The position numbers and the translations under genes are program-made. Shown one piece after another: positions 1-64,000 of a stretch of 64,000 nt of DNA (positions within the stretch are counted from its first letter, which is position 1; the number at the start of each line of letters is the position of its first letter). The notes beneath the pieces are model-generated. The model was not told where the DNA came from. It ran no database searches and was given only the letters and a program-made list of their open reading frames with translations. The DNA is from Acidobacteriota bacterium (GTDB lineage: Bacteria > Acidobacteriota > Terriglobia > UBA7540): NCBI GenBank assembly GCA_902812465.1, contig CADDZE010000006.1:1-64000 (forward strand), read 5' to 3'.

Positions 1-18
1 CTCACAGGAGGAGTACCC

Positions 19-744
19 GTGAAAGGGGCTGACTCATTATTGAAGGAGCTGGTGGACCGTCTGGCGACGGCTTTGGGCTCCGACCTTAAGTCTGCCGTGC
101 TGTATGGCTCCGCGGTCACGGGCGAATTCCATCCCCGCCACTCGGACCTTAATGTGCTCTGTGTCCTAGAGAGACTGGGCGCGGATGAACTGGAGCGAAT
201 CCGCCCGGCAGCGAGGTGGTGGGAAACGAAAGGGCATCCAGCTCCCCTGGTGTTCACGCTCGAGGAATTGCGGCGTGCGGCCGACCTCTTCGCTATCGAG
301 CTCCTGGACATGAAGGCACGCCATCGTGTGCTGTTCGGCGAAGACTTCCTCGCAAACCTCGAGGTGCCCATGAGCCTGCACCGCATCCAGGTGGAACGCG
401 AGCTGCGCACCAACCTGGTCCGCCTGCGGCAGCGGTATCTCGGCCTTCGCGGCGACAGCCGCGCGGCTCTTCTATTGATGCTGCGATCGCTCTCGAGCTT
501 TCTTACGTTGTTCCGGCACGCCTTGCTGGCCTTGGGGCATCCAGTACCGGAGTCCGGCGCGACAGTGGTAGATCGGTTGGGAGCACTGCTCGGCTTCGAC
601 CCGAGCGCCTGCCACACTTTGCTGGAGGTGCGAGCCGGCAAGCGGCCGGAGAAGGGTGTGGACGTCTCCCATACTTTTCGATTTTATTTGCAAGCCATCG
701 AACACGTGACCCGGGAGGTTGACCGCCGCCTGGAGGCGAATTGA
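19..744 (+). CDS. Nucleotidyltransferase-fold protein (Pol beta/MNT superfamily)
   Basis: A 241-aa protein starting at GTG 19, fixed by the ribosome site AGGAGGAG just upstream. Residues 28-45 carry the Pol beta-type nucleotidyltransferase signature: a GS pair at 30-31, then SDLN at 42-45. In active members the second metal ligand is Asp (SDxD), but here it is Asn45, so catalysis is uncertain. The rest (about 110-240) is helix-rich and resembles the substrate or partner-binding half of such proteins. No HEPN/antitoxin partner is adjacent, so a toxin-antitoxin role is not supported. lemA follows after 51 bp on the same strand and may be co-transcribed. The fold is fairly certain and the substrate is unknown. 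Confidence 0.72.
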   Translation: MKGADSLLKELVDRLATALGSDLKSAVLYGSAVTGEFHPRHSDLNVLCVLERLGADELERIRPAARWWETKGHPAPLVFTLEELRRAADLFAIELLDMKARHRVLFGEDFLANLEVPMSLHRIQVERELRTNLVRLRQRYLGLRGDSRAALLLMLRSLSSFLTLFRHALLALGHPVPESGATVVDRLGALLGFDPSACHTLLEVRAGKRPEKGVDVSHTFRFYLQAIEHVTREVDRRLEAN

Positions 745-795
745 TGCTTGATCGCGAGGGCGGTGGGACCATCCTGGATGAATGGAGAAAAGCCG

Positions 796-1380
796 ATGAA
801 AAAGCTTCTGCTGGAGCTAGGAGTCGTTGTGGTTCTCGGCTTGATCATCGCGAGCAGCTACTTCAGCCGGCGCAATGAAATGGTGAGGAAGAACGAGGCG
901 ATCAACGCGGCGTGGTCGCAGGTGGACGTGGCTTTGCAGCGCCGCGCCGACCTGATCCCGAACCTGGTCGAAACGGTGAAGGGGTACGCCGCCCAGGAAC
1001 AGACGGTGTTCGGCGAAATTGCCAACGCCCGCGCCGCCCTCTTGAACGCCCGCACGCCGGACGAGAAGATGAAGGCCAACGGGCAGCTGGATGCGGCTAT
1101 CGGACGCCTGCTGGCGCTTTCGGAAAATTATCCGCAGTTGCGTTCCAATGAAAATTTCCTCCGCCTGCAGGATGAACTGGCGGGCACTGAAAATCGCATT
1201 TCCGTTGAGCGGCGCCGCTACAACGAAGCCATCCAAGATTACAACACGTACATCGGGCTCTTTCCCAATAATCTGTTTGCAGCGTGGGCTGGTTTTCAGC
1301 GCAATAATCATTATTTCGAGGCGACCGAGACAGCCCGCCAGGCGCCGAAGGTGCAGTTTCCGGGACCGGCCGCGAAATGA
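796..1380 (+). CDS. lemA: LemA family membrane protein
   Basis: A 194-aa LemA-family protein. An N-terminal membrane segment (about residues 4-20) is followed by the family core: NEAINAAWSQVDVALQRRADLIPNL-type sequence around 30-55, then long helices ending in YNTYIGLFPNNL near 150. LemA proteins are anchored by the N-terminal helix with a helical bundle outside, and their biochemical role is poorly defined. ATG 796 was chosen because GGAG lies 9 bp upstream and the next residues form the signal anchor. In-frame ATG 778 and TTG 748 would add an implausible leader. The usual TPM-domain partner gene is missing downstream. Confidence 0.92.
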   Translation: MKKLLLELGVVVVLGLIIASSYFSRRNEMVRKNEAINAAWSQVDVALQRRADLIPNLVETVKGYAAQEQTVFGEIANARAALLNARTPDEKMKANGQLDAAIGRLLALSENYPQLRSNENFLRLQDELAGTENRISVERRRYNEAIQDYNTYIGLFPNNLFAAWAGFQRNNHYFEATETARQAPKVQFPGPAAK

Positions 1381-1637
1381 GCACGACGGGTCTGCCCTCC
1401 CACAATTCGATGTGCGGTGCCATAGTCTCAATGTATGAGACAGAGGGTGGTCAACCACGAACGAACAGGCGGCCAGGACCGACCACCCGCAACCTGGAAA
1501 GCTTAGCCCTCGCTGCCCGCAGCTGGGGAGCGGCCCGGTTAGCCACTAGCTAGCCACCACCGGTTTTGCTAGCATGCCCCCTTGCCCGCTTCCCAGCACC
1601 GCAGGCAGCCCATTTTCCAGCTTTGGGAGGAGTAGGC

Positions 1638-3737
1638 GTGAAGATTTACGACGGCCAGAACATCCGCAATGTTGCGCTGCTCGGCCACGGCCACACTGGC
1701 AAGACCCAGCTCGTCTCTGCCCTGCTTTATACGGCCGGCGCGGTGAACCGCCTGGGCAAAGTGGATGACGGCACATCCATCACTGACTACGACGAAGAGG
1801 AAATCCAGCGCAAGTTTTCGATCAGCGCGGCACTGGCTCACGCCGAATGGGGTAAGACGAAGATCAATTTCATCGACACACCCGGTTTCAATATCTTTCT
1901 GCACGAGACGGAAGCGGTCCTGCCAGCCGCGGACAGTGCCCTGCTGCTGGTGCACGCGGTAGCCGGCCTGGAGGTACAAACGGAGAAGACCTGGAGCTTT
2001 TGCGAACGCTATCGGCTGGCGCGTGCCTTCGTGCTCAACCAGATGGACCGCGAGCGCGCCAGCTTCGATCGCACGCTGGCAGCGCTGCGCGAGGCTTTTG
2101 GCCGGCAGGTAATGCCCGTGCAGTTGCCGATCGGCGAGGAGCGCGGTTTTCGCGGATGCGTCGACCTGATCCGGATGCGAGCTCTGGTCTACGACTCCAA
2201 CGCCTCCGGCCGCGCACAGGAAAGCCCCATCCCCGACGAGCTGCAGGAAGCGGCGAGCAGAGCGCACGAAGCATTGGTGGAGATGGTGGCCGAGGGCAAT
2301 GACAAGCTGATGGAAGAATTCTTCGACCAGGGAACCATTCCACTCGAACATCTCGAGCAGGGGCTGCGGCAGGCCGTGACCGAGCGGCGGATCTACCCCG
2401 TGCTGGCGTGTGCCGCCCTACCCAACATTGGCAGCCAAGGTCTGCTCGAGTTCATCACTGGTTATCTGCCGTCGCCCGTTGACCGCGGCGAGGTGGAGGG
2501 GACGGACCAAGGAGGCGCCCCGGTGAAGCGCAAAGTGGCCGATGACCAGCCTGTCTCGGCCTTTGTTTTCAAGACCGTCGCCGACCCCTTTGCAGGGCGC
2601 GTCAGCTACTTTCGCGTGATGTCCGGCGTGGTGAAGAACGAAGCCACCCTGACGAATTTCAATCGTGGCGCCACAGAGCGCCTGTCCCACATCGCCGTGC
2701 TGCAGGGCAAAACGCAAATTCCAGTGGCGGAACTGCGCGCCGGTGACCTCGGCGCGGTCGCGAAGCTGAAAGATACCCTCACCGGCGATACCCTGGGCGA
2801 CAAGTCTTCTCCGATCATCTATCCTAAGGTGAAGTTGCCCGAACCCTCGATCTCCTTCGCCGTGGAACCCAAGTCGCGCGGCGACGAGGACAAGCTTTCC
2901 ACCGCCATTCACCGCATGCTGGAGGAGGACTTGCTCCTGCGTTTCGGGCGCGACCCCCAGACCAAGCAGTTCCTCATCTCCGGCTCGGGACAGCAGCATG
3001 TGGAAGTGGCCGTTTCGAAGCTGAAGCGGCGGTTCAACGTGGAGGTCACCCTCAAAGCGCCGCAGGTGCCCTATCGCGAGACCATTCGGGCCAAGGCCGA
3101 AGCCCAAGGCAAGCACAAGAAGCAGACCGGCGGCCACGGCCAGTACGGCGACTGCAAGATCAGGATGGAGCCGCTGCCGCGCGGCGCAGGCTTCGAATTC
3201 GTCAACCACATTTTCGGTGGCGCCATTCCCAAGAACTTCATTCCGGCAGTGGAGAAAGGGATCATCGAGGCGGCCGCGAAGGGCTTCCTCGCGGGGTATC
3301 CGGTCGTCGACTTCCGCGTTATTTTGTACGACGGGTCTTATCACGAAGTCGATTCTTCGGAACTTGCCTTTAAGCTGGCAGGATCAAAGGCCTTTAAGGC
3401 CTGCATGGAGAAGGCGAAGCCTTGCCTGCTGGAGCCCATCATGAACGTCGAGGTGATTGTTCCCGAAGGAAGCGCCGGCGAGATCATGGGCAACCTTACA
3501 GGGCGCCGCGGGCGCGTTCAAGGTATGGACCCCAAGGGGGGATCCACCGTGATCAAGGCGCAGGTGCCCCTGGCCGAGATGCTCACCTATGCCTCCGACC
3601 TTACGTCCATGACGCAGGGGCGCGGGACCTACTCGATGGAATTTTCGCATTATGATATCGTGCCCCAGCCGATCGCCGATAAGATCATCGCTGCGGCCAA
3701 GGCGGCCGGTCGCGGCGAGGAGGAAGAAGAGGAGTAA
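1638..3737 (+). CDS. Elongation factor G-like paralogue (EF-G2 class GTPase)
   Basis: A 699-aa translational GTPase from GTG 1638, preceded by GGGAGGAG. Seen: P-loop GHGHTGKT at 16-23, DTPG at 80-83, NQMD at 134-137 in place of canonical NKMD, then domain II, an EF-G domain IV with the GGHGQYGD stretch, and a domain V ending in a run of Glu. The G1 motif differs from GHIDAGKT of FusA and the switch I RGITI is replaced by KFSIS. Both are typical of the EF-G-like paralogue class found beside a canonical FusA elsewhere in many genomes. It stands alone, without rpsL/rpsG/tuf neighbours, which also argues against it being the housekeeping copy. The role in translocation or ribosome recycling is open. 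Confidence 0.87.
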   Translation: MKIYDGQNIRNVALLGHGHTGKTQLVSALLYTAGAVNRLGKVDDGTSITDYDEEEIQRKFSISAALAHAEWGKTKINFIDTPGFNIFLHETEAVLPAADSALLLVHAVAGLEVQTEKTWSFCERYRLARAFVLNQMDRERASFDRTLAALREAFGRQVMPVQLPIGEERGFRGCVDLIRMRALVYDSNASGRAQESPIPDELQEAASRAHEALVEMVAEGNDKLMEEFFDQGTIPLEHLEQGLRQAVTERRIYPVLACAALPNIGSQGLLEFITGYLPSPVDRGEVEGTDQGGAPVKRKVADDQPVSAFVFKTVADPFAGRVSYFRVMSGVVKNEATLTNFNRGATERLSHIAVLQGKTQIPVAELRAGDLGAVAKLKDTLTGDTLGDKSSPIIYPKVKLPEPSISFAVEPKSRGDEDKLSTAIHRMLEEDLLLRFGRDPQTKQFLISGSGQQHVEVAVSKLKRRFNVEVTLKAPQVPYRETIRAKAEAQGKHKKQTGGHGQYGDCKIRMEPLPRGAGFEFVNHIFGGAIPKNFIPAVEKGIIEAAAKGFLAGYPVVDFRVILYDGSYHEVDSSELAFKLAGSKAFKACMEKAKPCLLEPIMNVEVIVPEGSAGEIMGNLTGRRGRVQGMDPKGGSTVIKAQVPLAEMLTYASDLTSMTQGRGTYSMEFSHYDIVPQPIADKIIAAAKAAGRGEEEEEE

Positions 3738-3839
3738 TTTTCCCGCCGCCGTGTAGGACCGCTCTCGGTCTCCTCTACGCCGCTCCGAAACCGGACCGGC
3801 CACGTAGAACTACAGCCCCTCGGCAGCGCTGGGTAGATT

Positions 3840-4835
3840 ATGTTTGTTCCCCAAGTTTACGCCGCGGCCCTCTTAATGATGATCCTCAGCATGCTGTGCT
3901 GGGGAAGCTGGGCCAATACGCAGAAGGCAGCCCAGGGTTCGCGCTTCGAGCTGTTCTATTGGGACTACGTGTGGGGCATTATGCTCTGCGCTATCATCGT
4001 CGGACTTACGCTGGGCCGCACCGACGCTTCGAGTCCGGAGAGTTTCTTCAGGAACCTGAGTGCGGCCAGCGCGCGCAATATTGGCTACGCTCTAGCGGGC
4101 GGCGCAATCTTCAACCTGGGCAACCTGCTGTTGGTGGCCGCCATCGCCGTGGCTGGACTAGCCGTGGCCTTTCCTATCGGTATCGGGCTAGCCCTGGTCA
4201 TAGGCTCAACGCTCAACTACCTCATCACACCGAAGGGAAATCCTTTCCTGCTATTCGGAGGCATTGCCCTGGTGTGCCTGGCCATCGTGCTCGATGCCTT
4301 GGCCTACCGCAAGCTCTCAGGCGATGTTCAGGTAAGCACCAAGGGCATCGTCCTGAGTCTGCTGTGTGGAGTAGGCATCGGCTTGTTCTATCCCTTGGTG
4401 GCGCGCACGCTCAAACCCGAAGAGCCTGGCCATCTGGGACCCTACACGGTGGCGTTCGTCTTCGCGCTTGGAATTCTCGCCTCGAATGTACCCCTCAACC
4501 TGGCTTTGATGCGCCGTCCCATTAGCGGGAGCCCACTAAGCCTTCGCGATTACTTCGTCGGCCGTGGCTTCCACCTCTGGGGGATGCTGGGCGGGCTGAT
4601 CTGGGGCGTCGGGACCATTTCGAACTTCGTGGCTTCCTACGCCAGAATGGTAGGCCCTGCCATCTCGTACGCCCTGGGCCAGGGCGCAACCATGATATCC
4701 GCCATCTGGGGCGTTTTCGTGTGGGAAGAGTTTCGGGGCGCCGAACCCGCCGCCCGGCGCTACCTTGCCTTGATGTTCGCGTTCTTCATTCTGGGCCTGA
4801 CGTGCGTCGCACTGGCACCCGTCATTGGCAATTGA
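3840..4835 (+). CDS. GRP/ureide permease-like multi-span transporter
   Basis: A 331-aa integral membrane protein with about ten hydrophobic segments. The N-terminus has CWGSWANTQK (about residues 20-29), and FPIGIGLALVIGSTLNY lies near 117. This pattern fits the glucose/rhamnose porter (GRP, RhaT-like) and plant ureide permease branch of the drug/metabolite transporter superfamily. Substrate cannot be read from sequence; sugars or nucleobase-like compounds are known for relatives. It starts at ATG 3840, about 100 bp after the EF-G-like gene, and is convergent with pheA, whose end lies 85 bp away. Confidence 0.72.
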   Translation: MFVPQVYAAALLMMILSMLCWGSWANTQKAAQGSRFELFYWDYVWGIMLCAIIVGLTLGRTDASSPESFFRNLSAASARNIGYALAGGAIFNLGNLLLVAAIAVAGLAVAFPIGIGLALVIGSTLNYLITPKGNPFLLFGGIALVCLAIVLDALAYRKLSGDVQVSTKGIVLSLLCGVGIGLFYPLVARTLKPEEPGHLGPYTVAFVFALGILASNVPLNLALMRRPISGSPLSLRDYFVGRGFHLWGMLGGLIWGVGTISNFVASYARMVGPAISYALGQGATMISAIWGVFVWEEFRGAEPAARRYLALMFAFFILGLTCVALAPVIGN

Positions 4836-4920
4836 AGAAGCCAGCTCCGCAGCACTCCGGATGGGAAGCCGAAGTGAAAAGCCCGGCACGCGCGGTCCGC
4901 ATGGATCTGCAGACCTCGCT

Positions 4921-5751
4921 TCATTCTGGGGTAGAGCGGTCAGCCTCGTAAGCTCCCAGCACGCGCAGGAAATTTGTGACTTCGCGCAGATGGGCCAAGG
5001 CGTGACGGGAGCGCGGATCGTCGAGATTTCCGGCAAAGTCGACGTAGAAAAGGTACTCCCAGGGCCGCCCGCGCAGGGGACGCGACTCAATCTTGGTGAG
5101 GTCCAGGTCGCGCAGAGCGAAAACGCTGAGGCATTTGAACAAAGCACCCGGAACGTTCCGCGTGGAGAACACAATGGAGACTTTGTTGGCCTTTTTCGAA
5201 GGTGCCGGCTTCCGCGAAAGGAGTAGGAAACGCGTGTAGTTGGCACGATGGTCCTCGAGGTGAGCCCGCAGGATGCGCCCCCCGTACACTTCGGCGGCCG
5301 TCCGGCTGGCAATAGCCGCCGCGCCAGGAATCCGGCGCTCCGCCAGCATCTTGACGCTGCCCGCCGTATCATAGTGCGGAATCTTCTCCACTTGGCGGTG
5401 GCGGCTGAAGAACCGACTGCACTGCGCCAGGGCAACCGGATGCGAGTACACCTGACGGAGAGACCGCAGCGTGGTTCCAGGGAAGGCGATGAGGTTATGC
5501 ACGATGCGCAGATTGACTTCGCCGATGATGTGCAAACGGTTGGCCAACAGCAGGTCATAGTTCTCGTGAACCGAGCCCGCCAAGGTATTCTCAATCGGCA
5601 CCAGGCAGGCATCGGCCTCGTGCTGCGCAACACTCCGGAAGGTCGCTGCGAATGTTTCGCAGGGACGCAGTCGAATTCTCCTCCCCAGCAGCTTGTACGC
5701 TGCCTCCTCACTAAATGAGCCACGCTCGCCCTGAAACGCGATCGTTTTCAT
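4921..5751 (-). CDS. pheA: Prephenate dehydratase
   Basis: A 276-aa monofunctional prephenate dehydratase converting prephenate to phenylpyruvate in phenylalanine synthesis. The catalytic domain (about 1-185) starts with FQGERGSFSEEAA, contains PIENTLAGSVHENYDLL near 57, and has the catalytic TRF motif in YTRFLLL near 168. An ACT regulatory domain follows (about 190-268) with the Phe-binding ESRP motif, so feedback inhibition by phenylalanine is expected. No chorismate mutase domain is fused. The gene is convergent with the GRP-type transporter. aroA of the same pathway lies 13 kb away rather than next to it. Confidence 0.95.
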   Translation of the reverse strand: MKTIAFQGERGSFSEEAAYKLLGRRIRLRPCETFAATFRSVAQHEADACLVPIENTLAGSVHENYDLLLANRLHIIGEVNLRIVHNLIAFPGTTLRSLRQVYSHPVALAQCSRFFSRHRQVEKIPHYDTAGSVKMLAERRIPGAAAIASRTAAEVYGGRILRAHLEDHRANYTRFLLLSRKPAPSKKANKVSIVFSTRNVPGALFKCLSVFALRDLDLTKIESRPLRGRPWEYLFYVDFAGNLDDPRSRHALAHLREVTNFLRVLGAYEADRSTPE

Positions 5752-5869
5752 ACATCTGGCGGCTTGCTCCGGGTAGGGTGGCGCTGGCGAGCCCAGATTC
5801 GCCGCCGCGGATCGCCCTCAGCCAGCCCTTTTCAAACCCTACCAGGCGCCTCCCGCACCACCTGGCCTG

Positions 5870-6490
5870 TCAGGCTCTGCATGGGGCATCGGCGCCGACC
5901 GAGTGGGCGGTGCCGAGCAACCCGCGAAAGAAGAAGTCGGTGTAATAACCCACTAGCTCTCGCTCGCCGATAGCGCCCTCGGGGTGATACCACTGGTAGA
6001 GCCAGTTGACCATCCCCAGCAGTGCAAAAGCGGCGAGCTTGGCCGGGATGAGAGGTTTCATGCCGGACTGCGCCTGCACCTGCTGAATCAGGTTTTCAAG
6101 AAAGTCGATGTAGCGCCGTTTCCGTTCGTTGATCTTGCGCCGCAGCGGCCCCTTCAAAGACCGGTTTTCATGGAGGATGACCGTGATCTCGAGGTCGCGT
6201 GCCCGCACTACTAGGTCGATGTGGCCGGCCAGGGTCTGGCGGAGCTTTTCTTGCGGATCGCTCACCTGCTTCACCCGGGCCAACACCGTCTCGTCCAGGA
6301 TGTCCATGCCGTAATTCATGATCTCGAAGAGCAGCCGGTCCTTGCTGCGAACGTGATGATACAAACCCGCCTTCGTTAGCCCAACGGCCGCGGCAATGTC
6401 CTGCATCGATGCGCCGTCGTAGCCTTTTTCATAGAAGATACGCGCGGCTACGCGGCAGATCTCCCGCAGCTTCTGCTTGGAATCCCCCAT
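5870..6490 (-). CDS. TetR/AcrR family transcriptional regulator
   Basis: A 206-aa repressor-type protein. The N-terminal helix-turn-helix (about residues 8-55) includes FYEKGYDGASMQDIAAAVGLTKAGLYHHV, a textbook TetR DNA-binding domain. The C-terminal ligand domain contains an RRKINERKRRYIDF stretch and resembles the KstR2-like group often tied to acyl-CoA or sterol metabolism (weak inference). ATG 6490 is preferred over in-frame TTG 6499; neither has a strong ribosome site. No obvious target gene is adjacent: pheA lies downstream on the same strand and tRNA-Leu upstream. Confidence 0.9.
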   Translation of the reverse strand: MGDSKQKLREICRVAARIFYEKGYDGASMQDIAAAVGLTKAGLYHHVRSKDRLLFEIMNYGMDILDETVLARVKQVSDPQEKLRQTLAGHIDLVVRARDLEITVILHENRSLKGPLRRKINERKRRYIDFLENLIQQVQAQSGMKPLIPAKLAAFALLGMVNWLYQWYHPEGAIGERELVGYYTDFFFRGLLGTAHSVGADAPCRA

Positions 6491-6607
6491 GCCCGCCAAC
6501 CGAAGGCGAGTTTATCACAGAAGGCTGCCCGGAACCGCCCGCTTCCGTCTGGGAATTAGACCTATGTTGCAGAAAAGCCTGCCCGTAGCCGGCAGAAGTT
6601 CTGAGGA

Positions 6608-6694
6608 TGGTGCGGAAGGGGGGACTCGAACCCCCACGGTCTTGCGACCGTCAGCCCCTCAAGCTGGTGCGTCTGCCAATTCCGCCACTTCCGC
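6608..6694 (-). tRNA. tRNA-Leu, anticodon GAG
   Basis: An 87-nt tRNA with the CCA end encoded. The 7-bp acceptor stem GCGGAAG/CTTCCGC is perfect, the D arm contains GGCGGAATTGGCAGAC, the anticodon loop is TTGAGGG (GAG, reading CTC/CTT Leu codons), the long variable arm CGGTCGCAAGACCG is typical of leucine tRNAs, and the T arm GGGGGTTCGAGTCCCCC is perfect. It starts 46 nt after the secG stop on the same strand, so it is probably processed from the pgk-tpiA-secG transcript. Confidence 0.96.
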
Positions 6695-6740
6695 GTCTCC
6701 ACCAACTGAGGCCGCGATTTGTAACGCGGCCCCCAGCACC

Positions 6741-7052
6741 TCATCTTTTCGGAGCCGGAGGCGCCGGGGCTGGAACCTTTTGCGCGGGATGCCCCGATGA
6801 GTTCTCTAGGATCGAGCCGGAAGACCTTTTAGTGGCCCATACCGACAGCGAAATCGAGGTGGCCATAAACAAGGCGGCCAGGCCCCAGGTGATCTTCGCC
6901 AGCGTCGATACGGCACCGCGCGGCCCAAACGCCGCCTGGCTGGTACCTCCGAAGGCGGCGGCGATGTCCACGTTCTCGCCGCCTTGGATCAACACCGCGA
7001 TGATCAACAAGATGGCGATAAGTACATGGAAGAAAGTAATGACGGTGATCAA
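6741..7052 (-). CDS. secG: Preprotein translocase subunit SecG
   Basis: A 103-aa SecG, the small accessory subunit of the SecYEG channel. Two membrane helices are visible (about 3-20 and 52-70), separated by the conserved loop containing QGGENVDIAAAFGGTSQAAFG, with a Pro/Ala-rich cytoplasmic tail. It begins at TTG 7052, supported by AAGGAAGG 7-8 nt upstream. It lies 45 bp behind tpiA and is followed by tRNA-Leu(GAG), an arrangement also found downstream of secG in E. coli (leuU). Confidence 0.93.
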   Translation of the reverse strand: MITVITFFHVLIAILLIIAVLIQGGENVDIAAAFGGTSQAAFGPRGAVSTLAKITWGLAALFMATSISLSVWATKRSSGSILENSSGHPAQKVPAPAPPAPKR

Positions 7053-7097
7053 CTTGCGCCTTCCTTAGCTCTTCTGCTCGGGCAGCAGTCTGGCTGT

Positions 7098-7853
7098 TTA
7101 AAGTCGGTAGTTCACAATCGCGGTGAACGAGTCGACCGCCAGGCTCGCGCCGCCCACCAGTGCCCCGTCAATCTGTTCCTCAGCCATCAGCCCGCCGATA
7201 TTCTCCGGCTTCACGCTTCCCCCATACAGAATCCTGACCTGCTTCCCAGCCGCCTCTCCGAAGCGCAAGCTTACCAGGCGGCGAAGCTCACCGTGACTCT
7301 CGGCCGCCAGTTGGGGGGTCGCAGTACGTCCAGTTCCAATGGCCCAAACCGGCTCGTACGCCATCATGATACGGGAAAACTCCTGAGCGGTCAAACCGGC
7401 CAACCCGCCCTCAAACTGGCGCGCCAGCACCTCAAGCGTCTTTCCTGCCTCGCGCTCCGCCAGCGTTTCCCCCACGCAGACGATGGGCGTCAGGCCCTCC
7501 GCTACCGCGGCCTTCACCTTGCGGTTCACCATCGCATCGGTCTCCCCGTGCCCATGACGGCGCTCCGAGTGGCCGATGATGACGTAGGTGCAGCCGGCCT
7601 CGCGGATCATGGACGCGGAAACATCGCCCGTGTACGGGCCCTCGCGCTCCCAGTGCAGATCCTGAGCGGCCAGGCCAATGTTGCTGCCGCGCAAGGCGTC
7701 GCATACCGCGCGCAATGCAGTGAAAGGTGGCGCCACGACGATTTCGCAGTGCTCTACCCTGGCCACCAGTGGCCGGAGGCGTTTGACGAATTCCACCGCC
7801 TCGGCGATGGTTTTGTACATCTTCCAGTTACCAGCGATGACAGGCTTCCTCAT
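7098..7853 (-). CDS. tpiA: Triosephosphate isomerase
   Basis: A 251-aa TIM-barrel enzyme interconverting dihydroxyacetone phosphate and glyceraldehyde 3-phosphate. All catalytic motifs are present: NWKMYK at the N-terminus (Asn and Lys), IIGHSERR with the catalytic His, AYEPVWAIGTG with the catalytic Glu, and YGGSV for phosphate binding. Length is normal. It sits 40 bp behind pgk and 45 bp ahead of secG, all on the minus strand, a common glycolytic operon order. Confidence 0.97.
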   Translation of the reverse strand: MRKPVIAGNWKMYKTIAEAVEFVKRLRPLVARVEHCEIVVAPPFTALRAVCDALRGSNIGLAAQDLHWEREGPYTGDVSASMIREAGCTYVIIGHSERRHGHGETDAMVNRKVKAAVAEGLTPIVCVGETLAEREAGKTLEVLARQFEGGLAGLTAQEFSRIMMAYEPVWAIGTGRTATPQLAAESHGELRRLVSLRFGEAAGKQVRILYGGSVKPENIGGLMAEEQIDGALVGGASLAVDSFTAIVNYRL

Positions 7854-7893
7854 AGAGGGTGAAACAGACGGATTGCCAACACTTCACGGCGGT

Positions 7894-9123
7894 TCAGCCC
7901 CATGGCTGGAATTTCGGCTTATTGCCATTCGCTGCCTGCCGCCTCCCCTCGTGGAGCGCCTCCACACCGGGCAAAGTCATGCCCGACAAAAACTCGAGGG
8001 AGGCGCCGCCGCCAGTCGAAATGTGCGTGATCTTGTCCGCGACGCCCGCTTGGTTGACCGCGGCCACCGAGTCGCCGCCGCCGACAATCGAGACGGCGCC
8101 CGATTGAGCGACGGCGCGCGCCACGGCCAGCGTCCCATCGGCGAATTGCGGAATCTCGAAGACGCCCATGGGCCCGTTCCAAACAATGGTCTTGGCCCGG
8201 GCGATGTCCCGGCAATAGAGGTCGCGCGTGGCCGGGCCGATGTCGAGCCCCATACGGTCAGGGGCGATGCGGCTGGTAACCTCGGCCTGCACCGAAGCGT
8301 CCTGTCGGTCCGCCACCACGTGATCCACCGGCAGGCGCAGCACCTTGTTCTGTGCCTCGGCCGCACTCATCAAGTTGCGCGCAAGCTCCAGCTTGTCCTC
8401 CTCGACCCGCGACTTACCCACCTCGGTTCCGCTCGCCTTCAAGAACGTGTAGGCCATAGCGCCGCCGATCAGTAACGTGTCCGCCAGCTTAAGGAAGTTA
8501 CGCAACAGGGTGATCTTGTCTGACACCTTGGCGCCGCCGACAATCGCAACGTAAGGCCGCGCCGGGTCGTGAAGGGCTTTGCCCAGGTATTCCAGCTCGC
8601 GCTCCATCAGCAGGCCCGCCACGCAGGGCGCCAGGAAATGTGTGATACCTACGGTCGAGGCGTGGGCGCGGTGGGCAGCCCCAAAAGCATCGTTCACGTA
8701 GACCTCCGCCAGCGCTGCCAGCCCCCTGGCAAAGCCGGGATCGTTTTGCTCTTCCTCTGGATGGAAGCGCAGATTCTCCAGCAGGAGGACTTCCCCGTCG
8801 CGCAGCATTTGCGCTTGCTTTTCCACCTCCGGACCCACGCAGTCTGGCGCGAATGCCACCGGCTTGCCCAGCAGAGCCGAAAGCCTTGCGGCCACCGGCC
8901 TCAGGCTCAGGCGAGGATTCACCTTGCCCTTCGGACGGCCGAGGTGGGAGGCCAGGATCACCCGCCCGCCTTGCTCGAGCACGTATTGGATGGTCGGCAA
9001 CGACGCGCGAATGCGCGTGTCATCTGTAATTTCACCTGCCTCGTCCAGCGGCACGTTCAAGTCCGCGCGGACGAAGACCCGCTTTCCCCGGAGGCTGACA
9101 TCACGAATAGTAAGCTTGTTCAC
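7894..9123 (-). CDS. pgk: Phosphoglycerate kinase
   Basis: A 409-aa glycolytic kinase (1,3-bisphosphoglycerate + ADP to 3-phosphoglycerate + ATP). Seen: [12 protein letters not shown] at the N-terminus, the substrate-binding SHLGRPKG, the GGAKVSDKI hinge region, and the nucleotide-site GGGDSVAAV near the C-terminus. GTG 9123 was chosen because AAGGAGAGG lies directly upstream and the following NKLTIRD matches usual Pgk N-termini; an earlier ATG at 9180 would add an unsupported 19-residue leader. It is the first gene of pgk-tpiA-secG-tRNA-Leu. No gap gene is adjacent. Confidence 0.96.
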
Positions 9124-9342
9124 ACCCTCTCCTTGGATTGCATACACGAGAGAACGCGACTCGCCCGGGTCGTCCAACAACAGTCAGCGGGGCGTTTTCC
9201 GGGGAGTGCCTAATCCTAACGGCTTTGGCGGACCCGGCAAGGGTGCCCGGCACCTCCCCAGGGCCGGGTAGTGATCGGCTGGCGGGAGGCCACGCCGTGA
9301 GCGTCCGGGAAGCCAAGTGCCGCGAACCTCAAAGGAAGCACG

Positions 9343-9615
9343 TCATTCGGTGAGCGACTGAAGTTCCTTGCCGGGCTTGAAGCGCACCGCCTTCCCTGGA
9401 GGGATGCTCACCTCCTGGCCTGTCCGCGGGTTCCGCCCTATACCCGTCTTGCGGGGCCGTACGTTAAACACCCCGAACCCACGCAATTCGATGCGGTCCC
9501 CGGCCGCCAAAGCCCGCTTCATGGCGGCGAAGATGCTCTCGACGGCGATTTCACCCTTGGTCTTGGTAATGCCCGTGCGCTTAACAACTTCGTTAACGAG
9601 ATCCAGCTTGATCAA
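9343..9615 (-). CDS. hup: HU/IHF-type nucleoid protein
   Basis: A 90-aa histone-like DNA-binding protein. The family core is complete: helical N-terminus, the [12 protein letters not shown] strand, the arm with [15 protein letters not shown], and the end with [15 protein letters not shown]. The sequence does not separate HU from IHF. Translation starts at TTG 9615, supported by GAGGAG 7-8 nt upstream and by a good promoter at 9644-9673. It is divergent from dcd, and the two promoters overlap in their -35 boxes. Confidence 0.94.
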
Positions 9616-9643
9616 TTTAATCTCCTCAAAAACAAAGGCTTAA

Positions 9644-9673
9644 ATCCTAGAGAATCACCTTTTCAGTTGTCAA
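9644..9673 (-). promoter_or_regulatory. Promoter for the HU gene
   Basis: Minus-strand TTGACA (9668-9673), an 18-bp spacer and TAGGAT (9644-9649). The -35 is a perfect sigma-70 match. It lies about 30 bp upstream of the TTG start of the HU gene. Its -35 box shares bases with the opposite promoter for dcd. Confidence 0.6.
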
Positions 9674-9695
9674 GGCCCTTCGTCTGTAATATGAT
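9667..9695 (+). promoter_or_regulatory. Promoter for dcd
   Basis: TTGTCA (9667-9672), 17-bp spacer, TATGAT (9690-9695): five of six matches in each box with the ideal spacing. Predicted transcription start is near 9702, giving a leader of about 50 nt before ATG 9754. It overlaps the divergent HU promoter. Confidence 0.6.
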
Positions 9696-9753
9696 GCCGC
9701 GCCTTGAGTTCGGGCTTGAGCCTGCCACCGGCCACTTCAGGGAGCTTTATACC

Positions 9754-10308
9754 ATGTCCATCAAGAACGACCGCTGGATCCGGGAGATGGTGCGCCACCA
9801 CGACATGATCCGCCCCTTCGCCGAAAGCCAGGTGCGCGAGGGCGTCATCTCCTATGGCGTCTCCTCCTACGGATATGATTTACGAGTAGCCAACGAGTTT
9901 AAAATTTTCACCAACGTTAACAGCACCATCGTGGACCCGAAGCACTTCGATGATCGCTCCTTCGTTGAGTTCCGCGGACCCGTCTGCATCATACCGCCCA
10001 ATTCCTTCGCTCTGGCCCGCTCGGTGGAGTATTTTAAGATTCCCCGCACCGTGTTGACCATCTGTGTGGGCAAGTCAACTTACGCGCGTTGCGGCATCAT
10101 TGTGAACGTCACGCCCCTCGAGCCAGAATGGGAGGGGTACGTGACGCTCGAGATTTCCAACACGACGCCTCTGCCGGCGCGCGTCTACTCGAACGAAGGG
10201 CTGTGCCAAATCGTCTTCTTCGAGTCGGACGAAGTTTGCCAGGTCTCCTATCGCGATAAGAAGGGTAAGTATCAAGCGCAGCAGGGCATCGTGCTGCCTA
10301 AAATCTAA
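9754..10308 (+). CDS. dcd: dCTP deaminase
   Basis: A 184-aa trimeric deaminase-fold enzyme making dUTP from dCTP for thymidylate synthesis. The conserved SSYGYDLR near residue 36 and the trimer/active-site block [12 protein letters not shown] followed by [17 protein letters not shown] are present, with the candidate catalytic Glu in the latter. ATG 9754 is favoured by CAGGGAG upstream and by starting right before SIKNDRWI, the usual N-terminus; a longer reading frame from 9667 would run through the promoter. Whether the enzyme also has dUTPase activity, as some archaeal members do, cannot be told. Confidence 0.94.
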
Positions 10309-10355
10309 GGTGCCTGCCAGCGGGTGCAACGCCCTGGGGCTTAGATGCAGGTGAA

Positions 10356-10700
10356 ATGACGCCAGCCCATCCGGATGCGGCAGAGCTGATGAAGGCTACG
10401 GTCCTCGAAAGCGAACGGCTCGTGCTGCGCGCCTTGTGCCAGGGAGCGCTCGAAGGCCCGGTGCGTAGTTTGGCGCGCCGCTATCTGGCAAGCTATCAGT
10501 GGCTGGAGCCGGTGCACCAGGTGATCTTCGAGATTGTCATGAGTCTGCCCACGGATTCTCCGCAACTGATCCGCGAGCAGCTTCCGGCGCGGCTCACGCG
10601 GCGCGGCTTCCCCGATGCCGACGTTGACCCAATGCTTCGCGGTCCCCTGCTTTCACGCTCTGAGGCGGAGCAGCTCATGCGCCGCCTGCGGGAGCCATGA
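10356..10700 (+). CDS. Small hypothetical protein, helical
   Basis: A 114-aa predicted cytoplasmic protein, Arg/Leu-rich and probably all helical, with no signal peptide or membrane segment. The stretch ESERLVLRALCQG followed by HQVIFEIVMSL faintly recalls the N-terminal domain of DnaB helicases, where a similar helical array ends in an HxxIFxxI pattern. That is a weak resemblance only. AGGTGA lies directly before ATG 10356 with unusually short spacing. It follows dcd by 47 bp and is convergent with the next gene, 15 bp away. Confidence 0.55.
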   Translation: MTPAHPDAAELMKATVLESERLVLRALCQGALEGPVRSLARRYLASYQWLEPVHQVIFEIVMSLPTDSPQLIREQLPARLTRRGFPDADVDPMLRGPLLSRSEAEQLMRRLREP

Positions 10701-10715
10701 CGGCGCCCGGCGCCG

Positions 10716-11072
10716 TCAATCATCGGTGGCGGGGCCGCTGACTGGGGCCTCCACGTAACGCAGCACGGTATGGTTCCGCACGGAGCTGAACCATTCCTCG
10801 CGCAGCGCCTTGCCTTCCGGCGACATCAGCCACTGCCGAAAGCGGTCGGCGTGCTCCTGGTCAGGCCAGAAGGCTTCGTTCAGGTATTTGGGCCGCTGCT
10901 CGGGAACGCCGTGTTCGTAATCGCCCCGGATGCCGTCCAGAAAAACCCAGGTCTTGCGCTCGAGGCAGCCAAACCGGCGGGTCACCTCATCGAGGCGGGC
11001 GTCCAGCCACTCGATGAACGAGCGCTCCACCACGCCGGGCTTGACGTCAAAGGAGTGAATAATGCGGAGCAT
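10716..11072 (-). CDS. Hypothetical protein, dimeric alpha-beta barrel-like
   Basis: A 118-aa protein starting at ATG 11072. The opening MLRIIHSFDVKPGVVERSFIEWLD and the spacing of strands and helices suggest a ferredoxin-like (dimeric alpha/beta barrel) fold as in small monooxygenase-like or NIPSNAP-like proteins, but no active-site residues are recognisable, so no function is assigned. It is transcribed away from purE, with a 335-bp intergenic region between. Confidence 0.6.
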   Translation of the reverse strand: MLRIIHSFDVKPGVVERSFIEWLDARLDEVTRRFGCLERKTWVFLDGIRGDYEHGVPEQRPKYLNEAFWPDQEHADRFRQWLMSPEGKALREEWFSSVRNHTVLRYVEAPVSGPATDD

Positions 11073-11407
11073 AGTTCACCACCCTGAACCCGGTTGAAAC
11101 GGCAGCATCCTAGCGCCCGCCGCCTGCGATTGCAAGCCGCACCCGCCTACCGCCTAGTTCGCCTCTTGGAGCTAGAACCAATAGCGCGCTCAGTCAGCCT
11201 ACAGTTATTTTTTCATCGTATCCTTTAGTTCTCCGCCTTACTTATTCATGAGTTGTTATCGAGCGAATGATCCAGTCGCCTCCGTTTTGCCGGTTTGATA
11301 AGCTTCATCGGACTGTGCTATGTGTTGCTAGCTGGCTGAGGCCGGCAAGATCTTTTGGCAGCCCGAGAATTTGGCAAAGCCGAATACTTCAATTTCAGGA
11401 GGTAGGA
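11073..11407. other. Intergenic region before purE
   Basis: A 335-bp non-coding stretch between two divergent genes, AT-richer than its surroundings around 11200-11250. It holds one plausible plus-strand promoter (11295-11324). No riboswitch fold was recognised, and a purine riboswitch core was looked for and not seen. Confidence 0.5.
11295..11324 (+). promoter_or_regulatory. Candidate promoter for purE
   Basis: TTGATA (11295-11300), 18-bp spacer, TATGTG (11319-11324) preceded by TGC, an extended -10 element. The leader to ATG 11408 would be about 80 nt. The -10 itself is a weak match. Confidence 0.35.
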
Positions 11408-11905
11408 ATGAAGCCGCTGGTCGGCGTGATCATGGGATCGAAATCTGATTGGGAAACGATGACTCACACGGCCGAGACTCTGAAGGAGCTAGGGGTGTCC
11501 TTTGAAGCGCGTGTGCTTTCTGCTCACCGCACCCCGGATGCTCTCATGGAGTACGCGGCCTCGGCGGAAGGGCGTGGCCTAGAGATCATCATCGCCGCGG
11601 CGGGTGGAGCAGCTCACCTGGCAGGGGTGACGGCAGCCAAGACGCTGTTGCCGGTCCTAGGCGTCCCTATGGAGTCGAAGGCGCTAAAGGGACTGGACTC
11701 GCTACTTTCCACCGTGCAGATGCCCGCGGGCGTGCCCGTCGGAACGCTGGCCATTGGCAAGGCTGGGGCAGTGAACGCAGCGATTTTTGCAGCGCAGATT
11801 CTCGCCCGCAAGCATCCCAATATCCGGGAGGCAGTTGAACGCTACCGGGAAACACAGGCTCGAAATATTCTCGAGCATCCCGATCCGGCGGAAGAGTCGC
11901 AGTAG
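11408..11905 (+). CDS. purE: 5-(carboxyamino)imidazole ribonucleotide mutase
   Basis: A 165-aa class I PurE, which moves the carboxylate in N5-CAIR to give CAIR in purine synthesis. Motifs: [14 protein letters not shown] near the start (substrate phosphate loop), VLSAHRTPD with the active-site His, [14 protein letters not shown], and [20 protein letters not shown] 11408 follows an ideal AGGAGG. purK is not adjacent, although class I enzymes need N5-CAIR from PurK, so purK is expected elsewhere. The next gene starts 103 bp downstream. Confidence 0.95.
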
Positions 11906-12008
11906 GAAACGCCTTGCGCCCGCCGTCCTGATGATGGCTGGCATCAGACAATAGTCTGAAACCGCGTTATGATAGAGGCGGTTGGTGCACTGGCCCGCTT
12001 TGCCTGCC

Positions 12009-13994
12009 ATGAAGGCTTGTCCCGTCTGCCAGAACGCCTATCCCGCTGACCAGACGATCTGCCCGTCCGATGGCGTCCGCCTGGAGGAAGTAAGTGGATC
12101 CGCGACGAGCATCTGCACCGGCTACGAGGTCATCCGACTCGCCGGGCAGGGCGAGCTTTGTGACGTGTACAAAGCGGTTCGCACTGCGTCCAATCAGACC
12201 TATGCCTTGAAGGTGCTCAAGGCGGAATGGATGGACGACCCGGCGCTGGTGCGCAACTTGAAGGAGGCCGCCTTCCGTTCGCGCGAATTCGTTCATCCGC
12301 ACGCTGCCCGAATCGAGGGGCTCGAACAGGCCGATGGCGGGCGGCCCGTTATCGTTGCCGAGTACGTTGATGGCCTTACATTGCGAGACTTGCTGGTCCG
12401 CGAAGGACGGCTCCCGGTGGAGCGAGCGTGCTCGATCGCGTGGCAGGTGGCCTCCGTCCTTTCCGCCCTCCACGAAGTGGGTATAGTTCACCAAGCCATT
12501 AAGCCCGCCAGCGTGATGGTGGTAACCCCGCTGGCAGGACAGCTGGGCACTTCTGAGGCAACTAAGGCCAGCCGGTTGGCCGGCAACGGAGAGCGCCAGC
12601 CAGGGGATGGAGCCAACCCCGCTGTCGGGCGGGAGAGAATCGGCGACGTGGTCAAGGTCCTCAACTGCGGACTGGGCGCTGTGCCGGAGGCTCGCCGCCG
12701 CGACATCGGCCATCTCAGCCTCAAGGATGGCGGCAACCTGGTGGGAGATCCACGCTACTTCTCTCCCGAGCAGGCGGTGGGTAAAACGGCGAGCGAGCTC
12801 GACGGGCGCTCCGACCTCTATTCTCTTGGCTTGCTGCTCTATGAGATGCTCTCCGGTGCACTGCCCTTCCCTGACGGCCCACCCATGGAGACTCTGCTGG
12901 CCCACCTGCTCAACCTGCCAAGACCCCTGCGCGCCGCAACTTCAACTGTGTCAGAGGAATTGAATGACTTGGTTCTGCGGCTTTTGGCCAAGAATCCGGC
13001 CTCCCGCCCGGCCACGGCCGCCGCTGTAATGGAGGAGTTGGAGCGCTGGGCCGGCCTAGGAGCCAGCGTGCCCTCGATGGCTGCGTCGGGTGAGGTGGCT
13101 AGTTTGACGGTCGCTGAAGAGGCAGGGGCGGGCTCACCTGCTTCGTTCTCTGAACGGACCCCTCCAGTTCCGAGCCCGGTTGCGGCTTTCGGAGACCAAG
13201 GGGAAAAACGGCTGGCGCCGGCTAGCCCGTCGCGCGGCTCGCCGCCCGGCGAGGCTGGGCTTTCAGTGGACGAGTTCCCGCTGGCCCCCGTGCGGGCTGC
13301 TGTTGCGGGTGCTACTCCTGCTTCCCAGGTTCGGCGTGGGACCGAAACTCGCGTGCCGGGAAGCATCCTAGCGCTGAACTACGCTGGGCCACCCGTTGCA
13401 ACGGAAACCGTGGGGGTGCGGGAGTACAAGTGGATTAATCGCATCGCATGGTCCATGGTGGCGATTGCGGCAGCGGCGACGGGCTGGTACTATCGCGGGC
13501 CTCTTTCCAGCGCAGCGGGGCAAGCGTGGAATAATATTGCGCCACTGGGCAAGGCTATTAAACCGGCGGCTTCTGGCGGAAGCCCCTCGGCCGTACCTGC
13601 CGCGAACCACGCAACTTCGTCCCCGGGAACGGGTTTATGGTCAGAGGGTCCTTCCGACCTCACCTCGCCCTCCGGCTCGCGAGCGCCTTCCTTGGGACCC
13701 GCTGCGACCGCCGGGCGGGCCTCGGGTTTGGAATCCAGCCGCGCATCACAAGCCGCAGGAGGCCTTGGGCGGGGAGCGGTGACACCTACCGCGTCTCCAG
13801 AGGGGGAGAGAAAGTCTTCCGCAGAAAGTGTGGCGGAGGCGGACCGGTTGTTTCAAGCGGGGGAGTACGACCAGGCAATTAGCCTATACCAGGCCGCTCT
13901 CGCCGCCGATCCCAATAATGAGGTATTGCGGCGCAAAATTGCGCGGGCGCGCAGCGCCAAAGCCGCCGAAGCAAAGTACCTCGGAGACCAGTGA
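12009..13994 (+). CDS. Predicted pseudokinase with Cys-rich N-terminus, TM segment and TPR
   Basis: A 661-aa bacterial Ser/Thr kinase-fold protein that appears catalytically dead. Seen: Cys motif C4-x2-C7...C18 at the N-terminus; kinase lobe from about 38; glycine loop GQGELC at 46-51 with the third Gly replaced; the VAIK-type Lys kept (ALK, 66-68); but the catalytic HRD-Asp and loop Asn are gone (HQAIKPAS, 161-168) and DFG is NCG (219-221). A linker insert of about 45 residues separates these motifs, and SPEQ of the activation segment is kept. A Pro/Ala/Ser-rich linker, a membrane helix (about 475-495) and a C-terminal TPR pair follow. It likely scaffolds or senses rather than phosphorylates. 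TTG 11982 is an alternative start. The next gene overlaps or abuts it. Confidence 0.85.
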   Translation: MKACPVCQNAYPADQTICPSDGVRLEEVSGSATSICTGYEVIRLAGQGELCDVYKAVRTASNQTYALKVLKAEWMDDPALVRNLKEAAFRSREFVHPHAARIEGLEQADGGRPVIVAEYVDGLTLRDLLVREGRLPVERACSIAWQVASVLSALHEVGIVHQAIKPASVMVVTPLAGQLGTSEATKASRLAGNGERQPGDGANPAVGRERIGDVVKVLNCGLGAVPEARRRDIGHLSLKDGGNLVGDPRYFSPEQAVGKTASELDGRSDLYSLGLLLYEMLSGALPFPDGPPMETLLAHLLNLPRPLRAATSTVSEELNDLVLRLLAKNPASRPATAAAVMEELERWAGLGASVPSMAASGEVASLTVAEEAGAGSPASFSERTPPVPSPVAAFGDQGEKRLAPASPSRGSPPGEAGLSVDEFPLAPVRAAVAGATPASQVRRGTETRVPGSILALNYAGPPVATETVGVREYKWINRIAWSMVAIAAAATGWYYRGPLSSAAGQAWNNIAPLGKAIKPAASGGSPSAVPAANHATSSPGTGLWSEGPSDLTSPSGSRAPSLGPAATAGRASGLESSRASQAAGGLGRGAVTPTASPEGERKSSAESVAEADRLFQAGEYDQAISLYQAALAADPNNEVLRRKIARARSAKAAEAKYLGDQ

Positions 13995-14008
13995 CTCCGG
14001 AGGAAGGT

Positions 14009-15190
14009 GTGAACCTGAGGAAATGTCATTGGCAGGGGGGCGGGAAGGAGGCAGCATTAGCAAGAGGGTGGCGGAGGCTAGGCGGGGCAGCCTCCGGCGG
14101 TTTGTCCTTGCTCGCGCTTCCCTTGGCTTTACTCATAACGCCCGGCCGGGCGGCATCCGCATCGCAATCCCAGCGGCCCCTCAACCAAAAGCAGATTTCC
14201 GGCCTGCTGGCCGGTGGAGTGGCCAGCCAGCGCCTGGCGTGGCTAGTCCGGCAGCGCGGCATTGACTTCCAACCGACTGAGCCCTACCTCGAGCTACTGA
14301 AGGAGTCGGGGGCCGACGATTCGCTTATCAAAGCCCTGCGGGCGGCCAAGAGCAAACCCGCGGTGAATGCCCCCAGCTCCCGCTCGTACGAGAACCCCCA
14401 CATGCAACAGGCACAGGCGAAGATCGCGGCCGTGGCGCAACACCTGGCGAGGGCAGAGGAGTTGATGGCCCGAAAGGACTGGCCTGGCGCTGAGCAGGAG
14501 TACCGGGCGGCGTTGCACCTCGACCCTGAGAATCCGGCCCTCCACTTCGGCCTGGGGCGCGCCTTGCAGGAGGAGAAAAAAACCCGGGAGGCGACCGCCG
14601 AATACCAGGAAACCATTCGGCTCTCGCCCGATTCGCCCTCGGCTCATTTCAACCTCGGCAACTTGAACCGGCAGGCCGGTAACCTGGAAGGCGCCATCGC
14701 CGAGTATCGGGAAGCAGCTCGCTTGCAGCCCCACAATCCCAAGATCCATGTCGCCCTGGGGCTGGCTCTCTATCAGCGCCATGACCTGGCCGGAGCCATT
14801 GAGGAATACCGCGAGGGACTCAGCCAGAATCCGAATGACGCAGACACCCACCTTAATCTGGCCTTGGCCTTCTATGCTAAAAATGATCTGGCGGGCGCTG
14901 GGGCGGAAGCGCGCGAAGCCTCGCGCCTGAACCCGAACAGTGCCCTGGCGCACTACACACTCGGTTTGATTCTCGGCGCCCAGAATGACCGCGAGGGGGC
15001 GATTGCGCAATATCGCCAAGCCGTGCAGCTCGATCCCCGCAACGCCGATGCCCACTACGCGCTCAGCCGTGCGCTCTACCAGACAGGAGCCTGGCGGGAG
15101 GCGTCGGACGAGTACCAACAGGCAGTCCGTCTGAATCCCGAATACGCCCAGGCGCTTTATTCGCCGAGCGGGAGCCCGCACCCGCCATAG
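14009..15190 (+). CDS. Exported TPR protein
   Basis: A 393-aa protein. A hydrophobic segment (about 28-50, LSLLALPLALLITPGRA) looks like a signal peptide or anchor. A short helical domain follows (LLAGGVASQRLAWLVRQRGIDF, about 66-90), then seven or more 34-residue TPR units with the FNLGNLNRQAGNLEGAIAEY pattern. GTG 14009 is preferred because GGAGGA sits 4-5 nt upstream. An in-frame GTG at 13991 overlaps the stop of the pseudokinase gene as GTGA. The tight spacing implies translational coupling with the pseudokinase, which itself ends in TPR, so the two proteins may interact (inference). Confidence 0.85.
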   Translation: MNLRKCHWQGGGKEAALARGWRRLGGAASGGLSLLALPLALLITPGRAASASQSQRPLNQKQISGLLAGGVASQRLAWLVRQRGIDFQPTEPYLELLKESGADDSLIKALRAAKSKPAVNAPSSRSYENPHMQQAQAKIAAVAQHLARAEELMARKDWPGAEQEYRAALHLDPENPALHFGLGRALQEEKKTREATAEYQETIRLSPDSPSAHFNLGNLNRQAGNLEGAIAEYREAARLQPHNPKIHVALGLALYQRHDLAGAIEEYREGLSQNPNDADTHLNLALAFYAKNDLAGAGAEAREASRLNPNSALAHYTLGLILGAQNDREGAIAQYRQAVQLDPRNADAHYALSRALYQTGAWREASDEYQQAVRLNPEYAQALYSPSGSPHPP

Positions 15191-15206
15191 CCTCCGAACT
15201 TGCCGA

Positions 15207-15659
15207 ATGGCTACCAGCGAACAGATTGTCTCATTTCTCCAGCAGCGAGCTGCCAGTGCGCCCAGTGCGCAGGAGTTGATGAGCGAAGCGGTGGCGCTGC
15301 TGCAACGCGAGCGCCCCTCTTATCACTGGGTCGGGATTTACCTCCTGCAAGGTAAGGAGCTGGTGCTCGGCCCATACGTTGGCAGACCGACTCCGCATAC
15401 ACTTATCCCGCTGGGTCGCGGCCTTTGCGGAGCGGCGGCGGCCAGCGGCAACACCATCGTCGTGGACGACGTCCGCTCCGACCCGCGATACCTTGCCTGT
15501 AGCCTCGAGACGCGCTCCGAAATCGTCGTACCGATTATGCGGGACGGCCGGGTGCTGGGGGAGATTGATATCGACAGTGACGCACCGGCAGCCTTTGCAC
15601 CAGAGGATCGCCAGTTACTCGAAGCAGTTGCAGAGGTGCTCGCGGCGAGGCTCCCCTAA
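15207..15659 (+). CDS. GAF-domain protein, free methionine-(R)-sulfoxide reductase type
   Basis: A 150-aa single GAF domain of the fRMsr group. The family block is clear: IPLGRGLCGAAAA, then YLACSLETRSEIVVPI and LGEIDIDSDAPAAF. E. coli fRMsr uses three cysteines. The two in GRGLCG and YLACS are kept, but the first (in ACxRIP) is replaced (HTLIP here), so the resolving chemistry may differ. It starts 16 bp after the TPR gene and probably belongs to the same transcript, suggesting oxidative-damage repair or ligand sensing linked to that locus. Confidence 0.8.
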   Translation: MATSEQIVSFLQQRAASAPSAQELMSEAVALLQRERPSYHWVGIYLLQGKELVLGPYVGRPTPHTLIPLGRGLCGAAAASGNTIVVDDVRSDPRYLACSLETRSEIVVPIMRDGRVLGEIDIDSDAPAAFAPEDRQLLEAVAEVLAARLP

Positions 15660-15779
15660 CGCGAGCCCGCCGTTCTGCTCGCTGCTGGCTCCCCAGGACG
15701 TCAGCGGGCTAAAGACTTAACTTGGGGGCCCGAACTCGCCCAGAACCATTCCGGCACCGCAACTAGGAAGGTTCGATGA

Positions 15780-17177
15780 ATGATTCTTCGTCCTGCGGCG
15801 TTGCGCCTCGCGCTTCGTTCGCCGGGTGGTGATCCCCAGCCTGCCTCCATGAGTTCTCGATATCCAGACTGCACAGAACGCTATCTGCTCGCAGCCTCCC
15901 TGGGATTCGCCCTGCTGTTACCTTTCGTCTCCTGGTATCAGCTGATGGGCGGCCTGTTGCTGGCCGTCTTCACTGCGGCACTGATCTTGCCTTTCGCCTG
16001 CAGCGCGAAGGCTGAGGGCGTGACTCCAGGCGAAGCGACATCCTCCCCTCTTGGGCACCACCTGAGAAAGGGGGCACCGTTTCTCTTGCTGCCGCTGGTT
16101 TACCGCTATCACATGCACGTGGCGGCTGCGGTCTGGACGCTAGCGGCTGTGGGTGGCTTGACGGCCTCCCGCCGCGCCCTTTGGGCCGGACCCCGGCTGT
16201 TCTACAATCCCGCTCGGAGGTGGAGCGGCTGGACTGCATTCGTGCTGACAGGCACTCTCGCCGCATACGCCGTCACTCGCTGGACGGCCCCGTGGCTTCC
16301 CCCAGCCAAGGTCTGGTGGCTCTCACTCGATGCAGCGGCCCTGGCGGCAACCATCGAGACCCTGCCGAACGTCCCGGAGAACCCGGCTCTACTGGCGGCC
16401 GTCACGAGCGGCTTTCTTTTCTGCATTTCGCTCGTCGAACCTGCTGCTCTGCACAGTAACTTGCCCTACTTAAAGCTTCGGGTCGTTCTGGCCATAGCCG
16501 CCAACGGGCCTCTCGCTGTGCTTGCCTGGCGTATGGGGCTGGCCGATCGCTCAGGCGCAGCAGCCGGTTTCGTGCTGGGACTTGCTGTCTACATGGGCTA
16601 TGGATACAAAAGCTTTCTCTTACTCGTGGTTTTCTTCCTGCTCGGCTCCGTGGCGACACGCCTCGGCTATGCGACCAAAGTCCAGCGTGGCGTGGCGGAG
16701 CCCAGGCACGGCGCACGGAGCTGGCGTGAGGCGGTGGCGAATGTACTGCCGGGAGCGTTCTTCGCCCTGCTGGTCATCACCACCCCGCACGAGCGCGCTT
16801 TCTTGCTGGCGCTGGTGGCAGCGTTTGCCGAAGCCGCGGCAGACACCGTTTCCAGCGAGATCGGCCAGTGGCTCTCTCCGCGCGCCTGGCTGCTGACCTC
16901 TGGAGCGCCGGTGGCGGCGGGCCAACACGGCGCTGTTTCGCTTCCCGGAAGCCTCGCCGGGGTGCTGGCGGCTACAACGATAGCGGGCCTGGGTTACGCT
17001 CTGCGCCTGTGCAGCCTGCGGGGTGCCACACTGGCCCTGCTGGCGGCTCTAGCGGGCAACCTGGCGGACAGCGTGCTGGGTGCAACGCTCGAGCGGCGCA
17101 GCCAGCTCACCAACGGCGTCGTCAATTTCGTTTCCAGCAGCTTGGCCGGTGGCTTGGCCTTGGCTATGTCGTTGTAG
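15780..17177 (+). CDS. DUF92/TIGR00297 family membrane protein
   Basis: A 465-aa protein with about ten or more hydrophobic helices. The C-terminal half carries the DUF92 signature: GAAAGFVLG, VANVLPGAFFAL, EAAADTVSSEIGQ and GNLADSVLGATLERR. The family includes plant VTE6/phytyl-phosphate kinase and related CTP-dependent prenyl-phosphate kinases, so a polyprenyl phosphate kinase role is plausible by family. AGGAAGG at 15765-15771 fits ATG 15780 with 8-nt spacing. An overlapping ATG at 15776 opens an 18-codon frame, and ATG 15849 is a later in-frame option without a ribosome site. pgeF follows after 126 bp. Confidence 0.8.
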   Translation: MILRPAALRLALRSPGGDPQPASMSSRYPDCTERYLLAASLGFALLLPFVSWYQLMGGLLLAVFTAALILPFACSAKAEGVTPGEATSSPLGHHLRKGAPFLLLPLVYRYHMHVAAAVWTLAAVGGLTASRRALWAGPRLFYNPARRWSGWTAFVLTGTLAAYAVTRWTAPWLPPAKVWWLSLDAAALAATIETLPNVPENPALLAAVTSGFLFCISLVEPAALHSNLPYLKLRVVLAIAANGPLAVLAWRMGLADRSGAAAGFVLGLAVYMGYGYKSFLLLVVFFLLGSVATRLGYATKVQRGVAEPRHGARSWREAVANVLPGAFFALLVITTPHERAFLLALVAAFAEAAADTVSSEIGQWLSPRAWLLTSGAPVAAGQHGAVSLPGSLAGVLAATTIAGLGYALRLCSLRGATLALLAALAGNLADSVLGATLERRSQLTNGVVNFVSSSLAGGLALAMSL

Positions 17178-17303
17178 GAGCATTCGGCGAACAACCAGGA
17201 TTACAGCGGTTCCGACCTGCCCCTTTTACGCAAGAGAGCGACAGCAGGTCCCAGGGCTGCATCATTGCTCCTGCATCCCAGGCGTCGGGTCGCGGAGCCC
17301 TTG

Positions 17304-18200
17304 ATGCGCCACGTTATCACCTTGAGTGTCCAGTCCACCTTCCAGATTCTCCGTCGCTTCGGCGCCCAATGGCTGGAGTGCCAGCCGCTAGGCGGTCTTC
17401 CCTGGGTCGTGCACGCCTTTGGTTTGCGTTTCCCCAGCGGGGCCGCCTCCTCTGGCGGTGGCGCCTCGGCCAGCGAATCATCCGGCCTAGCTCTGCTTCT
17501 CGACGCGATTGGAGCCAGCGGGTTGCGCTTGGCCTCACTCCGTCAAGTGCACTCAGCGGACGTATACGTGGTAAGCGCTGACGATACAGCGCTCAAGTAT
17601 AGGCTTGCCGGCAGCAGAGTCAGCGTGAGGCAGAACGGCGAATCACTCGCCGGCGATGCCCTGCTCACCGCCCAAGCGGGCATCGTGCTTTCGGTCCGTA
17701 CCGCTGATTGCATGCCTATCCTGCTGGCGGACACGAAAGCGCGCTGCATCGGCGCAGTCCACGCCGGGTGGCGCGGTACTTTGGCACGCGTGGTAGAACG
17801 CGCGGCGGCGGAGATGTGCCGCGAGTTTGCCGCCGATCCGCGCGATCTGCTTGCCGCCGTCGGACCGTGCATTCACGCCTGCTGCTACGAGGTAGGACAG
17901 GACGTGCGGGAAGCGTTCTCCCACCGTTTGCCCGACGCTGAGCGCTACTTCATCCCTGCCCCACCCCGTCCCGGACAAACTCCCCGTTATTACCTCGACC
18001 TGGTTGCCGCCGCTGTCGATCAACTTCGAGCGGCAGGGCTCCGTCAGGAAAATGTTCACCTCGCCGACCTCTGCACCGCCTGCCGCACCGACCTGTTCTT
18101 TTCCCACCGCAAAGAGGGACCCACGGGCCGCATGACGACCCTAATCGGCCTCCGCGCTACAGGGCTTGAGGCCGAAGCCAAGCGTCCTATGCGGGAGTAG
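17304..18200 (+). CDS. pgeF: Peptidoglycan editing factor, laccase-domain protein
   Basis: A 298-aa YfiH/DUF152 protein with all metal-site motifs: RQVHSADV, GDALLT, VRTADCMPILL (Cys), AVHAGWRGT (His), VGPCIHACCYEVG and CTACRTDLFFSHRKEG. Family members are reported as peptidoglycan editing factors and purine-nucleoside phosphorylases/oxidoreductases. ATG 17304 has GGAG 6 nt upstream. An N-terminal extension of about 40 residues before the conserved domain is unusual but contiguous. Downstream lies a 313-bp gap with a repeat copy, then aroA. Confidence 0.9.
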   Translation: MRHVITLSVQSTFQILRRFGAQWLECQPLGGLPWVVHAFGLRFPSGAASSGGGASASESSGLALLLDAIGASGLRLASLRQVHSADVYVVSADDTALKYRLAGSRVSVRQNGESLAGDALLTAQAGIVLSVRTADCMPILLADTKARCIGAVHAGWRGTLARVVERAAAEMCREFAADPRDLLAAVGPCIHACCYEVGQDVREAFSHRLPDAERYFIPAPPRPGQTPRYYLDLVAAAVDQLRAAGLRQENVHLADLCTACRTDLFFSHRKEGPTGRMTTLIGLRATGLEAEAKRPMRE

Positions 18201-18513
18201 CGCGGGGTCCGCCTTTTGATCCCGAAGGCCACGGAGAGAAGCTAGGCCCCTCCCGGTAGAGGTTGTGTAACTTGTACGAGGCGTGCGCAAGGTCTGGATC
18301 GTTGACAACGTGCACATCGTCAGGGGCGCCCGAGCGGCGCGCGCAAAAGTGTTTTTGACGAAACGAACCGGATATGTGATTGAAAAAAAAGATCGGCCCT
18401 TCTGACAAGGGCAAAAGTCGTCGCAGCAATGCCGCTCATGTGCAACGCTGCTCCCCTCTTCCCAGGTGCAGGACGCTTGCCTGCGCGCGGCCTCAACTCG
18501 TAAGCTAAGATGG
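18201..18513. other. Intergenic region between pgeF and aroA
   Basis: A 313-bp stretch without a convincing gene. It contains copy A of the interspersed repeat (18352-18396). Reading frames through it on both strands lack family features or ribosome sites. Confidence 0.5.
18352..18396 (+). repeat. Interspersed repeat, copy A
   Basis: A 45-bp sequence starting TTTTTGACGAAACGAACCGG and ending GATCGG. It matches two other copies in this window (minus strand 48113-48159, plus strand 50348-50392). The core, written on the opposite strand as TATCCGGTTCGTTTCGTCAA, is identical in all three. This is the most divergent copy: its middle reads ATGTGATTG instead of AGGTTGTTG and it has a longer A-run and a 1-bp indel. 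Confidence 0.75.
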
Positions 18514-19812
18514 ATGGCCTGGTTTAGCTCAGGGACAAGGAAGATCAGGCGCGCGCGCAGCGTGACAGGCTCGATCCGCATGCCCGGCGACAAGTCCATC
18601 TCGCACCGCTACGCCATGCTCTCGGCGTTAGCGGAGGGTAAGAGCGAAATCCACTTCTTCTCGCCGAGCGCCGATTGCGCGAGCACCGTGGCCTGCCTGC
18701 AAAGCTTGGGGGTGCGCATCGAGCGCAAAGATAACGCGCTGACCGTACATGGAACTGGGCTGCGCGGGCTCCGCCCGCCTGGCAAGACGCTCGACGCAGG
18801 TAACTCCGGCTCGACGATGCGCATGTTGGCCGGCATCTTGGCGGGCCAGCCCTTCAAGTCGGTGATTGCCGGGGATGCGTCCCTGTCGCGCCGCCCCATG
18901 CAGCGCATTATCGATCCACTGACGCAAATGGGCGCGCGCATCCGCTCGGCCGACGGAGGACGCCCGCCGCTCGTAATCGAGGGCGGGCCGCTGAAGCCTA
19001 TCCGGTACGAGATGCCGGTGGCCAGCGCGCAGGTGAAGTCAGCGGTGCTACTGGCCGGCCTGTTTGCCGAGGGTGAGACGGAAGTGGTGGAGCCCGCGGT
19101 GACGCGCGATCACACGGAAATCGCCCTCGAGCAGATGGGCGTTGAGATCGGCCGCCATCGCCGCACTATATCGCTGCGCGGCCCGGCGCGCCTCCAAGCT
19201 AAGACATGGCACGTTCCGGGCGACGTCTCTTCGGCCGCGTTTTTCCTGGCCGCCGCGCTCATAGTTCCTGACTCTAACCTGGTGGTGCAAAACGTGGGCC
19301 TCAATCCGACACGCACCGCCTTACTGGACTTGCTGATCCCCATGGGCGCCCGCATCAAGGTGCTGAACGTCGAGATGCTCAATGGCGAGCTGATCGGCGA
19401 TCTGCACGTGGAGTCGAGCACCTTGGAGGGCGGCGAGATTCCTCCCGAATCAATTCCAGCCCTCATTGACGAGCTGCCCGTGCTGGCGGTGCTCGGAACC
19501 CAGTCGAAGCGCGGATTAACCTTCGGCCACGCCGCTGAGCTGCGCGTGAAGGAGAGTGATCGGCTGGCGGCAATGGCAGAGAACCTGCGGCGAATGGGCG
19601 CCGAGGTAGAAGAACTGCCGGACGGATTGCGCGTGGCTGGCCAGCAGGTCCTGCGCGGAGCCGAAATCGACCCGCACGGCGATCACCGCATCGCGATGGC
19701 GTTTGCCGTCGCTGGCCTGGTGGCGGAAGGCACTACGGTGATCCGCGACAGCGCTTGCGCGGCCATTTCCTTCCCCGGATTCTTTGAGGCCCTAAACCAA
19801 GTGGTGGATTGA
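18514..19812 (+). CDS. aroA: 3-phosphoshikimate 1-carboxyvinyltransferase (EPSP synthase), class II signatures
   Basis: A 432-aa EPSP synthase joining phosphoenolpyruvate to shikimate 3-phosphate, the step inhibited by glyphosate. All four class II signature motifs described for glyphosate-tolerant enzymes are present: GDKS at 25-28, SAQVK at 171-175, RDHTE at 198-202 and NPTR at 264-267. Other blocks are LDAGNSGSTMRML and SLSRRPM. The C-terminal ELRVKESDRL and DPHGDHRIAMA are standard. ATG 18514 leaves an N-terminal leader of about 14 residues and has only a weak ribosome site, so the true start may be slightly downstream. It is convergent with the DUF4097 operon. Confidence 0.95.
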   Translation: MAWFSSGTRKIRRARSVTGSIRMPGDKSISHRYAMLSALAEGKSEIHFFSPSADCASTVACLQSLGVRIERKDNALTVHGTGLRGLRPPGKTLDAGNSGSTMRMLAGILAGQPFKSVIAGDASLSRRPMQRIIDPLTQMGARIRSADGGRPPLVIEGGPLKPIRYEMPVASAQVKSAVLLAGLFAEGETEVVEPAVTRDHTEIALEQMGVEIGRHRRTISLRGPARLQAKTWHVPGDVSSAAFFLAAALIVPDSNLVVQNVGLNPTRTALLDLLIPMGARIKVLNVEMLNGELIGDLHVESSTLEGGEIPPESIPALIDELPVLAVLGTQSKRGLTFGHAAELRVKESDRLAAMAENLRRMGAEVEELPDGLRVAGQQVLRGAEIDPHGDHRIAMAFAVAGLVAEGTTVIRDSACAAISFPGFFEALNQVVD

Positions 19813-19966
19813 CGGTCCAAGGCCGTGGCTAGGCCGGTGTGCGGTCCTCAACCCCGCGCATTTTCGGTCCGGCCGGCGCTCTTGGAGTGCGATGATACGT
19901 GCCGTGCCTTGCATCCGGCCGAGATGCTGAAAATGTTCGGAGCTGGGCTTTCCTATCGGCACCTAG

Positions 19967-19998
19967 CCGCCAGTCCCTTTCAAACAAAAGGGGGGCGG
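19967..19998. terminator. Hairpin between convergent aroA and DUF4097 genes
   Basis: Two stacked stems, CCGCC/GGCGG (19967-19971 with 19994-19998) and CCCTTT/AAAGGG (19975-19980 with 19987-19992), with a small internal loop. The position between two convergent genes suits a bidirectional terminator, but neither side has a clear T-run. Confidence 0.35.
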
Positions 19999-20043
19999 TA
20001 GGCCTGTCCGCCGGCGGGAATCCGCGGGCGACGCTGCGACGGA

Positions 20044-21546
20044 TTACAGATGGGTGCGAAGGGAAGGGCGTTCCGAGTGCCACCTGGCCAGCCGTATCTT
20101 CCTCACCGCCTGCCGGTGGGCGCCCCCGGTTTCCCTGCTTGCGGCGGTCGATTTCGATTCTTGCCCCTCGCGTTCTAAGCGAATGGTGCCGTAAGCAGTG
20201 GAGAGGCGAATCAGCGGTCCTCCCTTGCCCACGCTGCCGGCGATGGTCGGCGCTTCTCCTTCTTTGATCACCTTCAGGGCTGGACCCGAGAAGTCGCATT
20301 CGACTGCGCCGTGAAGAGACTTAGCATCGATCTGGAAGCTGCTGTTCGGCGGCAGGGCCAGCGAGATTTCGCCCTTCTTGGACTCCACCTCGATGGGGTG
20401 GGTGGGGGGCACGGCAGCGCTCAGGGAAATGTCGCCATTCGTGTCAACGATCTTGACGCTATGCTTGAAACCTTCCAGACGGATGTCCTTCTCGCGCGTT
20501 GAAAGGTCGAAAGGTCCATCCAACCCCGTAGCTTCGAGCGATCCCACCTCCATGCTGAGCCGCCCAACCAGCTTCTGGGCGGTGAGTTCGGTGCGCGAGG
20601 AGGTGAAGCGCAAGGTTTGGGCGATCTTGGCAAATTGGACGGTGCCGGGATATTCGCCGCTAACGCTTACCGTTCCAGTCACGTTGGCAATTTCGATGTC
20701 CTGCCCGCGCCCTTCCAGTTCTACGTTGCCCGTGATGTCGCGAACTTCTGCGTCCCCTCCGGATTTGCGGATGCGTACGAGCCCCTCGACTCCGCTCACG
20801 CGCACGTCGCCATGATTGGCGGTCAGTGACTGCTCGCCCTGAAGCCCGTTCAGGCTGATGTCACCGTGCTCCGCCGTGATCTCCGCCGAGGTCTTGGGCG
20901 GCACGTGGAGCGTGATGTCTAACCGCACATTTCGGCCTCCATTAGGCAGCGCATCGAGGTTGGACTGGAGCAAATAATGGTCTCCTTGCTGGGCGATCGC
21001 CAGCTTCAGTTGGTCGGAAAGCTTGCGAGCTTCATCCTCGCTCTCAGCGTGAATCGTCTCCTTCACGATGGCTTCTACCATCCCCTGGTCCGAAGGATGG
21101 ATTTCCACGTCGCCGCGCCGGTTGACCACGATCAAGTGAGGCTGAGCGCCCACGGGCTGGGAGAAGGTCTTGGTGAAGGTGTAGGAATTGAAGAAGAGGC
21201 TATTCCATTCGTCGTTGTCCAAGTTGACCGGACTCCAGTCGCGCCACGAATGCAAAACGATCTTCGAGACCATAGTGCCCAGCACAAGCAGAAGAATCAG
21301 CAGCACCACCTCGCCGCCGGAAAACAGCGAGTAGGGAGCCGCCTCCGGATGGCGGCGGGCGTGGGCGTAGTCTATCAGCTTCGAGACTCCCCAGAAAATG
21401 ATCAGCACCGGCCAGAACTTAGCAATGATCTGCCAGGGATGAACGGACGGGTTGAAATTCTGGTAGAGAAAGAGCGCACCCAGGGAAATCAGGATCAGCG
21501 CCCAGAAAATTGACGCACGCCGGTAAGAGTATACGTACGTGTTCAT
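20044..21546 (-). CDS. DUF4097 adhesin-like protein with LiaI-type membrane N-terminus
   Basis: A 500-aa protein, last gene of the ECF operon. The N-terminus has a two-helix LiaI/DUF5668-like hairpin (ASIFWALILISLGALFL then FWPVLIIFWGVSKL, about 12-55) and a third membrane helix (VVLLILLLVLGTMV, near 80). From about 190 to 480 it is a DUF4097-type repetitive beta structure with short turns such as AEHGDISLNGL, ANHGDVRVSGV, KSGGDAEVRDI and SKKGEISLAL. These are thought to form surface beta-solenoids; LiaF-like proteins of Firmicutes combine similar parts in cell-envelope stress sensing. ATG 21546 was chosen at the start of the membrane hairpin; the upstream ribosome site is weak. Confidence 0.85.
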   Translation of the reverse strand: MNTYVYSYRRASIFWALILISLGALFLYQNFNPSVHPWQIIAKFWPVLIIFWGVSKLIDYAHARRHPEAAPYSLFSGGEVVLLILLLVLGTMVSKIVLHSWRDWSPVNLDNDEWNSLFFNSYTFTKTFSQPVGAQPHLIVVNRRGDVEIHPSDQGMVEAIVKETIHAESEDEARKLSDQLKLAIAQQGDHYLLQSNLDALPNGGRNVRLDITLHVPPKTSAEITAEHGDISLNGLQGEQSLTANHGDVRVSGVEGLVRIRKSGGDAEVRDITGNVELEGRGQDIEIANVTGTVSVSGEYPGTVQFAKIAQTLRFTSSRTELTAQKLVGRLSMEVGSLEATGLDGPFDLSTREKDIRLEGFKHSVKIVDTNGDISLSAAVPPTHPIEVESKKGEISLALPPNSSFQIDAKSLHGAVECDFSGPALKVIKEGEAPTIAGSVGKGGPLIRLSTAYGTIRLEREGQESKSTAASRETGGAHRQAVRKIRLARWHSERPSLRTHL

Positions 21547-21660
21547 AGCCTGAACCCAGTGACCAGCGGCAGATGGGCCTTCAGGAGCAGCCACCGGCCG
21601 ATTCGCGCGATGACTGCTCCCGTCTGTCGCCAGTCGAAAGGTCGATCGACGAAGGCTTGC

Positions 21661-21897
21661 TCACTCGTCACTCCTCCTCCACACCTTCGGGCCCTCCGGA
21701 CCTCGCGGAGGCTGAAACGCGTCCCATAACTTAAGCATCCCCAAAACCACCAAAATCAGCGGCCAGGTTCGGCGAAGCCCCCATTCCGGCACGAGTTCTT
21801 GGAAGAGAAAAAGCACGCCGATCAAAATCAGCAATACCGGCCCTGTGAGGTTGGTTCGGTGGCGCCCGGTACTGGGCGATGGCATTTCGGCGCTCAC
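21661..21897 (-). CDS. LiaI-like two-helix membrane peptide
   Basis: A 78-aa protein with the LiaI/DUF5668 hairpin only: GPVLLILIGVLFLFQEL (about 19-35) and TWPLILVVLGMLKLWDAF (about 44-61), then a short charged tail. It starts at GTG 21897, or at ATG 21885, 12 bp downstream. It resembles the N-terminus of the following DUF4097 protein and the C-terminus of the B-box protein in the same operon, suggesting duplication of this module. Its role is unknown; in Firmicutes LiaI is a small membrane partner of stress sensors. Confidence 0.75.
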   Translation of the reverse strand: MSAEMPSPSTGRHRTNLTGPVLLILIGVLFLFQELVPEWGLRRTWPLILVVLGMLKLWDAFQPPRGPEGPKVWRRSDE

Positions 21898-21965
21898 TTC
21901 TCAGTGGTGCGTTCCTCGACCGGCGACTGCTTGTCCGCACCTGTCACCGGCAAGCCCTCTGCCCG

Positions 21966-22187
21966 CTAGACCTTGTCTGCCGGCCGTGTCGCTCGAGTCC
22001 TTTCGATTTCCAGTTCCAGCTCCTTCATTCGGCGCTGATGCTCCATCTCGCGAATCCGCAACTCCTGGTGAGCCTGCAGCTCCCGTTCACGCCCCTTGAA
22101 CCAGTAAACGATAAACACGATCGCCACGATCATCGCGGTACCCGCGATCGTGCCGACGATCGGAATCATTAAGGGCGAATCGAACAT
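21966..22187 (-). CDS. Small membrane-anchored coiled-coil protein (paralogue 3)
   Basis: A 73-aa protein: one membrane helix (IVGTIAGTAMIVAIVFIVYWF, about 9-29) followed by a charged coiled coil with REMEHQRRMKELELE. The start ATG 22187 is fixed by GGGAGGGAGG. It is the most diverged of three tandem paralogues (22520-22747 and 22264-22485), with a different N-terminus. The layout (short outside end, one helix, cytoplasmic coil) recalls PspB/PspC-like small envelope-stress proteins, but no direct homology is claimed. Confidence 0.8.
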   Translation of the reverse strand: MFDSPLMIPIVGTIAGTAMIVAIVFIVYWFKGRERELQAHQELRIREMEHQRRMKELELEIERTRATRPADKV

Positions 22188-22263
22188 GCTGCACCTCCCT
22201 CCCAGGTCGGTCCGCTGCAGGAGCTGATCGTTCTTGTCACCGTCCAGTGCGCTTGACACACCG

Positions 22264-22485
22264 CTACTTCTGACCCAGCCTGGCCTTTTCTACCTCGAGT
22301 TTGGCCATCTCAATCTCCAGTTCCTTCATTCGGCGCTGGTGCTCCATTTCCCGGGTACGCATTTCCTGATGCATTTGCAGCTGGCGGTGGCGGCCTTTAG
22401 ACCAGTGGATAATAAACACGATTGCCACCACCATCGCGGTCCCGCTCAGCGGTCCGATAATCTCAGGTCTCAGCAAGGCGTCCAT
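22264..22485 (-). CDS. Small membrane-anchored coiled-coil protein (paralogue 2)
   Basis: A 73-aa protein from ATG 22485, with GAGGAGAG upstream. It opens with MDALLRPEIIGPLSGTA, nearly the same as paralogue 1, then a membrane helix (about 17-30) and a coil with RTREMEHQRRMKELEIE. Separate ribosome sites for each paralogue show that all three are meant to be translated. Function is not known. Confidence 0.8.
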   Translation of the reverse strand: MDALLRPEIIGPLSGTAMVVAIVFIIHWSKGRHRQLQMHQEMRTREMEHQRRMKELEIEMAKLEVEKARLGQK

Positions 22486-22519
22486 AACTCTCTCCTCGGG
22501 CCCAGGCACCCTCTCAGGC

Positions 22520-22747
22520 TTAGTTCGGCGTCCGCTCCGACCTCGCCCTTTCCAACTCTGATTTCGCCTTCTCAATCTCGAGCTCTTTCAGCCGGCGCTC
22601 GTGCTCCATCTCGCGGGTCCTCAGCTGCTGGTGCACTCCCAGCTCTCGCTGACGAGCCTTGTACCAGAAGACGATCCAGACGACAGCAATGATCATCACG
22701 ATGCCACTCAAGGGTCCGAGGATGTTAGGCCGCAGCAGTGCGTCCAT
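22520..22747 (-). CDS. Small membrane-anchored coiled-coil protein (paralogue 1)
   Basis: A 75-aa protein from ATG 22747, with GGAGGAA upstream. One membrane helix (GPLSGIVMIIAVVWIVFWY, about 11-29) is followed by a long charged coil (RTREMEHERRLKELEIEKAK). First of three tandem copies, lying 86 bp behind the B-box/LiaI gene in the ECF operon. The coil would allow homo- or hetero-oligomers with paralogues 2 and 3 (inference). Confidence 0.8.
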   Translation of the reverse strand: MDALLRPNILGPLSGIVMIIAVVWIVFWYKARQRELGVHQQLRTREMEHERRLKELEIEKAKSELERARSERTPN

Positions 22748-22833
22748 CGAGCGTTCCTCCGGAACTCAAATTCTCCTGTTTGGTCGTGGCCTCGAGCCGT
22801 TTCTCTCCAGCCTGGCCGACCGCCGCCTTCAGA

Positions 22834-23484
22834 TTATGTAACCTGATTCGTGCCTGAGCCGGACTGGGGCGGTCCCGCACCTCCGCCCACACGCCGCTGC
22901 AACAGCAAGATGCCAATCACAATCAGCAGCACCGGCCAAAACTTGCCGATGCTCTCGAAGACATGAATTCCAAGATTGTCGAGCAGGAACAACGCTCCCA
23001 GCCCAATCAGCAGCGCCGCCCCGATGGGCGCGTTCAGCTTGAAGTCGCCAAAGCCCAACCACTCCTCGACGGGCTGGCCGAGGGCTTTGCGCTTGGCGGT
23101 CTGGTAAGAATCGATCACCATGTAAAAGTAGAAAGCGGCGGCACCTAAGCCGAAGATGGTGTCTAGCGGTCCGCCCACCCGGTCGCTGATGGCAATGAGC
23201 GATCCGAAAAGCAGCACTTGCACCATACCCTTCATGACTTGACCGTTGTAAATGGCGCCCACACCGGGGATGAAACCCAGGAAGAGGGCCAAGCCGGGGT
23301 TGGGACCAGTGCCCGTCCTCGGACCGAGAATGGGCGACAGCGCTGGAGACTGAAGGCGCGCCGCTAAGCAGGCTTCGCAATACACCATGCCTGCTACCTC
23401 CCGCTTACATTCGGCACAGAGCGCCTTCCCGCACTGCCCGCAAAAGGCCACCCGATCGGCCAGCGGATGGTTTGCACATTTCAT
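22834..23484 (-). CDS. B-box zinc-finger membrane protein with LiaI-like C-terminus
   Basis: A 216-aa protein. The N-terminus is a B-box-type zinc-binding region: C3, H6, then FCGQCGKALCAEC and YCEAC (about 3-42). Next come hydrophobic segments with FLGFIPGVGAIYNGQVMKGM (about 69-95), a TM2-like pattern, and a C-terminal LiaI/DUF5668 hairpin (ALLIGLGALFLLDN and FWPVLLIVIGILLL). ATG 23484 overlaps the stop of the anti-sigma gene as ATGA, which fixes the start and implies translational coupling. It probably senses or organises membrane state together with the anti-sigma factor (inference). Confidence 0.82.
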   Translation of the reverse strand: MKCANHPLADRVAFCGQCGKALCAECKREVAGMVYCEACLAARLQSPALSPILGPRTGTGPNPGLALFLGFIPGVGAIYNGQVMKGMVQVLLFGSLIAISDRVGGPLDTIFGLGAAAFYFYMVIDSYQTAKRKALGQPVEEWLGFGDFKLNAPIGAALLIGLGALFLLDNLGIHVFESIGKFWPVLLIVIGILLLQRRVGGGAGPPQSGSGTNQVT

Positions 23485-24161
23485 CGCGTTGTACCCCCAT
23501 GGGCAGCACCCCGAAGGGCTGTGGGAACCGGGCTGTCTGCACCCGCGTCGCGGGTCAGACATGCTAGCCAGGGGGACACAGAGCCATCGAACTGGGTCGA
23601 GCCCGGTCCGCCCTTCCGCGGCGCCTCCCCCGGCGTCTCTTCAGGGCGGTTCAGCTGGCTTTGGCTTCGAAGCGTGCGCAGCCAGGCCTCGGTTTCGTAG
23701 ACCACCCGCAGGTCGTAATAGAACTTTTCCGCCCGCGCCACGAGCAGATGCCCACTCCGATTAGCCTGATAGGCCCACGTGCGCGGATTCAGATCGGCTA
23801 GCCGGAAGTGCCTCAGATTCACTCCTGCCGCACTGAAAATCACTGAAAATGAAAACACAGCCATCAGCACGGGATAGGCAACGCGCGGCTGCAGCACTTG
23901 GCGCGCCGCCCCGAAAACCCGCTCGACAAGTGACGGGCGCTGCTGTCCCACCGTCGCTTGCATGATCTTGGCCATCAGCCAAGGAGGCGGTTCCAAGCGC
24001 TCCGCCGTCTGGCAACATTCCATAGCATGCCGCACTCCCGCCACCAGGTCGCGGCAGTCGGCGCAGCCCGCCAGGTGCTGGTCCACCTGCGCGCGAAGGG
24101 CGGCGTCCAAGAGGCCTTCGAAGTAGTCACTGGCCAGATTTTCAACTTCGAGGTGCGTCAT
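23481..24161 (-). CDS. Anti-sigma factor with zinc-finger domain and one membrane helix
   Basis: A 226-aa protein. The N-terminal zf-HC2/anti-sigma zinc motif HLAGCADC (H-x3-C-x2-C, about 30-37) would hold the partner sigma factor. A membrane helix (YPVLMAVFSFSVIFSAAGV, about 95-113) follows, then a soluble region with no recognised domain. Its start (ATG 24161, or GTG 24170) lies inside the end of the sigma gene (20-bp overlap), the usual sigma/anti-sigma arrangement. Confidence 0.87.
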   Translation of the reverse strand: MTHLEVENLASDYFEGLLDAALRAQVDQHLAGCADCRDLVAGVRHAMECCQTAERLEPPPWLMAKIMQATVGQQRPSLVERVFGAARQVLQPRVAYPVLMAVFSFSVIFSAAGVNLRHFRLADLNPRTWAYQANRSGHLLVARAEKFYYDLRVVYETEAWLRTLRSQSQLNRPEETPGEAPRKGGPGSTQFDGSVSPWLACLTRDAGADSPVPTALRGAAHGGTTR

Positions 24162-24753
24162 CGCTTTCACTTTGTCGCCCAGGTACCCTCATCTTTTCCA
24201 TACGTTGGATGAGCCGAGCAAGTTCCAGTCTTCCACGGTTAATCCGCGACTTGACGGTGCCCAGGGGAATACCCAAAATCTGGGAAATCTCCTCGTAGTC
24301 GAGCTCCTGAAAATCGCGCAGAATCACTGCCTCGCGCATGTCCGGCGACAGTTTCTCCAGCGCCCGCTGCACCAACTCCTGCCTTTCGCGGGACGCGACG
24401 CGGCCTGCCGGGTCATCGTGCACCGCAGTCTGCACCTCCTCCAACCGCGGCAACTCGTCCTCCAGGGGCGACGTAAGCCGGTCTTTGCGTGTGCGCCGGT
24501 AATGATCCACCAGGTGGTTCCGCGCCACACGATGGAGCCAAGTCGAAAAGCTGCCCTGCCTGGGATCATAGGTCCTTAGGGTCTGAAAGATTTTAATAAA
24601 GACCTCCTGGGTTAGGTCCTCCGCCTCAGACGGGCGGCCGGTGAAACGGTAGCACAAATTGTAGACCCGGCGCGTGTGCAACCGGAGCAGTTCTTCCCAG
24701 GCGAGGTTTTCGCCCCCCAGGCAGCGCCTCACAAGGTCGAGGTCTTGTTCCAC
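24142..24753 (-). CDS. ECF (RpoE-like) RNA polymerase sigma factor
   Basis: A 203-aa group 4 sigma factor and first gene of the operon down to 20044. Region 2 (about 22-95) contains YNLCYRFTGRPSEAEDLTQEVFIKIFQ and FSTWLHRVARNHLVDHYRR. Region 4 (about 130-185) contains LSPDMREAVILRDFQELDYEEISQILGIPLGTVKSRINRGR. It starts at GTG 24753 with AAGGA 7-9 nt upstream. A perfect 11-bp inverted repeat lies about 100 bp upstream. Autoregulation is likely for this class but no promoter was assigned. Confidence 0.94.
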   Translation of the reverse strand: MEQDLDLVRRCLGGENLAWEELLRLHTRRVYNLCYRFTGRPSEAEDLTQEVFIKIFQTLRTYDPRQGSFSTWLHRVARNHLVDHYRRTRKDRLTSPLEDELPRLEEVQTAVHDDPAGRVASRERQELVQRALEKLSPDMREAVILRDFQELDYEEISQILGIPLGTVKSRINRGRLELARLIQRMEKMRVPGRQSESDDAPRS

Positions 24754-24851
24754 GCCCAGTCCTTCTTTTCTGGACTTGTGCTCCCGGCGGAGCGGTCAGC
24801 AGGGCAGGCCTGGAGATTTCTCCCGACCCCGGATACTTGAGGGGCAAGCGC

Positions 24852-24877
24852 AGAGCCTCAGCGATTGCTGAGGCTCT
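24852..24877. repeat. Perfect 11-bp inverted repeat upstream of the ECF operon
   Basis: AGAGCCTCAGC, loop GATT, GCTGAGGCTCT. It overlaps the stop codon of the broken vapC and lies about 100 bp upstream of the sigma factor start. On the plus strand it is followed by TTTAGTT, which would suit a terminator, but no plus-strand gene leads into it. It could be a terminator for the minus-strand vapC remnant, without a T-run on that side, or an operator. Confidence 0.5.
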
Positions 24878-25242
24878 TTAGTTCTCGCAGCCCTAGCAGC
24901 CGCTGGTCCGCAGTCACTAGGGTCGAATCAAGCACCCAAGCAGTTGCCCCCAAGAAGCGGTCCGCAGGGTCGGGGTGCGACAGCGGCAAGCGGTGGGCCG
25001 CCAACACAATCTCATGAGTTAGCGGTGCCTGGCGCGTGGATGCCGTGGTGCGCTCCAGCCACGCGGCTAGATCACCCTGCAAGGGGGATACGGCCCTTGG
25101 CGTTCAGCAGCAGGGCCTCCGTGCTCACAGGAAACCGCCAAAGCTCGTTGTCCCGTTCTCTAAGTCACGTCGTGGGCGTCGGCCAAGCCGCCAACTCTCG
25201 CAGGGACCACAACCCGGACGTGCGTCTCGAGAAGAAGTCTCA
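24858..25242 (-). pseudogene. vapC: Broken vapC (PIN-domain toxin)
   Basis: Pieces of one PIN-domain RNase toxin occur in different frames. The N-terminal RLLLETHV lies near 25215-25240. A middle piece reading DNELWRFPVSTEALLLNAKGRIPL lies around 25090-25160 in another frame, after a stop codon. The C-terminal 74 residues (25082-24858) run QGDLAAWLERT ... HPDPADRFLGATA ... LVTADQRLLGL. At least two frameshifts and a stop break the gene, and the expected ATG overlapping the antitoxin stop now reads CTG. It lies directly behind the antitoxin, as in intact vapBC pairs. No functional toxin is predicted unless the assembly is wrong here. Confidence 0.75.
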
Positions 25243-25479
25243 GTGCTGCAGCGCCTTCCAGTCGGTCTCTTCGATGGCGGGCGAGACGGTCTCGCCACGA
25301 TCTCCATGGTGTGCCCCGCAGCCCAGCCATCCGGCCGGCTCCGTAGCGCGCAATGCCGGTACGACTTCTGCCGTCGGCTTCCCAATGCGGGTGAAGCGGA
25401 TGGGCTGTTTCGTCTTGCGCATCTGTTCGAGCAAACCTAGGCACTCGGCCTTAAATTCCAATATCGCGATTTCTTCCAC
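25240..25479 (-). CDS. Phd/YefM-type antitoxin
   Basis: A 79-aa antitoxin. The N-terminal DNA-binding part EEIAILEFKAECLGLLEQMRKTKQPIRFTRIGKPTAEVVP is typical of the Phd/YefM family, and the C-terminal SPAIEETDWKAL is the toxin-neutralising tail. It starts at GTG 25479 with AAGAGGTG upstream and a possible promoter at 25498-25527. The stretch WLGCGAHHGDRGETVS may contain a pair of compensating frameshifts, since the alternative frame reads AGHTMEIV, a more usual sequence for the family. Its toxin partner downstream is broken, so this is an orphaned antitoxin. Confidence 0.8.
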   Translation of the reverse strand: MEEIAILEFKAECLGLLEQMRKTKQPIRFTRIGKPTAEVVPALRATEPAGWLGCGAHHGDRGETVSPAIEETDWKALQH

Positions 25480-25497
25480 CGCACCTCTTGGTCGGCG

Positions 25498-25527
25498 ATA
25501 TTACCATGCTCAAAGGCCGCAGTCCAA
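25498..25527 (-). promoter_or_regulatory. Candidate promoter for the antitoxin
   Basis: Minus-strand TTGGAC (25522-25527), 18-bp spacer, TAATAT (25498-25503), about 20 bp upstream of the GTG start. Both boxes are moderate matches. Confidence 0.35.
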
Positions 25528-25579
25528 GATGCGCGAGCCTACGTTTGGCTCTCCGCGCCCGCCCTTCGGCAATCGCAAC

Positions 25580-26043
25580 TCAGGGGTGATGATTCACCGA
25601 TGAGATTTGCACCGTCAGACCATCGGGGTCCGGAAAATAGACGCGGTCCGAACCGGCTGGAGGCGTGGGATTCAGCGCTCGTCTTTTGAGCTCTTCCATG
25701 TCCGCGTCGGCATTTAAAAACTCATTGGCAATGCAGAAGTGGTCGAGCCCGGGCTGTGAGTTTTGGAAAATCGTTAGAAAGTTCTTGCCTAGGCCAAGGA
25801 AGCAGTTGCCTTCTGACTAGTGCAGCACGGGAAGGCCGAAATGCTTCTGGTAAAAGTCCCGGGAGCGCCCGACGTTGGTCGCCCGAATGGCGATGTGATT
25901 GAGCCCTATCCCCTGAAAAGTGGCTGCCCGTGATGCCGCCGGATACGTGAGTCCTGCTAGGGCCGCAGGCCCTGTATCAATTGGCGCCGGTTGACGCGAC
26001 CGGCTTCATAAGCTTCCAGCATGTCCGAGATGACTTGCCTCAT
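25580..26043 (-). pseudogene. Broken Tat-exported VOC/glyoxalase-family protein
   Basis: From ATG 26043, preceded by GGGAGGTGG, the frame reads MRQVISDMLEAYEAGRVNRRQLIQGL, a Tat-like signal, then stops. A shift of frame continues it as AALAGLTYPAASRAATFQGI, followed by a vicinal-oxygen-chelate domain (LNHIAIRATNVGRSRDFYQKHFGLPVL). An in-frame TAG after LPVLH gives a second break. Reading through, GLDHFCIANEFLNADADMEELKRR and VYFPDPDGLTVQIS complete the fold. Two independent lesions make it a pseudogene. The family is a set of exported metal-dependent glyoxalase/dioxygenase-like proteins of unknown substrate. Confidence 0.78.
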
Positions 26044-26072
26044 AGTGATCCACCTCCCGCGAGGCTCCGGCT

Positions 26073-26564
26073 TCAACCAGGGATTACGCTGGAGGGTGTG
26101 CGCAGAAGCTCCGGCACGACCATCCAGGCAATGACCCAGCGCCCTGTCGTATCGCGTTCCATGCACAAAACGCCGCCCATGCGAAATCGTACGACGTCCT
26201 GATCGGCGGTTAGACCGAGAAGTTGGGCTGTCAGGCGGCCTAAATGGGGTAAGTGCCCCACCAACATGATGTTCTTCGATTCGGCTTCAAGCCGAAGCCT
26301 CGTCGTCTGTACGTCGGCGTTGGGAGCCAGACTGGCAACTTCTCGGAGCCCTTCGGCGGGGCGGAGCCTGGCGGCCAAGATTTCGGCTGTCTGACGGGCG
26401 CGGAGTTTGTCGCTGTGCTCGATCCTTTCGAGCGGTAACCGGAGGCGGGAGAGGAAATCGGCCATGCGCTCAACCGCCTGCCGCCCCTCATCCGTCAGAG
26501 AACGTTCGGGGTCTTCCGCTTCAGTTTTAGCCTCTCCGTGCTGAACGAGATAGAGGTGTGGCAT
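26073..26564 (-). CDS. sixA: SixA-like phosphohistidine phosphatase
   Basis: A 163-aa histidine-phosphatase superfamily protein of SixA type. Catalytic motif LYLVQHGEA (residues 4-12) holds the nucleophile His. The preceding Arg of the usual RHG is Gln here. The second half has SDKLRARQTAEIL with a phosphate-binding Arg and LVGHLPHLGRL with the second catalytic His. SixA removes phosphate from phosphohistidine (phosphotransferase-system NPr in E. coli). The Arg-to-Gln change could lower or alter activity. It begins 30 bp upstream of the VOC pseudogene start and may be co-transcribed with it. Confidence 0.83.
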   Translation of the reverse strand: MPHLYLVQHGEAKTEAEDPERSLTDEGRQAVERMADFLSRLRLPLERIEHSDKLRARQTAEILAARLRPAEGLREVASLAPNADVQTTRLRLEAESKNIMLVGHLPHLGRLTAQLLGLTADQDVVRFRMGGVLCMERDTTGRWVIAWMVVPELLRTPSSVIPG

Positions 26565-26590
26565 CTTTGCTCGGCTTGAATAGAAGAATC

Positions 26591-26791
26591 CTAGATCAGA
26601 GCAAGGGTTGTCGCTACCATAGGTTCATCGGCATCATCGGCAGCCTGCGATTCTAAAGCCGGTGCGGCGACAAAGGCTTGCGCGCCGTCGGTGTGTCTCG
26701 GACCCGAGCCGAATGCGCTGCGGTTCGTCCCTCCATAGTGGCCAAATTGGGGTGCTTTGTTGGGCTCCGGCACGTGACAGGCCCTTTTCAT
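26591..26791 (-). CDS. Possible 66-aa ORF coupled to the upstream gene
   Basis: ATG 26791 overlaps the stop of the spermidine synthase-like gene as ATGA, which would allow coupled translation. The 66-residue product is low in hydrophobics and rich in Ala/Gly, with no recognised motif. It may be a chance frame; only the overlap speaks for it. Confidence 0.2.
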   Translation of the reverse strand: MKRACHVPEPNKAPQFGHYGGTNRSAFGSGPRHTDGAQAFVAAPALESQAADDADEPMVATTLALI

Positions 26792-28884
26792 TTCAGCGCG
26801 GCGAGTAAGTTACTGTAGTCGTCCGTCCAAACCCGCATCCTCCGGTAGCTCTTCGGAAGAGTCACCCGGCCCTTGAGCAGCTGCGTCTCGAAGAAATCCC
26901 TGCGACCTGTAACGAGCACCCACCTTGCCGGCGAGAGGTCGGTGGCGGTGTCCTCATCGCTGTCGACAATGCCAGCCTGCTTGCCCAAAGAACGCGCCGC
27001 TGCGGCAATTACGGGTGCGAGGTGGACGTAACGGTTGGAAACGTTAAACGCGACCACCCCGCCCGGCTTGAGATGGCGGAAATATAAGGCCAATGCCTCT
27101 TGGGTCAGCAGGTGAACAGGGATCGAGTCGCCGCTAAAGGCGTCGACGGCCAGGACGTCAAACCCTTGTGAGGGTTCGGCGGTAAGGGAAAGCCGGCCAT
27201 CACCAACCACCACCGTAATATGCGCAGGCGAGTCCCGTAGGAAAGTAAACTCTGACTCTGCCAGGCGAACGACGAGGGGATTGATCTCGTAAAACGTATA
27301 CTGGTCCCCCGGGCGACCGTAAGCAGCCAGCGTGCCCGCGCCAAGCCCGATCACACCCACGCGGACAGGGCCGCGCGCCGCCGCTTCCCGAATCGCCAAG
27401 CCGATGCCCGAGGTTGGACCGTAATACGTGGTGGGCAGGCGGCGCTGGTCCGGCAAGAGAAGCTGGATACCGTGATCAATCGTTCCGTTCATCAGCTTGC
27501 GGCGCGGCCGCTGGAGGACCTTGATGACTGTTGGGTCATCTCTCCCGGGAAATCTGCCTAAGTCGATTACTCGCAAGACGCCGTAGAAATTGCGAACCAT
27601 AACCCTCGCCCCGCCGCGTTGGGCACCCATCACGTTCATCAGGCTCACGCCCAGTGCAGCGCAGAGGACCATCAGAAGCAACCAGCCAGGCCGCCACCGT
27701 GCACGGTAGAACGGGCTGGAGGGATCGCGATGCAACACGATCAGCGTCAGGATGGCACAGGCGCCCAGCCCGTATAAAAGCTCCCAGTATCCGGCGAAGA
27801 TCCTGGGCGCAAGGAGGCCCACGAAGATCCCCCCCAGGGAACCCCCTACCGCCACCATCAGGTAATACAACGTCAGGTACTGCGCTGGTGGCTTCAATCT
27901 GGCGAGCTCACCATGACACACCATGCAGCAGACAAAGAGCCCGGCACAGAAGAGCGGAATCACGGTCGTCAGCTTGGCGTTCAGATACGCGGGAAAGAGG
28001 GCATAGATCATCCCTCCAAGGGCTAAGCCCAGCAACCTCAGGAACAATCCACGCCGGTACCACCCAGCGCGCTCGAAGCACAGGACCAGACTGAGGAGAT
28101 AGAGGCTAAGTGGCAAAATCCACAGAAAAGGAATGGCCGCCACATTCTGCGAGACGTGGTTGGTGATGGCGAGTAGCAGAGTGGAGGCACACGCTGCGAG
28201 GGCCACCCAGAGCGTCTTGAGCTTCCAGTCTGGGGCCGGCCCTTCCGGCTGGTGCGGCCGGTCGCCCGGCTGGAGCTGGGAAGGTTCGCTGCGAAGAGCA
28301 ATTATTGCCATCGCTATGACGGCAGCAAAGAACGCCACGGACCAGAGCGCAACTTGGCGGCGTACGGGCAGAAGCGGTTCCACCACGACCGGGTAGGTGA
28401 GCAAGGCCAGCAGCGACGCTGAGTTCGAGAGAGCGTACAGCCTGTAGGGAGACATCCGGGGAGAGGCGAGTGCCTTTGTCCCGGCGTACCAGGACTGTAG
28501 CAGGGGGCTGGTGGCCGACAGGATGAAGTAGGGAAGCCCCACGGTCCGCGTCAGCAGACCAAGGACCTCCATGGTAGGGTCAGCCAGGCCACCGACCATC
28601 CAAGGTCCCCTGACAGTCAGCCGGTTCATCGGGAACAGCGCGAGGGTGCCGGTAACCAGCAGAGCAAGGTGAACCGCCGTCTGACGCTTCCGGGGCACCC
28701 GGCTAACCAGCCTATGGACATAGAGATATCCCAACACCAGGACAGTCTGGAAGAAGAGCAGGCAGGTGGTCCACACCGAGGCCGAGCCTCCAAACCAAGG
28801 CAGAATAACCCGGGCGATGATCGGCTGCACCAGGAACAAGAGGAAAGCGCTGATAAAGATCGAAAAAAGGTAGGCACCGAGCAT
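26788..28884 (-). CDS. Membrane-spanning spermidine synthase-like fusion (MFS-like plus methyltransferase fold)
   Basis: A 698-aa fusion. Residues about 1-420 are a bundle of ten or more hydrophobic helices (LFSIFISAFLLFLVQPIIARVILPWFGG at the start is typical). Residues about 440-690 form a Rossmann-type spermidine synthase-like domain with VGVIGLGAGTLAAYG (glycine loop), FYEINPLVVRLA, VVGDGRLSL and LAVDAFSGDSIPVHLLT. Such fused MFS/spermidine synthase proteins are widespread, but actual polyamine synthesis is unproven. No speD is adjacent. It starts at ATG 28884 and is divergent from the RlpA-like gene. Confidence 0.85.
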   Translation of the reverse strand: MLGAYLFSIFISAFLLFLVQPIIARVILPWFGGSASVWTTCLLFFQTVLVLGYLYVHRLVSRVPRKRQTAVHLALLVTGTLALFPMNRLTVRGPWMVGGLADPTMEVLGLLTRTVGLPYFILSATSPLLQSWYAGTKALASPRMSPYRLYALSNSASLLALLTYPVVVEPLLPVRRQVALWSVAFFAAVIAMAIIALRSEPSQLQPGDRPHQPEGPAPDWKLKTLWVALAACASTLLLAITNHVSQNVAAIPFLWILPLSLYLLSLVLCFERAGWYRRGLFLRLLGLALGGMIYALFPAYLNAKLTTVIPLFCAGLFVCCMVCHGELARLKPPAQYLTLYYLMVAVGGSLGGIFVGLLAPRIFAGYWELLYGLGACAILTLIVLHRDPSSPFYRARWRPGWLLLMVLCAALGVSLMNVMGAQRGGARVMVRNFYGVLRVIDLGRFPGRDDPTVIKVLQRPRRKLMNGTIDHGIQLLLPDQRRLPTTYYGPTSGIGLAIREAAARGPVRVGVIGLGAGTLAAYGRPGDQYTFYEINPLVVRLAESEFTFLRDSPAHITVVVGDGRLSLTAEPSQGFDVLAVDAFSGDSIPVHLLTQEALALYFRHLKPGGVVAFNVSNRYVHLAPVIAAAARSLGKQAGIVDSDEDTATDLSPARWVLVTGRRDFFETQLLKGRVTLPKSYRRMRVWTDDYSNLLAALK

Positions 28885-29060
28885 GCTTAAGCGCAGTATA
28901 GCTCAGCATTACCCCTACCTTGGGCTTCGGCTAATGGCGGGGCTGGAAGAAGGATGAGGAATCTACAAAATTTGGAAGAATCTGTGGTAGCATACTCTTT
29001 TTGTTGTAACTTAGGTAAGCAGGGGGCAGTAATCGACGAGAGGCTTACTCTGGAGGTCGC

Positions 29061-29531
29061 ATGCGAACTCTGATGATGGGGTGTGCTGTGTCTGCCTTCG
29101 TGGCGTTGTCGCCTAAATCTGAAGCTCGTCCGCCAGTTCGTTTGAGCACGACTGACGTTGGGACGCTCTGTCCAATTCGGTGCCGCGTGAAGGTTGAACT
29201 GGGTCTGGCAAGTTGGTACGGGGAGGACCTGCAGGAAAGTCCGACAGCTAGTGGCGAATGCTTTGATATGAATGAACTTACCGCTGCTCATCGTGATCTT
29301 CCGCTGGGAACGAAGATTAAGGTTACCAACCTGCGGAACCGACGTTCAGTGGTGGTCCGCGTCAACGACCGGGGTCCGAAGGTGGCCGGTAGATTGCTCG
29401 ACCTATCCAAGGCTGCCGCCGAGCGGCTTGGTTTCATCGGGTCGGGAATCACTCCTGTAGCCGTCAGAGTGATTAGCTACCCGAGGCGCTACCTCACATG
29501 GAGTCAGCCCGGTCCAGGCCCCCGGCCGTAG
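29061..29531 (+). CDS. RlpA-like septal ring lytic transglycosylase
   Basis: A 156-aa exported protein with a double-psi beta-barrel. After a short hydrophobic leader, the domain reads GLASWYGEDLQESPTASGE, then MNELTAAHRDLPLGTKIKVTNL and SVVVRVNDRGP, with the catalytic Asp expected in the last block, and LDLSKAAAERLGF. RlpA cleaves glycan strands lacking stem peptides during cell separation. No C-terminal SPOR domain is present, so septal targeting is uncertain. ATG 29061 has GGAGG 5-6 nt upstream. A strong hairpin overlaps the stop codon. Confidence 0.88.
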   Translation: MRTLMMGCAVSAFVALSPKSEARPPVRLSTTDVGTLCPIRCRVKVELGLASWYGEDLQESPTASGECFDMNELTAAHRDLPLGTKIKVTNLRNRRSVVVRVNDRGPKVAGRLLDLSKAAAERLGFIGSGITPVAVRVISYPRRYLTWSQPGPGPRP

Positions 29532-29537
29532 GCCGGG
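29521..29537 (+). terminator. Hairpin at the end of the RlpA-like gene
   Basis: Perfect 7-bp stem CCCGGCC/GGCCGGG with a GTA loop, overlapping the TAG stop. A second, weaker stem CCCCCT/AGGGGG (29564-29569 with 29577-29582) follows. No T-run. Confidence 0.35.
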
Positions 29538-29630
29538 ATCTTCCGAAACACGGGCAGGGTTACCCCCCTCTCACTAAGGGGGCAGTCCGACCTGCGGAGT
29601 GTGTTCAGGAACGGTTGTCCCAGCACCGGC

Positions 29631-29659
29631 TTGACCTTCCCATTTAGAATGGCTTAGAT
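29631..29659 (+). promoter_or_regulatory. Candidate promoter for the 533-aa TPR gene
   Basis: TTGACC (29631-29636), 17-bp spacer, TTAGAT (29654-29659). The -35 is strong and the -10 weak. It lies 86 bp upstream of ATG 29746. Confidence 0.4.
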
Positions 29660-29745
29660 CATTAGTCGTTCAGGACACCGCTGCCGCCGCTGGATTGGAC
29701 TCTCTGCCCTTTGCGGGTTCACGTCGTAAAATAGACTGGTTGCGA

Positions 29746-31347
29746 ATGTCCGCCCCAAGAACGTCGCTGATCCGCAGGCCTACGAGAGGGCGTGCGGCAG
29801 GTGTGCGGCGGAGCCGGTGTTCCGTGCGAGTGATGGTGCTTTGCGTTTGGATCTCGCTCTGCCCCTCCGTCTATCCATCTACTGGTCATCTGCAACGAGC
29901 TCTGGAGTTCATCAACCAGGGAAACTTGACCGCAGCTGAAGGCGAGGCCAGGCTAGCCATAAATGAGCCTGCGACGCGAGCAGCGGCCTGGGCCACGCTC
30001 GGAACGATTCGCCTCCAACAGGCTAAGTATGACGAAGGGGAGAGGCTGCTGAGGAGGGCACTAAGTCTGGATCCGCGTCTTGTCGGAGCTCGCGTCTCTC
30101 TCGGCGGTCTCTATCTCATGCGAGGCAAGACCGATTCAGCCCGGCAGCAGTTCCACAGGGCCCTCCGACTTGACCCTGCCAATCACAACGCCCGGCTCGA
30201 TCTGGCTGAGCTGGAAACCCAAGCCGGGAACTATCGGGCTTCCCTTGACGCCGCGCGCCCCATACGCGCCGACCTGCGCGGTTCTCCCGAAGGCCTGCTG
30301 CTTCTGGCCATGGACTATGCAGGGCTCGGAGAGAAGGATGCACTGGCTGCGCTGGTGTCTGACTGGCAAGCGTTGCCCCAAGCGCGGGAGGATTCGGCGG
30401 CCGGGTTCGCCTCGCTACTGCTCAGGACGGGCCTGACGCGAGAGGCGGTCGCAGTTCTCGAGAAGGCCAAGACTTCGGCTCCGAACTCTGAGCGGCTGAA
30501 CCTAATGCTGGCCGACTGCTATTTCGCGGCCGGGGAACTTGCTAAGGCCTCCGCCAGTTACGAGCAAGCGCTGGGCCAGAAGCCAGGGTGCGTCCCGTGC
30601 CTGGAAGGCGCCGCCCGCGTAGCCGAACGCGAGGGCAACTCGGAAAAGGCGCTGGCTTACTTGATCAAAGCCCGCCACCAGGAACCGAATAACCCCGAGG
30701 TGCTCTTCGAGTTTGGCAAGGTTTGCTTGGAGCGTGATCTGGTCGAGGATGCTCTGAGCAATCTAAAGAAAGCTGTTGAGCTTAGGCCGGGCGACGATTC
30801 ATACGTCTACGTGCTCGCCTCGGCTCATGTGGCGAGGAAACAGTACGCCGAGGCCCGTGCCCTGCTGGAACGGCTGCTCCAGAAGCACCCGAACAATGCG
30901 GTGTTCAACTACGCCCTTGGCACCGTACTCTATCTCGACTTCCACTACGATGCTGCGGAACGCTACCTCAAGAGAAGCATCGAGCTACGCCCGGACCAGG
31001 TGGCCGCGTATTACTATCTCGGCTTAACCGAGGAGAAGCGCGGCCACGACGAAGCGGCTATGCAGGTTTACCGCGCATTGCTCCAACGCCAGCCCGAGCA
31101 CGCTCCCACCTACGAAGCTCTGGGAGCGCTCCTGGTGAAACAGAAGAGATACGCGCAAGCCCAAGCGCTGCTCGAGAAGGCGGTAACCCTGGATCCAACG
31201 CTGATCAAAGCCCACTACCAGCTGGCAGTCCTGCTAGGAAGAATGGGTAAGAGTGATGAATCGAACCGCGAGATCGAAATTGCCCGCAAGCTCGAATCCG
31301 AGCGGGCGAGTAAGCCGCGGCTCCACCTCTTACTGCCCGGTGAATGA
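29746..31347 (+). CDS. Large exported TPR protein
   Basis: A 533-aa protein with an Arg-rich leader and a hydrophobic stretch (VRVMVLCVWISLCPSVYPS, about 28-46) resembling a signal peptide, then about 13 tandem 34-residue TPR units to the C-terminus (for example GTIRLQQAKYDEGERLLRRALSLDP). No catalytic domain is seen, so a scaffold role is likely. ATG 29746 is preferred; TTG 29695 is in frame upstream, and ATG 29833 begins just before the hydrophobic stretch and is a real alternative. It is convergent with the first TonB receptor, with a strong hairpin between. Confidence 0.82.
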   Translation: MSAPRTSLIRRPTRGRAAGVRRSRCSVRVMVLCVWISLCPSVYPSTGHLQRALEFINQGNLTAAEGEARLAINEPATRAAAWATLGTIRLQQAKYDEGERLLRRALSLDPRLVGARVSLGGLYLMRGKTDSARQQFHRALRLDPANHNARLDLAELETQAGNYRASLDAARPIRADLRGSPEGLLLLAMDYAGLGEKDALAALVSDWQALPQAREDSAAGFASLLLRTGLTREAVAVLEKAKTSAPNSERLNLMLADCYFAAGELAKASASYEQALGQKPGCVPCLEGAARVAEREGNSEKALAYLIKARHQEPNNPEVLFEFGKVCLERDLVEDALSNLKKAVELRPGDDSYVYVLASAHVARKQYAEARALLERLLQKHPNNAVFNYALGTVLYLDFHYDAAERYLKRSIELRPDQVAAYYYLGLTEEKRGHDEAAMQVYRALLQRQPEHAPTYEALGALLVKQKRYAQAQALLEKAVTLDPTLIKAHYQLAVLLGRMGKSDESNREIEIARKLESERASKPRLHLLLPGE

Positions 31348-31369
31348 CTCTGAACAAAGCTTGCAGCCT

Positions 31370-31402
31370 GGATGGTTCGGCCCTAGGAAGGCCGAACCAT
31401 CC
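31370..31402. terminator. Bidirectional hairpin between convergent genes
   Basis: A perfect 13-bp stem (GGATGGTTCGGCC at 31370-31382 with its complement at 31390-31402) and a 7-nt loop, placed between the ends of the TPR gene and the TonB receptor gene. No T-run on either side, so Rho or stem-dependent termination would be needed. Confidence 0.55.
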
Positions 31403-31423
31403 TAGGCAAGAAGAGTCGGAGCT

Positions 31424-34400
31424 CTAGAAGAAGACCTGGAGGCCGAACTGGATGCGCCTCGGTATGTTGCACTGGCTCCCGGTAGTGCCGAAGCCCGAGT
31501 TGCCGGAGAACCAGAACGTGTTGACGGGGCAGAAGTCAACGCGATTGAAGAGGTTGCCGCCGTCCGCCTCAAATCTCACGTACTTCCTCTCGCCGAAGTA
31601 CGTGTCCTTGAAGATAGACACATCTTCGTTGAAGTAGTGGAACCCTCGGACGGTTGAGTCTTCGCGCGGCGCGTTGCCGAACTTGAGCGGGCCCGGATCA
31701 GCCCAACCGCTCAGGTTAAGGTAAGTATCCGTGGCAGGATCCTTGAAGTGCCCCGAGTATCCCGGTCCAACTTTATTGGGGAACTTCGCATAGTTGAAGA
31801 GAAAACCTCCCATGTCGTTGGGCATGGTGATCGAGAGCGGCCGCGCCTGCTGATAGGTCTGAATGGCCGACAGCTGCCAGCCGCCGATCAGCTTGTCCAG
31901 AAGTCCAGACGCGTCCGTTCCAAATTTGCGGCCCTTACCGAACGGCAGCTGATAAACCCAGCCTATGGAAAGAATATTGGGGACGTCGTCAGAACTGACT
32001 GACCTTAGGCTCTTGATATTGCTCGGGTCTTGCACGGGGGGTCCGCCGGCACCCAATCCAGTCTCTGCGCCGTTGTTAATTAGCTTGGAATAGGTGTAGG
32101 CAAGCTTGAACTGGAAGCCCTGAGACAACCGCTTATCCAGCGCCACCTGCAGGGCGTTGTAATGGCTGTTTCCGTTGGGGAAGTAGCGCCAGAGAATCTG
32201 CTGGTACTGAGGCCAAAGCCGCAGCGATTGAGCGACCGTTCCAGTAAAGCCCGGATAGGGTGGAGTCGTGAACCCCGCCGCGGCCGCCGTGGCGTCTGGG
32301 ACGCCATTAGTGAAGCCTGCACCTAATACGTTCGCTCCTAAACTTAAAACGCTGCTCGGGTTCATGTTGTCGTAGACCCCTGCGGAGCTCCGACCGTCGA
32401 CCAAGCGGGTTCCATGGTTACCCACGTACGCCACGTCGATGGCCATGTTCTGGGTCAATTGCCGCTGGAAAGACAGCGACCAGTTCTGGTAGCGGGGCAT
32501 GGTGTAGGTGTTGGGAGCAACCCCTACCGGGCTCCCGCCATTCATGACGGACGGACTCAGCACGGGCGGAGCTTGAATAAGGTTCTGAGGGAAGCCATTG
32601 TCGAAGTAAAACGCGGGCAGCCTACCGTTAGAAGTGTTGGGTGCGGTCGGGTTGGTCTGATAACCGTCGACGGGATACGGATCCCAGGAGTCAGCCTGGG
32701 CGCCTGCGTAATAGATCCCGTAACCGCCGCGTATCACGTTCTTATCGCTCAGCCTATAGGCAAAGCCGAATCGCGGGCCCACGGCCCAGTTGCTATCTCC
32801 AATCGCCTGGGGTCCAAATACCGTGGCGCCGAGATGACCGATGGGGTTAGGGACCGTCGGAGAGAAGGTGGAAAAGCGCCCATGTTGCTCCGAAAGGCCT
32901 GACTGCCAATCGAAGCGCATGCCTAGCGTCAGGGTGAGCTTGGGTGTCACTTTGAAATCGTCGTTGATCCAAGGTGCGGCGTACTTCATCTTGGGCATGT
33001 AGTTGAATGGATAGGAGAAGTTGGCGTCGTAGACCTGGCCCAGGAGGAAGGACGCAAAAGAATCGCCGGTAGAGCCGTTCAAGTTGTTGCCCTTGCCGTC
33101 GTAGCCCGACGTCGAGCGGGCGTCAAAGTCAAAGTTTCCGCCGGTATTTACGGCCCAGCCGGTCTGCGGGAATGTCATGTAACGGTATTCGAATCCCACC
33201 TTCACGGTGTGCTTGCCAGCAATCCAGGTCAGATCATCCAGCAATTGATAGCGGTTGTTGATATCGCTGCCGTCCGTTTCCCAGCCGGTTCCGTAATGTG
33301 TGTAGCCGATGATCCCGCTGTTGAAGTTGATGAAGGGGAATCCCGCATTGTTGAAAATAGGCAGATTCGGCAAGCCCAGCCCCAACTTCTGGTTCCAGCC
33401 CACTCCTGCCGACAGCTGGTGGCCGTTCATCACCCAGCGGTCATATGCCAGCGTGGTGTGATTAAATACGTTGGGCTTGATCACCCAGTTCATTTGCAGG
33501 TGCTCGAAGTGGTTGGTGATCAGCTGGAAGAATCCCTGCCCGATATAGGTATCGTTTTTGGCAGACTCCGTCTGGCCATTAAACTCGGTGGTGCAGCCCT
33601 GTGGTCCGCCGCAATGCGCGGTCCGGGGACGACGGTTTTGATAGTAGGTATTGCTGATCGAGAACTTTTCGTTGAACGTGTGATCGATACGGAAGAGGTA
33701 CGTCCTGACGTTGATTTTGTTGTTGTCATCGGACGTTCCGCCGAAACCGTTTGGTGTGAATAGCGTGTTGCGATCTGGGTTTGGCATCAGCGCTGCGATC
33801 TTGGCGGCCGTCTTGCTCAATAGCGGGTCCGTCGGAGGAATGACGTTGGCCGCACCCGGAATGGGTAGTCCGGTCACCGGATCAAAGCCATAGCCATCCC
33901 GCACGGGAACGCCGTTTACAAGCCGGGTGGTGGCTGGGTTGAAAATTTCACCTTGATAGATCGGACGACCCAAAACATCGGTGCCGACTTGGCAAGGCGG
34001 TGTATTGCACGTAGAAGTGGTGGTGAGCAGTTGGCTGAAGTCACCGCGCTTCTCCGCCGGGGTTGGGATGAAGTTCACGTACCCTGTGTTGACGATGCTG
34101 TGGTAGTCGAGGCCGTCGACGTTGACAAACCAGAACGTTCTGCCCCCTCGGGTGATCTTGGGAACGGGACCACCCAGTGCGAAACCCCAGTTGTTTTGGG
34201 TCAAAGGCAACCGGTCGGGTAGGAAGAAATTGCGGGCGTCGAGCTTGTGGCTGGTGAGGAAGTCGTATAGATTCCCGTGCAACTCGTTCGTTCCCGACTT
34301 GGTGGTGTAGACGATGAATCCACCACTGGTGTGCCCGTACTGAGCGGAGAAGGTGTTTTCGACCACCGTCATTTCCTTGACAGACGGGTAAGGTAGGGAG

Positions 34401-35092
34401 CTTTCCTGCGTCTGCTGGTGTCCCTCAGCGTATCCGAACGCTGCCCCGTCGAACCAGTTTTCCGTGGCCATGGTCTGCCCCCCGTTAATGCGGGAGGTAA
34501 ACTGACTGCCGCGGAAGATGGCGTCGCCGTTCTGCTGCATGGGAACATAGCCCGGCTGCAGTTGGAGGAGCGATTCGGCCAAGCGGATGTCTGCGCCCAT
34601 TACAGCCGGCAGGTCCTCATAGTAAGTCTGTCCGATGGTGTGCGAGACGGTGGCATTCTCAGTGTTAAGCTGGCTAACCTCTGCTTTGACTTCTACCTTC
34701 TGGGTTACAGCCCCGAGTTGGAGCACCACGTCCTGGCGATAAGTCTGCCCGCCTGTCAGGACAATTCCGGCGCGCTCAAAGGTCTTGAAACCTTCCTTCT
34801 CCACCTTGATGCTGTAGGTGCCCAAGATGAGCGGAGGCGTGCTGTAGTTGCCGGCACCGTTGGTGCCCACCAGGGTCTCCGAGCCGGTGTCCTGGTTAGT
34901 CACGACCACTCGTGCACCCGGAACGGCGGCGCCCATGGCATCTGTTACCAGCCCAGTGATCACCGCCCGGTCTGCCACCTGGGCGGGGGCCCAAGCCGCC
35001 AGAGCGAGAATGCTCGTGGCCGTGAGAAAGGCCGAAGCCCAGCTCGCACTCTTCCGGATGTCTGCATTGTCTCGTAGGGGAACCGCTGTCAT
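31424..35092 (-). CDS. Oar-like TonB-dependent receptor with carboxypeptidase-regulatory domain (1)
   Basis: A 1222-aa outer-membrane protein. A signal peptide (about 15-38, ending ALAAWAPAQV) is followed by a carboxypeptidase-regulatory-like beta sandwich (VITGLVTDAMGAAVPGARVVVTNQDTG, about 40-125), a plug region (about 130-260) and a long beta-barrel ending in IQFGLQVFF, with the aromatic last residue needed for barrel assembly. This is the Oar-like family greatly expanded in Acidobacteriota, presumed to import oligosaccharides or other large ligands. ATG 35092 has AGGAAGGAGG about 9 nt upstream. It is divergent from a trehalase, so a trehalose-related ligand is possible (inference only). 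Confidence 0.92.
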   Translation of the reverse strand: MTAVPLRDNADIRKSASWASAFLTATSILALAAWAPAQVADRAVITGLVTDAMGAAVPGARVVVTNQDTGSETLVGTNGAGNYSTPPLILGTYSIKVEKEGFKTFERAGIVLTGGQTYRQDVVLQLGAVTQKVEVKAEVSQLNTENATVSHTIGQTYYEDLPAVMGADIRLAESLLQLQPGYVPMQQNGDAIFRGSQFTSRINGGQTMATENWFDGAAFGYAEGHQQTQESSLPYPSVKEMTVVENTFSAQYGHTSGGFIVYTTKSGTNELHGNLYDFLTSHKLDARNFFLPDRLPLTQNNWGFALGGPVPKITRGGRTFWFVNVDGLDYHSIVNTGYVNFIPTPAEKRGDFSQLLTTTSTCNTPPCQVGTDVLGRPIYQGEIFNPATTRLVNGVPVRDGYGFDPVTGLPIPGAANVIPPTDPLLSKTAAKIAALMPNPDRNTLFTPNGFGGTSDDNNKINVRTYLFRIDHTFNEKFSISNTYYQNRRPRTAHCGGPQGCTTEFNGQTESAKNDTYIGQGFFQLITNHFEHLQMNWVIKPNVFNHTTLAYDRWVMNGHQLSAGVGWNQKLGLGLPNLPIFNNAGFPFINFNSGIIGYTHYGTGWETDGSDINNRYQLLDDLTWIAGKHTVKVGFEYRYMTFPQTGWAVNTGGNFDFDARSTSGYDGKGNNLNGSTGDSFASFLLGQVYDANFSYPFNYMPKMKYAAPWINDDFKVTPKLTLTLGMRFDWQSGLSEQHGRFSTFSPTVPNPIGHLGATVFGPQAIGDSNWAVGPRFGFAYRLSDKNVIRGGYGIYYAGAQADSWDPYPVDGYQTNPTAPNTSNGRLPAFYFDNGFPQNLIQAPPVLSPSVMNGGSPVGVAPNTYTMPRYQNWSLSFQRQLTQNMAIDVAYVGNHGTRLVDGRSSAGVYDNMNPSSVLSLGANVLGAGFTNGVPDATAAAAGFTTPPYPGFTGTVAQSLRLWPQYQQILWRYFPNGNSHYNALQVALDKRLSQGFQFKLAYTYSKLINNGAETGLGAGGPPVQDPSNIKSLRSVSSDDVPNILSIGWVYQLPFGKGRKFGTDASGLLDKLIGGWQLSAIQTYQQARPLSITMPNDMGGFLFNYAKFPNKVGPGYSGHFKDPATDTYLNLSGWADPGPLKFGNAPREDSTVRGFHYFNEDVSIFKDTYFGERKYVRFEADGGNLFNRVDFCPVNTFWFSGNSGFGTTGSQCNIPRRIQFGLQVFF

Positions 35093-35287
35093 GAGGAGCA
35101 CCTCCTTCCTCTATAGAGCTACCGTTCTGAGCTTTGGAATGGAACGTCCCGACGCTGACAAACCAACACTGACAGGTGGTTTAAACGCTTAACCTCTGCC
35201 CCAAAAGAAAAGCAGCCGCGAACTTCCGCCTGGCCGCCTCCACTCTTTTTATCCGGACTGGACTCTCTCGCGCGACACTAACATGCT

Positions 35288-35302
35288 GGGTGATTACCAC
35301 CC
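35288..35302. promoter_or_regulatory. Operator-like inverted repeat in the divergent region
   Basis: GGGTG and CACCC separated by ATTAC. It overlaps the place where the -10 of the receptor promoter should be, given TTGACA at 35315-35320. A repressor site is plausible but unproven. Confidence 0.3.
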
Positions 35303-35360
35303 CAGCCCCAACCATGTCAAGCAAAAAATCAGGTACAAGCTGCTCATTTGCCCCCCACCG

Positions 35361-35389
35361 TTGCACGTGCCATCCGGCAGAGTTATATT
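35361..35389 (+). promoter_or_regulatory. Candidate promoter for trehalase
   Basis: TTGCAC (35361-35366), 17-bp spacer, TATATT (35384-35389). The -10 is only 11 bp before ATG 35401 and no ribosome site is visible, so the message could be nearly leaderless if this start is right. Confidence 0.35.
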
Positions 35390-35400
35390 TCTCGCTCCTC

Positions 35401-37095
35401 ATGCACCAGGGTCACCTTCTTGGTAAGCTGTTGGGTTGGGCGATATTGGCTGCGTGGCTGGGGGGTAGTTCGCATCAACATTCGCCGGCAGAGCCCACCC
35501 GTATGCAGGACATTCAGCATTTCATCGCGCAGGCCTGGGACTCTCTCACTCGCAAAATGACGAGCTGTGCCACCTTCCAGGACGTGAAGACTCCCGGCGA
35601 ACCCACGCTCTACCTGCCAGCTGACATTCCCCAGCCGCCCGCTATCACCGACCTTAGCCGCCGCTGCCCCGTCCACGTGGAGATACTGCCAGAGGTGATC
35701 CATCACCTGGGCCAGATCGATTCACAGCGTATCGGCACACCGGGCCTCCTCTACCTTCCCAAGCCTTACGTGGTGCCCGGCGGCCGGTTCAACGAAATGT
35801 ACGGCTGGGACAGCTACTTCATCATTCGAGGTCTGCTGCGCGACGGCCGGACGGAGCTGGCGCAAGGTATGGTTGAGAACTTTCTATTTGAGATTGATCA
35901 TTACGGCGGCATCCTCAACGCCAACCGTACCTATTACCTCACGCGCTCGCAGCCTCCTTTTTTCACCTCCATGATTCGCGCCGTTTACGACGCCGAGCAG
36001 GCGAAGGGGCGCAACGCAGAAAAGTGGCTGGCAAAGACCTACCCCTACGCCGTTAAAGACTACAATCTTTGGACCCGTGAGCCGCACTTGGCAGGCTCGA
36101 CCGGTCTGTCCCGCTATTTCGACTTTGGCACGGGCCCGGTGCCAGAAATGGCCGATGCTCCTAACTACTACCGCCGCGTGGCGCATTACCTGCTGCTGCA
36201 CCGCGACCTGTCGGACGCAATCCTGGTCGAAACACGCCTTTCCGGAACACCGAGGCACGTCTTGATGGGCCCCGTATTCGGCCTCGATCTGTGCGCAGCA
36301 CCGCGGGCGTCCGCTGCCGCCGCTTCCCAGGAGTGCGAGCCGGTAGAAGAGCTGACCCTCAGCGAAGATTTTTACAAGGGCGACCGGAGCATGCGCGAGT
36401 CCGGCTTTGACACCTCGTTTCGTTTCGGCCCTTTCAGTGCCGCCACCCATCATTACGCCCCCGTTTGCCTCAACAGCTTGCTTTATAAGGTGGAGACCGA
36501 CCTCGAATGGATGAGCATCCAGCTCGGCCGCGGGGAGGAAGCGCAGCAATGGCGCATGCGAGCCATGAAACGGCGCGAAGCGGTGAACCGATACTTATGG
36601 GACGAATCACGCGGACTCTACATGGACTATGATTTTGAGAGGGGCCGGCAATCATCCTACGTGTATGCGACAACGTTCTATCCCCTCTGGGTAGGCCTGG
36701 CGGCTCCCGAGCAAGCCCATGCGGTGATGCAGAACTTAAGGCTCCTGGAGCAGCCCGGCGGCTTGGCAATGAGCCAGCAGGCGACCGGTATGCAGTGGGA
36801 CTTTCCCTACGGGTGGGCACCCGTGCACCTACTGGCCATTGAGGGGATGCGTCGCTATGGGTTCAACTCGGACGCCGACAGAATCTCTTACAAGTTCCTG
36901 TCGATGGTGCTAGAGAATTTCCGGCGTGACGGCACGATCCGCGAGAAATACAACGTGGTCAGCCGCACCACTGAAACTCCTGTCGAAGCTGGATACACCC
37001 AGAATGTGATCGGCTTTGGCTGGACCAATGGTGTGTTCCTGGCCCTGCTGCACGAACTCCCGCGAGACATGGCCGAGCGCCTGGTAGAACAGTGA
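35401..37095 (+). CDS. treA: Trehalase (GH37), exported
   Basis: A 564-aa alpha,alpha-trehalase splitting trehalose to two glucoses. Both family signatures are present: PGGRFNEMYGWDSY (about 124-137) and QWDFPYGWAP (about 464-473). The intermediate DSYF, GGILNANRTYYLTRSQPP and EAGYTQNVIGFGWTNG blocks match GH37. Starting at ATG 35401 gives a signal peptide (LGKLLGWAILAAWLGGSS), so it should act in the periplasm. The open frame reaches upstream to 35290 but that part is not protein-like. It is divergent from a TonB receptor, which may feed it. pyrF follows after 51 bp and is functionally unrelated. Confidence 0.92.
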   Translation: MHQGHLLGKLLGWAILAAWLGGSSHQHSPAEPTRMQDIQHFIAQAWDSLTRKMTSCATFQDVKTPGEPTLYLPADIPQPPAITDLSRRCPVHVEILPEVIHHLGQIDSQRIGTPGLLYLPKPYVVPGGRFNEMYGWDSYFIIRGLLRDGRTELAQGMVENFLFEIDHYGGILNANRTYYLTRSQPPFFTSMIRAVYDAEQAKGRNAEKWLAKTYPYAVKDYNLWTREPHLAGSTGLSRYFDFGTGPVPEMADAPNYYRRVAHYLLLHRDLSDAILVETRLSGTPRHVLMGPVFGLDLCAAPRASAAAASQECEPVEELTLSEDFYKGDRSMRESGFDTSFRFGPFSAATHHYAPVCLNSLLYKVETDLEWMSIQLGRGEEAQQWRMRAMKRREAVNRYLWDESRGLYMDYDFERGRQSSYVYATTFYPLWVGLAAPEQAHAVMQNLRLLEQPGGLAMSQQATGMQWDFPYGWAPVHLLAIEGMRRYGFNSDADRISYKFLSMVLENFRRDGTIREKYNVVSRTTETPVEAGYTQNVIGFGWTNGVFLALLHELPRDMAERLVEQ

Positions 37096-37146
37096 CGCTT
37101 GTCGAGTCATCCGCTGATGCGATCGTCACACCCCGAGCGGGACGTT

Positions 37147-37893
37147 ATGACATTGCCTTCTTGGGCTCGGGCCCGCGAGAAGTTGATCGTGGCGCTGGAC
37201 CTGCCCCGTGTCGATGACGCCCTGCGCACCGCCACGGCCCTACACGGCTTAGTGGGTGGAGTCAAGGTCGGATCGGAACTCTTCACGGCCGCGGGGCCAG
37301 CGATTGTTCGTGAGCTGGTGGAGAAGGGTTGCCAGGTCTTTCTGGACCTCAAGTTTCACGACATTCCCAACACCGTCCGAGCCGCGGCCCGCGAGGCCGC
37401 GCACCTGGGTGTCGCCATCTTGGATGTGCATGCGGCGGGAGGCCGCAAGATGATGGAGGCAGCCGTCGAGGGCGCTCGCCAAGGCAGCGCCGGGCAGCCT
37501 GTGCCACTAGTTCTGGCCGTCACCGTTCTTACCAGTTTGAACGCAGCGGATCTCCAGGAGATCGGCATTGATGGACTGCCGGAGTCGGCCGTGGTGCGGT
37601 TGGCTAGGCTGGCCAAGGAGGCGGGCCTGGATGGAGTCGTGGCGTCGGCTCGCGAGATCGCCGCGATTCGGGCCGCCTGTGGCGACCAATTTGTCATTGC
37701 GGTCCCGGGCATCCGCCCCAGCAGGCATGACCCCGGCGACCAGTCGCGCACTGCTACTCCGGGCGAGGCGATCCGCAACGGTGCTTCGCTCTTGGTGGTC
37801 GGACGGCCGATTACGGGAGCGGCCGACCCCAGAGCTGCGGCGCTGGCGATCATCGAGGAGATGGAGCTCGCCGGCCGTGCGTCCCAGCCATGA
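37147..37893 (+). CDS. pyrF: Orotidine 5'-phosphate decarboxylase
   Basis: A 248-aa TIM-barrel enzyme making UMP from OMP. The catalytic block FLDLKFHDIPNTV (Asp-x-Lys-x-x-x-Asp) is present near 63-75, together with the N-terminal LIVALDLP and the C-terminal phosphate-binding PGIRPSRHDPGDQSR and VVGRPITGA. It begins at ATG 37147. Its TGA stop overlaps the ATG of pyrE as ATGA, so the last two steps of UMP synthesis are translationally coupled in reverse pathway order. Confidence 0.95.
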   Translation: MTLPSWARAREKLIVALDLPRVDDALRTATALHGLVGGVKVGSELFTAAGPAIVRELVEKGCQVFLDLKFHDIPNTVRAAAREAAHLGVAILDVHAAGGRKMMEAAVEGARQGSAGQPVPLVLAVTVLTSLNAADLQEIGIDGLPESAVVRLARLAKEAGLDGVVASAREIAAIRAACGDQFVIAVPGIRPSRHDPGDQSRTATPGEAIRNGASLLVVGRPITGAADPRAAALAIIEEMELAGRASQP

Positions 37894-38459
37894 CCGAAAC
37901 CGAAGTTCTGGACATCTTTCGCCAGCACTCAGCGCTACTTGAGGGGCATTTCGTTCTATCGTCTGGGTTGCACAGCGACCGTTACATACAGTGCGCCCTC
38001 GTCTTGCAATATCCCGAAGTGGCAGGCCGCCTGTGCTCCGAACTGGCGGCAAGGCTTCGCCACCTGGCGCCGCAAGCGGTGGTTGCTCCGGCACTAGGCG
38101 GTGTAATCGTGGCCCACGAGGTGGCACGCACTCTCGGTGTTCGAGCCATGTTCACGGAGCGCCAGACGAACACGATGATCCTGCGGCGAGGCTTTGAGCT
38201 GGCACCAGGCGAACCGGTGTTGGTGGTGGAAGACGTCATTACAACAGGTGGCTCGACGCGGGAGACCATCGCCGCAGTGGAGCAAGGTGGTGGCCGAGTG
38301 GTAGGCGTCGGCTCGCTCGTAGACCGCGGAGGCGGTACCGCGCCCCTGCCAGTGCCCAAAACATCCTTGATGACGTTGAATGTGCAGAACTATCGGCCAG
38401 AGGACTGCCCCCTGTGCCAAGCGGGGATTCCGACCCTCAAGCCCGGTAGCCGTAAGTAG
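37890..38459 (+). CDS. pyrE: Orotate phosphoribosyltransferase
   Basis: A 189-aa enzyme joining orotate and PRPP to OMP. The PRPP-binding motif VLVVEDVITTGGSTRETI (about 110-127) and the flexible-loop sequence FTERQTNTMILRRGFEL are seen. FVLSSGLHSDRYIQC at the N-terminus is usual for the family. The C-terminus has a CPLCQAG pair of cysteines often seen in the longer PyrE subfamily. The ATGA overlap with pyrF fixes the start. Confidence 0.95.
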   Translation: MTETEVLDIFRQHSALLEGHFVLSSGLHSDRYIQCALVLQYPEVAGRLCSELAARLRHLAPQAVVAPALGGVIVAHEVARTLGVRAMFTERQTNTMILRRGFELAPGEPVLVVEDVITTGGSTRETIAAVEQGGGRVVGVGSLVDRGGGTAPLPVPKTSLMTLNVQNYRPEDCPLCQAGIPTLKPGSRK

Positions 38460-38679
38460 CCGAAGGCCTACGATTGGGGAGCGTCCGCGGTCAACTGCCT
38501 CGTGTCTACAACGATTCGTCCTTTTTGCGGAGTGCACTGAGTGCGGGCTTGGCGGACGAAATGAGGCTAAAAAGGCGTGTGCAAAAAGGCGCCACCCGGG
38601 TGCTGCTTGCGCAGCCCTATCGGGAGTCTTAGCAAGGGGCTTCGGTGGTCACCTCGCCGACCTGGGGGTCAGCGCAAAC

Positions 38680-39204
38680 TTAGCTCCCGCCAGCAATTAT
38701 CGGTTTGGAGAGCAAGGCGGAGGCTACTCGCTGAGGCTCGGCAGCTTCAATCGTGTCGCCTAGGCGGATCATTCCGGGGTCGAGGATCTGTGCCCGCAGC
38801 CCGCCCCGGTGCAAGAGGGGCAAGCACACCTTCTTGCCTACAAGTTTCTCCAGATAATCGCACGGTTCGCAGAGCTTGAGTCCCCGCAATCTAGCTTCCC
38901 CAATACGGAACTCGCGGCCGACGAGGTGATTCAAAGGGACGCCCTGGGTTAGGATATTGCGCCGCGTCTCCGAGGGGTGGATTTCCAACGCATACTCGCG
39001 CCTCACACCCTCGAGCGCCTCAAGCTCGATCAGCGTCACTTCGCGGTTAGGCTTGTTCGGCTGGAACCAGGTGCCTTGACCGTAGAAGTAGCGGTCTCCC
39101 TCCAGACCGCGACCTGGGACGGCTCGAACCTCGCTCAGCGATATCATCGCGGCGCCCGCCTCCTTGGCGATGAAGAGCGACACAACTCTACCGGTTAAGC
39201 TCAC
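38680..39204 (-). CDS. MOSC domain protein
   Basis: A 174-aa MOSC-domain protein. The domain covers nearly the whole length, with GLEGDRYFYGQG, REVTLIELEALEG, RRNILTQGVPLNHLVG, the conserved Cys in KLCEPCDYLE, and GGLRAQILDPGMIRLGD. MOSC proteins handle sulfur in molybdenum-cofactor chemistry or act as N-hydroxylated-compound reductases, but the stand-alone small ones are mostly uncharacterised. It starts at GTG 39204 without a ribosome site and with a perfect TATAAT just upstream, suggesting a leaderless message. It is divergent from the second TonB receptor. Confidence 0.87.
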   Translation of the reverse strand: MSLTGRVVSLFIAKEAGAAMISLSEVRAVPGRGLEGDRYFYGQGTWFQPNKPNREVTLIELEALEGVRREYALEIHPSETRRNILTQGVPLNHLVGREFRIGEARLRGLKLCEPCDYLEKLVGKKVCLPLLHRGGLRAQILDPGMIRLGDTIEAAEPQRVASALLSKPIIAGGS

Positions 39205-39210
39205 CCGGGC

Positions 39211-39216
39211 ATTATA
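39211..39216 (-). promoter_or_regulatory. -10 box directly before the MOSC gene
   Basis: A perfect minus-strand TATAAT lies 6 nt from GTG 39204, so transcription would begin at about the start codon. No clear -35 is present. Consistent with leaderless translation. Confidence 0.4.
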
Positions 39217-39461
39217 TCAAGATATCAAGACGAGCGCTGTTCCCAGCCTGACCGGGCGCAAGAAGCCGCATCCCACAGGTTCTCATTAGTGGACAACCAT
39301 TCACGAAGTTTTAACCCCCGCTTTACCCACCCCTAACTTGACGCGTTCAGGATTGAAGCCGACGAGGGCCCGTCGATGTCGCACCAGGGTCTCAGCCGTC
39401 TCCGCCGCCGGGTGGGCCGGACAGGCTACCCACTAGCAAGGCAGCCGAAAGGAGTTTCACC

Positions 39462-42400
39462 ATGCATCCGCGCTTCCTCCAAGCTGTAACCTCACTGAAT
39501 GTCTGTCTACTCCTTCTTCTGGCCACCGCCTTCGCGCCCCAGTTGTCGGGCCAAGTGGACCGTGCCAGCTTGAACGGCACTGTAACTGACTCCAGCGGTG
39601 CGATGGTTCCGAACGCCCAGATCGAGGCCATAGAGGCCGGCACCGGCAAACAGCGGGAGGCAATGACCAATCGCGACGGCATTTACACCTTGCCCTCACT
39701 TCCAGCCGGGACATACACGATTATCGTTAACCACCAGGGCTTCGACCCCGCACGTTACGAGGGGCTGGTGCTACGCGTAGGACAGAAGGCGACACTCGAC
39801 GTCCAACTAAAGGTGAGCGCGACGACAACCCAGATCGACGTTCGAGGTACGCCCGCCCTCCTCGAACGCAATTCGGCAGAACTGGCCGGCGTGATAGGAT
39901 CGGCGCAGATTGAAAACCTCGCGGTGAACGGGCGCAACTGGGCGAGTCTGCTGCTGTTGGCTCCCGGCGCCATCGATGACGGAGGCGGCAACCAGCGCAC
40001 CATCCGCTTTGCTGGACGCGCCCGCGACGACAACAACTACCGCTTCGACGGTATCGACGCCACTGGCATCCAGGAGCAGGCGCAGAAGTCGACCACCCGC
40101 TTGCAGGTCTCCGAGGATGCCGTCCAGGAGTACAACGTGAACTCGATGCTCTACACCGCCGAGTACGGCGCGGGAGCGGGAGGGCAAGTAGACATCGTGA
40201 CTAAGTCCGGCAGCAACCAGTTCCACGGCGACCTGTTTCACTACCTGCGCAATAGTGCAATGGATGCGCGCTCGTTTCTCGACATTGATAACGACCCCAC
40301 GGCGACCGGCCCGACTCACGTCCCCCCTTTCCGCCTGAACCAATTCGGGGGAAGCTTGGGCGGACCCGTGGTCAAGGACCGCACCTTCTTCTTTGCCAAC
40401 TACGAGGGCATCCGCCAGTTCCGGGGTCGGACCCTCCACGCCTTTGTGCCCAGCGCTTCGCTGGACGACAAGATACTCGCCGCTTCACCGCCAATGGCTC
40501 CGATTGTTCAAGCTTTTCCGGCCGGCCAGGTCAGCACCTGCGCCTTTAACCCGGCACCGCCCTGCCAGGATATCGATGAATACACCCATCAGGGTGCCAT
40601 CCGCATCCGCGAGGACAGCGGCTTAATTCGCCTGGACCACAAGCTCAACGACCGGACGCAGCTTTATTTCCGCGCCGTTTACGACAATTCGTTTACCACC
40701 GCGCCGCTCAATAACCTCTTCGACCAGCAACAGATCATTACCCACCCCGCTAATTATGTGATCAGCTTGATGCACAGTCTTTCGCCCCGAGTTTTTAACG
40801 AGCTTAAGTTCGGCATCAATCGCGCGCCGTTCCACAACCCGCAGGTGGGAGCATTCCCCGGTAACCTCGCCGTCAGCACGGACAACTTCGAGGGCTTGAA
40901 CAACAACAATACGGACAACGAAGTGGGAACCTCTTTCGGCTGGATCGATAACCTTACCCTGCAGCACGGCCGCAATACCTTTAAGGTGGGAGGCGAGATC
41001 CGGCGCATCCGGCTGAACCAGGGCATTACCGAGGACAATTCCATCACCTTCACAGATGACGACAGCTTGATCCGCGATCAGCTCAAGCGCTTCTTACTGA
41101 AGAGTTCCTGGTGGAGCCGCGGCCTGCGGCACACCTTCGTTCTCCCTTACTTTCAGGACGAGTGGAAGGTGCGCCCCAACCTCACTTTGAACATGGGACT
41201 CCGCTGGGAGTACTACGCTCCGATCACGGAGGCGCATGGCCGTGGCCGCATCTTTGACCTGCAACGCTGCGCCAATACCGTTCCGAATGACCCTGGAATC
41301 TGCCCGCGCGGCAGTGCCTTCTTCTTCCCCAATTACCGCAATTTCGACCCGCGTTTTTCGATCGCCTGGGCACCCGGGCGCTTCAGCGGCAAGACCGTCA
41401 TTCGAACCGGCTATGGCATCTACCATGGGGCAGGGCAGAACGACGACCTCAACGCCGGGTTGGAGAGTGACAACGTCCGTGTCTCGCTGAGTTCCGCGGA
41501 CGTGCCGAACCTCGCCTACCCGATTGCCCCCTTCATTCCTCTCGCTCAAACGAAGGGACGCACACCGCGTGCCTTGCAGCGCGATCGGCGCGACCTCTAC
41601 GCCGAGGAATGGGGCCTAACCATCCAGCAGCAGCTGCCAGCCCAGTTCGTGTTACAGACCGGATACTTCGGCAGCGTGGGCCACCGGCTATTCGCCCGTA
41701 CCTACGAGAACGTCTGCCTTCGTCCCCCCGATCCCAACACCGGGTTCTGCCCTCGTCCCTTGCCAGGAGTAGGGCAGGTGGATCTGAAGCGCAACGACGG
41801 CAACAGCACATTCAACGCGTGGCAGACATCGCTGGAACGCCGCTTCGCGGGTGGCTTTGGCCTCCAGTTCCAGTACCTCTGGTCGCACTCTATCAATGAC
41901 GGATCGATTGGCGGCGGTGAGGCCAACGCACCGGAAAACGTGGCCTGCCGTGAATGTGAGCGGGGTCCCAGCGTGTACGACATTCGCCACAACATTGTCG
42001 CCGGCGCCGTCTATGATCTTCCGTTTGGAGTTGGGAAACGCTGGGCCGGCCGCCCCGGCATCCTAGCCAGGGTGCTCGGCAGGTGGCAGTGGAGCGGCAT
42101 TCAGGTGTGGCACACGGGACATCCTCTCACCGTCCTAGTCGACCGGGACGCCAACGTTCTTCCTGACGGGAACGCGGCGAGCGATCAACGGCCGGACCTT
42201 CGGCCAGGCGTTCCCGTCATTCCTGCCAATCAAAACCCCAACCACTGGATCAATCCTAACGCCTTCGCCATCCCCGCCGACTTCACCTTTGGCAATGCCG
42301 GGCGCGGCCTGGTTCGCTCCCCGAACGTGTGGCAGACCGATGTAGCGCTTTCGAAAACCATTAGGCTGTCCGAGCGCTTCAGCTTGAGGTTCCGCGCCGA

Positions 42401-42581
42401 GGCCTTCAACCTATTCAACCACGATCAGTTCGCAGATCCAGTGATCGATATCTCCAACAACAACTTCGGCCAAATCACCAGCACCGTGAATTTCAACAGC
42501 AATAACGACAGCTTTGCCCCGGACAACACCGGGTCGGGCACGCCACGCCAGATTCAGTTCAGCTTAAAGATCATGTTTTGA
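39462..42581 (+). CDS. Oar-like TonB-dependent receptor with carboxypeptidase-regulatory domain (2)
   Basis: A 1039-aa outer-membrane protein. Signal peptide at about 1-31 (LNVCLLLLLATAFAPQLSGQ), carboxypeptidase-regulatory-like domain (LNGTVTDSSGAMVPNAQIEAIEAGTG, about 36-120), plug with GNQRTIRFAGRARDDNNYRFDGIDATG, then a barrel ending IQFSLKIMF. Its start ATG 39462 follows AAAGGAG. Its ligand is unknown. It is somewhat shorter than the first receptor and unlikely to be a recent duplicate, as the sequences differ throughout. Its 3' end overlaps the end of the convergent DCC-LMF gene by 28 bp. Confidence 0.92.
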   Translation: MHPRFLQAVTSLNVCLLLLLATAFAPQLSGQVDRASLNGTVTDSSGAMVPNAQIEAIEAGTGKQREAMTNRDGIYTLPSLPAGTYTIIVNHQGFDPARYEGLVLRVGQKATLDVQLKVSATTTQIDVRGTPALLERNSAELAGVIGSAQIENLAVNGRNWASLLLLAPGAIDDGGGNQRTIRFAGRARDDNNYRFDGIDATGIQEQAQKSTTRLQVSEDAVQEYNVNSMLYTAEYGAGAGGQVDIVTKSGSNQFHGDLFHYLRNSAMDARSFLDIDNDPTATGPTHVPPFRLNQFGGSLGGPVVKDRTFFFANYEGIRQFRGRTLHAFVPSASLDDKILAASPPMAPIVQAFPAGQVSTCAFNPAPPCQDIDEYTHQGAIRIREDSGLIRLDHKLNDRTQLYFRAVYDNSFTTAPLNNLFDQQQIITHPANYVISLMHSLSPRVFNELKFGINRAPFHNPQVGAFPGNLAVSTDNFEGLNNNNTDNEVGTSFGWIDNLTLQHGRNTFKVGGEIRRIRLNQGITEDNSITFTDDDSLIRDQLKRFLLKSSWWSRGLRHTFVLPYFQDEWKVRPNLTLNMGLRWEYYAPITEAHGRGRIFDLQRCANTVPNDPGICPRGSAFFFPNYRNFDPRFSIAWAPGRFSGKTVIRTGYGIYHGAGQNDDLNAGLESDNVRVSLSSADVPNLAYPIAPFIPLAQTKGRTPRALQRDRRDLYAEEWGLTIQQQLPAQFVLQTGYFGSVGHRLFARTYENVCLRPPDPNTGFCPRPLPGVGQVDLKRNDGNSTFNAWQTSLERRFAGGFGLQFQYLWSHSINDGSIGGGEANAPENVACRECERGPSVYDIRHNIVAGAVYDLPFGVGKRWAGRPGILARVLGRWQWSGIQVWHTGHPLTVLVDRDANVLPDGNAASDQRPDLRPGVPVIPANQNPNHWINPNAFAIPADFTFGNAGRGLVRSPNVWQTDVALSKTIRLSERFSLRFRAEAFNLFNHDQFADPVIDISNNNFGQITSTVNFNSNNDSFAPDNTGSGTPRQIQFSLKIMF

Positions 42582-44524
42582 GCGGTGACTGCCTGGTTTA
42601 AAGACCTCGCGCTTTCAAGCCTTCCTTGTCGCTCAGTATGGCCTTGTTCCAGGCGGTGCGGCCGACGTGCCTCCAGCGAAATCACCGGGATGTAGCTGCC
42701 TCTCAGTTCACGCTTCCACCAGTCTCCAGAAGTCCGGCGCTCGGCAAAGGTCGTGAACCGGTAGTCGTACACCAGCGCCCGAATGTAATGTGGCGGAGCG
42801 CTCGGGAAAGGATTGTGAGCCAGCAACCTGAGAACCTCAGGCGAACCTTCGAGCAATCGGGCCATGAAATTCACGAACCAAGGATTCTCCCGATAGCTCT
42901 CCAGCGCCGCGAACCACATCTGCCAGTCGAGGCGGGGTTGATACGGCGCCACCCACGGTGGGCGCCGGTGAACGTCACCCGGCTTGTACTTGAACTCGTA
43001 AGGAAGCCAGGTAACACCATCGTTGCTGCCCTCGACGATGATTTCCGGCCGCGACGTCGTCATCAATGCGAACAACCCGTAGGTATTAACGACCTGGAAC
43101 GGTGCGACCCAGCCCAGCACTTGCCGCATGATGCCGGGCACGGCTCGACCCCGGCTGAACTCCTCGGTCAATTCGGTCCCGCTTAGCAAGAGGAGAGAAA
43201 CTGCTAGCACCGCTGCCAGGGCGCGCCGCGCGCGCGACGGCTCCGAGGCATTCGCCAGACTTGCAGCCCATGGTCGCGGAATCACACTTCGGAAGCAGGC
43301 GTCATCCAGCAGTGGCAGGCAGAGGGTCACCGTCAGGAGGTTGAAGAAGGCGTAGTTACCCGTGACCGCGATAAGCGCCTGAAAGCATGCCAGTAGCGCG
43401 GCAGCGATGAGCCTGAGCCGGCGGGGAGCGAAGATGAAGAATGGCACGACAAGCTCAACACCAAAAACGCCCGCCACGGAAGCCTTCTGAAACCAAGGTG
43501 GCAACTGGTTGGCGTACCACGCGACAGGGGTCGGCAGCGGTTGAGTCTGATAGTGATATTCGAGTGCAGTCAGGTTGCGCCACGTCGGGTCTCGGCTCAA
43601 GAGTTTAACGCTGCCCGAAAGAAACATGAGCCGAAACAGCAGCCAGCGCAGCAGCCAGAGCATGATTAGGGAGGGTCGCGACGGCGGGCGCACCTGGTTG
43701 GCGCGCTTCCACGGCGCTCCAAGCCATTCCCAAGGCGCGAAGAAGAGGGCGAGAAAGCCTGCCTCGAGCAGCAAGGCGTCCCACTGGTAGGAGAGGAAGA
43801 TACGCCCCGCGGTGACCAGGGAAAGATAAAACACCCAAAGGATGACCAAGGCTGGCGCCGCCGCGACGTCCGCAATCACAAAAAGGGAAGCCGCCACGCC
43901 CCCGCCGGCTAAGAATTGTAGCGCAGCATCGCTGGAGTCGAGCCAGGCGAGCGTAGGCACCAGCCAGTAGCGCTCGACGCCCAGGCTCACACGCAGCCCG
44001 TCAAGCCATGGAGAGAGTGGCAAGACCCCGCGGCTCCCGGCCAGTCCAGCGATCTGCGGCCATAGCGACAAAAAGGCGGCCAGATATACCACGCCCATGG
44101 CGCGCAGGAACAGCCAGCGTGTGAGGTGAAAGGTAGGCGGCTCGAAGTGCCGCCCCCAAAGGAGCCGGACGATCCTTGAGGCCAAATTGCGGTGCCGTGC
44201 GACGGTGCGGTAGGCAAACTCGCACACCGCGGCCGCGCCTGGCACGGAGTGATACACACTCAGCATCCACTCGCGTGAAGGGTCGAAGGCCAGGGTGCGG
44301 AAGACAGCCTCGGCAGCGCTGAAGGTGCGGCCATCAGGCAAAATAAGTTGAACCGCCTGAGTAAACCTTTGGTAAGGAATCTGGGGAAAGGAGCCAGCCG
44401 CTTCCTGAAAGGGCGCGTAGCTGACGCGATCGCCCGTGATCTGGCGCGCGTACTCGACCCACTGACGGCAAAAGCCGCAGCGGCCATCGAAAATCAGCAG
44501 AGGCTTGGCTTCTTCACCGACCAT
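42554..44524 (-). CDS. DCC thiol-disulfide domain fused to lipase maturation factor-like membrane protein
   Basis: A 656-aa fusion. Residues about 8-110 are a DUF393/DCC domain with the redox motif DGRCGFC (CxxC). Residues about 150-600 match lipase maturation factor (LMF1-like) proteins: several membrane helices (for example LRAMGVVYLAAFLSLWPQIAGL), and a soluble end with VVNTYGLFALMTTSRPEIIVEGSNDG and PPWVAPYQPRLDWQMWFAAL. LMF1 in animals helps fold secreted lipases in the ER; the bacterial role is unknown. Fusion with a CxxC domain suggests disulfide-linked folding of exported proteins (inference). ATG 44524 was chosen; the frame extends far upstream but is not conserved-looking there. Confidence 0.82.
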   Translation of the reverse strand: MVGEEAKPLLIFDGRCGFCRQWVEYARQITGDRVSYAPFQEAAGSFPQIPYQRFTQAVQLILPDGRTFSAAEAVFRTLAFDPSREWMLSVYHSVPGAAAVCEFAYRTVARHRNLASRIVRLLWGRHFEPPTFHLTRWLFLRAMGVVYLAAFLSLWPQIAGLAGSRGVLPLSPWLDGLRVSLGVERYWLVPTLAWLDSSDAALQFLAGGGVAASLFVIADVAAAPALVILWVFYLSLVTAGRIFLSYQWDALLLEAGFLALFFAPWEWLGAPWKRANQVRPPSRPSLIMLWLLRWLLFRLMFLSGSVKLLSRDPTWRNLTALEYHYQTQPLPTPVAWYANQLPPWFQKASVAGVFGVELVVPFFIFAPRRLRLIAAALLACFQALIAVTGNYAFFNLLTVTLCLPLLDDACFRSVIPRPWAASLANASEPSRARRALAAVLAVSLLLLSGTELTEEFSRGRAVPGIMRQVLGWVAPFQVVNTYGLFALMTTSRPEIIVEGSNDGVTWLPYEFKYKPGDVHRRPPWVAPYQPRLDWQMWFAALESYRENPWFVNFMARLLEGSPEVLRLLAHNPFPSAPPHYIRALVYDYRFTTFAERRTSGDWWKRELRGSYIPVISLEARRPHRLEQGHTERQGRLESARSLNQAVTAQNMIFKLN

Positions 44525-44639
44525 GGGCAAGGAGCGCCCGCGATCATCGCTGACGGGCAGCCCACACCGTCGTAAAGAAGGGCCTTGACTTTTCGTCTCG
44601 GCCTTCTCAGGTCCTTGCTGACCAAGGCCAGAACTGCCA

Positions 44640-45368
44640 CTACTTGCGCGGTGGCTGCGACGGCCGGAGCTCGATGCGGCTGGCCAAGGCGCGAGCCGGA
44701 AACTTGTAAAGGTCGATAACCGCCTTGGCCACATCTTCGGCGGTGAGCTTCCAAGAGTCACGGGACCTGCCGCTCGGCGAGGCAAAGTCTGTAGCCACGC
44801 TTCCCGGCATGATCGTGCTAACGCGGATGCCATCGTACCGCACTTCCTGCATCATGGCCTCGGTGAATCCGTTCAGCCCGAACTTGGAAGCGTTGTAAGC
44901 ACTGCCACCCGGAAAGGCGTTGATGGCCGCCAGGCTGGAGATGTTGAAGATGTAGCCGCCGCCCCGCCGGCGCATGAGTGGAATCGCTTCGTGGCAGCAG
45001 TAGAACACCCCGCCGAGGTTCGTCTCGATCGTCTCTCGCCATTCCTCGGGCGTAAGTTGCTCCACCGGCTTGAAGATTCCGAGGCCAGCATTGTTCACCA
45101 GGATATCGAGGCCACCAAAGCGCTCCTGCGCGTGCTGGATGAGCCTTCGGCAGTCCTCGTAATGTCGCACGTTGGCCGCGATACCCTCGATTCTCTTCCC
45201 TTGTAGGTCCGAATCAAGTTCAGCCACTGCCTTCTTGACTGCCGAGGCGTCCCGCCCGCAGATGAGCACGCTGGCGCCTTCGGCCAGTAAAGCCCGGGCG
45301 ATGCTGAACCCAATGCCTCGTGTGCCGCCCGTGACGACGGCAACCTTGCCTTCCAGCGGTGATGCCAT
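44640..45368 (-). CDS. Short-chain dehydrogenase/reductase
   Basis: A 242-aa classical SDR. Cofactor motif TGGTRGIG (about 14-21) with an Arg that favours NADPH, NNAG near 91, the catalytic Ser in FNISSLAAIN, and YNASKFG with the catalytic Tyr and Lys. Closest in feel to 3-oxoacyl-ACP reductase-like enzymes, but substrate cannot be fixed. ATG 45368 has GGAGG 4-5 nt upstream. The DCC-LMF gene begins 115 bp downstream on the same strand. Confidence 0.9.
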   Translation of the reverse strand: MASPLEGKVAVVTGGTRGIGFSIARALLAEGASVLICGRDASAVKKAVAELDSDLQGKRIEGIAANVRHYEDCRRLIQHAQERFGGLDILVNNAGLGIFKPVEQLTPEEWRETIETNLGGVFYCCHEAIPLMRRRGGGYIFNISSLAAINAFPGGSAYNASKFGLNGFTEAMMQEVRYDGIRVSTIMPGSVATDFASPSGRSRDSWKLTAEDVAKAVIDLYKFPARALASRIELRPSQPPRK

Positions 45369-45627
45369 GGAGTCCTCCACGAGAAATGATTGTACCCGCT
45401 AAACGCTGGCCAACGACTGCGATCGTCTTTGGCCGTCGGACGTTCGAGCCGCTCTGGTTAGATGCCCGGATGCCTCCGCCGTTGTAAGGGACTCGAAGCA
45501 CACACATTCAGCCCGAAGGTTTGGCCAGGCCAGTGCACCTTCCCCCTTACACTTCGTCGCTATTTGTGCGACAATCCCCCTGAGTCAACCACTGACGCAA
45601 GCCCCAGCCACTCGGCGCGACCGGGCG

Positions 45628-47961
45628 ATGGCCGGCCCGGCCAACATGGCGCTTGCTCACGAGCCGCCGGCTCGCACCTCACGTATGGGTACCCAGCTTT
45701 CCCAAAGATCCACCGAAACGCAGCCCTCCAAGACTGGTACTGCGCTGCCTCGTGTGCTCGTCGCCACGACAGCGATGCTGGTGTTCATCAATTACTGGCG
45801 GGCAGCGGCCATCGTACTGAACGACCTGGCATCCTCGGCCTTTTATGCGGGGGGCATCGCGGAACATTTCATCGGCCCGTCGGCTCCCTGGTACATCCTC
45901 GCCATCATGCTTTTTTCCTATGCGGTGCGCTCGGTCTACATCGAGAGTTGCAGCATGTTCGTGCGGGGGGGCGTGTACCGCGTGGTGAAGGAGGCCATGG
46001 GCTCCACCCTGGCGAAGTTTTCGGTGTCCGCGCTGATGTTCGATTACATCCTGACAGGGCCCATCAGCGGCGTCTCCGCCGGACAGTACTTGGTTGGCCT
46101 GCTGAATGACGTCTTTCGCTACGCCCATCTTGGCATAGTTCTGCCCGTGAATTCCACCGCCGCCGCCTTCGCCGTAGTGGTGACGCTCTACTTCTGGTGG
46201 CAAAACATTCAGGGCATCCACGAATCGAGCGATAAGGCGCTGCGCATCATGCACGTGACGACCGCGATGGTCGTCCTGTTAATTGGGTGGTGCAGTTACA
46301 CGATCTGGCTGCGCGGATTTCACTTGCCCCCGTCGCCTCGGCCCTCGCACCTGGTTTACAGCGAGGACGCGTTGGGGTGGTTACGCCACACTGGTCTGCC
46401 CGGCATCGGGCTGATCGGCGTGCTGATTGGGCTCGGGCACTCGGTGCTGGCGATGAGCGGCGAGGAGACGCTAGCCCAGGTCTATCGCGAGATCGAGCAC
46501 CCCAAGCTGAAGAACCTCGAGAAGGCCGGCTTCGTGATCTTCGTCTATAGCCTGATGTTCACCTCGTTGGTGTCATTCTTCGCTTTCATGATCATTCCCG
46601 ATAGCAAGACCCGCCTCTCCTTCAAAGATAACTTGATCAGCGGGCTGGCGATGAACGTGGTGGGGCCTTACACGTTGCGTCTGGCCTTCCAAGCGTTCGT
46701 CGTGGTGGTGGGATTTCTGATCCTCTCTGGGGCTGTCAACACCGCGATCGTCGGTTCCAACGGAGTGCTGAATCGCGTCTCAGAGGACGGCGTGCTTCCC
46801 GAATGGTTTCGCCACCCTCACCCGCGCTACGGGACTTCGCACCGCATCATCAATCTGGTGGTCGCACTCCAGATCTTGACGATCCTACTGAGCCGCGGAG
46901 ATGTGATTGTGCTCGGTGAAGCCTATGCCTTCGGCGTGATCTGGAGCTTCGCCATGAAGGCTCTGGCAGTGCTGGTGCTGCGCTTCACCGAGCCGGGAGC
47001 GCGCGAGTTCCGCGTCCCCTTGAACGTCAGAATCGGGCGCCTGGAGCTTCCCATCGGCCTCTCGTTGATCACGCTTACCCTCTTCGCCATCGCCCTGACC
47101 AATCTCTTTACCAAGCAGATCGCTACCATGTCCGGCGCGGCTTTCACCGCGCTGTTTTTCACGATTTTCACTGTCTCCGAAAAGCTTACGCATCGGCGCG
47201 GGCAACCCCACGCTGAACTCGACCAGTTTAACCTTGTGCCGGGCGAAGACCTCACACCGGAAACCTTGGGGGTCCGCCCCGGGAATATTTTGGTACCGGT
47301 TCGCGATTACAATACGCTCTACAATCTGGCCGCAGTGCTCCAACGCGCCGATCCCGCGCGCCAGGACATCGTCGTGTTGCACCTGCGTATCCTGGCGCGT
47401 GCCGGATCGGGCGAGCATGCCTTGACGCCCGAGCAGCTCTTCACGTTCAAAGAGAATGAACTCTTCACTCGGGCCCTGAGTCTAGCCGAGAAGAACGGCA
47501 AGACCATTCACCTGGCCGTGGTGCCCGCCACCGACAAGTGGGACGGTATCCTGCGCGCCGCCCAGAGCCTCAAGTCGTCCACGATTGCCGTAGGATCGTC
47601 GCCCAGCCTGCCCATTGCTGAGGAAGCGCGCTTGGCGGGTCTGGCCTGGGAACGCCTGCCCCAACCGAAGCCGCAACTGACCTTGCAAATCTTCACGCCC
47701 GAAGGCGAAGAGCATGTCATTTATCTTGGGCCGCATTCACCGCACCTTACACCCAAGGAGATTGACCTGCTCCACAGCATCTGGCTTGAGCTCAGCAACG
47801 AACTCAGCCCGGAAGAAGTGCACCATCACGATATCGTCCATTTTGCCCTGAACGAGTTGCGCGCCGCGCTCAACAACAGTTCCCGCGAGCAGGTGAAGCA
47901 GCGCCTGCTCGAGCATCTCCACGAAATCCGCGGCCGCCGCCATCCCTCCCTGATTGGCTGA
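45628..47961 (+). CDS. APC-superfamily permease with long USP-like cytoplasmic tail
   Basis: A 777-aa protein. Residues about 40-515 hold twelve or so membrane helices with APC-type features (GGVYRVVKEAMGSTLAKFSVSALMFDY, MSGEETLAQVYREIEHPK). The tail (about 545-777) reads NILVPVRDYNTLYNLAAVLQRA, then VLHLRILARAGSG and SSTIAVGSSPSLPIAEEARLAG, like a universal-stress-protein nucleotide-binding fold. Similar tailed APC permeases exist, and the tail may gate transport by nucleotide binding (inference). Substrate unknown. ATG 45628 is the longest choice; ATG 45646 or 45685 are equally possible, as none has a clear ribosome site. Confidence 0.82.
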   Translation: MAGPANMALAHEPPARTSRMGTQLSQRSTETQPSKTGTALPRVLVATTAMLVFINYWRAAAIVLNDLASSAFYAGGIAEHFIGPSAPWYILAIMLFSYAVRSVYIESCSMFVRGGVYRVVKEAMGSTLAKFSVSALMFDYILTGPISGVSAGQYLVGLLNDVFRYAHLGIVLPVNSTAAAFAVVVTLYFWWQNIQGIHESSDKALRIMHVTTAMVVLLIGWCSYTIWLRGFHLPPSPRPSHLVYSEDALGWLRHTGLPGIGLIGVLIGLGHSVLAMSGEETLAQVYREIEHPKLKNLEKAGFVIFVYSLMFTSLVSFFAFMIIPDSKTRLSFKDNLISGLAMNVVGPYTLRLAFQAFVVVVGFLILSGAVNTAIVGSNGVLNRVSEDGVLPEWFRHPHPRYGTSHRIINLVVALQILTILLSRGDVIVLGEAYAFGVIWSFAMKALAVLVLRFTEPGAREFRVPLNVRIGRLELPIGLSLITLTLFAIALTNLFTKQIATMSGAAFTALFFTIFTVSEKLTHRRGQPHAELDQFNLVPGEDLTPETLGVRPGNILVPVRDYNTLYNLAAVLQRADPARQDIVVLHLRILARAGSGEHALTPEQLFTFKENELFTRALSLAEKNGKTIHLAVVPATDKWDGILRAAQSLKSSTIAVGSSPSLPIAEEARLAGLAWERLPQPKPQLTLQIFTPEGEEHVIYLGPHSPHLTPKEIDLLHSIWLELSNELSPEEVHHHDIVHFALNELRAALNNSSREQVKQRLLEHLHEIRGRRHPSLIG

Positions 47962-48399
47962 GGAGGCGCCGCTCGTTTGCCTGCCTCGTACTATTCGCAA
48001 TCGAAGCCCATACCCGAAAGCGGCACTTTGCATGGCGAAGTGCTGAGCCAGACCGAAGGGTGCGATCCCACGCCCGGGCGGATGAGAGACCCACAGCAGA
48101 TGCCGTCCGGGGCACCGACCTTGTGTTTTCAACAACCTATCCGGTTCGTTTCGTCAAAACCCCTTTCTCCGCCTCGCCGGTTTGCACTCGCCTCCGGCGG
48201 GGATACGATGTCGACGCCTATTACAAGGCAGACCATGCGAACACTTCCGCCGTCCGCAACGAAGGAGAACGGGGAGCACAAACGGCACGAAAGAGGGGAG
48301 AGGATGCGGCAGAGCCGCTTCACCGAATGACCGGGGGGCCGTGGAGTGGCTGGCAGACCCCCTTACCGCGCCTGAAACGGAATGCCTCAGAAAACTGGC
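47962..48399. other. Intergenic region between APC permease and GH51 genes
   Basis: A 438-bp stretch with repeat copy C (48113-48159). Open frames crossing it have no ribosome site, no family features and overlap one another, so no gene is called. Confidence 0.5.
48113..48159 (-). repeat. Interspersed repeat, copy C
   Basis: On the plus strand it begins CACCGACCT, has 4 variable bases, then TTTTCAACAACC and the core TATCCGGTTCGTTTCGTCAA. It differs from copy B at about three positions in 46 and is inverted relative to it; the two flank the GH51 gene. The unit is itself a loose palindrome (TTTTCAACAACC ... GGTTCG ... TCAAAA). Confidence 0.8.
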
Positions 48400-50052
48400 C
48401 TACGCCAACTCCAAACTGATCGTCGTGTAGGAGCGCGCCGGAACTTGCAGGGTCATCTTCGAACCTGGCGCAGGAGGCTCAAGCGGCTGGGGCACCACCT
48501 GTTTGGGCGCCTCGAAGGTATTAGTCGCTTTCAGGTCCGTGCCCGTCAGCACCTCGCAGACCTTCACCTTGCTCGGAGTCACCTCGTGCCAGACGATTTC
48601 GAGATCGCGCGGCTTTTCGAGGTCGCGGTTGAGGACGAAGAGAACAGCTCGCTTGGCTGCTTGATCGAGCGTGCCCGCCACATCCAGGTAGGGCACCTGG
48701 CCGGGTTCTGCGCCTCGCATACTGACCAAGCCGGCTGGCCTGCCGCGGTCGGGCAAAGGATAGGAGGGTCCTTCCATCGCCAGGTCCAGTGCGCTACCGC
48801 TCGCATGGTGCAGAACCGACGCGTACGGATAATAGATTGTCTGCCGGAGCACGGAGGTCTCGTTGGTCATGAGGGGAGCGATCACGTTCACCAACTGGGC
48901 AAGGCAGGCGACCCGCACGCGGTCGGAATGCCGGATCAGGGTGTTAAGCATTCCTCCCACCAACAGGGCATCTTCGAGGTTGTAGATCTCCTCGAGCAGG
49001 TGCGGATGCTCCTGGCGCTGACCGTTATCAAACTTCGGCCCGCGAGCCCGGTACCACACGTTCCACTCGTCGAAGGAAAGGAAGAGCTGTTTACTGGAGC
49101 GCTTCTGGCTGCGCACCATATCGCCAACATCGATGATGTCCTCGATCTGCCTCTCCATGGACAGGTTCATCGCCAGGTACTTGGAGCTGTCATCGCCAGT
49201 CTCCTCGTCGTTGCCCAGATAGCGGTGCAAGGAGATGCCGTCGACCTCTGGATAACACTCCTCGAGCACTTGGCGGTCCCACTCCAGATAGGTGGGCATG
49301 TACGGACCGCTCGAACCACAGGCAATCAGCTTGAGCGAGCTATCGAGGACGCGCATCTGGCGGGCGGCGTCTGCCGCCTTACGCCCATAGTCGACGGCCG
49401 ACATGTGGCCGATCTGCCAGGGGCCGTCCATTTCATTGCCCAAACACCAGTACTTCACGTTGTGCGGCGCCTCGTAGCCGTGCTGGCGCCGCAGGTCGCT
49501 CCAGCGCGTGCCCCGATCCACGTTGCAGTACTCGACTAGCGCCACGGCCATCTCGACCGTCCCGGTGCCGAAGTTCAGCCCCAGTAGGGGCTCCGTCCCG
49601 ACCAGCCTGCACCAGGTGATGAATTCGTTGGTGCCGAACTGGTTGGGCTCGAGCGTGTTCCAGGCCCGGTCGAGCACAAGCGGGCGGTCCTTCTTCGGCC
49701 CCACACCGTCCAGCCAGTGGTAGCCGGAGACAAAGTTGCCGCCCGGATAGCGCACGATCGGCACGCCGAGCTGCTTGATTTCCGCGGCGACGTCCGTGCG
49801 GTAACCGTTCGCGTCAGCCAGCTTTGACCCTGGCTCATAAATACCCTGATAAATGGCGCGGCCCAGGTGTTCGAGGAACGACCCAAAGAGGCGGCGGTCC
49901 AAGGGCGTCAGCGTTCGTTCCGGATCGATCACCACGCGCGTGGTGGGGCTCGTCTGCGCCCTGAGCAGAGGTCCCCACCAGGCATGGCTGGCCAACGCCC
50001 CACCGGCCAGAGCCGCCTGGCTCAGGAATCGCCTTCTCGGGACACTGGACAT
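48400..50052 (-). CDS. Tat-exported alpha-L-arabinofuranosidase (GH51)
   Basis: A 550-aa glycoside hydrolase removing arabinose side chains from plant polysaccharides. The N-terminus is a Tat signal (VPRRRFLSQAALAGGALA). The GH51 acid/base Glu lies in WCLGNEMDGPW and the nucleophile Glu in LSFDEWNVWY. PGGNFVSGYHW and the C-terminal beta sandwich (YTTISLEL) are typical. ATG 50052 has GGAGGGATT upstream; ATG 50073 is in frame but less likely. Tat export means it folds in the cytoplasm and acts in the periplasm or outside. The gene is bracketed by inverted repeat copies B and C. Confidence 0.93.
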   Translation of the reverse strand: MSSVPRRRFLSQAALAGGALASHAWWGPLLRAQTSPTTRVVIDPERTLTPLDRRLFGSFLEHLGRAIYQGIYEPGSKLADANGYRTDVAAEIKQLGVPIVRYPGGNFVSGYHWLDGVGPKKDRPLVLDRAWNTLEPNQFGTNEFITWCRLVGTEPLLGLNFGTGTVEMAVALVEYCNVDRGTRWSDLRRQHGYEAPHNVKYWCLGNEMDGPWQIGHMSAVDYGRKAADAARQMRVLDSSLKLIACGSSGPYMPTYLEWDRQVLEECYPEVDGISLHRYLGNDEETGDDSSKYLAMNLSMERQIEDIIDVGDMVRSQKRSSKQLFLSFDEWNVWYRARGPKFDNGQRQEHPHLLEEIYNLEDALLVGGMLNTLIRHSDRVRVACLAQLVNVIAPLMTNETSVLRQTIYYPYASVLHHASGSALDLAMEGPSYPLPDRGRPAGLVSMRGAEPGQVPYLDVAGTLDQAAKRAVLFVLNRDLEKPRDLEIVWHEVTPSKVKVCEVLTGTDLKATNTFEAPKQVVPQPLEPPAPGSKMTLQVPARSYTTISLELA

Positions 50053-50641
50053 AATCCCTCCGCTGGGCTCCATGACGCCGGCCGTTCAGCCGGGCTCTGG
50101 GCATCCTGCCCGGAGTGAGAAACCGGACGCGGGTGAGCGTGTTAGGGCTTGGCCCGGCGCCGGACCGTTCGATTAATCGTTTAAGCGCAACCCGCGACCC
50201 GAACCGTTTACCCTGACCCTCCCGTCCTTGTCAAGCTCTTTCTCACTTTTGGTGTAAGCCTTGTAAACTACGTACACCGCGTAAACTTTGTGTGGACCGT
50301 ATTCTGCCCTGGGCCAGAACGCCCGCCCCGGACATGCCGAGATACGATTTGACGAAACGAACCGGATAGGTTGTTGAAAATTCGAGGTCGGTGTCTGGAC
50401 TAGAGCGCGCCGGCAGGTCAAAATACGCGTGAAAGTGCAAGACGCCCAGGGGAAACTGCCTGCCCACTGGCGAGGGCACTGGGACTGAACACCGAGCGAG
50501 GTCACAGCACCCCTTCCGACCCCCGCTAGAACCGCCTCCGGTCACCCGCCGCCGGGCCCCGGAAGACACTGCGCCTTTGGGCTCACCCTTTCCTCCGTGG
50601 CGCGTCTAACGAACTGGGACGGCAGGAAACAAAGATTTCCG
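50053..50641. other. Intergenic region upstream of GH51 and the second ECF gene
   Basis: A 589-bp divergent region containing repeat copy B (50348-50392) and imperfect GTAAACT direct repeats around 50260-50290. No gene could be supported. It must contain the promoters for both the GH51 gene and the second ECF module, but none was clear enough to call. Confidence 0.5.
50348..50392 (+). repeat. Interspersed repeat, copy B
   Basis: Begins TTTGACGAAACGAACCGG and continues to GAGGTCGGTG. Same sequence as copy C, on the opposite strand, over about 46 bp with about three mismatches, and the same core as copy A. Confidence 0.8.
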
Positions 50642-51271
50642 ATGGATGGCGCTTGCTTGGAGCTGGCCGGCAAAATCCCTGCCGAGAGCTCGCCGCTGGC
50701 GGGGACGGACGAGTCTGCCCTGGTCCGGCGGGCCCAGGCTGGCGACCGCACCGCCTTTGACGCCTTAGTGCGCCTTTATGACCGGGAAGTGCTGCGGCTG
50801 GCCATGCGGGTAGTAAAGTCAGAGGATGAAGCGGCAGACCTTTACCAGGAAGCTTTCTTGAAGGTCTATCGCTCGCTCGGGCGGTTTCGCTTCGAGTCCA
50901 GCTTCTCCACCTGGCTCTACCGCGTCGTGGTCAATGTGTGCCTGGACCATCTGCGTCGGCAGAGGAGCCGCAACGAGGTGCAGCCGCCGGAGCAGGAGCC
51001 GGGTGAGCCGGAATATTTTCACTCGCTCGCCGATCCTAACCCCGGCCAGCACCCAGAGCAGGCCCTGCGAGCACGCGAGATTGGGGGACGCATTCATGCG
51101 GCGTTGGAACAGCTGACTCCTCGCGAGCGGATGGTTTTCGAATTGAAGCATTACCAGGGATTGAAGCTGCGCGCCATCGGTCAGCTTTGTGGCACTACCG
51201 AGGAGACAGCTAAGAACTGCCTGTTTCGTGCCACGCAGAAATTGCGCAGCTGCCTGGCCGATCTTCTGTGA
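50642..51271 (+). CDS. ECF (RpoE-like) RNA polymerase sigma factor, second module
   Basis: A 209-aa group 4 sigma factor. Region 2 (about 35-110) has FDALVRLYDREVLRLAMRVVKSEDEAADLYQEAFLKVY and FSTWLYRVVVNVCLDHLRR. Region 4 (about 150-205) has LTPRERMVFELKHYQGLKLRAIGQLCGTTEETAKNCLFRA. It is clearly different from the sigma factor at 24142-24753. ATG 50642 is preferred over the in-frame GTG 50597; the ribosome site is weak. It heads the genes for anti-sigma, DUF4097 and PDZ proteins. Confidence 0.93.
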   Translation: MDGACLELAGKIPAESSPLAGTDESALVRRAQAGDRTAFDALVRLYDREVLRLAMRVVKSEDEAADLYQEAFLKVYRSLGRFRFESSFSTWLYRVVVNVCLDHLRRQRSRNEVQPPEQEPGEPEYFHSLADPNPGQHPEQALRAREIGGRIHAALEQLTPRERMVFELKHYQGLKLRAIGQLCGTTEETAKNCLFRATQKLRSCLADLL

Positions 51272-51328
51272 GTGACGAAGGGTCACCGTAGGTTTGGCCA
51301 GTCACCTCACTTGATGGTAAGGACGGCT

Positions 51329-52279
51329 ATGGTGTGTGAGGAAATTGAAGCCAAAATGACGCTCTATCTCTACGGTGAGCTGCCGGACTCCGAGTGCGCT
51401 GCTGTGGAAGAACACTTTGCGGCCTGTGCGGACTGCGCCAGGCACGCCGCGACTGCCCGGCGGTTGCAGCAGCTACTGAACCAACAGCCGGTGGCGGAGC
51501 CCGCTCCCGAACTTCTTGTCCATTGCCGGCAGGCCCTGGAGGTCGCCTTAGACTACGAGCAGCTCGGCTGGCACAGTCTTCTGCGCGACTGGACGCCGGC
51601 CTTGAGCCTTTCGCATCCTTCGGGCATCGTCGCCGTCGTCGGCCTAGTCATCTTTGGTTTCGGCCTGGGGTGGACGCTGCGGCCGCAGACCGGCCGCGTC
51701 CATACCGCCGCCCCTGCTCAGGCCTCGTCCCAGGCCACCCTGGCCGATCTGAGCGGCGCCCGGATCAGCGCAATTCGCCAGGTGGCTCCCGATCCAGAGA
51801 CGGGCGGCGTGAAAATTACGCTGGACGCTGAGCACCGGGTGACCATGGAAGGGTCGCTCGATGACCCCCGCATCCGCGACGTGATGCTCTACGCGCTTCG
51901 CAGCTATTCGAATCCCGGGATCCGTTTGGACACCCTCGAGGCGTTGCGCTCCAAGGTGGATACGCCCGCGGTGCAGCCCGCTTTCCTCTACGTGCTGCAG
52001 CACGATCCCAACTTGGGACTGCGCATGGAGGCCCTGAATGCCGTCCGGAAGACGGATTGGAATCCGGAAGTGCGGGGCGCCCTGCTGAACGTCGTCGAGC
52101 ACGACAAGAATCCAGGGCTGCGGGGTGCAGTGGTGGACGAGCTGTCGAGGCGCGCCCTGCAGCAGCACGACCTCCAGGTGATCCAGGAACTGCAGCGGCT
52201 GGCCGAAACGGACAGCGACCGCTACGTGCGCCAGAAGTCCCTCAGCGCCCTAGTCGCTTTGGGGGCCGCCGGGCCGTAG
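51329..52279 (+). CDS. Anti-sigma factor with exported HEAT-like repeat domain
   Basis: A 316-aa protein. The N-terminus is a zinc-finger anti-sigma domain with HFAACADC (H-x3-C-x2-C, about 30-37). One membrane helix (SGIVAVVGLVIFGFGLGWTL, about 97-116) follows, then from about 165 to 310 a set of helical repeats such as RDVMLYALRSYSNPGIRLDTLEALRSK and PAFLYVLQHDPNLGLRMEALNAVRK, resembling HEAT repeats. The repeats would lie outside the inner membrane, where they could bind a ligand or partner protein (inference). ATG 51329 has AAGGA upstream; a GTG at 51272 directly follows the sigma stop. Confidence 0.85.
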   Translation: MVCEEIEAKMTLYLYGELPDSECAAVEEHFAACADCARHAATARRLQQLLNQQPVAEPAPELLVHCRQALEVALDYEQLGWHSLLRDWTPALSLSHPSGIVAVVGLVIFGFGLGWTLRPQTGRVHTAAPAQASSQATLADLSGARISAIRQVAPDPETGGVKITLDAEHRVTMEGSLDDPRIRDVMLYALRSYSNPGIRLDTLEALRSKVDTPAVQPAFLYVLQHDPNLGLRMEALNAVRKTDWNPEVRGALLNVVEHDKNPGLRGAVVDELSRRALQQHDLQVIQELQRLAETDSDRYVRQKSLSALVALGAAGP

Positions 52280-52378
52280 ATGGCGCGGTACGGCTTCATC
52301 GCCCGCCAGTCGCGGCGTGAGCTGGCGCTGAGCGGGGTCAAGAGGCTGGCAGCACAGAAAATATCGACAGGAGTAACC

Positions 52379-53788
52379 GTGAAAGTCCGAGCCGTATGGC
52401 TGCTAGGGCTAATCGCTGCCGCAGGCATCGCGGTGGGGAGAGGGGAGGACTCGCGCATCAAGCGCGGCCCGCTCCAGCACCAGGGACGCCTCTGGGTACA
52501 GGAAGTGCGGTATTCCGAAGCCGTCCCGGACGGCAGCCTGCTGCTGATGCAGGCGGACATTGGCTCAATTCGCGTTCAGCCGGGAGCATCCGGGCAACTG
52601 GAATGCGTGGCCCGTTTGCAGCTGTACGCTGGCAGCGAGGCGGAGGCTCGCAACGTCTTCGACCGCTTTGCGATGGTAGTGAGACGCACCAACGGCGGCA
52701 TTTACCTCAGCGGCCGTTCGCCTTCCGGGCGGCGCTCACCCCTCTGTCTCGCCTTTGATGTGCGCGTCCCCTTGCGCTTCAACCTCAACCTGGAAACGCA
52801 GGGTGGCAACGTCGATGTCGGGCAGCTCAACGGCGAATTGCGGGTCGTCACGGCGGCTGGTGACGTGCGCACCGGTGACGTGACCGGGCCGGTGCGGGTG
52901 GAGACCGCTGGCGGGTCCGTCGATCTGGGCAATATTGGCCACAGTGTGGAGGCCCATTCGGCCGGAGGACGCATTCACGTCGGCGACATTCAGGGCGACG
53001 CAACGCTGGAGACAAGCGCAGGTGACATTCTGGCGGGCGTGATCCGGGGAAGGGTCCGGGCACAAACCGCTGGCGGCGACATTGTGGTGCGCGCCGCGCA
53101 GGGTCCTGTCATGGCTCAGACGGAGGGAGGCCAGATTCAGTTGGGGCAATGTGGCGCGTCGGTGCGCGCCCGAACCGCCGCGGGAAGCATCCACCTGGCA
53201 GGAGCCAGAGGCCTGGTGGAGGCGCAGACCGCGGGAGGCGGCCTCGATCTGCTTCAGCTAATGAGCGCGGTGCGCGCGGAGACGGCAGCCGGTCCCATTC
53301 TCGCCCAGATTGACGCCAGTCCGCAGACGTTCCGAAACTCTTCCCTGGAGAGCTCGGCGGGTGACATCCAGGTGCTTCTGCCTCCCACCTTGCCGGTCAC
53401 CCTGAACGCCGTCATCGATAACTCTGCAGGTCACCGAATCCTTACGGACTTCCCGGTGACGGTCGGCAGCCAGCAGTACGGATTGGCCAGCGGGGAGGTG
53501 CACGCCCACGGCGCGGTAGCGGGCGGCGGTCCGCTGCTCAACCTTCACACTAACATGGGCAACATCGAGATCCGCAAGATGGACGCACTTACACTGGCGC
53601 GGCTCAAGCAGGCACAGGATGCCTTGCGGAAGTCGTGGCAGGTGCGTTGGCAGGACCATCAAGAACAGTTGCGCCAGCTTCGCGAACAACTTCACACTCT
53701 GGAAGAGGCAGCGGAGAAGGCGCGAGAGCAGCTCCAGCAGAGGGCAAGAGAACAACTGATCGAGCACCAGAAGAGACCGGACGACTGA
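52379..53788 (+). CDS. Exported DUF4097 beta-repeat protein with C-terminal coiled coil
   Basis: A 469-aa protein from GTG 52379, fixed by AGGAG 5 nt upstream; the frame also opens at 52280 but lacks a site. Signal peptide at about 4-20. Residues about 95-400 are DUF4097-type short repeats (VVTAAGDVRTGDV, VETAGGSVDLGNI, AHSAGGRIHVGDI, AQTAGGDIVVRAA), expected to form a beta-solenoid. The last 65 residues are a charged coiled coil (LRQLREQLHTLEEAAEKAREQL). It is the counterpart of the DUF4097 protein in the first ECF module but without the LiaI-like membrane N-terminus. Confidence 0.85.
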   Translation: MKVRAVWLLGLIAAAGIAVGRGEDSRIKRGPLQHQGRLWVQEVRYSEAVPDGSLLLMQADIGSIRVQPGASGQLECVARLQLYAGSEAEARNVFDRFAMVVRRTNGGIYLSGRSPSGRRSPLCLAFDVRVPLRFNLNLETQGGNVDVGQLNGELRVVTAAGDVRTGDVTGPVRVETAGGSVDLGNIGHSVEAHSAGGRIHVGDIQGDATLETSAGDILAGVIRGRVRAQTAGGDIVVRAAQGPVMAQTEGGQIQLGQCGASVRARTAAGSIHLAGARGLVEAQTAGGGLDLLQLMSAVRAETAAGPILAQIDASPQTFRNSSLESSAGDIQVLLPPTLPVTLNAVIDNSAGHRILTDFPVTVGSQQYGLASGEVHAHGAVAGGGPLLNLHTNMGNIEIRKMDALTLARLKQAQDALRKSWQVRWQDHQEQLRQLREQLHTLEEAAEKAREQLQQRAREQLIEHQKRPDD

Positions 53789-53872
53789 TGACGCTGGTCC
53801 GCCGGCCCTGGGATCGCCAGGGCAGGCCTGCTGCTTTCTTCGATCGTCCATAGTCAGTCTTTCGAGGCAACC

Positions 53873-55009
53873 ATGAAAAGACGAATCCGATTTTGGGCGG
53901 GACTCGCTGCGCTTTTGGCCATGGCGACCAGTATGCTCCTGGCCCAGGGCAAACTCGCGTCGAAGGTCCAACTGGCACGGCAAGAACACGCCGCCTCGCC
54001 CACCGCGCCTCCTCAGAATCGTCTGGCGATGCAGATTTTCGGCGATGCACGGACGGCTTGGCTGGGCGTCAAGCTGGAGGATGTTTCAGCCGACGACGTT
54101 AAGGAGCTGAAGCTGCCCGGCGCTTATGGCGCCAAGATCAGCGAGGTCGAGCCCAACAGCCCAGCCTCGAAGGCAGGACTGCAAGCGAACGACGTCATCG
54201 TCGAGTTTGACGGCGAACGCGTGCGTAGCGTCGCGGAATTGCGCCGCTTGATTCGTGAGACCCCGGCGGGCCGCACCGTGAGCGTGCGCGTAGTCCGTGA
54301 CGGGAAGGACCAAAGCGTCCGTGCGACCTTAGAAGAGCGGCGTGGCGAGGGCTTCGGCATAACGATGCCGCCACCCTCGGATTATCGTGTCGAGCCCGTT
54401 CCGCCACTCCGCATGCCGGACCTCTATTTCTTTGGCGGACCGCGCCTGGGCGTTTCCGTGTCCAGCCTCACCCCCCAGCTGGCTGAGTACTTTGGCGTCA
54501 AGGAAGGCAAAGGCGTCCTGGTGCGCGAGGTGACAAAGGACAGTCCGGCAGAGAAGGCAGGGGTGAAGGCAGGCGACGTGATCGTGAAGGTAGACAACCG
54601 GGAGGTGTCCTCCCCCGGAGACCTGCGCAGCGCACTCAACGCCGTTCGGGACAAGCATCAGGTAACCCTGACCATTGTTCGCAACCGGCAGGAGCAAACC
54701 CTGAAGGTCGAATTGCCTTCGTCCTCGGGCCATGGTACCGAAACGTCCGCCGAGGACTGGCTTACTCCGGCGGCTGACGAGCTGGCAGAGCTGGAGGACG
54801 AAATTGCCCAGGTAGCGTCCCGTGAGGCGAACCGCCAGGAGTTGCAGAAGAAAATCAGGGAGCTGCAGCGCCAGGCTCATGACCTGCAACAGAAGCTACG
54901 CGAGGAAGCGCTGACGAAGCAGCGGTTGTGGCAAAAGCAGATGCGCGAGCTTGCAGACCAGCTCCGTCGAGAGCTTGAGAGAGCAGGCGAGGCGGCGCAG
55001 GTAGTTTGA
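53873..55009 (+). CDS. Exported double-PDZ protein with C-terminal coiled coil, no protease domain
   Basis: A 378-aa protein. Signal peptide (about 1-24, ending LAMATSMLLAQG). Two PDZ domains: about 58-150 (AWLGVKLEDV ... PNSPASKAGLQANDVIVEFDGE) and about 190-275 (RLGVSVSSLT ... DSPAEKAGVKAGDVIVKVDNRE). A coiled coil follows (about 300-370, KIRELQRQAHDLQQKLREEAL). It resembles the C-terminal half of HtrA/DegS proteins but lacks the trypsin-like domain, so it would bind C-termini or unfolded chains rather than cut them. It follows the DUF4097 gene by 84 bp; both end in coiled coils. Confidence 0.88.
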   Translation: MKRRIRFWAGLAALLAMATSMLLAQGKLASKVQLARQEHAASPTAPPQNRLAMQIFGDARTAWLGVKLEDVSADDVKELKLPGAYGAKISEVEPNSPASKAGLQANDVIVEFDGERVRSVAELRRLIRETPAGRTVSVRVVRDGKDQSVRATLEERRGEGFGITMPPPSDYRVEPVPPLRMPDLYFFGGPRLGVSVSSLTPQLAEYFGVKEGKGVLVREVTKDSPAEKAGVKAGDVIVKVDNREVSSPGDLRSALNAVRDKHQVTLTIVRNRQEQTLKVELPSSSGHGTETSAEDWLTPAADELAELEDEIAQVASREANRQELQKKIRELQRQAHDLQQKLREEALTKQRLWQKQMRELADQLRRELERAGEAAQVV

Positions 55010-55091
55010 GGTTAGCCTCCCGTGCCGGTCCGCAAGGTTTCAACAACGTCCTACCAGAAGGCCCGGAAAGAGAGGTCGCGCTGCGGGGGTC

Positions 55092-56279
55092 TTAACGCGA
55101 CGGTACTTGTAACCTTCCATATTTCCTCAGCACTTCCTGCAGCTTGTCGTGGGGAATGGCCTCGACCTTATGGTCATCAAGGCCGGTCATGGTCTCCGCC
55201 GCCACCAGCGCATTGACAATCGCTTCCTCCGTCGCCTCCACGGTGGCGGCGAAAAGGGGATTCATCTCGTCGTTGGGCACCATCTCGAGATGTCGGATTC
55301 CCGCCGGCTGACTGGCGCCCGGATTGGCGGTCGAAAACGCGAGGAAGATATCACCCGAGCCGTTTCCGGAAACGCTGCCCGTTCTGGCCAAGCCCAGCGA
55401 CGCGCGGCGCGCTAGGCGCTTCAACTGGTGTGGCAGCAAAGGCGCGTTAGTGGCTATCACGATAATGATCGAACCGGTCTCCTCATGGCCAGAAGCCTTA
55501 AGCGCGCTCCAAATTTTGCTGCCCGCAATCTCGCGCCCCACGGGAACGCCGGCAATCCGCAGCTGTTCCCGCGATCCGCAGTTGCACTGCACCAAAACGC
55601 CCACTGTGTAGCCGCCCTGCTTGGCGTCTAACACTCGGGACGAGGTTCCCGTGCCACCTTTGAACTCATAGCAGATCATGCCGGTACCGCCCCCAACGTT
55701 GCCCTCTTCAACGGCTCCGGAGTGCGCGGCTTCGAGGGCATGAAAGACATCCTGCTGCTTCACGTGGAATCCGTTGACATCGTTCAGCCAGCCGTCGTAG
55801 GTTTCGGCCACCACCGGCAGCGACCACCAATAGTCGCTTCCCTCTGGCTGGCCGTGCTTGACGCGCCAGGCAATCACCGAATCGCGCACCACCCCCACGC
55901 TGTGAGTATTGGTAATCATGACAGGTCCTTCCAGAAACCCCGATTCTTCTAGCCAGGTGGTGCCTGTCATCTCGCCGTTCCCGTTCAGCGAGAACCAGCC
56001 GGCAAACACCTGGTCGCTGGAGCCGCGCCCGCGGGGTAGGATCGCCGTGACGCCGGTCCGCACTGGCCCCTTGCCCACTACCAGTCGTCCCGATCCGGAG
56101 GTTAGAGTGGTAAAGCCTACCTCGACTCCCGGAACGTCCGTAATGGCGTTGAGTGGCCCCGGGGTGCCATCAAACGGGATGCCGAGATCGCGGGCCCTCG
56201 GCTTCGGCTGCGACTCCGCCCTCCGCGGACAGCCCCAAATGACGAGGCAGCAGAAGACAAGACAATATCGACTGAACAT
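55092..56279 (-). CDS. P1 family peptidase (DmpA-like aminopeptidase/amidase)
   Basis: A 395-aa member of the self-cleaving P1/DmpA family (N-terminal nucleophile-like fold). The processing and nucleophile site is the Gly-Thr-Ser-Ser stretch in FKGGTGTSSRV. EGNVGGGTGMICYEFKGGTG and SIIIVIATNAPLLPHQLKRLARRASLGLAR are standard blocks. N-terminal signal peptide with Cys17 after LVIWG, possibly a lipoprotein. ATG 56279 has AAAGGAG upstream. The family covers D-amino acid amidases and beta-aminopeptidases, and the substrate is not assignable. Convergent with the PDZ gene. Confidence 0.9.
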   Translation of the reverse strand: MFSRYCLVFCCLVIWGCPRRAESQPKPRARDLGIPFDGTPGPLNAITDVPGVEVGFTTLTSGSGRLVVGKGPVRTGVTAILPRGRGSSDQVFAGWFSLNGNGEMTGTTWLEESGFLEGPVMITNTHSVGVVRDSVIAWRVKHGQPEGSDYWWSLPVVAETYDGWLNDVNGFHVKQQDVFHALEAAHSGAVEEGNVGGGTGMICYEFKGGTGTSSRVLDAKQGGYTVGVLVQCNCGSREQLRIAGVPVGREIAGSKIWSALKASGHEETGSIIIVIATNAPLLPHQLKRLARRASLGLARTGSVSGNGSGDIFLAFSTANPGASQPAGIRHLEMVPNDEMNPLFAATVEATEEAIVNALVAAETMTGLDDHKVEAIPHDKLQEVLRKYGRLQVPSR

Positions 56280-56387
56280 ACTTGGCTCCTTTCACTGGGA
56301 TTTTGAGGTCTGCGTCGCCGCAGTGTCCCACAATTGCAACAAAACTAAAAATGGTTTAGAACCTAATCGCAGCTTTCCGAGTGGCCT

Positions 56388-58634
56388 ATGATCTCGCTTC
56401 ACGCAAACTTGTTACGCAGAGTGACAACGCTTAGCCTGGCCCTGCCGCGACTTTGCTGTCTTCTGATGGCCCTGGTAATGATTCAGGTTGAGGGGACAAG
56501 AATGAAGGCTTCCCTGGAACCGTCTCTGAAGCCCTCAGCCGTCCGGGTAATCGTCAAGCCGGGCGAGTCGGTAGTATTGAGTACCGCATCCGCCGAGTTC
56601 GACATTTTTCCTTCAGGTTACATCCGGGCCTTCCTGCTTCGGAATGGGCACCACCTAACCCTGGACGAGCCGGGCACTGGCCTGGCGCCCGAGTCCGTGA
56701 GCGTCAATGGGAGGGCAATAGATCGCTTCCATTTCGATCTGGCACATGCGCGCGTCTCCGAAGCCGGGGGCAAGATAGGCGCAAGCGGACGCCGCGTAGA
56801 GTTAACAGGGGAAGGCGAGGCGGCGGACGCCTGGATCGCCGTCACGCTGGCCGCGGAAGTCTATGACGACTTCCCGAATGTCCTCGTGACCACCGCGGCG
56901 TTCAAGAACTCGGGAAGTGCCGCTGTGCGGCTGAGCCACATCGAGCATGAGACCCGGCGGCTGAACGCATCGCTGGCCGATCCTCGGGTTGCGCCTTATC
57001 ATCTCTGGTCGTTTCAGGGATCCAGCACGCGGTGGGGCAAGGACGACGTCTTCGAGATTTCTGATCATTTCTTCCAAGCTAACCCTATGGGCGCCCCGAA
57101 TGCCGAGGGAATGGGGGGCGGGATCCCGGTGGTGGCATTCTGGACCGCATCGGTGGGCGAGGCCATCGGCCACCTGGAGACCCTGCCACTTACGCTCACC
57201 CTTCCCGTGCGTGTCGAACCCGATCAGCTCATCCGTGCCTCCCTGGAGCTAAGCCCGGAAACCACGCTGACGCCGGGCGCGGTCTTCTCTACGCCTCGCG
57301 CCTTCATCGCCGTTTATCATGGCGATTTCTTTGAGCCCCTGCGGTTTTACTCGTTGATCTTACAGCGCGAAGGTTGGACCCTGCCGGAATCGAACCCTCA
57401 GGACTACCAGGTGAGCTGGTGTGGCTGGGGATACGAGTCTGAGGTAACGCCGGCGCAAATGGTGGGCACGATCCCCAAGCTCCAGGAACTTCACATCCGT
57501 TGGGCGACGTTGGACGACCGCTGGTTCAACAACTATGGCGATTGGCAGCCGCGGCCCGATACCTTTCCCGGCGATGCCATCCGCCAGATGGTAAAGACCT
57601 TTCACCAGCAGGGCATCTCCGTGCAGATTTGGTGGCTGCCCCTGGGCGCCGAGGACGGTCATGGGCACTATGAATCACACCGCTACGGGCTGTCCCAGGT
57701 GGTTAAGGACCATCCGGAGTGGCTGATTCTGGATCAGAACGGCAAGCCGGCACATATGATTCGCAACCTCGCCGCCTTGTGTCCTGCGGTGCCGGAGGTG
57801 CAGGAGTATTACCGCGAGCTGACCCGGCGGTTCATTCAGCAGTGGGATTTTGACGGCCACAAGCTGGATAACGCCTATACCGTACCCCCCTGCTACAACC
57901 CGAAGCACCACCACCGGTCGCCACAGGACTCGGTTAACGCAGTAGGAAAGGTCTACGAGATAATCTTTCAGACGACGCGCGCCCTGAAACCTCAGAGCGT
58001 GACCCAGATCTGCCCCTGCGGAACGCCGCCCAATCTGGCCTGGCTCCCCTATCTCGACCAGGCCGTTACAGCCGACCCGGTCGGATCAGTCCAGGTGCGG
58101 CGCCGAATCAAGATGTACAAGGCGCTGTTGGGCCCGGCGGCCGCCGTCTATGGCGACCATGTCGAACTGACTGCCATCCGCTTTGGCCGGAGAGAGATCG
58201 ATTACGGGCGCGATTTCGCGTCCACCCTGGGCACGGGAGGAGTGCTTGGCACCAAGTTTGTCTGGCCCGATCCGGGCCCACGCTTTGCGAATGTTCTTTT
58301 GACTCCTGAGAAGGAGTTTTACTGGAAGAAGTGGATTGACCTTTACGACTCGAAGATGCTTTCCCAGGGCAGATTTTTGGACCTCTATATCTACGGCTAC
58401 GACATCCCCGAGGGCTACGCGATCGAAAAGAACAAGTGCATTTACTATGCTTTTTACGCGCTGCGTTCGCACGAACCATGGAGCGGTGAAGTCGAGTTGC
58501 GCGGTCTGGAGGCTCGCCCCTACCGCATCACGGATTACGAAAGCGGGAAGGATTTCGGTACTGTTCGCGGGCCGCAAGCACGCGTCCCGGTCTCCTTTGT
58601 TCATCACCTGCTTCTCGAGGCCGATCCTGAATGA
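56388..58634 (+). CDS. GH36-like (clan GH-D) alpha-galactosidase-type glycosidase
   Basis: A 748-aa exported protein with a hydrophobic leader (about 11-33). The N-terminal half is an all-beta domain (about 45-300). The catalytic barrel (about 340-620) has QVSWCGWGYESEVTPAQM, RWATLDDRWFNNYGDW, IWWLPLGAED and DFDGHKLDNAY, the last aligned with the KxD nucleophile motif of GH36. A C-terminal beta domain ends YRITDYESG. Related to melibiase-type alpha-galactosidases, but the conserved blocks are divergent, so the sugar specificity is uncertain. The Tat amidase gene follows after 34 bp, likely in one operon. Confidence 0.8.
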   Translation: MISLHANLLRRVTTLSLALPRLCCLLMALVMIQVEGTRMKASLEPSLKPSAVRVIVKPGESVVLSTASAEFDIFPSGYIRAFLLRNGHHLTLDEPGTGLAPESVSVNGRAIDRFHFDLAHARVSEAGGKIGASGRRVELTGEGEAADAWIAVTLAAEVYDDFPNVLVTTAAFKNSGSAAVRLSHIEHETRRLNASLADPRVAPYHLWSFQGSSTRWGKDDVFEISDHFFQANPMGAPNAEGMGGGIPVVAFWTASVGEAIGHLETLPLTLTLPVRVEPDQLIRASLELSPETTLTPGAVFSTPRAFIAVYHGDFFEPLRFYSLILQREGWTLPESNPQDYQVSWCGWGYESEVTPAQMVGTIPKLQELHIRWATLDDRWFNNYGDWQPRPDTFPGDAIRQMVKTFHQQGISVQIWWLPLGAEDGHGHYESHRYGLSQVVKDHPEWLILDQNGKPAHMIRNLAALCPAVPEVQEYYRELTRRFIQQWDFDGHKLDNAYTVPPCYNPKHHHRSPQDSVNAVGKVYEIIFQTTRALKPQSVTQICPCGTPPNLAWLPYLDQAVTADPVGSVQVRRRIKMYKALLGPAAAVYGDHVELTAIRFGRREIDYGRDFASTLGTGGVLGTKFVWPDPGPRFANVLLTPEKEFYWKKWIDLYDSKMLSQGRFLDLYIYGYDIPEGYAIEKNKCIYYAFYALRSHEPWSGEVELRGLEARPYRITDYESGKDFGTVRGPQARVPVSFVHHLLLEADPE

Positions 58635-58668
58635 CGCGACCGCTCTGTCAACCAACCGGGAGGACAGC

Positions 58669-60282
58669 ATGCTAAGCCGAAGACAATTCCTGCAGAGCGG
58701 CCCTGCAGCGACTGCCGCCGTTGTTTCGGATGGCTGGCTGTTCCGCGCGACGCCGGCATGGCACAGCGCGCCGGAGGTTCCGGAATTCGAGTTTGCCGAG
58801 TACACGATCACGCAGCTTCAGCGAGCAATGCAGGAAGGCCGCCTAACTTCGCAAACCCTCACCGAGAAATACTTGGAGCGTATCGAACCGATCGACCGTC
58901 AAGGTCCGGCCCTCAACTCCGTCATCGAGCTAAACCCGGACGCCGTGGCCGCCGCTCGGTCACTGGACGAGGAACGCCGGGCCCGAGGGCCTCGGGGACC
59001 ACTGCACGGCATTCCCGTCCTCATCAAGGACAATATCGGGACAGCCGACCGCATGACCACCACCGCCGGCTCGCTGGCGCTGAAGGGCTCAATTCCTCCC
59101 CAAGACTCTTTTGTAGCCCGCAAGCTGCGTCAGGCGGGTGCTGTAATTCTGGGGAAAACCAACCTGAGTGAGTGGGCCAATATCCGGTCGAGCCACTCGA
59201 CCAGCGGCTGGAGCGCGCGCGGCGGCCTCACTCGCAATCCTTACGCCCTTGACCGCAATCCCTGCGGCTCGAGTTCGGGGTCGGGCGCTGCCGTCAGTGC
59301 CAACCTGTGCGCCGTCGCCGTAGGGACGGAAACAGACGGTTCCATCGTATGTCCCTCGTCGGCCAACGGTATCGTGGGTATCAAACCAACACTGGGGTTG
59401 GTCAGCCGCGCCGGCATCATCCCCATCGCCCACAGCCAGGATACCGCCGGCCCTATGACGCGCACCGTGGCCGATGCGGCAGCACTGCTGACGGCGCTCG
59501 CGGGCGCCGATCCGCAAGACAGCACCACCAAGGTCAGCCGGGGTAAAGCGCAGGATTACACGCAATTTCTCGATCCCAAGGCTCTGAAAGGAGCTCGCAT
59601 CGGGGTGGCGCGCAAGTTTTTCGGTTTTAACGATGCGGTGGACAGACTGCTAGACGCCGCGCTCCAGGAGATGAAACGCCAGGGCGCGGTGCTGATCGAT
59701 CCTGCGGACCTCGAACATCATGACCAGTTTGGCAGGTCCGAGCTTGATGTGCTGCTCTATGAGCTCAAGGCTGACCTGAACGCGTATCTGGCAGCGCTCG
59801 GGCCCGCGGCGCCCGTGCGCTCCTTAAAGGAGATCATCGAGTTCAACGAAAGGCACCGCCAGGAAGAGATGCCCTACTTCGGACAGGACCTTTTCATCAA
59901 AGCTCAGGCCAGGGGTCCGCTCACGGAGAAGAAGTATCTGGATGCCTTGGCCAAGAATCATCGCTTGTCGAGACGGGAAGGTATCGACGCCGTGATGGAC
60001 AAGCTGCATCTGGATGCTTTGGTAGCGCCTACGGGCGGCCCGGCTTGGGTCACCGACTTAGTGAATGGGGATCACGATTCGGGTGGCTGCTCGACGCCCG
60101 CCGCTGTGGCCGGCTACCCACACATCACAGTCCCGGCGGGATTTCTCTTTGGCTTACCGGTTGGCCTATCATTTTTCGGCCGCGCCTACAGCGAGCCCAC
60201 CTTGATCAAGCTGGCCTACGCGTTCGAGCAGGCGACCCAGTCCCGCCGTCCGCCGCGATTCTTGCCGCACGCAGAGCTTTAA
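58669..60282 (+). CDS. Tat-exported amidase (amidase signature family)
   Basis: A 537-aa Ser-cisSer-Lys hydrolase. Tat signal MLSRRQFLQSG at the start. Catalytic Lys in VLIKDNIG, cis-Ser in CGSSSGSGAAV, nucleophile Ser in GTETDGSIVCPSS. ATG 58669 has GGGAGGA upstream; a longer in-frame extension back to 58336 runs through the GH36-like gene in another frame and is rejected. Length and order match peptide or acyl amidases of this family, but the substrate is unknown. It is likely co-transcribed with the GH36-like gene and followed by a hairpin. Confidence 0.93.
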   Translation: MLSRRQFLQSGPAATAAVVSDGWLFRATPAWHSAPEVPEFEFAEYTITQLQRAMQEGRLTSQTLTEKYLERIEPIDRQGPALNSVIELNPDAVAAARSLDEERRARGPRGPLHGIPVLIKDNIGTADRMTTTAGSLALKGSIPPQDSFVARKLRQAGAVILGKTNLSEWANIRSSHSTSGWSARGGLTRNPYALDRNPCGSSSGSGAAVSANLCAVAVGTETDGSIVCPSSANGIVGIKPTLGLVSRAGIIPIAHSQDTAGPMTRTVADAAALLTALAGADPQDSTTKVSRGKAQDYTQFLDPKALKGARIGVARKFFGFNDAVDRLLDAALQEMKRQGAVLIDPADLEHHDQFGRSELDVLLYELKADLNAYLAALGPAAPVRSLKEIIEFNERHRQEEMPYFGQDLFIKAQARGPLTEKKYLDALAKNHRLSRREGIDAVMDKLHLDALVAPTGGPAWVTDLVNGDHDSGGCSTPAAVAGYPHITVPAGFLFGLPVGLSFFGRAYSEPTLIKLAYAFEQATQSRRPPRFLPHAEL

Positions 60283-60286
60283 GGGA

Positions 60287-60307
60287 ATCCGGCCCGCCTG
60301 GCCGGAT
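60287..60307. terminator. Hairpin between convergent amidase and DegT genes
   Basis: Perfect 8-bp stem ATCCGGCC/GGCCGGAT with a CGCCT loop, just after the amidase stop. No T-run. Confidence 0.4.
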
Positions 60308-60365
60308 CGCTGCAAACGTGAGACGAGCATCGAGGGCAGGGCGCGGCTCCGGGCACGACTGCGCC

Positions 60366-61472
60366 CTAGCGAGATCCCACGATCTCCCGCAGGCTCCGGG
60401 CCACGTATTCGACCTGAGCTTCCGTCAGCTCAGGATAGAGCGGCAAACTCAACACGCGCTCGCAGGCCCGTTCAGCATGAGGAAAACTGCCCGGCCCGTA
60501 CCCGAGGTGCGCCAGGGCGGGTTGCAGGTGGAGCGGACGAGGATAGTGCACAGCAGTGCCGACACCTCGCTTAGCCAGTTCAGCTCGCACCCGGTCCCGG
60601 TCATCGACGTACACCACGAAAAGGTGATAAACCGCTCTGACTTCGGGTAGGTCCCGCAAGAGCTCGACGCGGGCGTCGTGGAGGTGTTGGCGATAGAGAT
60701 CGACTAGGTAGCGCCGCCGCTGCGTCCAGGCATCCAGGCGCTTCAGTTTGATCCGCAGAACAGCACACTGCAGGCTGTCGAGTCGGTAGTTGTAACCGAC
60801 GTACGCTTGCTCATAATGATCCTTCTGGCCGTGATGCCGCAATGCGCGGGCGAGAGCAGCAGCCCGAGCATCGTTGGTGGTGAGTGCGCCGCCCTCGCCA
60901 TACGCTCCCAGGTTCTTGGTTGGATAGAAGCTGAACGCCGCTGCCGAGCCAAGAGAGCCAACCCTACGCCCGCGATAGCGGGCCCCGTGCGCCTGGCACG
61001 CATCCTCAATGACGGCGAGGTGATACTTGGCCGCCACGGCCGAAATGACATCAAAATCGACCGGCTGGCCATAGAGGTGTACGGGAAGAATGGCCTTAGT
61101 GCGGGGAGTAATCGCGGCCTCGATGCTTTGAGGATCGATGTTGGCGGTGGCGGGATCGATGTCGGCAAAGACCGGCCGCGCGCCGGTATAAAGAATCGCC
61201 TCGGCCGTCGCCAGGAAAGTATTGGGCGTCGTGATCACTTCGTCGCCCGCTTGCACACCAGCGACGAGTAGCGCCAAGTGCAGCGCGCTGGTTCCGGAGT
61301 TCACCGCGACGCAATGGTTGACCCCGCAGTATGCGGCGAACTCCTTCTCGAACTGTTCCACCTCCTCGCCCAGCACGAATATCCCACTGCCACATACGCG
61401 ATCGATCGCCTCGAGTATTTCAGCGCGAAGCTCAACGTACTGAAGCGCGAGATCGAAGTAGGGGACGTCCAT
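60366..61472 (-). CDS. DegT/DnrJ/EryC1/StrS family sugar aminotransferase
   Basis: A 368-aa PLP enzyme. Motifs: VNSGTSALHLAL near 57, ITTPNTFLATAEAI, DACQAHGARYRG, and the PLP Lys in FYPTKNLGAYGEGG. The family transfers amino groups to keto-sugars for surface glycans or antibiotics. The pairing with ferrochelatase 20 bp upstream has no obvious metabolic logic, so the two may simply share a promoter. The start ATG 61472 lacks a clear ribosome site, and coupled translation from hemH is possible. Confidence 0.92.
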   Translation of the reverse strand: MDVPYFDLALQYVELRAEILEAIDRVCGSGIFVLGEEVEQFEKEFAAYCGVNHCVAVNSGTSALHLALLVAGVQAGDEVITTPNTFLATAEAILYTGARPVFADIDPATANIDPQSIEAAITPRTKAILPVHLYGQPVDFDVISAVAAKYHLAVIEDACQAHGARYRGRRVGSLGSAAAFSFYPTKNLGAYGEGGALTTNDARAAALARALRHHGQKDHYEQAYVGYNYRLDSLQCAVLRIKLKRLDAWTQRRRYLVDLYRQHLHDARVELLRDLPEVRAVYHLFVVYVDDRDRVRAELAKRGVGTAVHYPRPLHLQPALAHLGYGPGSFPHAERACERVLSLPLYPELTEAQVEYVARSLREIVGSR

Positions 61473-61492
61473 CGGTTGCCGCGGGCTTCCCT

Positions 61493-62527
61493 TTAGGCCG
61501 ACGAGGTGGCGGTTGAGCGGACCCGTGCCTGTTCCAACACCAGGTCTGCCAAGGCACGGATGAAGGTGGGTGAGTCGTTGAGAGCGGGCATCACTTCAAA
61601 GTGGCGAATGCCGCTTTCCAGGGCCACCGCGCGCGCTTCGATGTCAATTTCGTACAGTGTTTCCACGTGGTCAGAAACAAAGGCGATGGGCACGACCAAC
61701 ACGCGCTCGACTCGGACGCCTGCGAGCCGCCGGAGGGTGTCGCACAAGGAGGGTTCGAGCCACTTGCCCGGGCTGACACGGCTCTGGTAGCAGAGATGAT
61801 AGGGATTAGACCAGCCGCCGCGCTCCATGACCAGCGAAACCGTGGCCTCGACCTGTGCCTGGTAGGGGTCGCCTTCCGCGATCACGCTCAGCGGCACGCC
61901 ATGCGCGCTGAACACCAGATGCACGTCCGCTGCGGGCGAAGGAAATCGGTTGAGCCCCTCTTCAATCTTCTCCGCGACCGCAGCCAGATAGCCTGGGTGA
62001 TCGTAAAAGCAGCGGACGATCTGCGTCCGCAGGTCTCTGAGGACCGGAAAGCGCGCGACCTGACGCTGCCATTCCCTCAGGCTGCTGCCCGTTGTGGTCC
62101 TGGAGTATTGCGGATAGAGCGGCAACAGGACGGCTTCGATGCAACCAGCGGCTGCCACGCGGCATACGGCCTCTTCAGTGAGCGGATGCCAATAACGCAT
62201 AGCGACGAATACCTGAGCATTCAGGGTCTGGCGGAGCTCGCGCTCGAGCGCCGCGGCCTGGCGCTCAGTCCACTCCCTGAGCGGCGAAGCTCCCCCGATC
62301 CGTTCGTAGTGTTGCTGGACATGCCGCGCCCGCCGCGAAGCCACAAGCCGCGCCAGCGTCGGCCGCGCCAGCCGGGCGAAGGGGAAATCAATGATATCCG
62401 GGTCAGAGAAGAGGTTGTACAAGAACGGCTCGACCGCTGCAGGCGAATCGGGTCCACCCAATTGAAACAGGACGACGGCCAGGCTGCGTCCGTTTCGCTT
62501 TTCCCGTTCGGTTGCATGTCCTCGCAT
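61493..62527 (-). CDS. hemH: Ferrochelatase (protoporphyrin or coproporphyrin type)
   Basis: A 344-aa enzyme inserting ferrous iron in haem synthesis. Catalytic His in VFSAHGVPLS and the acidic metal path in FVSDHVETLYEIDIEA are both present; the N-terminal LFQLGGPDSPAAVEPFLYNLFSD is typical. No [2Fe-2S] Cys cluster. Whether the substrate is protoporphyrin IX or coproporphyrin III cannot be decided from these motifs. ATG 62527 is preferred; TTG 62539 lies too close to the only AGAAGG. No other haem gene is nearby. Confidence 0.93.
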   Translation of the reverse strand: MRGHATEREKRNGRSLAVVLFQLGGPDSPAAVEPFLYNLFSDPDIIDFPFARLARPTLARLVASRRARHVQQHYERIGGASPLREWTERQAAALERELRQTLNAQVFVAMRYWHPLTEEAVCRVAAAGCIEAVLLPLYPQYSRTTTGSSLREWQRQVARFPVLRDLRTQIVRCFYDHPGYLAAVAEKIEEGLNRFPSPAADVHLVFSAHGVPLSVIAEGDPYQAQVEATVSLVMERGGWSNPYHLCYQSRVSPGKWLEPSLCDTLRRLAGVRVERVLVVPIAFVSDHVETLYEIDIEARAVALESGIRHFEVMPALNDSPTFIRALADLVLEQARVRSTATSSA

Positions 62528-62956
62528 TGTGTTCGACAACCCTTCTCAGCTTGTACGTCCGCCGACAAGAATAGCCGGTGGCCTGCCGATGGCACCTCCC
62601 GAGCAACCTTGGCCCGTGGCAACAAGGGATGATCAGGATCGGCGTGGTCGAGCAGCCTTGCAAGTTTGGCGCGCCAGTTCGTGTATGGTACTGCCACTGA
62701 AGCGCCTGGCACAACTTGCAAGCCTGACTCACCCCGCGTCCTACGCCTTCGCGAGACGGCCGCCCGAAAAGCCAAGGCTTCCCCCCAATGACTCTGCAGA
62801 CGGAGAATCTGTCCTTCCGTTTCTGTTCCTGCCTTTAAAGCTTCGCTTGTCGGAACAGCAAACCTTGACACGTCTTCACAGCCTATTACATCCTGGTTAA
62901 CATAGTAAACGGGGCGCTTTTTCAAAACGCGGAACGAGTGCAGCGCAAAGAGAGAA
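62528..62956. other. Divergent intergenic region before the TMTC-like gene
   Basis: A 429-bp stretch with overlapping open frames on both strands but no ribosome-linked gene with family features. It should contain promoters for hemH (minus) and the TMTC-like gene (plus); a lone TTGACA near 62866 has no good -10. Confidence 0.4.
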
Positions 62957-64000
62957 ATGTCTGCATCAGTTGGCCAAAAGTCAGTAGGGATTGAAGTATC
63001 CGTTCCGGTGCCGCAAGATGTGACCCCTGAGAAGGCAAACGGTACAACGCGGCGGGCTGCGCTTTCGACTCCCAGCCTTTTAGGGCTTCTAGCGCTGGGC
63101 GCGGTTTTGCCTTACCTCAACACTCTCGCTAACTCCTTTGTCTACGATGACAACCGGCAAGTGCTGAACAATCCGTATCTCCATAACGCTAGCCATCTGC
63201 GGGAGATCTTCACCACCAGCGTCTGGTCGTATATGGGGCCGCAGTATGTCACTAACTACTACCGGCCCATGATGACGCTGGGGTACTTGGTTTGCTATCG
63301 GGTCTTCGGACCGCTCGCCTATGGGTTCCACTTAGTGAATCTCCTCCTCCACGCCGGCGTCATCTGCCTATTGTTCCTGACGACGGAGCGCCTGTTGCGT
63401 AGCCGACACCTCGCCATCGCAGCCGCGATGATCTTCGCCTTGCATCCCATCCACACCGAGTCCGTGGCCTGGATTGCGGCTGTCACCGACCTCGAGTTAG
63501 CCTTCTTCTATCTTCTCGCATTTTGGATCTTTTTGACTCCTCCGCGTGCCGACGGAGCATGGCCGGTTTGGACCGTGCCAGCACTGGCCATGAGTTTCGT
63601 TCTGGCGCTGCTCTCGAAGGAGCCAGCACTGACACTGCCCCCGTTGGCGACCGTGTACGAGCACGCCTGCCGCGACGACCGGCAGTATACGTCCATCCAT
63701 CGTAAGGTTTCGCGATACGGGATCCTGTGGGCCATCGCATTCGCCTACGCGGCTTTTCGCCTTTGTTACCTCGGCGGAATGGTGCCTGTGCTGCACCAAG
63801 CTGGCATGACGTGGTACCAAGCAGCCCTCTCGGGCGTGGCGCTACTCGGCCAATATGTGGCCAAGCTGCTATGGCCGGTAACCCTCTGTGCCTTCTACGT
63901 ATTTCGCCGCAGTACTAGCGTGGCTGATCCGCGTGTCCTGGCAGGATTGCTAGTCTTGGCGCTGCTTGCACTAATCACGGCCAAACTGTGGCATTGGGAG
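62957..64000 (+). CDS. TMTC/PMT-like integral membrane protein (partial, cut by window end)
   Basis: 348 codons are visible and the frame stays open to the window edge. Multi-span protein of the GT-C type: a first helix (LLGLLALGAVLPYLNTLAN) is followed by the acidic NSFVYDDNRQ motif in the first loop, then YYRPMMTLGY, FHLVNLLLHAG, ALHPIHTESVAWIAAVTDLE and LLSKEPALTLPP. These match the TMTC/DUF1736-like group, O-mannosyltransferase relatives that normally end in TPR repeats beyond this window. ATG 62957 has GAGAGAA upstream. Candidate protein glycosyltransferase. Confidence 0.82.
   Translation, partial: MSASVGQKSVGIEVSVPVPQDVTPEKANGTTRRAALSTPSLLGLLALGAVLPYLNTLANSFVYDDNRQVLNNPYLHNASHLREIFTTSVWSYMGPQYVTNYYRPMMTLGYLVCYRVFGPLAYGFHLVNLLLHAGVICLLFLTTERLLRSRHLAIAAAMIFALHPIHTESVAWIAAVTDLELAFFYLLAFWIFLTPPRADGAWPVWTVPALAMSFVLALLSKEPALTLPPLATVYEHACRDDRQYTSIHRKVSRYGILWAIAFAYAAFRLCYLGGMVPVLHQAGMTWYQAALSGVALLGQYVAKLLWPVTLCAFYVFRRSTSVADPRVLAGLLVLALLALITAKLWHWE

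Follow-up and report, generated by a model that had tools for sequence, protein, structure and literature searches.

The window analyzed here, i.e. the whole stretch of 64,000 nucleotides from contig CADDZE010000006.1 of an Acidobacteriota bacterium, carries four genes on its + strand in the order sigma factor, anti-sigma factor, DUF4097 protein and PDZ protein. A preliminary description of the same DNA had named these genes in this order, and all four were recovered. The set appears to be a variant of an ECF envelope-stress circuit in which the anti-sigma factor has a PDZ partner without a protease, which points to another mode of perceiving damaged outer-membrane proteins, and the co-occurrence of the four genes is, on sequence comparison, far beyond chance.

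Components of the operon

The first gene (50642..51271, +) encodes a sigma factor with Pfam matches over the cut-offs for Sigma70_r2 (9e-21) and Sigma70_r4_2 (5e-12) and a score over the TIGR02937 cut-off; it has regions 2 and 4 and lacks regions 1 and 3, as is characteristic of ECF (group IV) factors. We placed its start at the ATG at 50642 (MDGACLEL...) because the N-terminus MDG(A/I/V)CLE(L/F) is conserved among relatives; an alternative in-frame GTG further upstream, at 50597, falls within the promoter described below. An assigned ECF group for this factor may already exist, and neither a HEAT-repeat anti-sigma factor nor an operon of this kind was found in the literature searched, which did not include the main ECF classification paper.

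The second gene (51329..52279, +) encodes an anti-sigma factor which matches zf-HC2 (1e-9) and HEAT_2 (2e-11) in Pfam and ends in ...LGAAGP. The zf-HC2 domain is present in 26/26 aligned members, with C3, H29, C33 and C36 invariant, and this Hx3Cx2C zinc domain encoded next to the sigma gene places the protein among the class I anti-sigma factors. In the structural model (mean pLDDT 86.5, above 90 in the HEAT part) the zinc domain is followed by a single membrane helix at about residues 97-117, a disordered linker, a three-stranded sheet and HEAT helix pairs which reach residue 313. A profile search against the PDB matched the N-terminal part to RsiW and a mycobacterial anti-sigma structure, and the C-terminal part to HEAT and alphaRep structures. 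Because the topology is single-pass, the zinc domain is predicted to be cytoplasmic and the HEAT part to lie outside the cytoplasm. The exported HEAT-like repeat region that had been proposed for this protein is thus borne out by the HEAT_2 match, the topology and the model. Other class I zinc anti-sigma factors of the RsrA, RsiW and RskA type share with it the Hx3Cx2C domain, the one membrane helix and the position beside the sigma gene, but not the exported C-terminal HEAT-repeat domain. In two genomes (L104:2667-3951 and L055:5417-6216) the zinc-finger and HEAT parts lie in separate ORFs, which could be either an assembly frameshift or a true split.

The third gene (52280..53788, +) encodes a DUF4097 (Toastrack) protein (PF13349, 1e-6, over the Pfam cut-off), which begins at 52280 or at an in-frame GTG no later than 52385. 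It has a hydrophobic N-terminal export signal and a C-terminal coiled coil; an N-terminal hydrophobic segment is present in 37/37 of the DUF4097 proteins compared. A PDB profile search with this protein gave no match, and Pfam found no LiaI-LiaF-TM, PspC or PspA domain in any of the four operon proteins. In two members of family f6 (L066:5660-7567 and L071:5918-7738) the module's DUF4097 protein carries a fused TonB_C domain at its C-terminus, which gives further support to a periplasmic location of DUF4097. Several relatives, although not the window, possess an additional DUF4097-like gene of smaller size, located after the large one and before the PDZ gene (L046:3634-4653, L049:4286-5101, L051:7523-8416).

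The fourth gene (53873..55009, +) encodes a double-PDZ protein with its own N-terminal hydrophobic export signal and a C-terminus ...EAAQVV. Pfam detected two PDZ domains (PDZ_2, 7e-39) and no peptidase family. In the model two confident PDZ domains (about 54044-54322 and about 54440-54715) are combined with a disordered proline-rich linker and a long C-terminal helix of 78 residues (about 54770-55003), and the nearest solved structures found by Foldseek are the PDZ parts of HtrA/DegQ. The protein had been described as lacking a trypsin domain, and this holds beyond the window: a protease domain was found in 0/21 PDZ proteins scanned, i.e. the window's own and 20 orthologues. With PDZ domains only, the protein falls outside the HtrA/DegS family, which combines a trypsin-like domain with PDZ.

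Both the DUF4097 and the PDZ protein had been said to end in coiled coils, which is correct for the window's family and a few others, while the coils are absent in several further families and so do not define the module. They are, on the sequences compared, lineage-specific and incidental, and we rejected coiled-coil tails as a general interface on account of their poor conservation across the class. The HEAT anti-sigma, DUF4097 and PDZ genes share one reading frame in the window; a readthrough fusion was considered and rejected, the stop codons being ordinary and without any sign of readthrough.

Two other features of the window should be mentioned. A first ECF module (20044-24753, -) consists of a sigma factor, a zf-HC2 anti-sigma factor, a B-box/LiaI-LiaF-TM protein and a LiaF-TM + DUF4097 protein, and is closer than the second module to the Toastrack contexts described in PMC11237479. 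An arabinofuranosidase-like gene (48400-50073) lies between the arms of a 46-nt inverted repeat (48113-48158 / 50348-50393, 93% complementary), as if the repeat bordered a small mobile or repeat element; the core of the repeat was absent from the loci of other genomes searched.

Promoter and predicted regulon

The pattern CTYAC-N15-17-CGTC is common to 54 of the 82 regions upstream of the sigma genes, against a shuffle mean of 0.86. An exact copy of the consensus GCTYAC-N16-CGTCTAA, namely GCTCAC-N16-CGTCTAA, lies in the window at 50581..50609 (+), 32 nt 5' of the sigma ATG. A conserved ECF-type promoter in front of the sigma gene makes autoregulation of the operon probable. The strict pattern gave 19 matches in 39 genomes of the window's family: 16 at the operon, two just 5' of unlinked genes for exported DUF4097 proteins and one elsewhere. 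A stricter pattern run over 250 genomes of the class fell just 5' of the module's sigma gene in 21/22 matches. When we followed the two unlinked exported-DUF4097 genes through their orthologues, GCTNNC-N16-CGTCY was found upstream of 22/46, compared with 2.3% of random stretches and 3.1% of other upstream regions. The window's genome yielded no further regulon target beyond the operon in a relaxed motif search, whose three other matches (vs two control matches) all lie inside unrelated genes.

Conservation of the module in Terriglobia

We surveyed 61 genomes of the class Terriglobia (Acidobacteriota). The majority of the window's family has a HEAT anti-sigma factor, as do most other families. 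Records of the window's family are labelled Acidobacteria "gp13" or Terriglobia. Neighborhoods were compiled from about 100 loci, some of which duplicate one another, and in a typical locus the sigma factor, the HEAT anti-sigma factor, usually a DUF4097 protein, sometimes the second smaller DUF4097 protein, and the PDZ protein are encoded in one direction. A PDZ gene was found in every locus with sufficient downstream sequence, except in family f4 (three genomes), whose module has no linked PDZ gene, and in L076, a distant homologue in family f9. In family f5 the anti-sigma factor was detected in 59/61 genomes and the PDZ gene in 20/20 loci fetched. DUF4097 is missing from the loci of Acidobacteriaceae (Granulicella and relatives), where the PDZ gene is nonetheless kept, directly 3' of the anti-sigma gene; G. 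mallensis and G. rosea are among the cultured Granulicella which carry this core of sigma factor, HEAT anti-sigma factor and PDZ protein.

PDZ and DUF4097 genes lying apart from sigma and anti-sigma genes in relatives would have spoken against a common circuit. Instead, the linkage of sigma factor, HEAT anti-sigma factor and PDZ protein holds throughout the class and, judged from these neighborhoods, is not due to chance. A role of the protease-less PDZ protein as a partner of the anti-sigma factor is well supported by this linkage. DUF4097, being missing in Acidobacteriaceae, is evidently dispensable, and for the same reason we rejected it as an obligate sensor. Its dispensability, together with the sigma promoter motif in front of unlinked copies, makes it look like an output more than a sensor, and exported DUF4097 proteins are likely to be an output of the sigma factor. 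Another ECF factor of the same promoter preference may, on the other hand, drive the unlinked genes.

Candidate PDZ ligands at protein C-termini

PDZ domains bind C-terminal peptides, and several C-termini within the module have the appearance of such ligands. Of 20 PDZ proteins from the window's family, 16 have V, I or L as their own last residue, among them that of the window (...QVV), while the preceding coil varies; the count is 16/19 when L045, a probably truncated protein, is left out. With the window excluded it is 15/19, for which the p-value of 5e-13 is nominal, like all our C-terminal p-values, since the sequences are related to one another, their independence is overstated and simple ORF calls supplied the background. 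The exported DUF4097 proteins, taken as a control, have a hydrophobic C-terminus in 6/37.

In family f5 the PDZ protein has a hydrophobic C-terminus in 13/19, and it is the anti-sigma factor that ends in F or Y, in 30/30 cases against a background of about 4%. These ends lie mostly within [NK]ASxxT[F/Y]-COOH, with one GAS (an example is the tail NASVGTF), and would be PDZ ligands resembling the C-termini of outer-membrane proteins. Aromatic anti-sigma ends are also present in families f3 and f11 and, as PPF, APY, EEF and VEF, in a number of lineages that belong to the window's family or lie close to it. The window's own anti-sigma factor, which ends in GAAGP, has no aromatic residue there, and the anti-sigma ends of the PDZ-less family f4 (three genomes) are dissimilar. 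The anti-sigma factors of Acidobacteriaceae (L106-L147) end almost always in [I/V]Q (DIQ, EIQ), which is conserved, non-hydrophobic and an unusual PDZ ligand. The presence of PDZ-type C-terminal ligands in the circuit favors direct binding by the PDZ domains, as far as residue patterns can tell.

Relation to known circuits

The operon resembles the E. coli sigmaE-RseA-RseB-DegS-RseP circuit in its ECF sigma factor with an adjoining single-pass anti-sigma factor, its periplasmic PDZ protein, its probable autoregulation and the RseP- and HtrA-type proteases in the genome. It differs in that the operon-encoded PDZ domains are on a protease-less protein, the anti-sigma ectodomain consists of HEAT repeats and there is no RseB domain, and exported DUF4097 proteins are found in the operon and the probable regulon. 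Regulated proteolysis of the RseA/DegS/RseP type is thus matched in part: HtrA-type and RseP-type proteases are present in the genome, while no DegS-type PDZ protease accompanies the operon.

A precedent for a dedicated C-terminal aromatic PDZ ligand in an ECF circuit is MucE, a separate protein with a WVF end which activates the PDZ protease AlgW in the Pseudomonas MucA-MucB circuit (PMC8545111). In the present circuit it is the anti-sigma factor or the PDZ protein that bears the ligand-like end, and the PDZ domains come without a protease. Toastrack operons of the Lia/PSP type, for which the domain was argued to be intracellular (PMC11237479), share with our locus a DUF4097 (Toastrack) domain beside a sigma factor in an envelope-stress context, but there is no LiaI-LiaF-TM, PspC or PspA coupling here and Toastrack has an export signal.

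A model for the circuit and its alternatives

From these results we propose, with a probability of about 45%, that this is an autoregulated ECF envelope-stress operon in which the protease-less PDZ protein is the periplasmic partner of the HEAT anti-sigma factor. At rest the anti-sigma factor would keep the sigma factor at the membrane, and the PDZ protein would act as a protease-less clamp reading hydrophobic C-termini. Its ligand in family f5 would be the anti-sigma factor's own ...ASxxT[F/Y] end, and in the window's family more likely its own ...I/V end, with self-inhibition or head-to-tail assembly as a possible consequence. Unfolded outer-membrane proteins expose similar C-termini, which would occupy the PDZ grooves in competition with these ends and alter the complex. 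The sigma factor could then be set free by a change in conformation or, as the conservative choice, by cleavage, first through HtrA-type and next through RseP-type proteases from elsewhere in the genome. Once free, it would increase expression of its own operon and of additional exported DUF4097 proteins, a protective output. This model is supported by the linkage across families, the promoter motif, the ligand-like C-termini, the proteases present in trans, the MucE precedent and the fact that PDZ follows the anti-sigma gene even where DUF4097 was lost, and weakened by the GAAGP end of the window's anti-sigma factor, by the [I/V]Q ends of Acidobacteriaceae and by the PDZ-less module of family f4.

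The preliminary description had suggested sensing by PDZ without an encoded protease. The PDZ part of this idea is in accordance with an operon without a protease, with the linkage and with the PDZ-type ligand ends. Absence of proteolysis, however, does not follow, because three HtrA-type (Trypsin_2) proteases and several M50 (RseP-like site-2) matches are situated elsewhere in the same genome, and cutting of the anti-sigma factor in trans is likely on this gene content. These proteases, together with the single-pass topology of the zinc anti-sigma factor, also leave room for a proteolysis like that of RseA, in which a trans-acting HtrA/DegS-type protease followed by RseP cuts the HEAT anti-sigma factor, the PDZ protein does no more than shield or chaperone, as RseB/MucB do, and what the aromatic end in family f5 attracts is the PDZ domain of the trans protease and not the PDZ protein of the operon. 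We regard this as a tentative possibility, since linkage of the PDZ and anti-sigma genes extends over almost the whole class and the PDZ proteins themselves end like ligands, a feature for which a plain shield would have no use.

It is rather unlikely that the PDZ and DUF4097 proteins are nothing but envelope-protective, chaperone-like outputs and that the HEAT domain or zinc finger does the sensing. The ECF motif serving as the operon promoter and also standing before unlinked DUF4097 genes would fit this, as would the loss of either DUF4097 or PDZ in some lineages, but nearly every family keeps PDZ beside the anti-sigma gene, and families that have PDZ show strong conservation of the anti-sigma C-terminus. 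The reading without any proteolysis, i.e. a purely conformational signal through mutual binding of PDZ, HEAT and coiled-coil parts, is quite improbable: HEAT and PDZ are indeed interaction domains, their linkage is conserved and the operon holds no protease, but the coils are too weakly conserved across the class to be a general binding interface and HtrA- and RseP-type proteases are available in trans.

To return to the clamp model, a more specific form of it would have an outer-membrane-protein C-terminus mimic built into the anti-sigma factor and held by the separate double-PDZ clamp, from which unfolded outer-membrane proteins displace it competitively with no DegS-like switch-on, the mimic having moved to the PDZ tail in the window's lineage. 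This form is speculative and rather unlikely. What the model predicts is that the PDZ-peptide signal known from DegS-type circuits has been separated from the protease and built into the anti-sigma factor or an adaptor. The operon, with its predicted promoter and a first regulon, would then be a class-wide candidate for an outer-membrane stress response in an abundant and poorly understood soil phylum.
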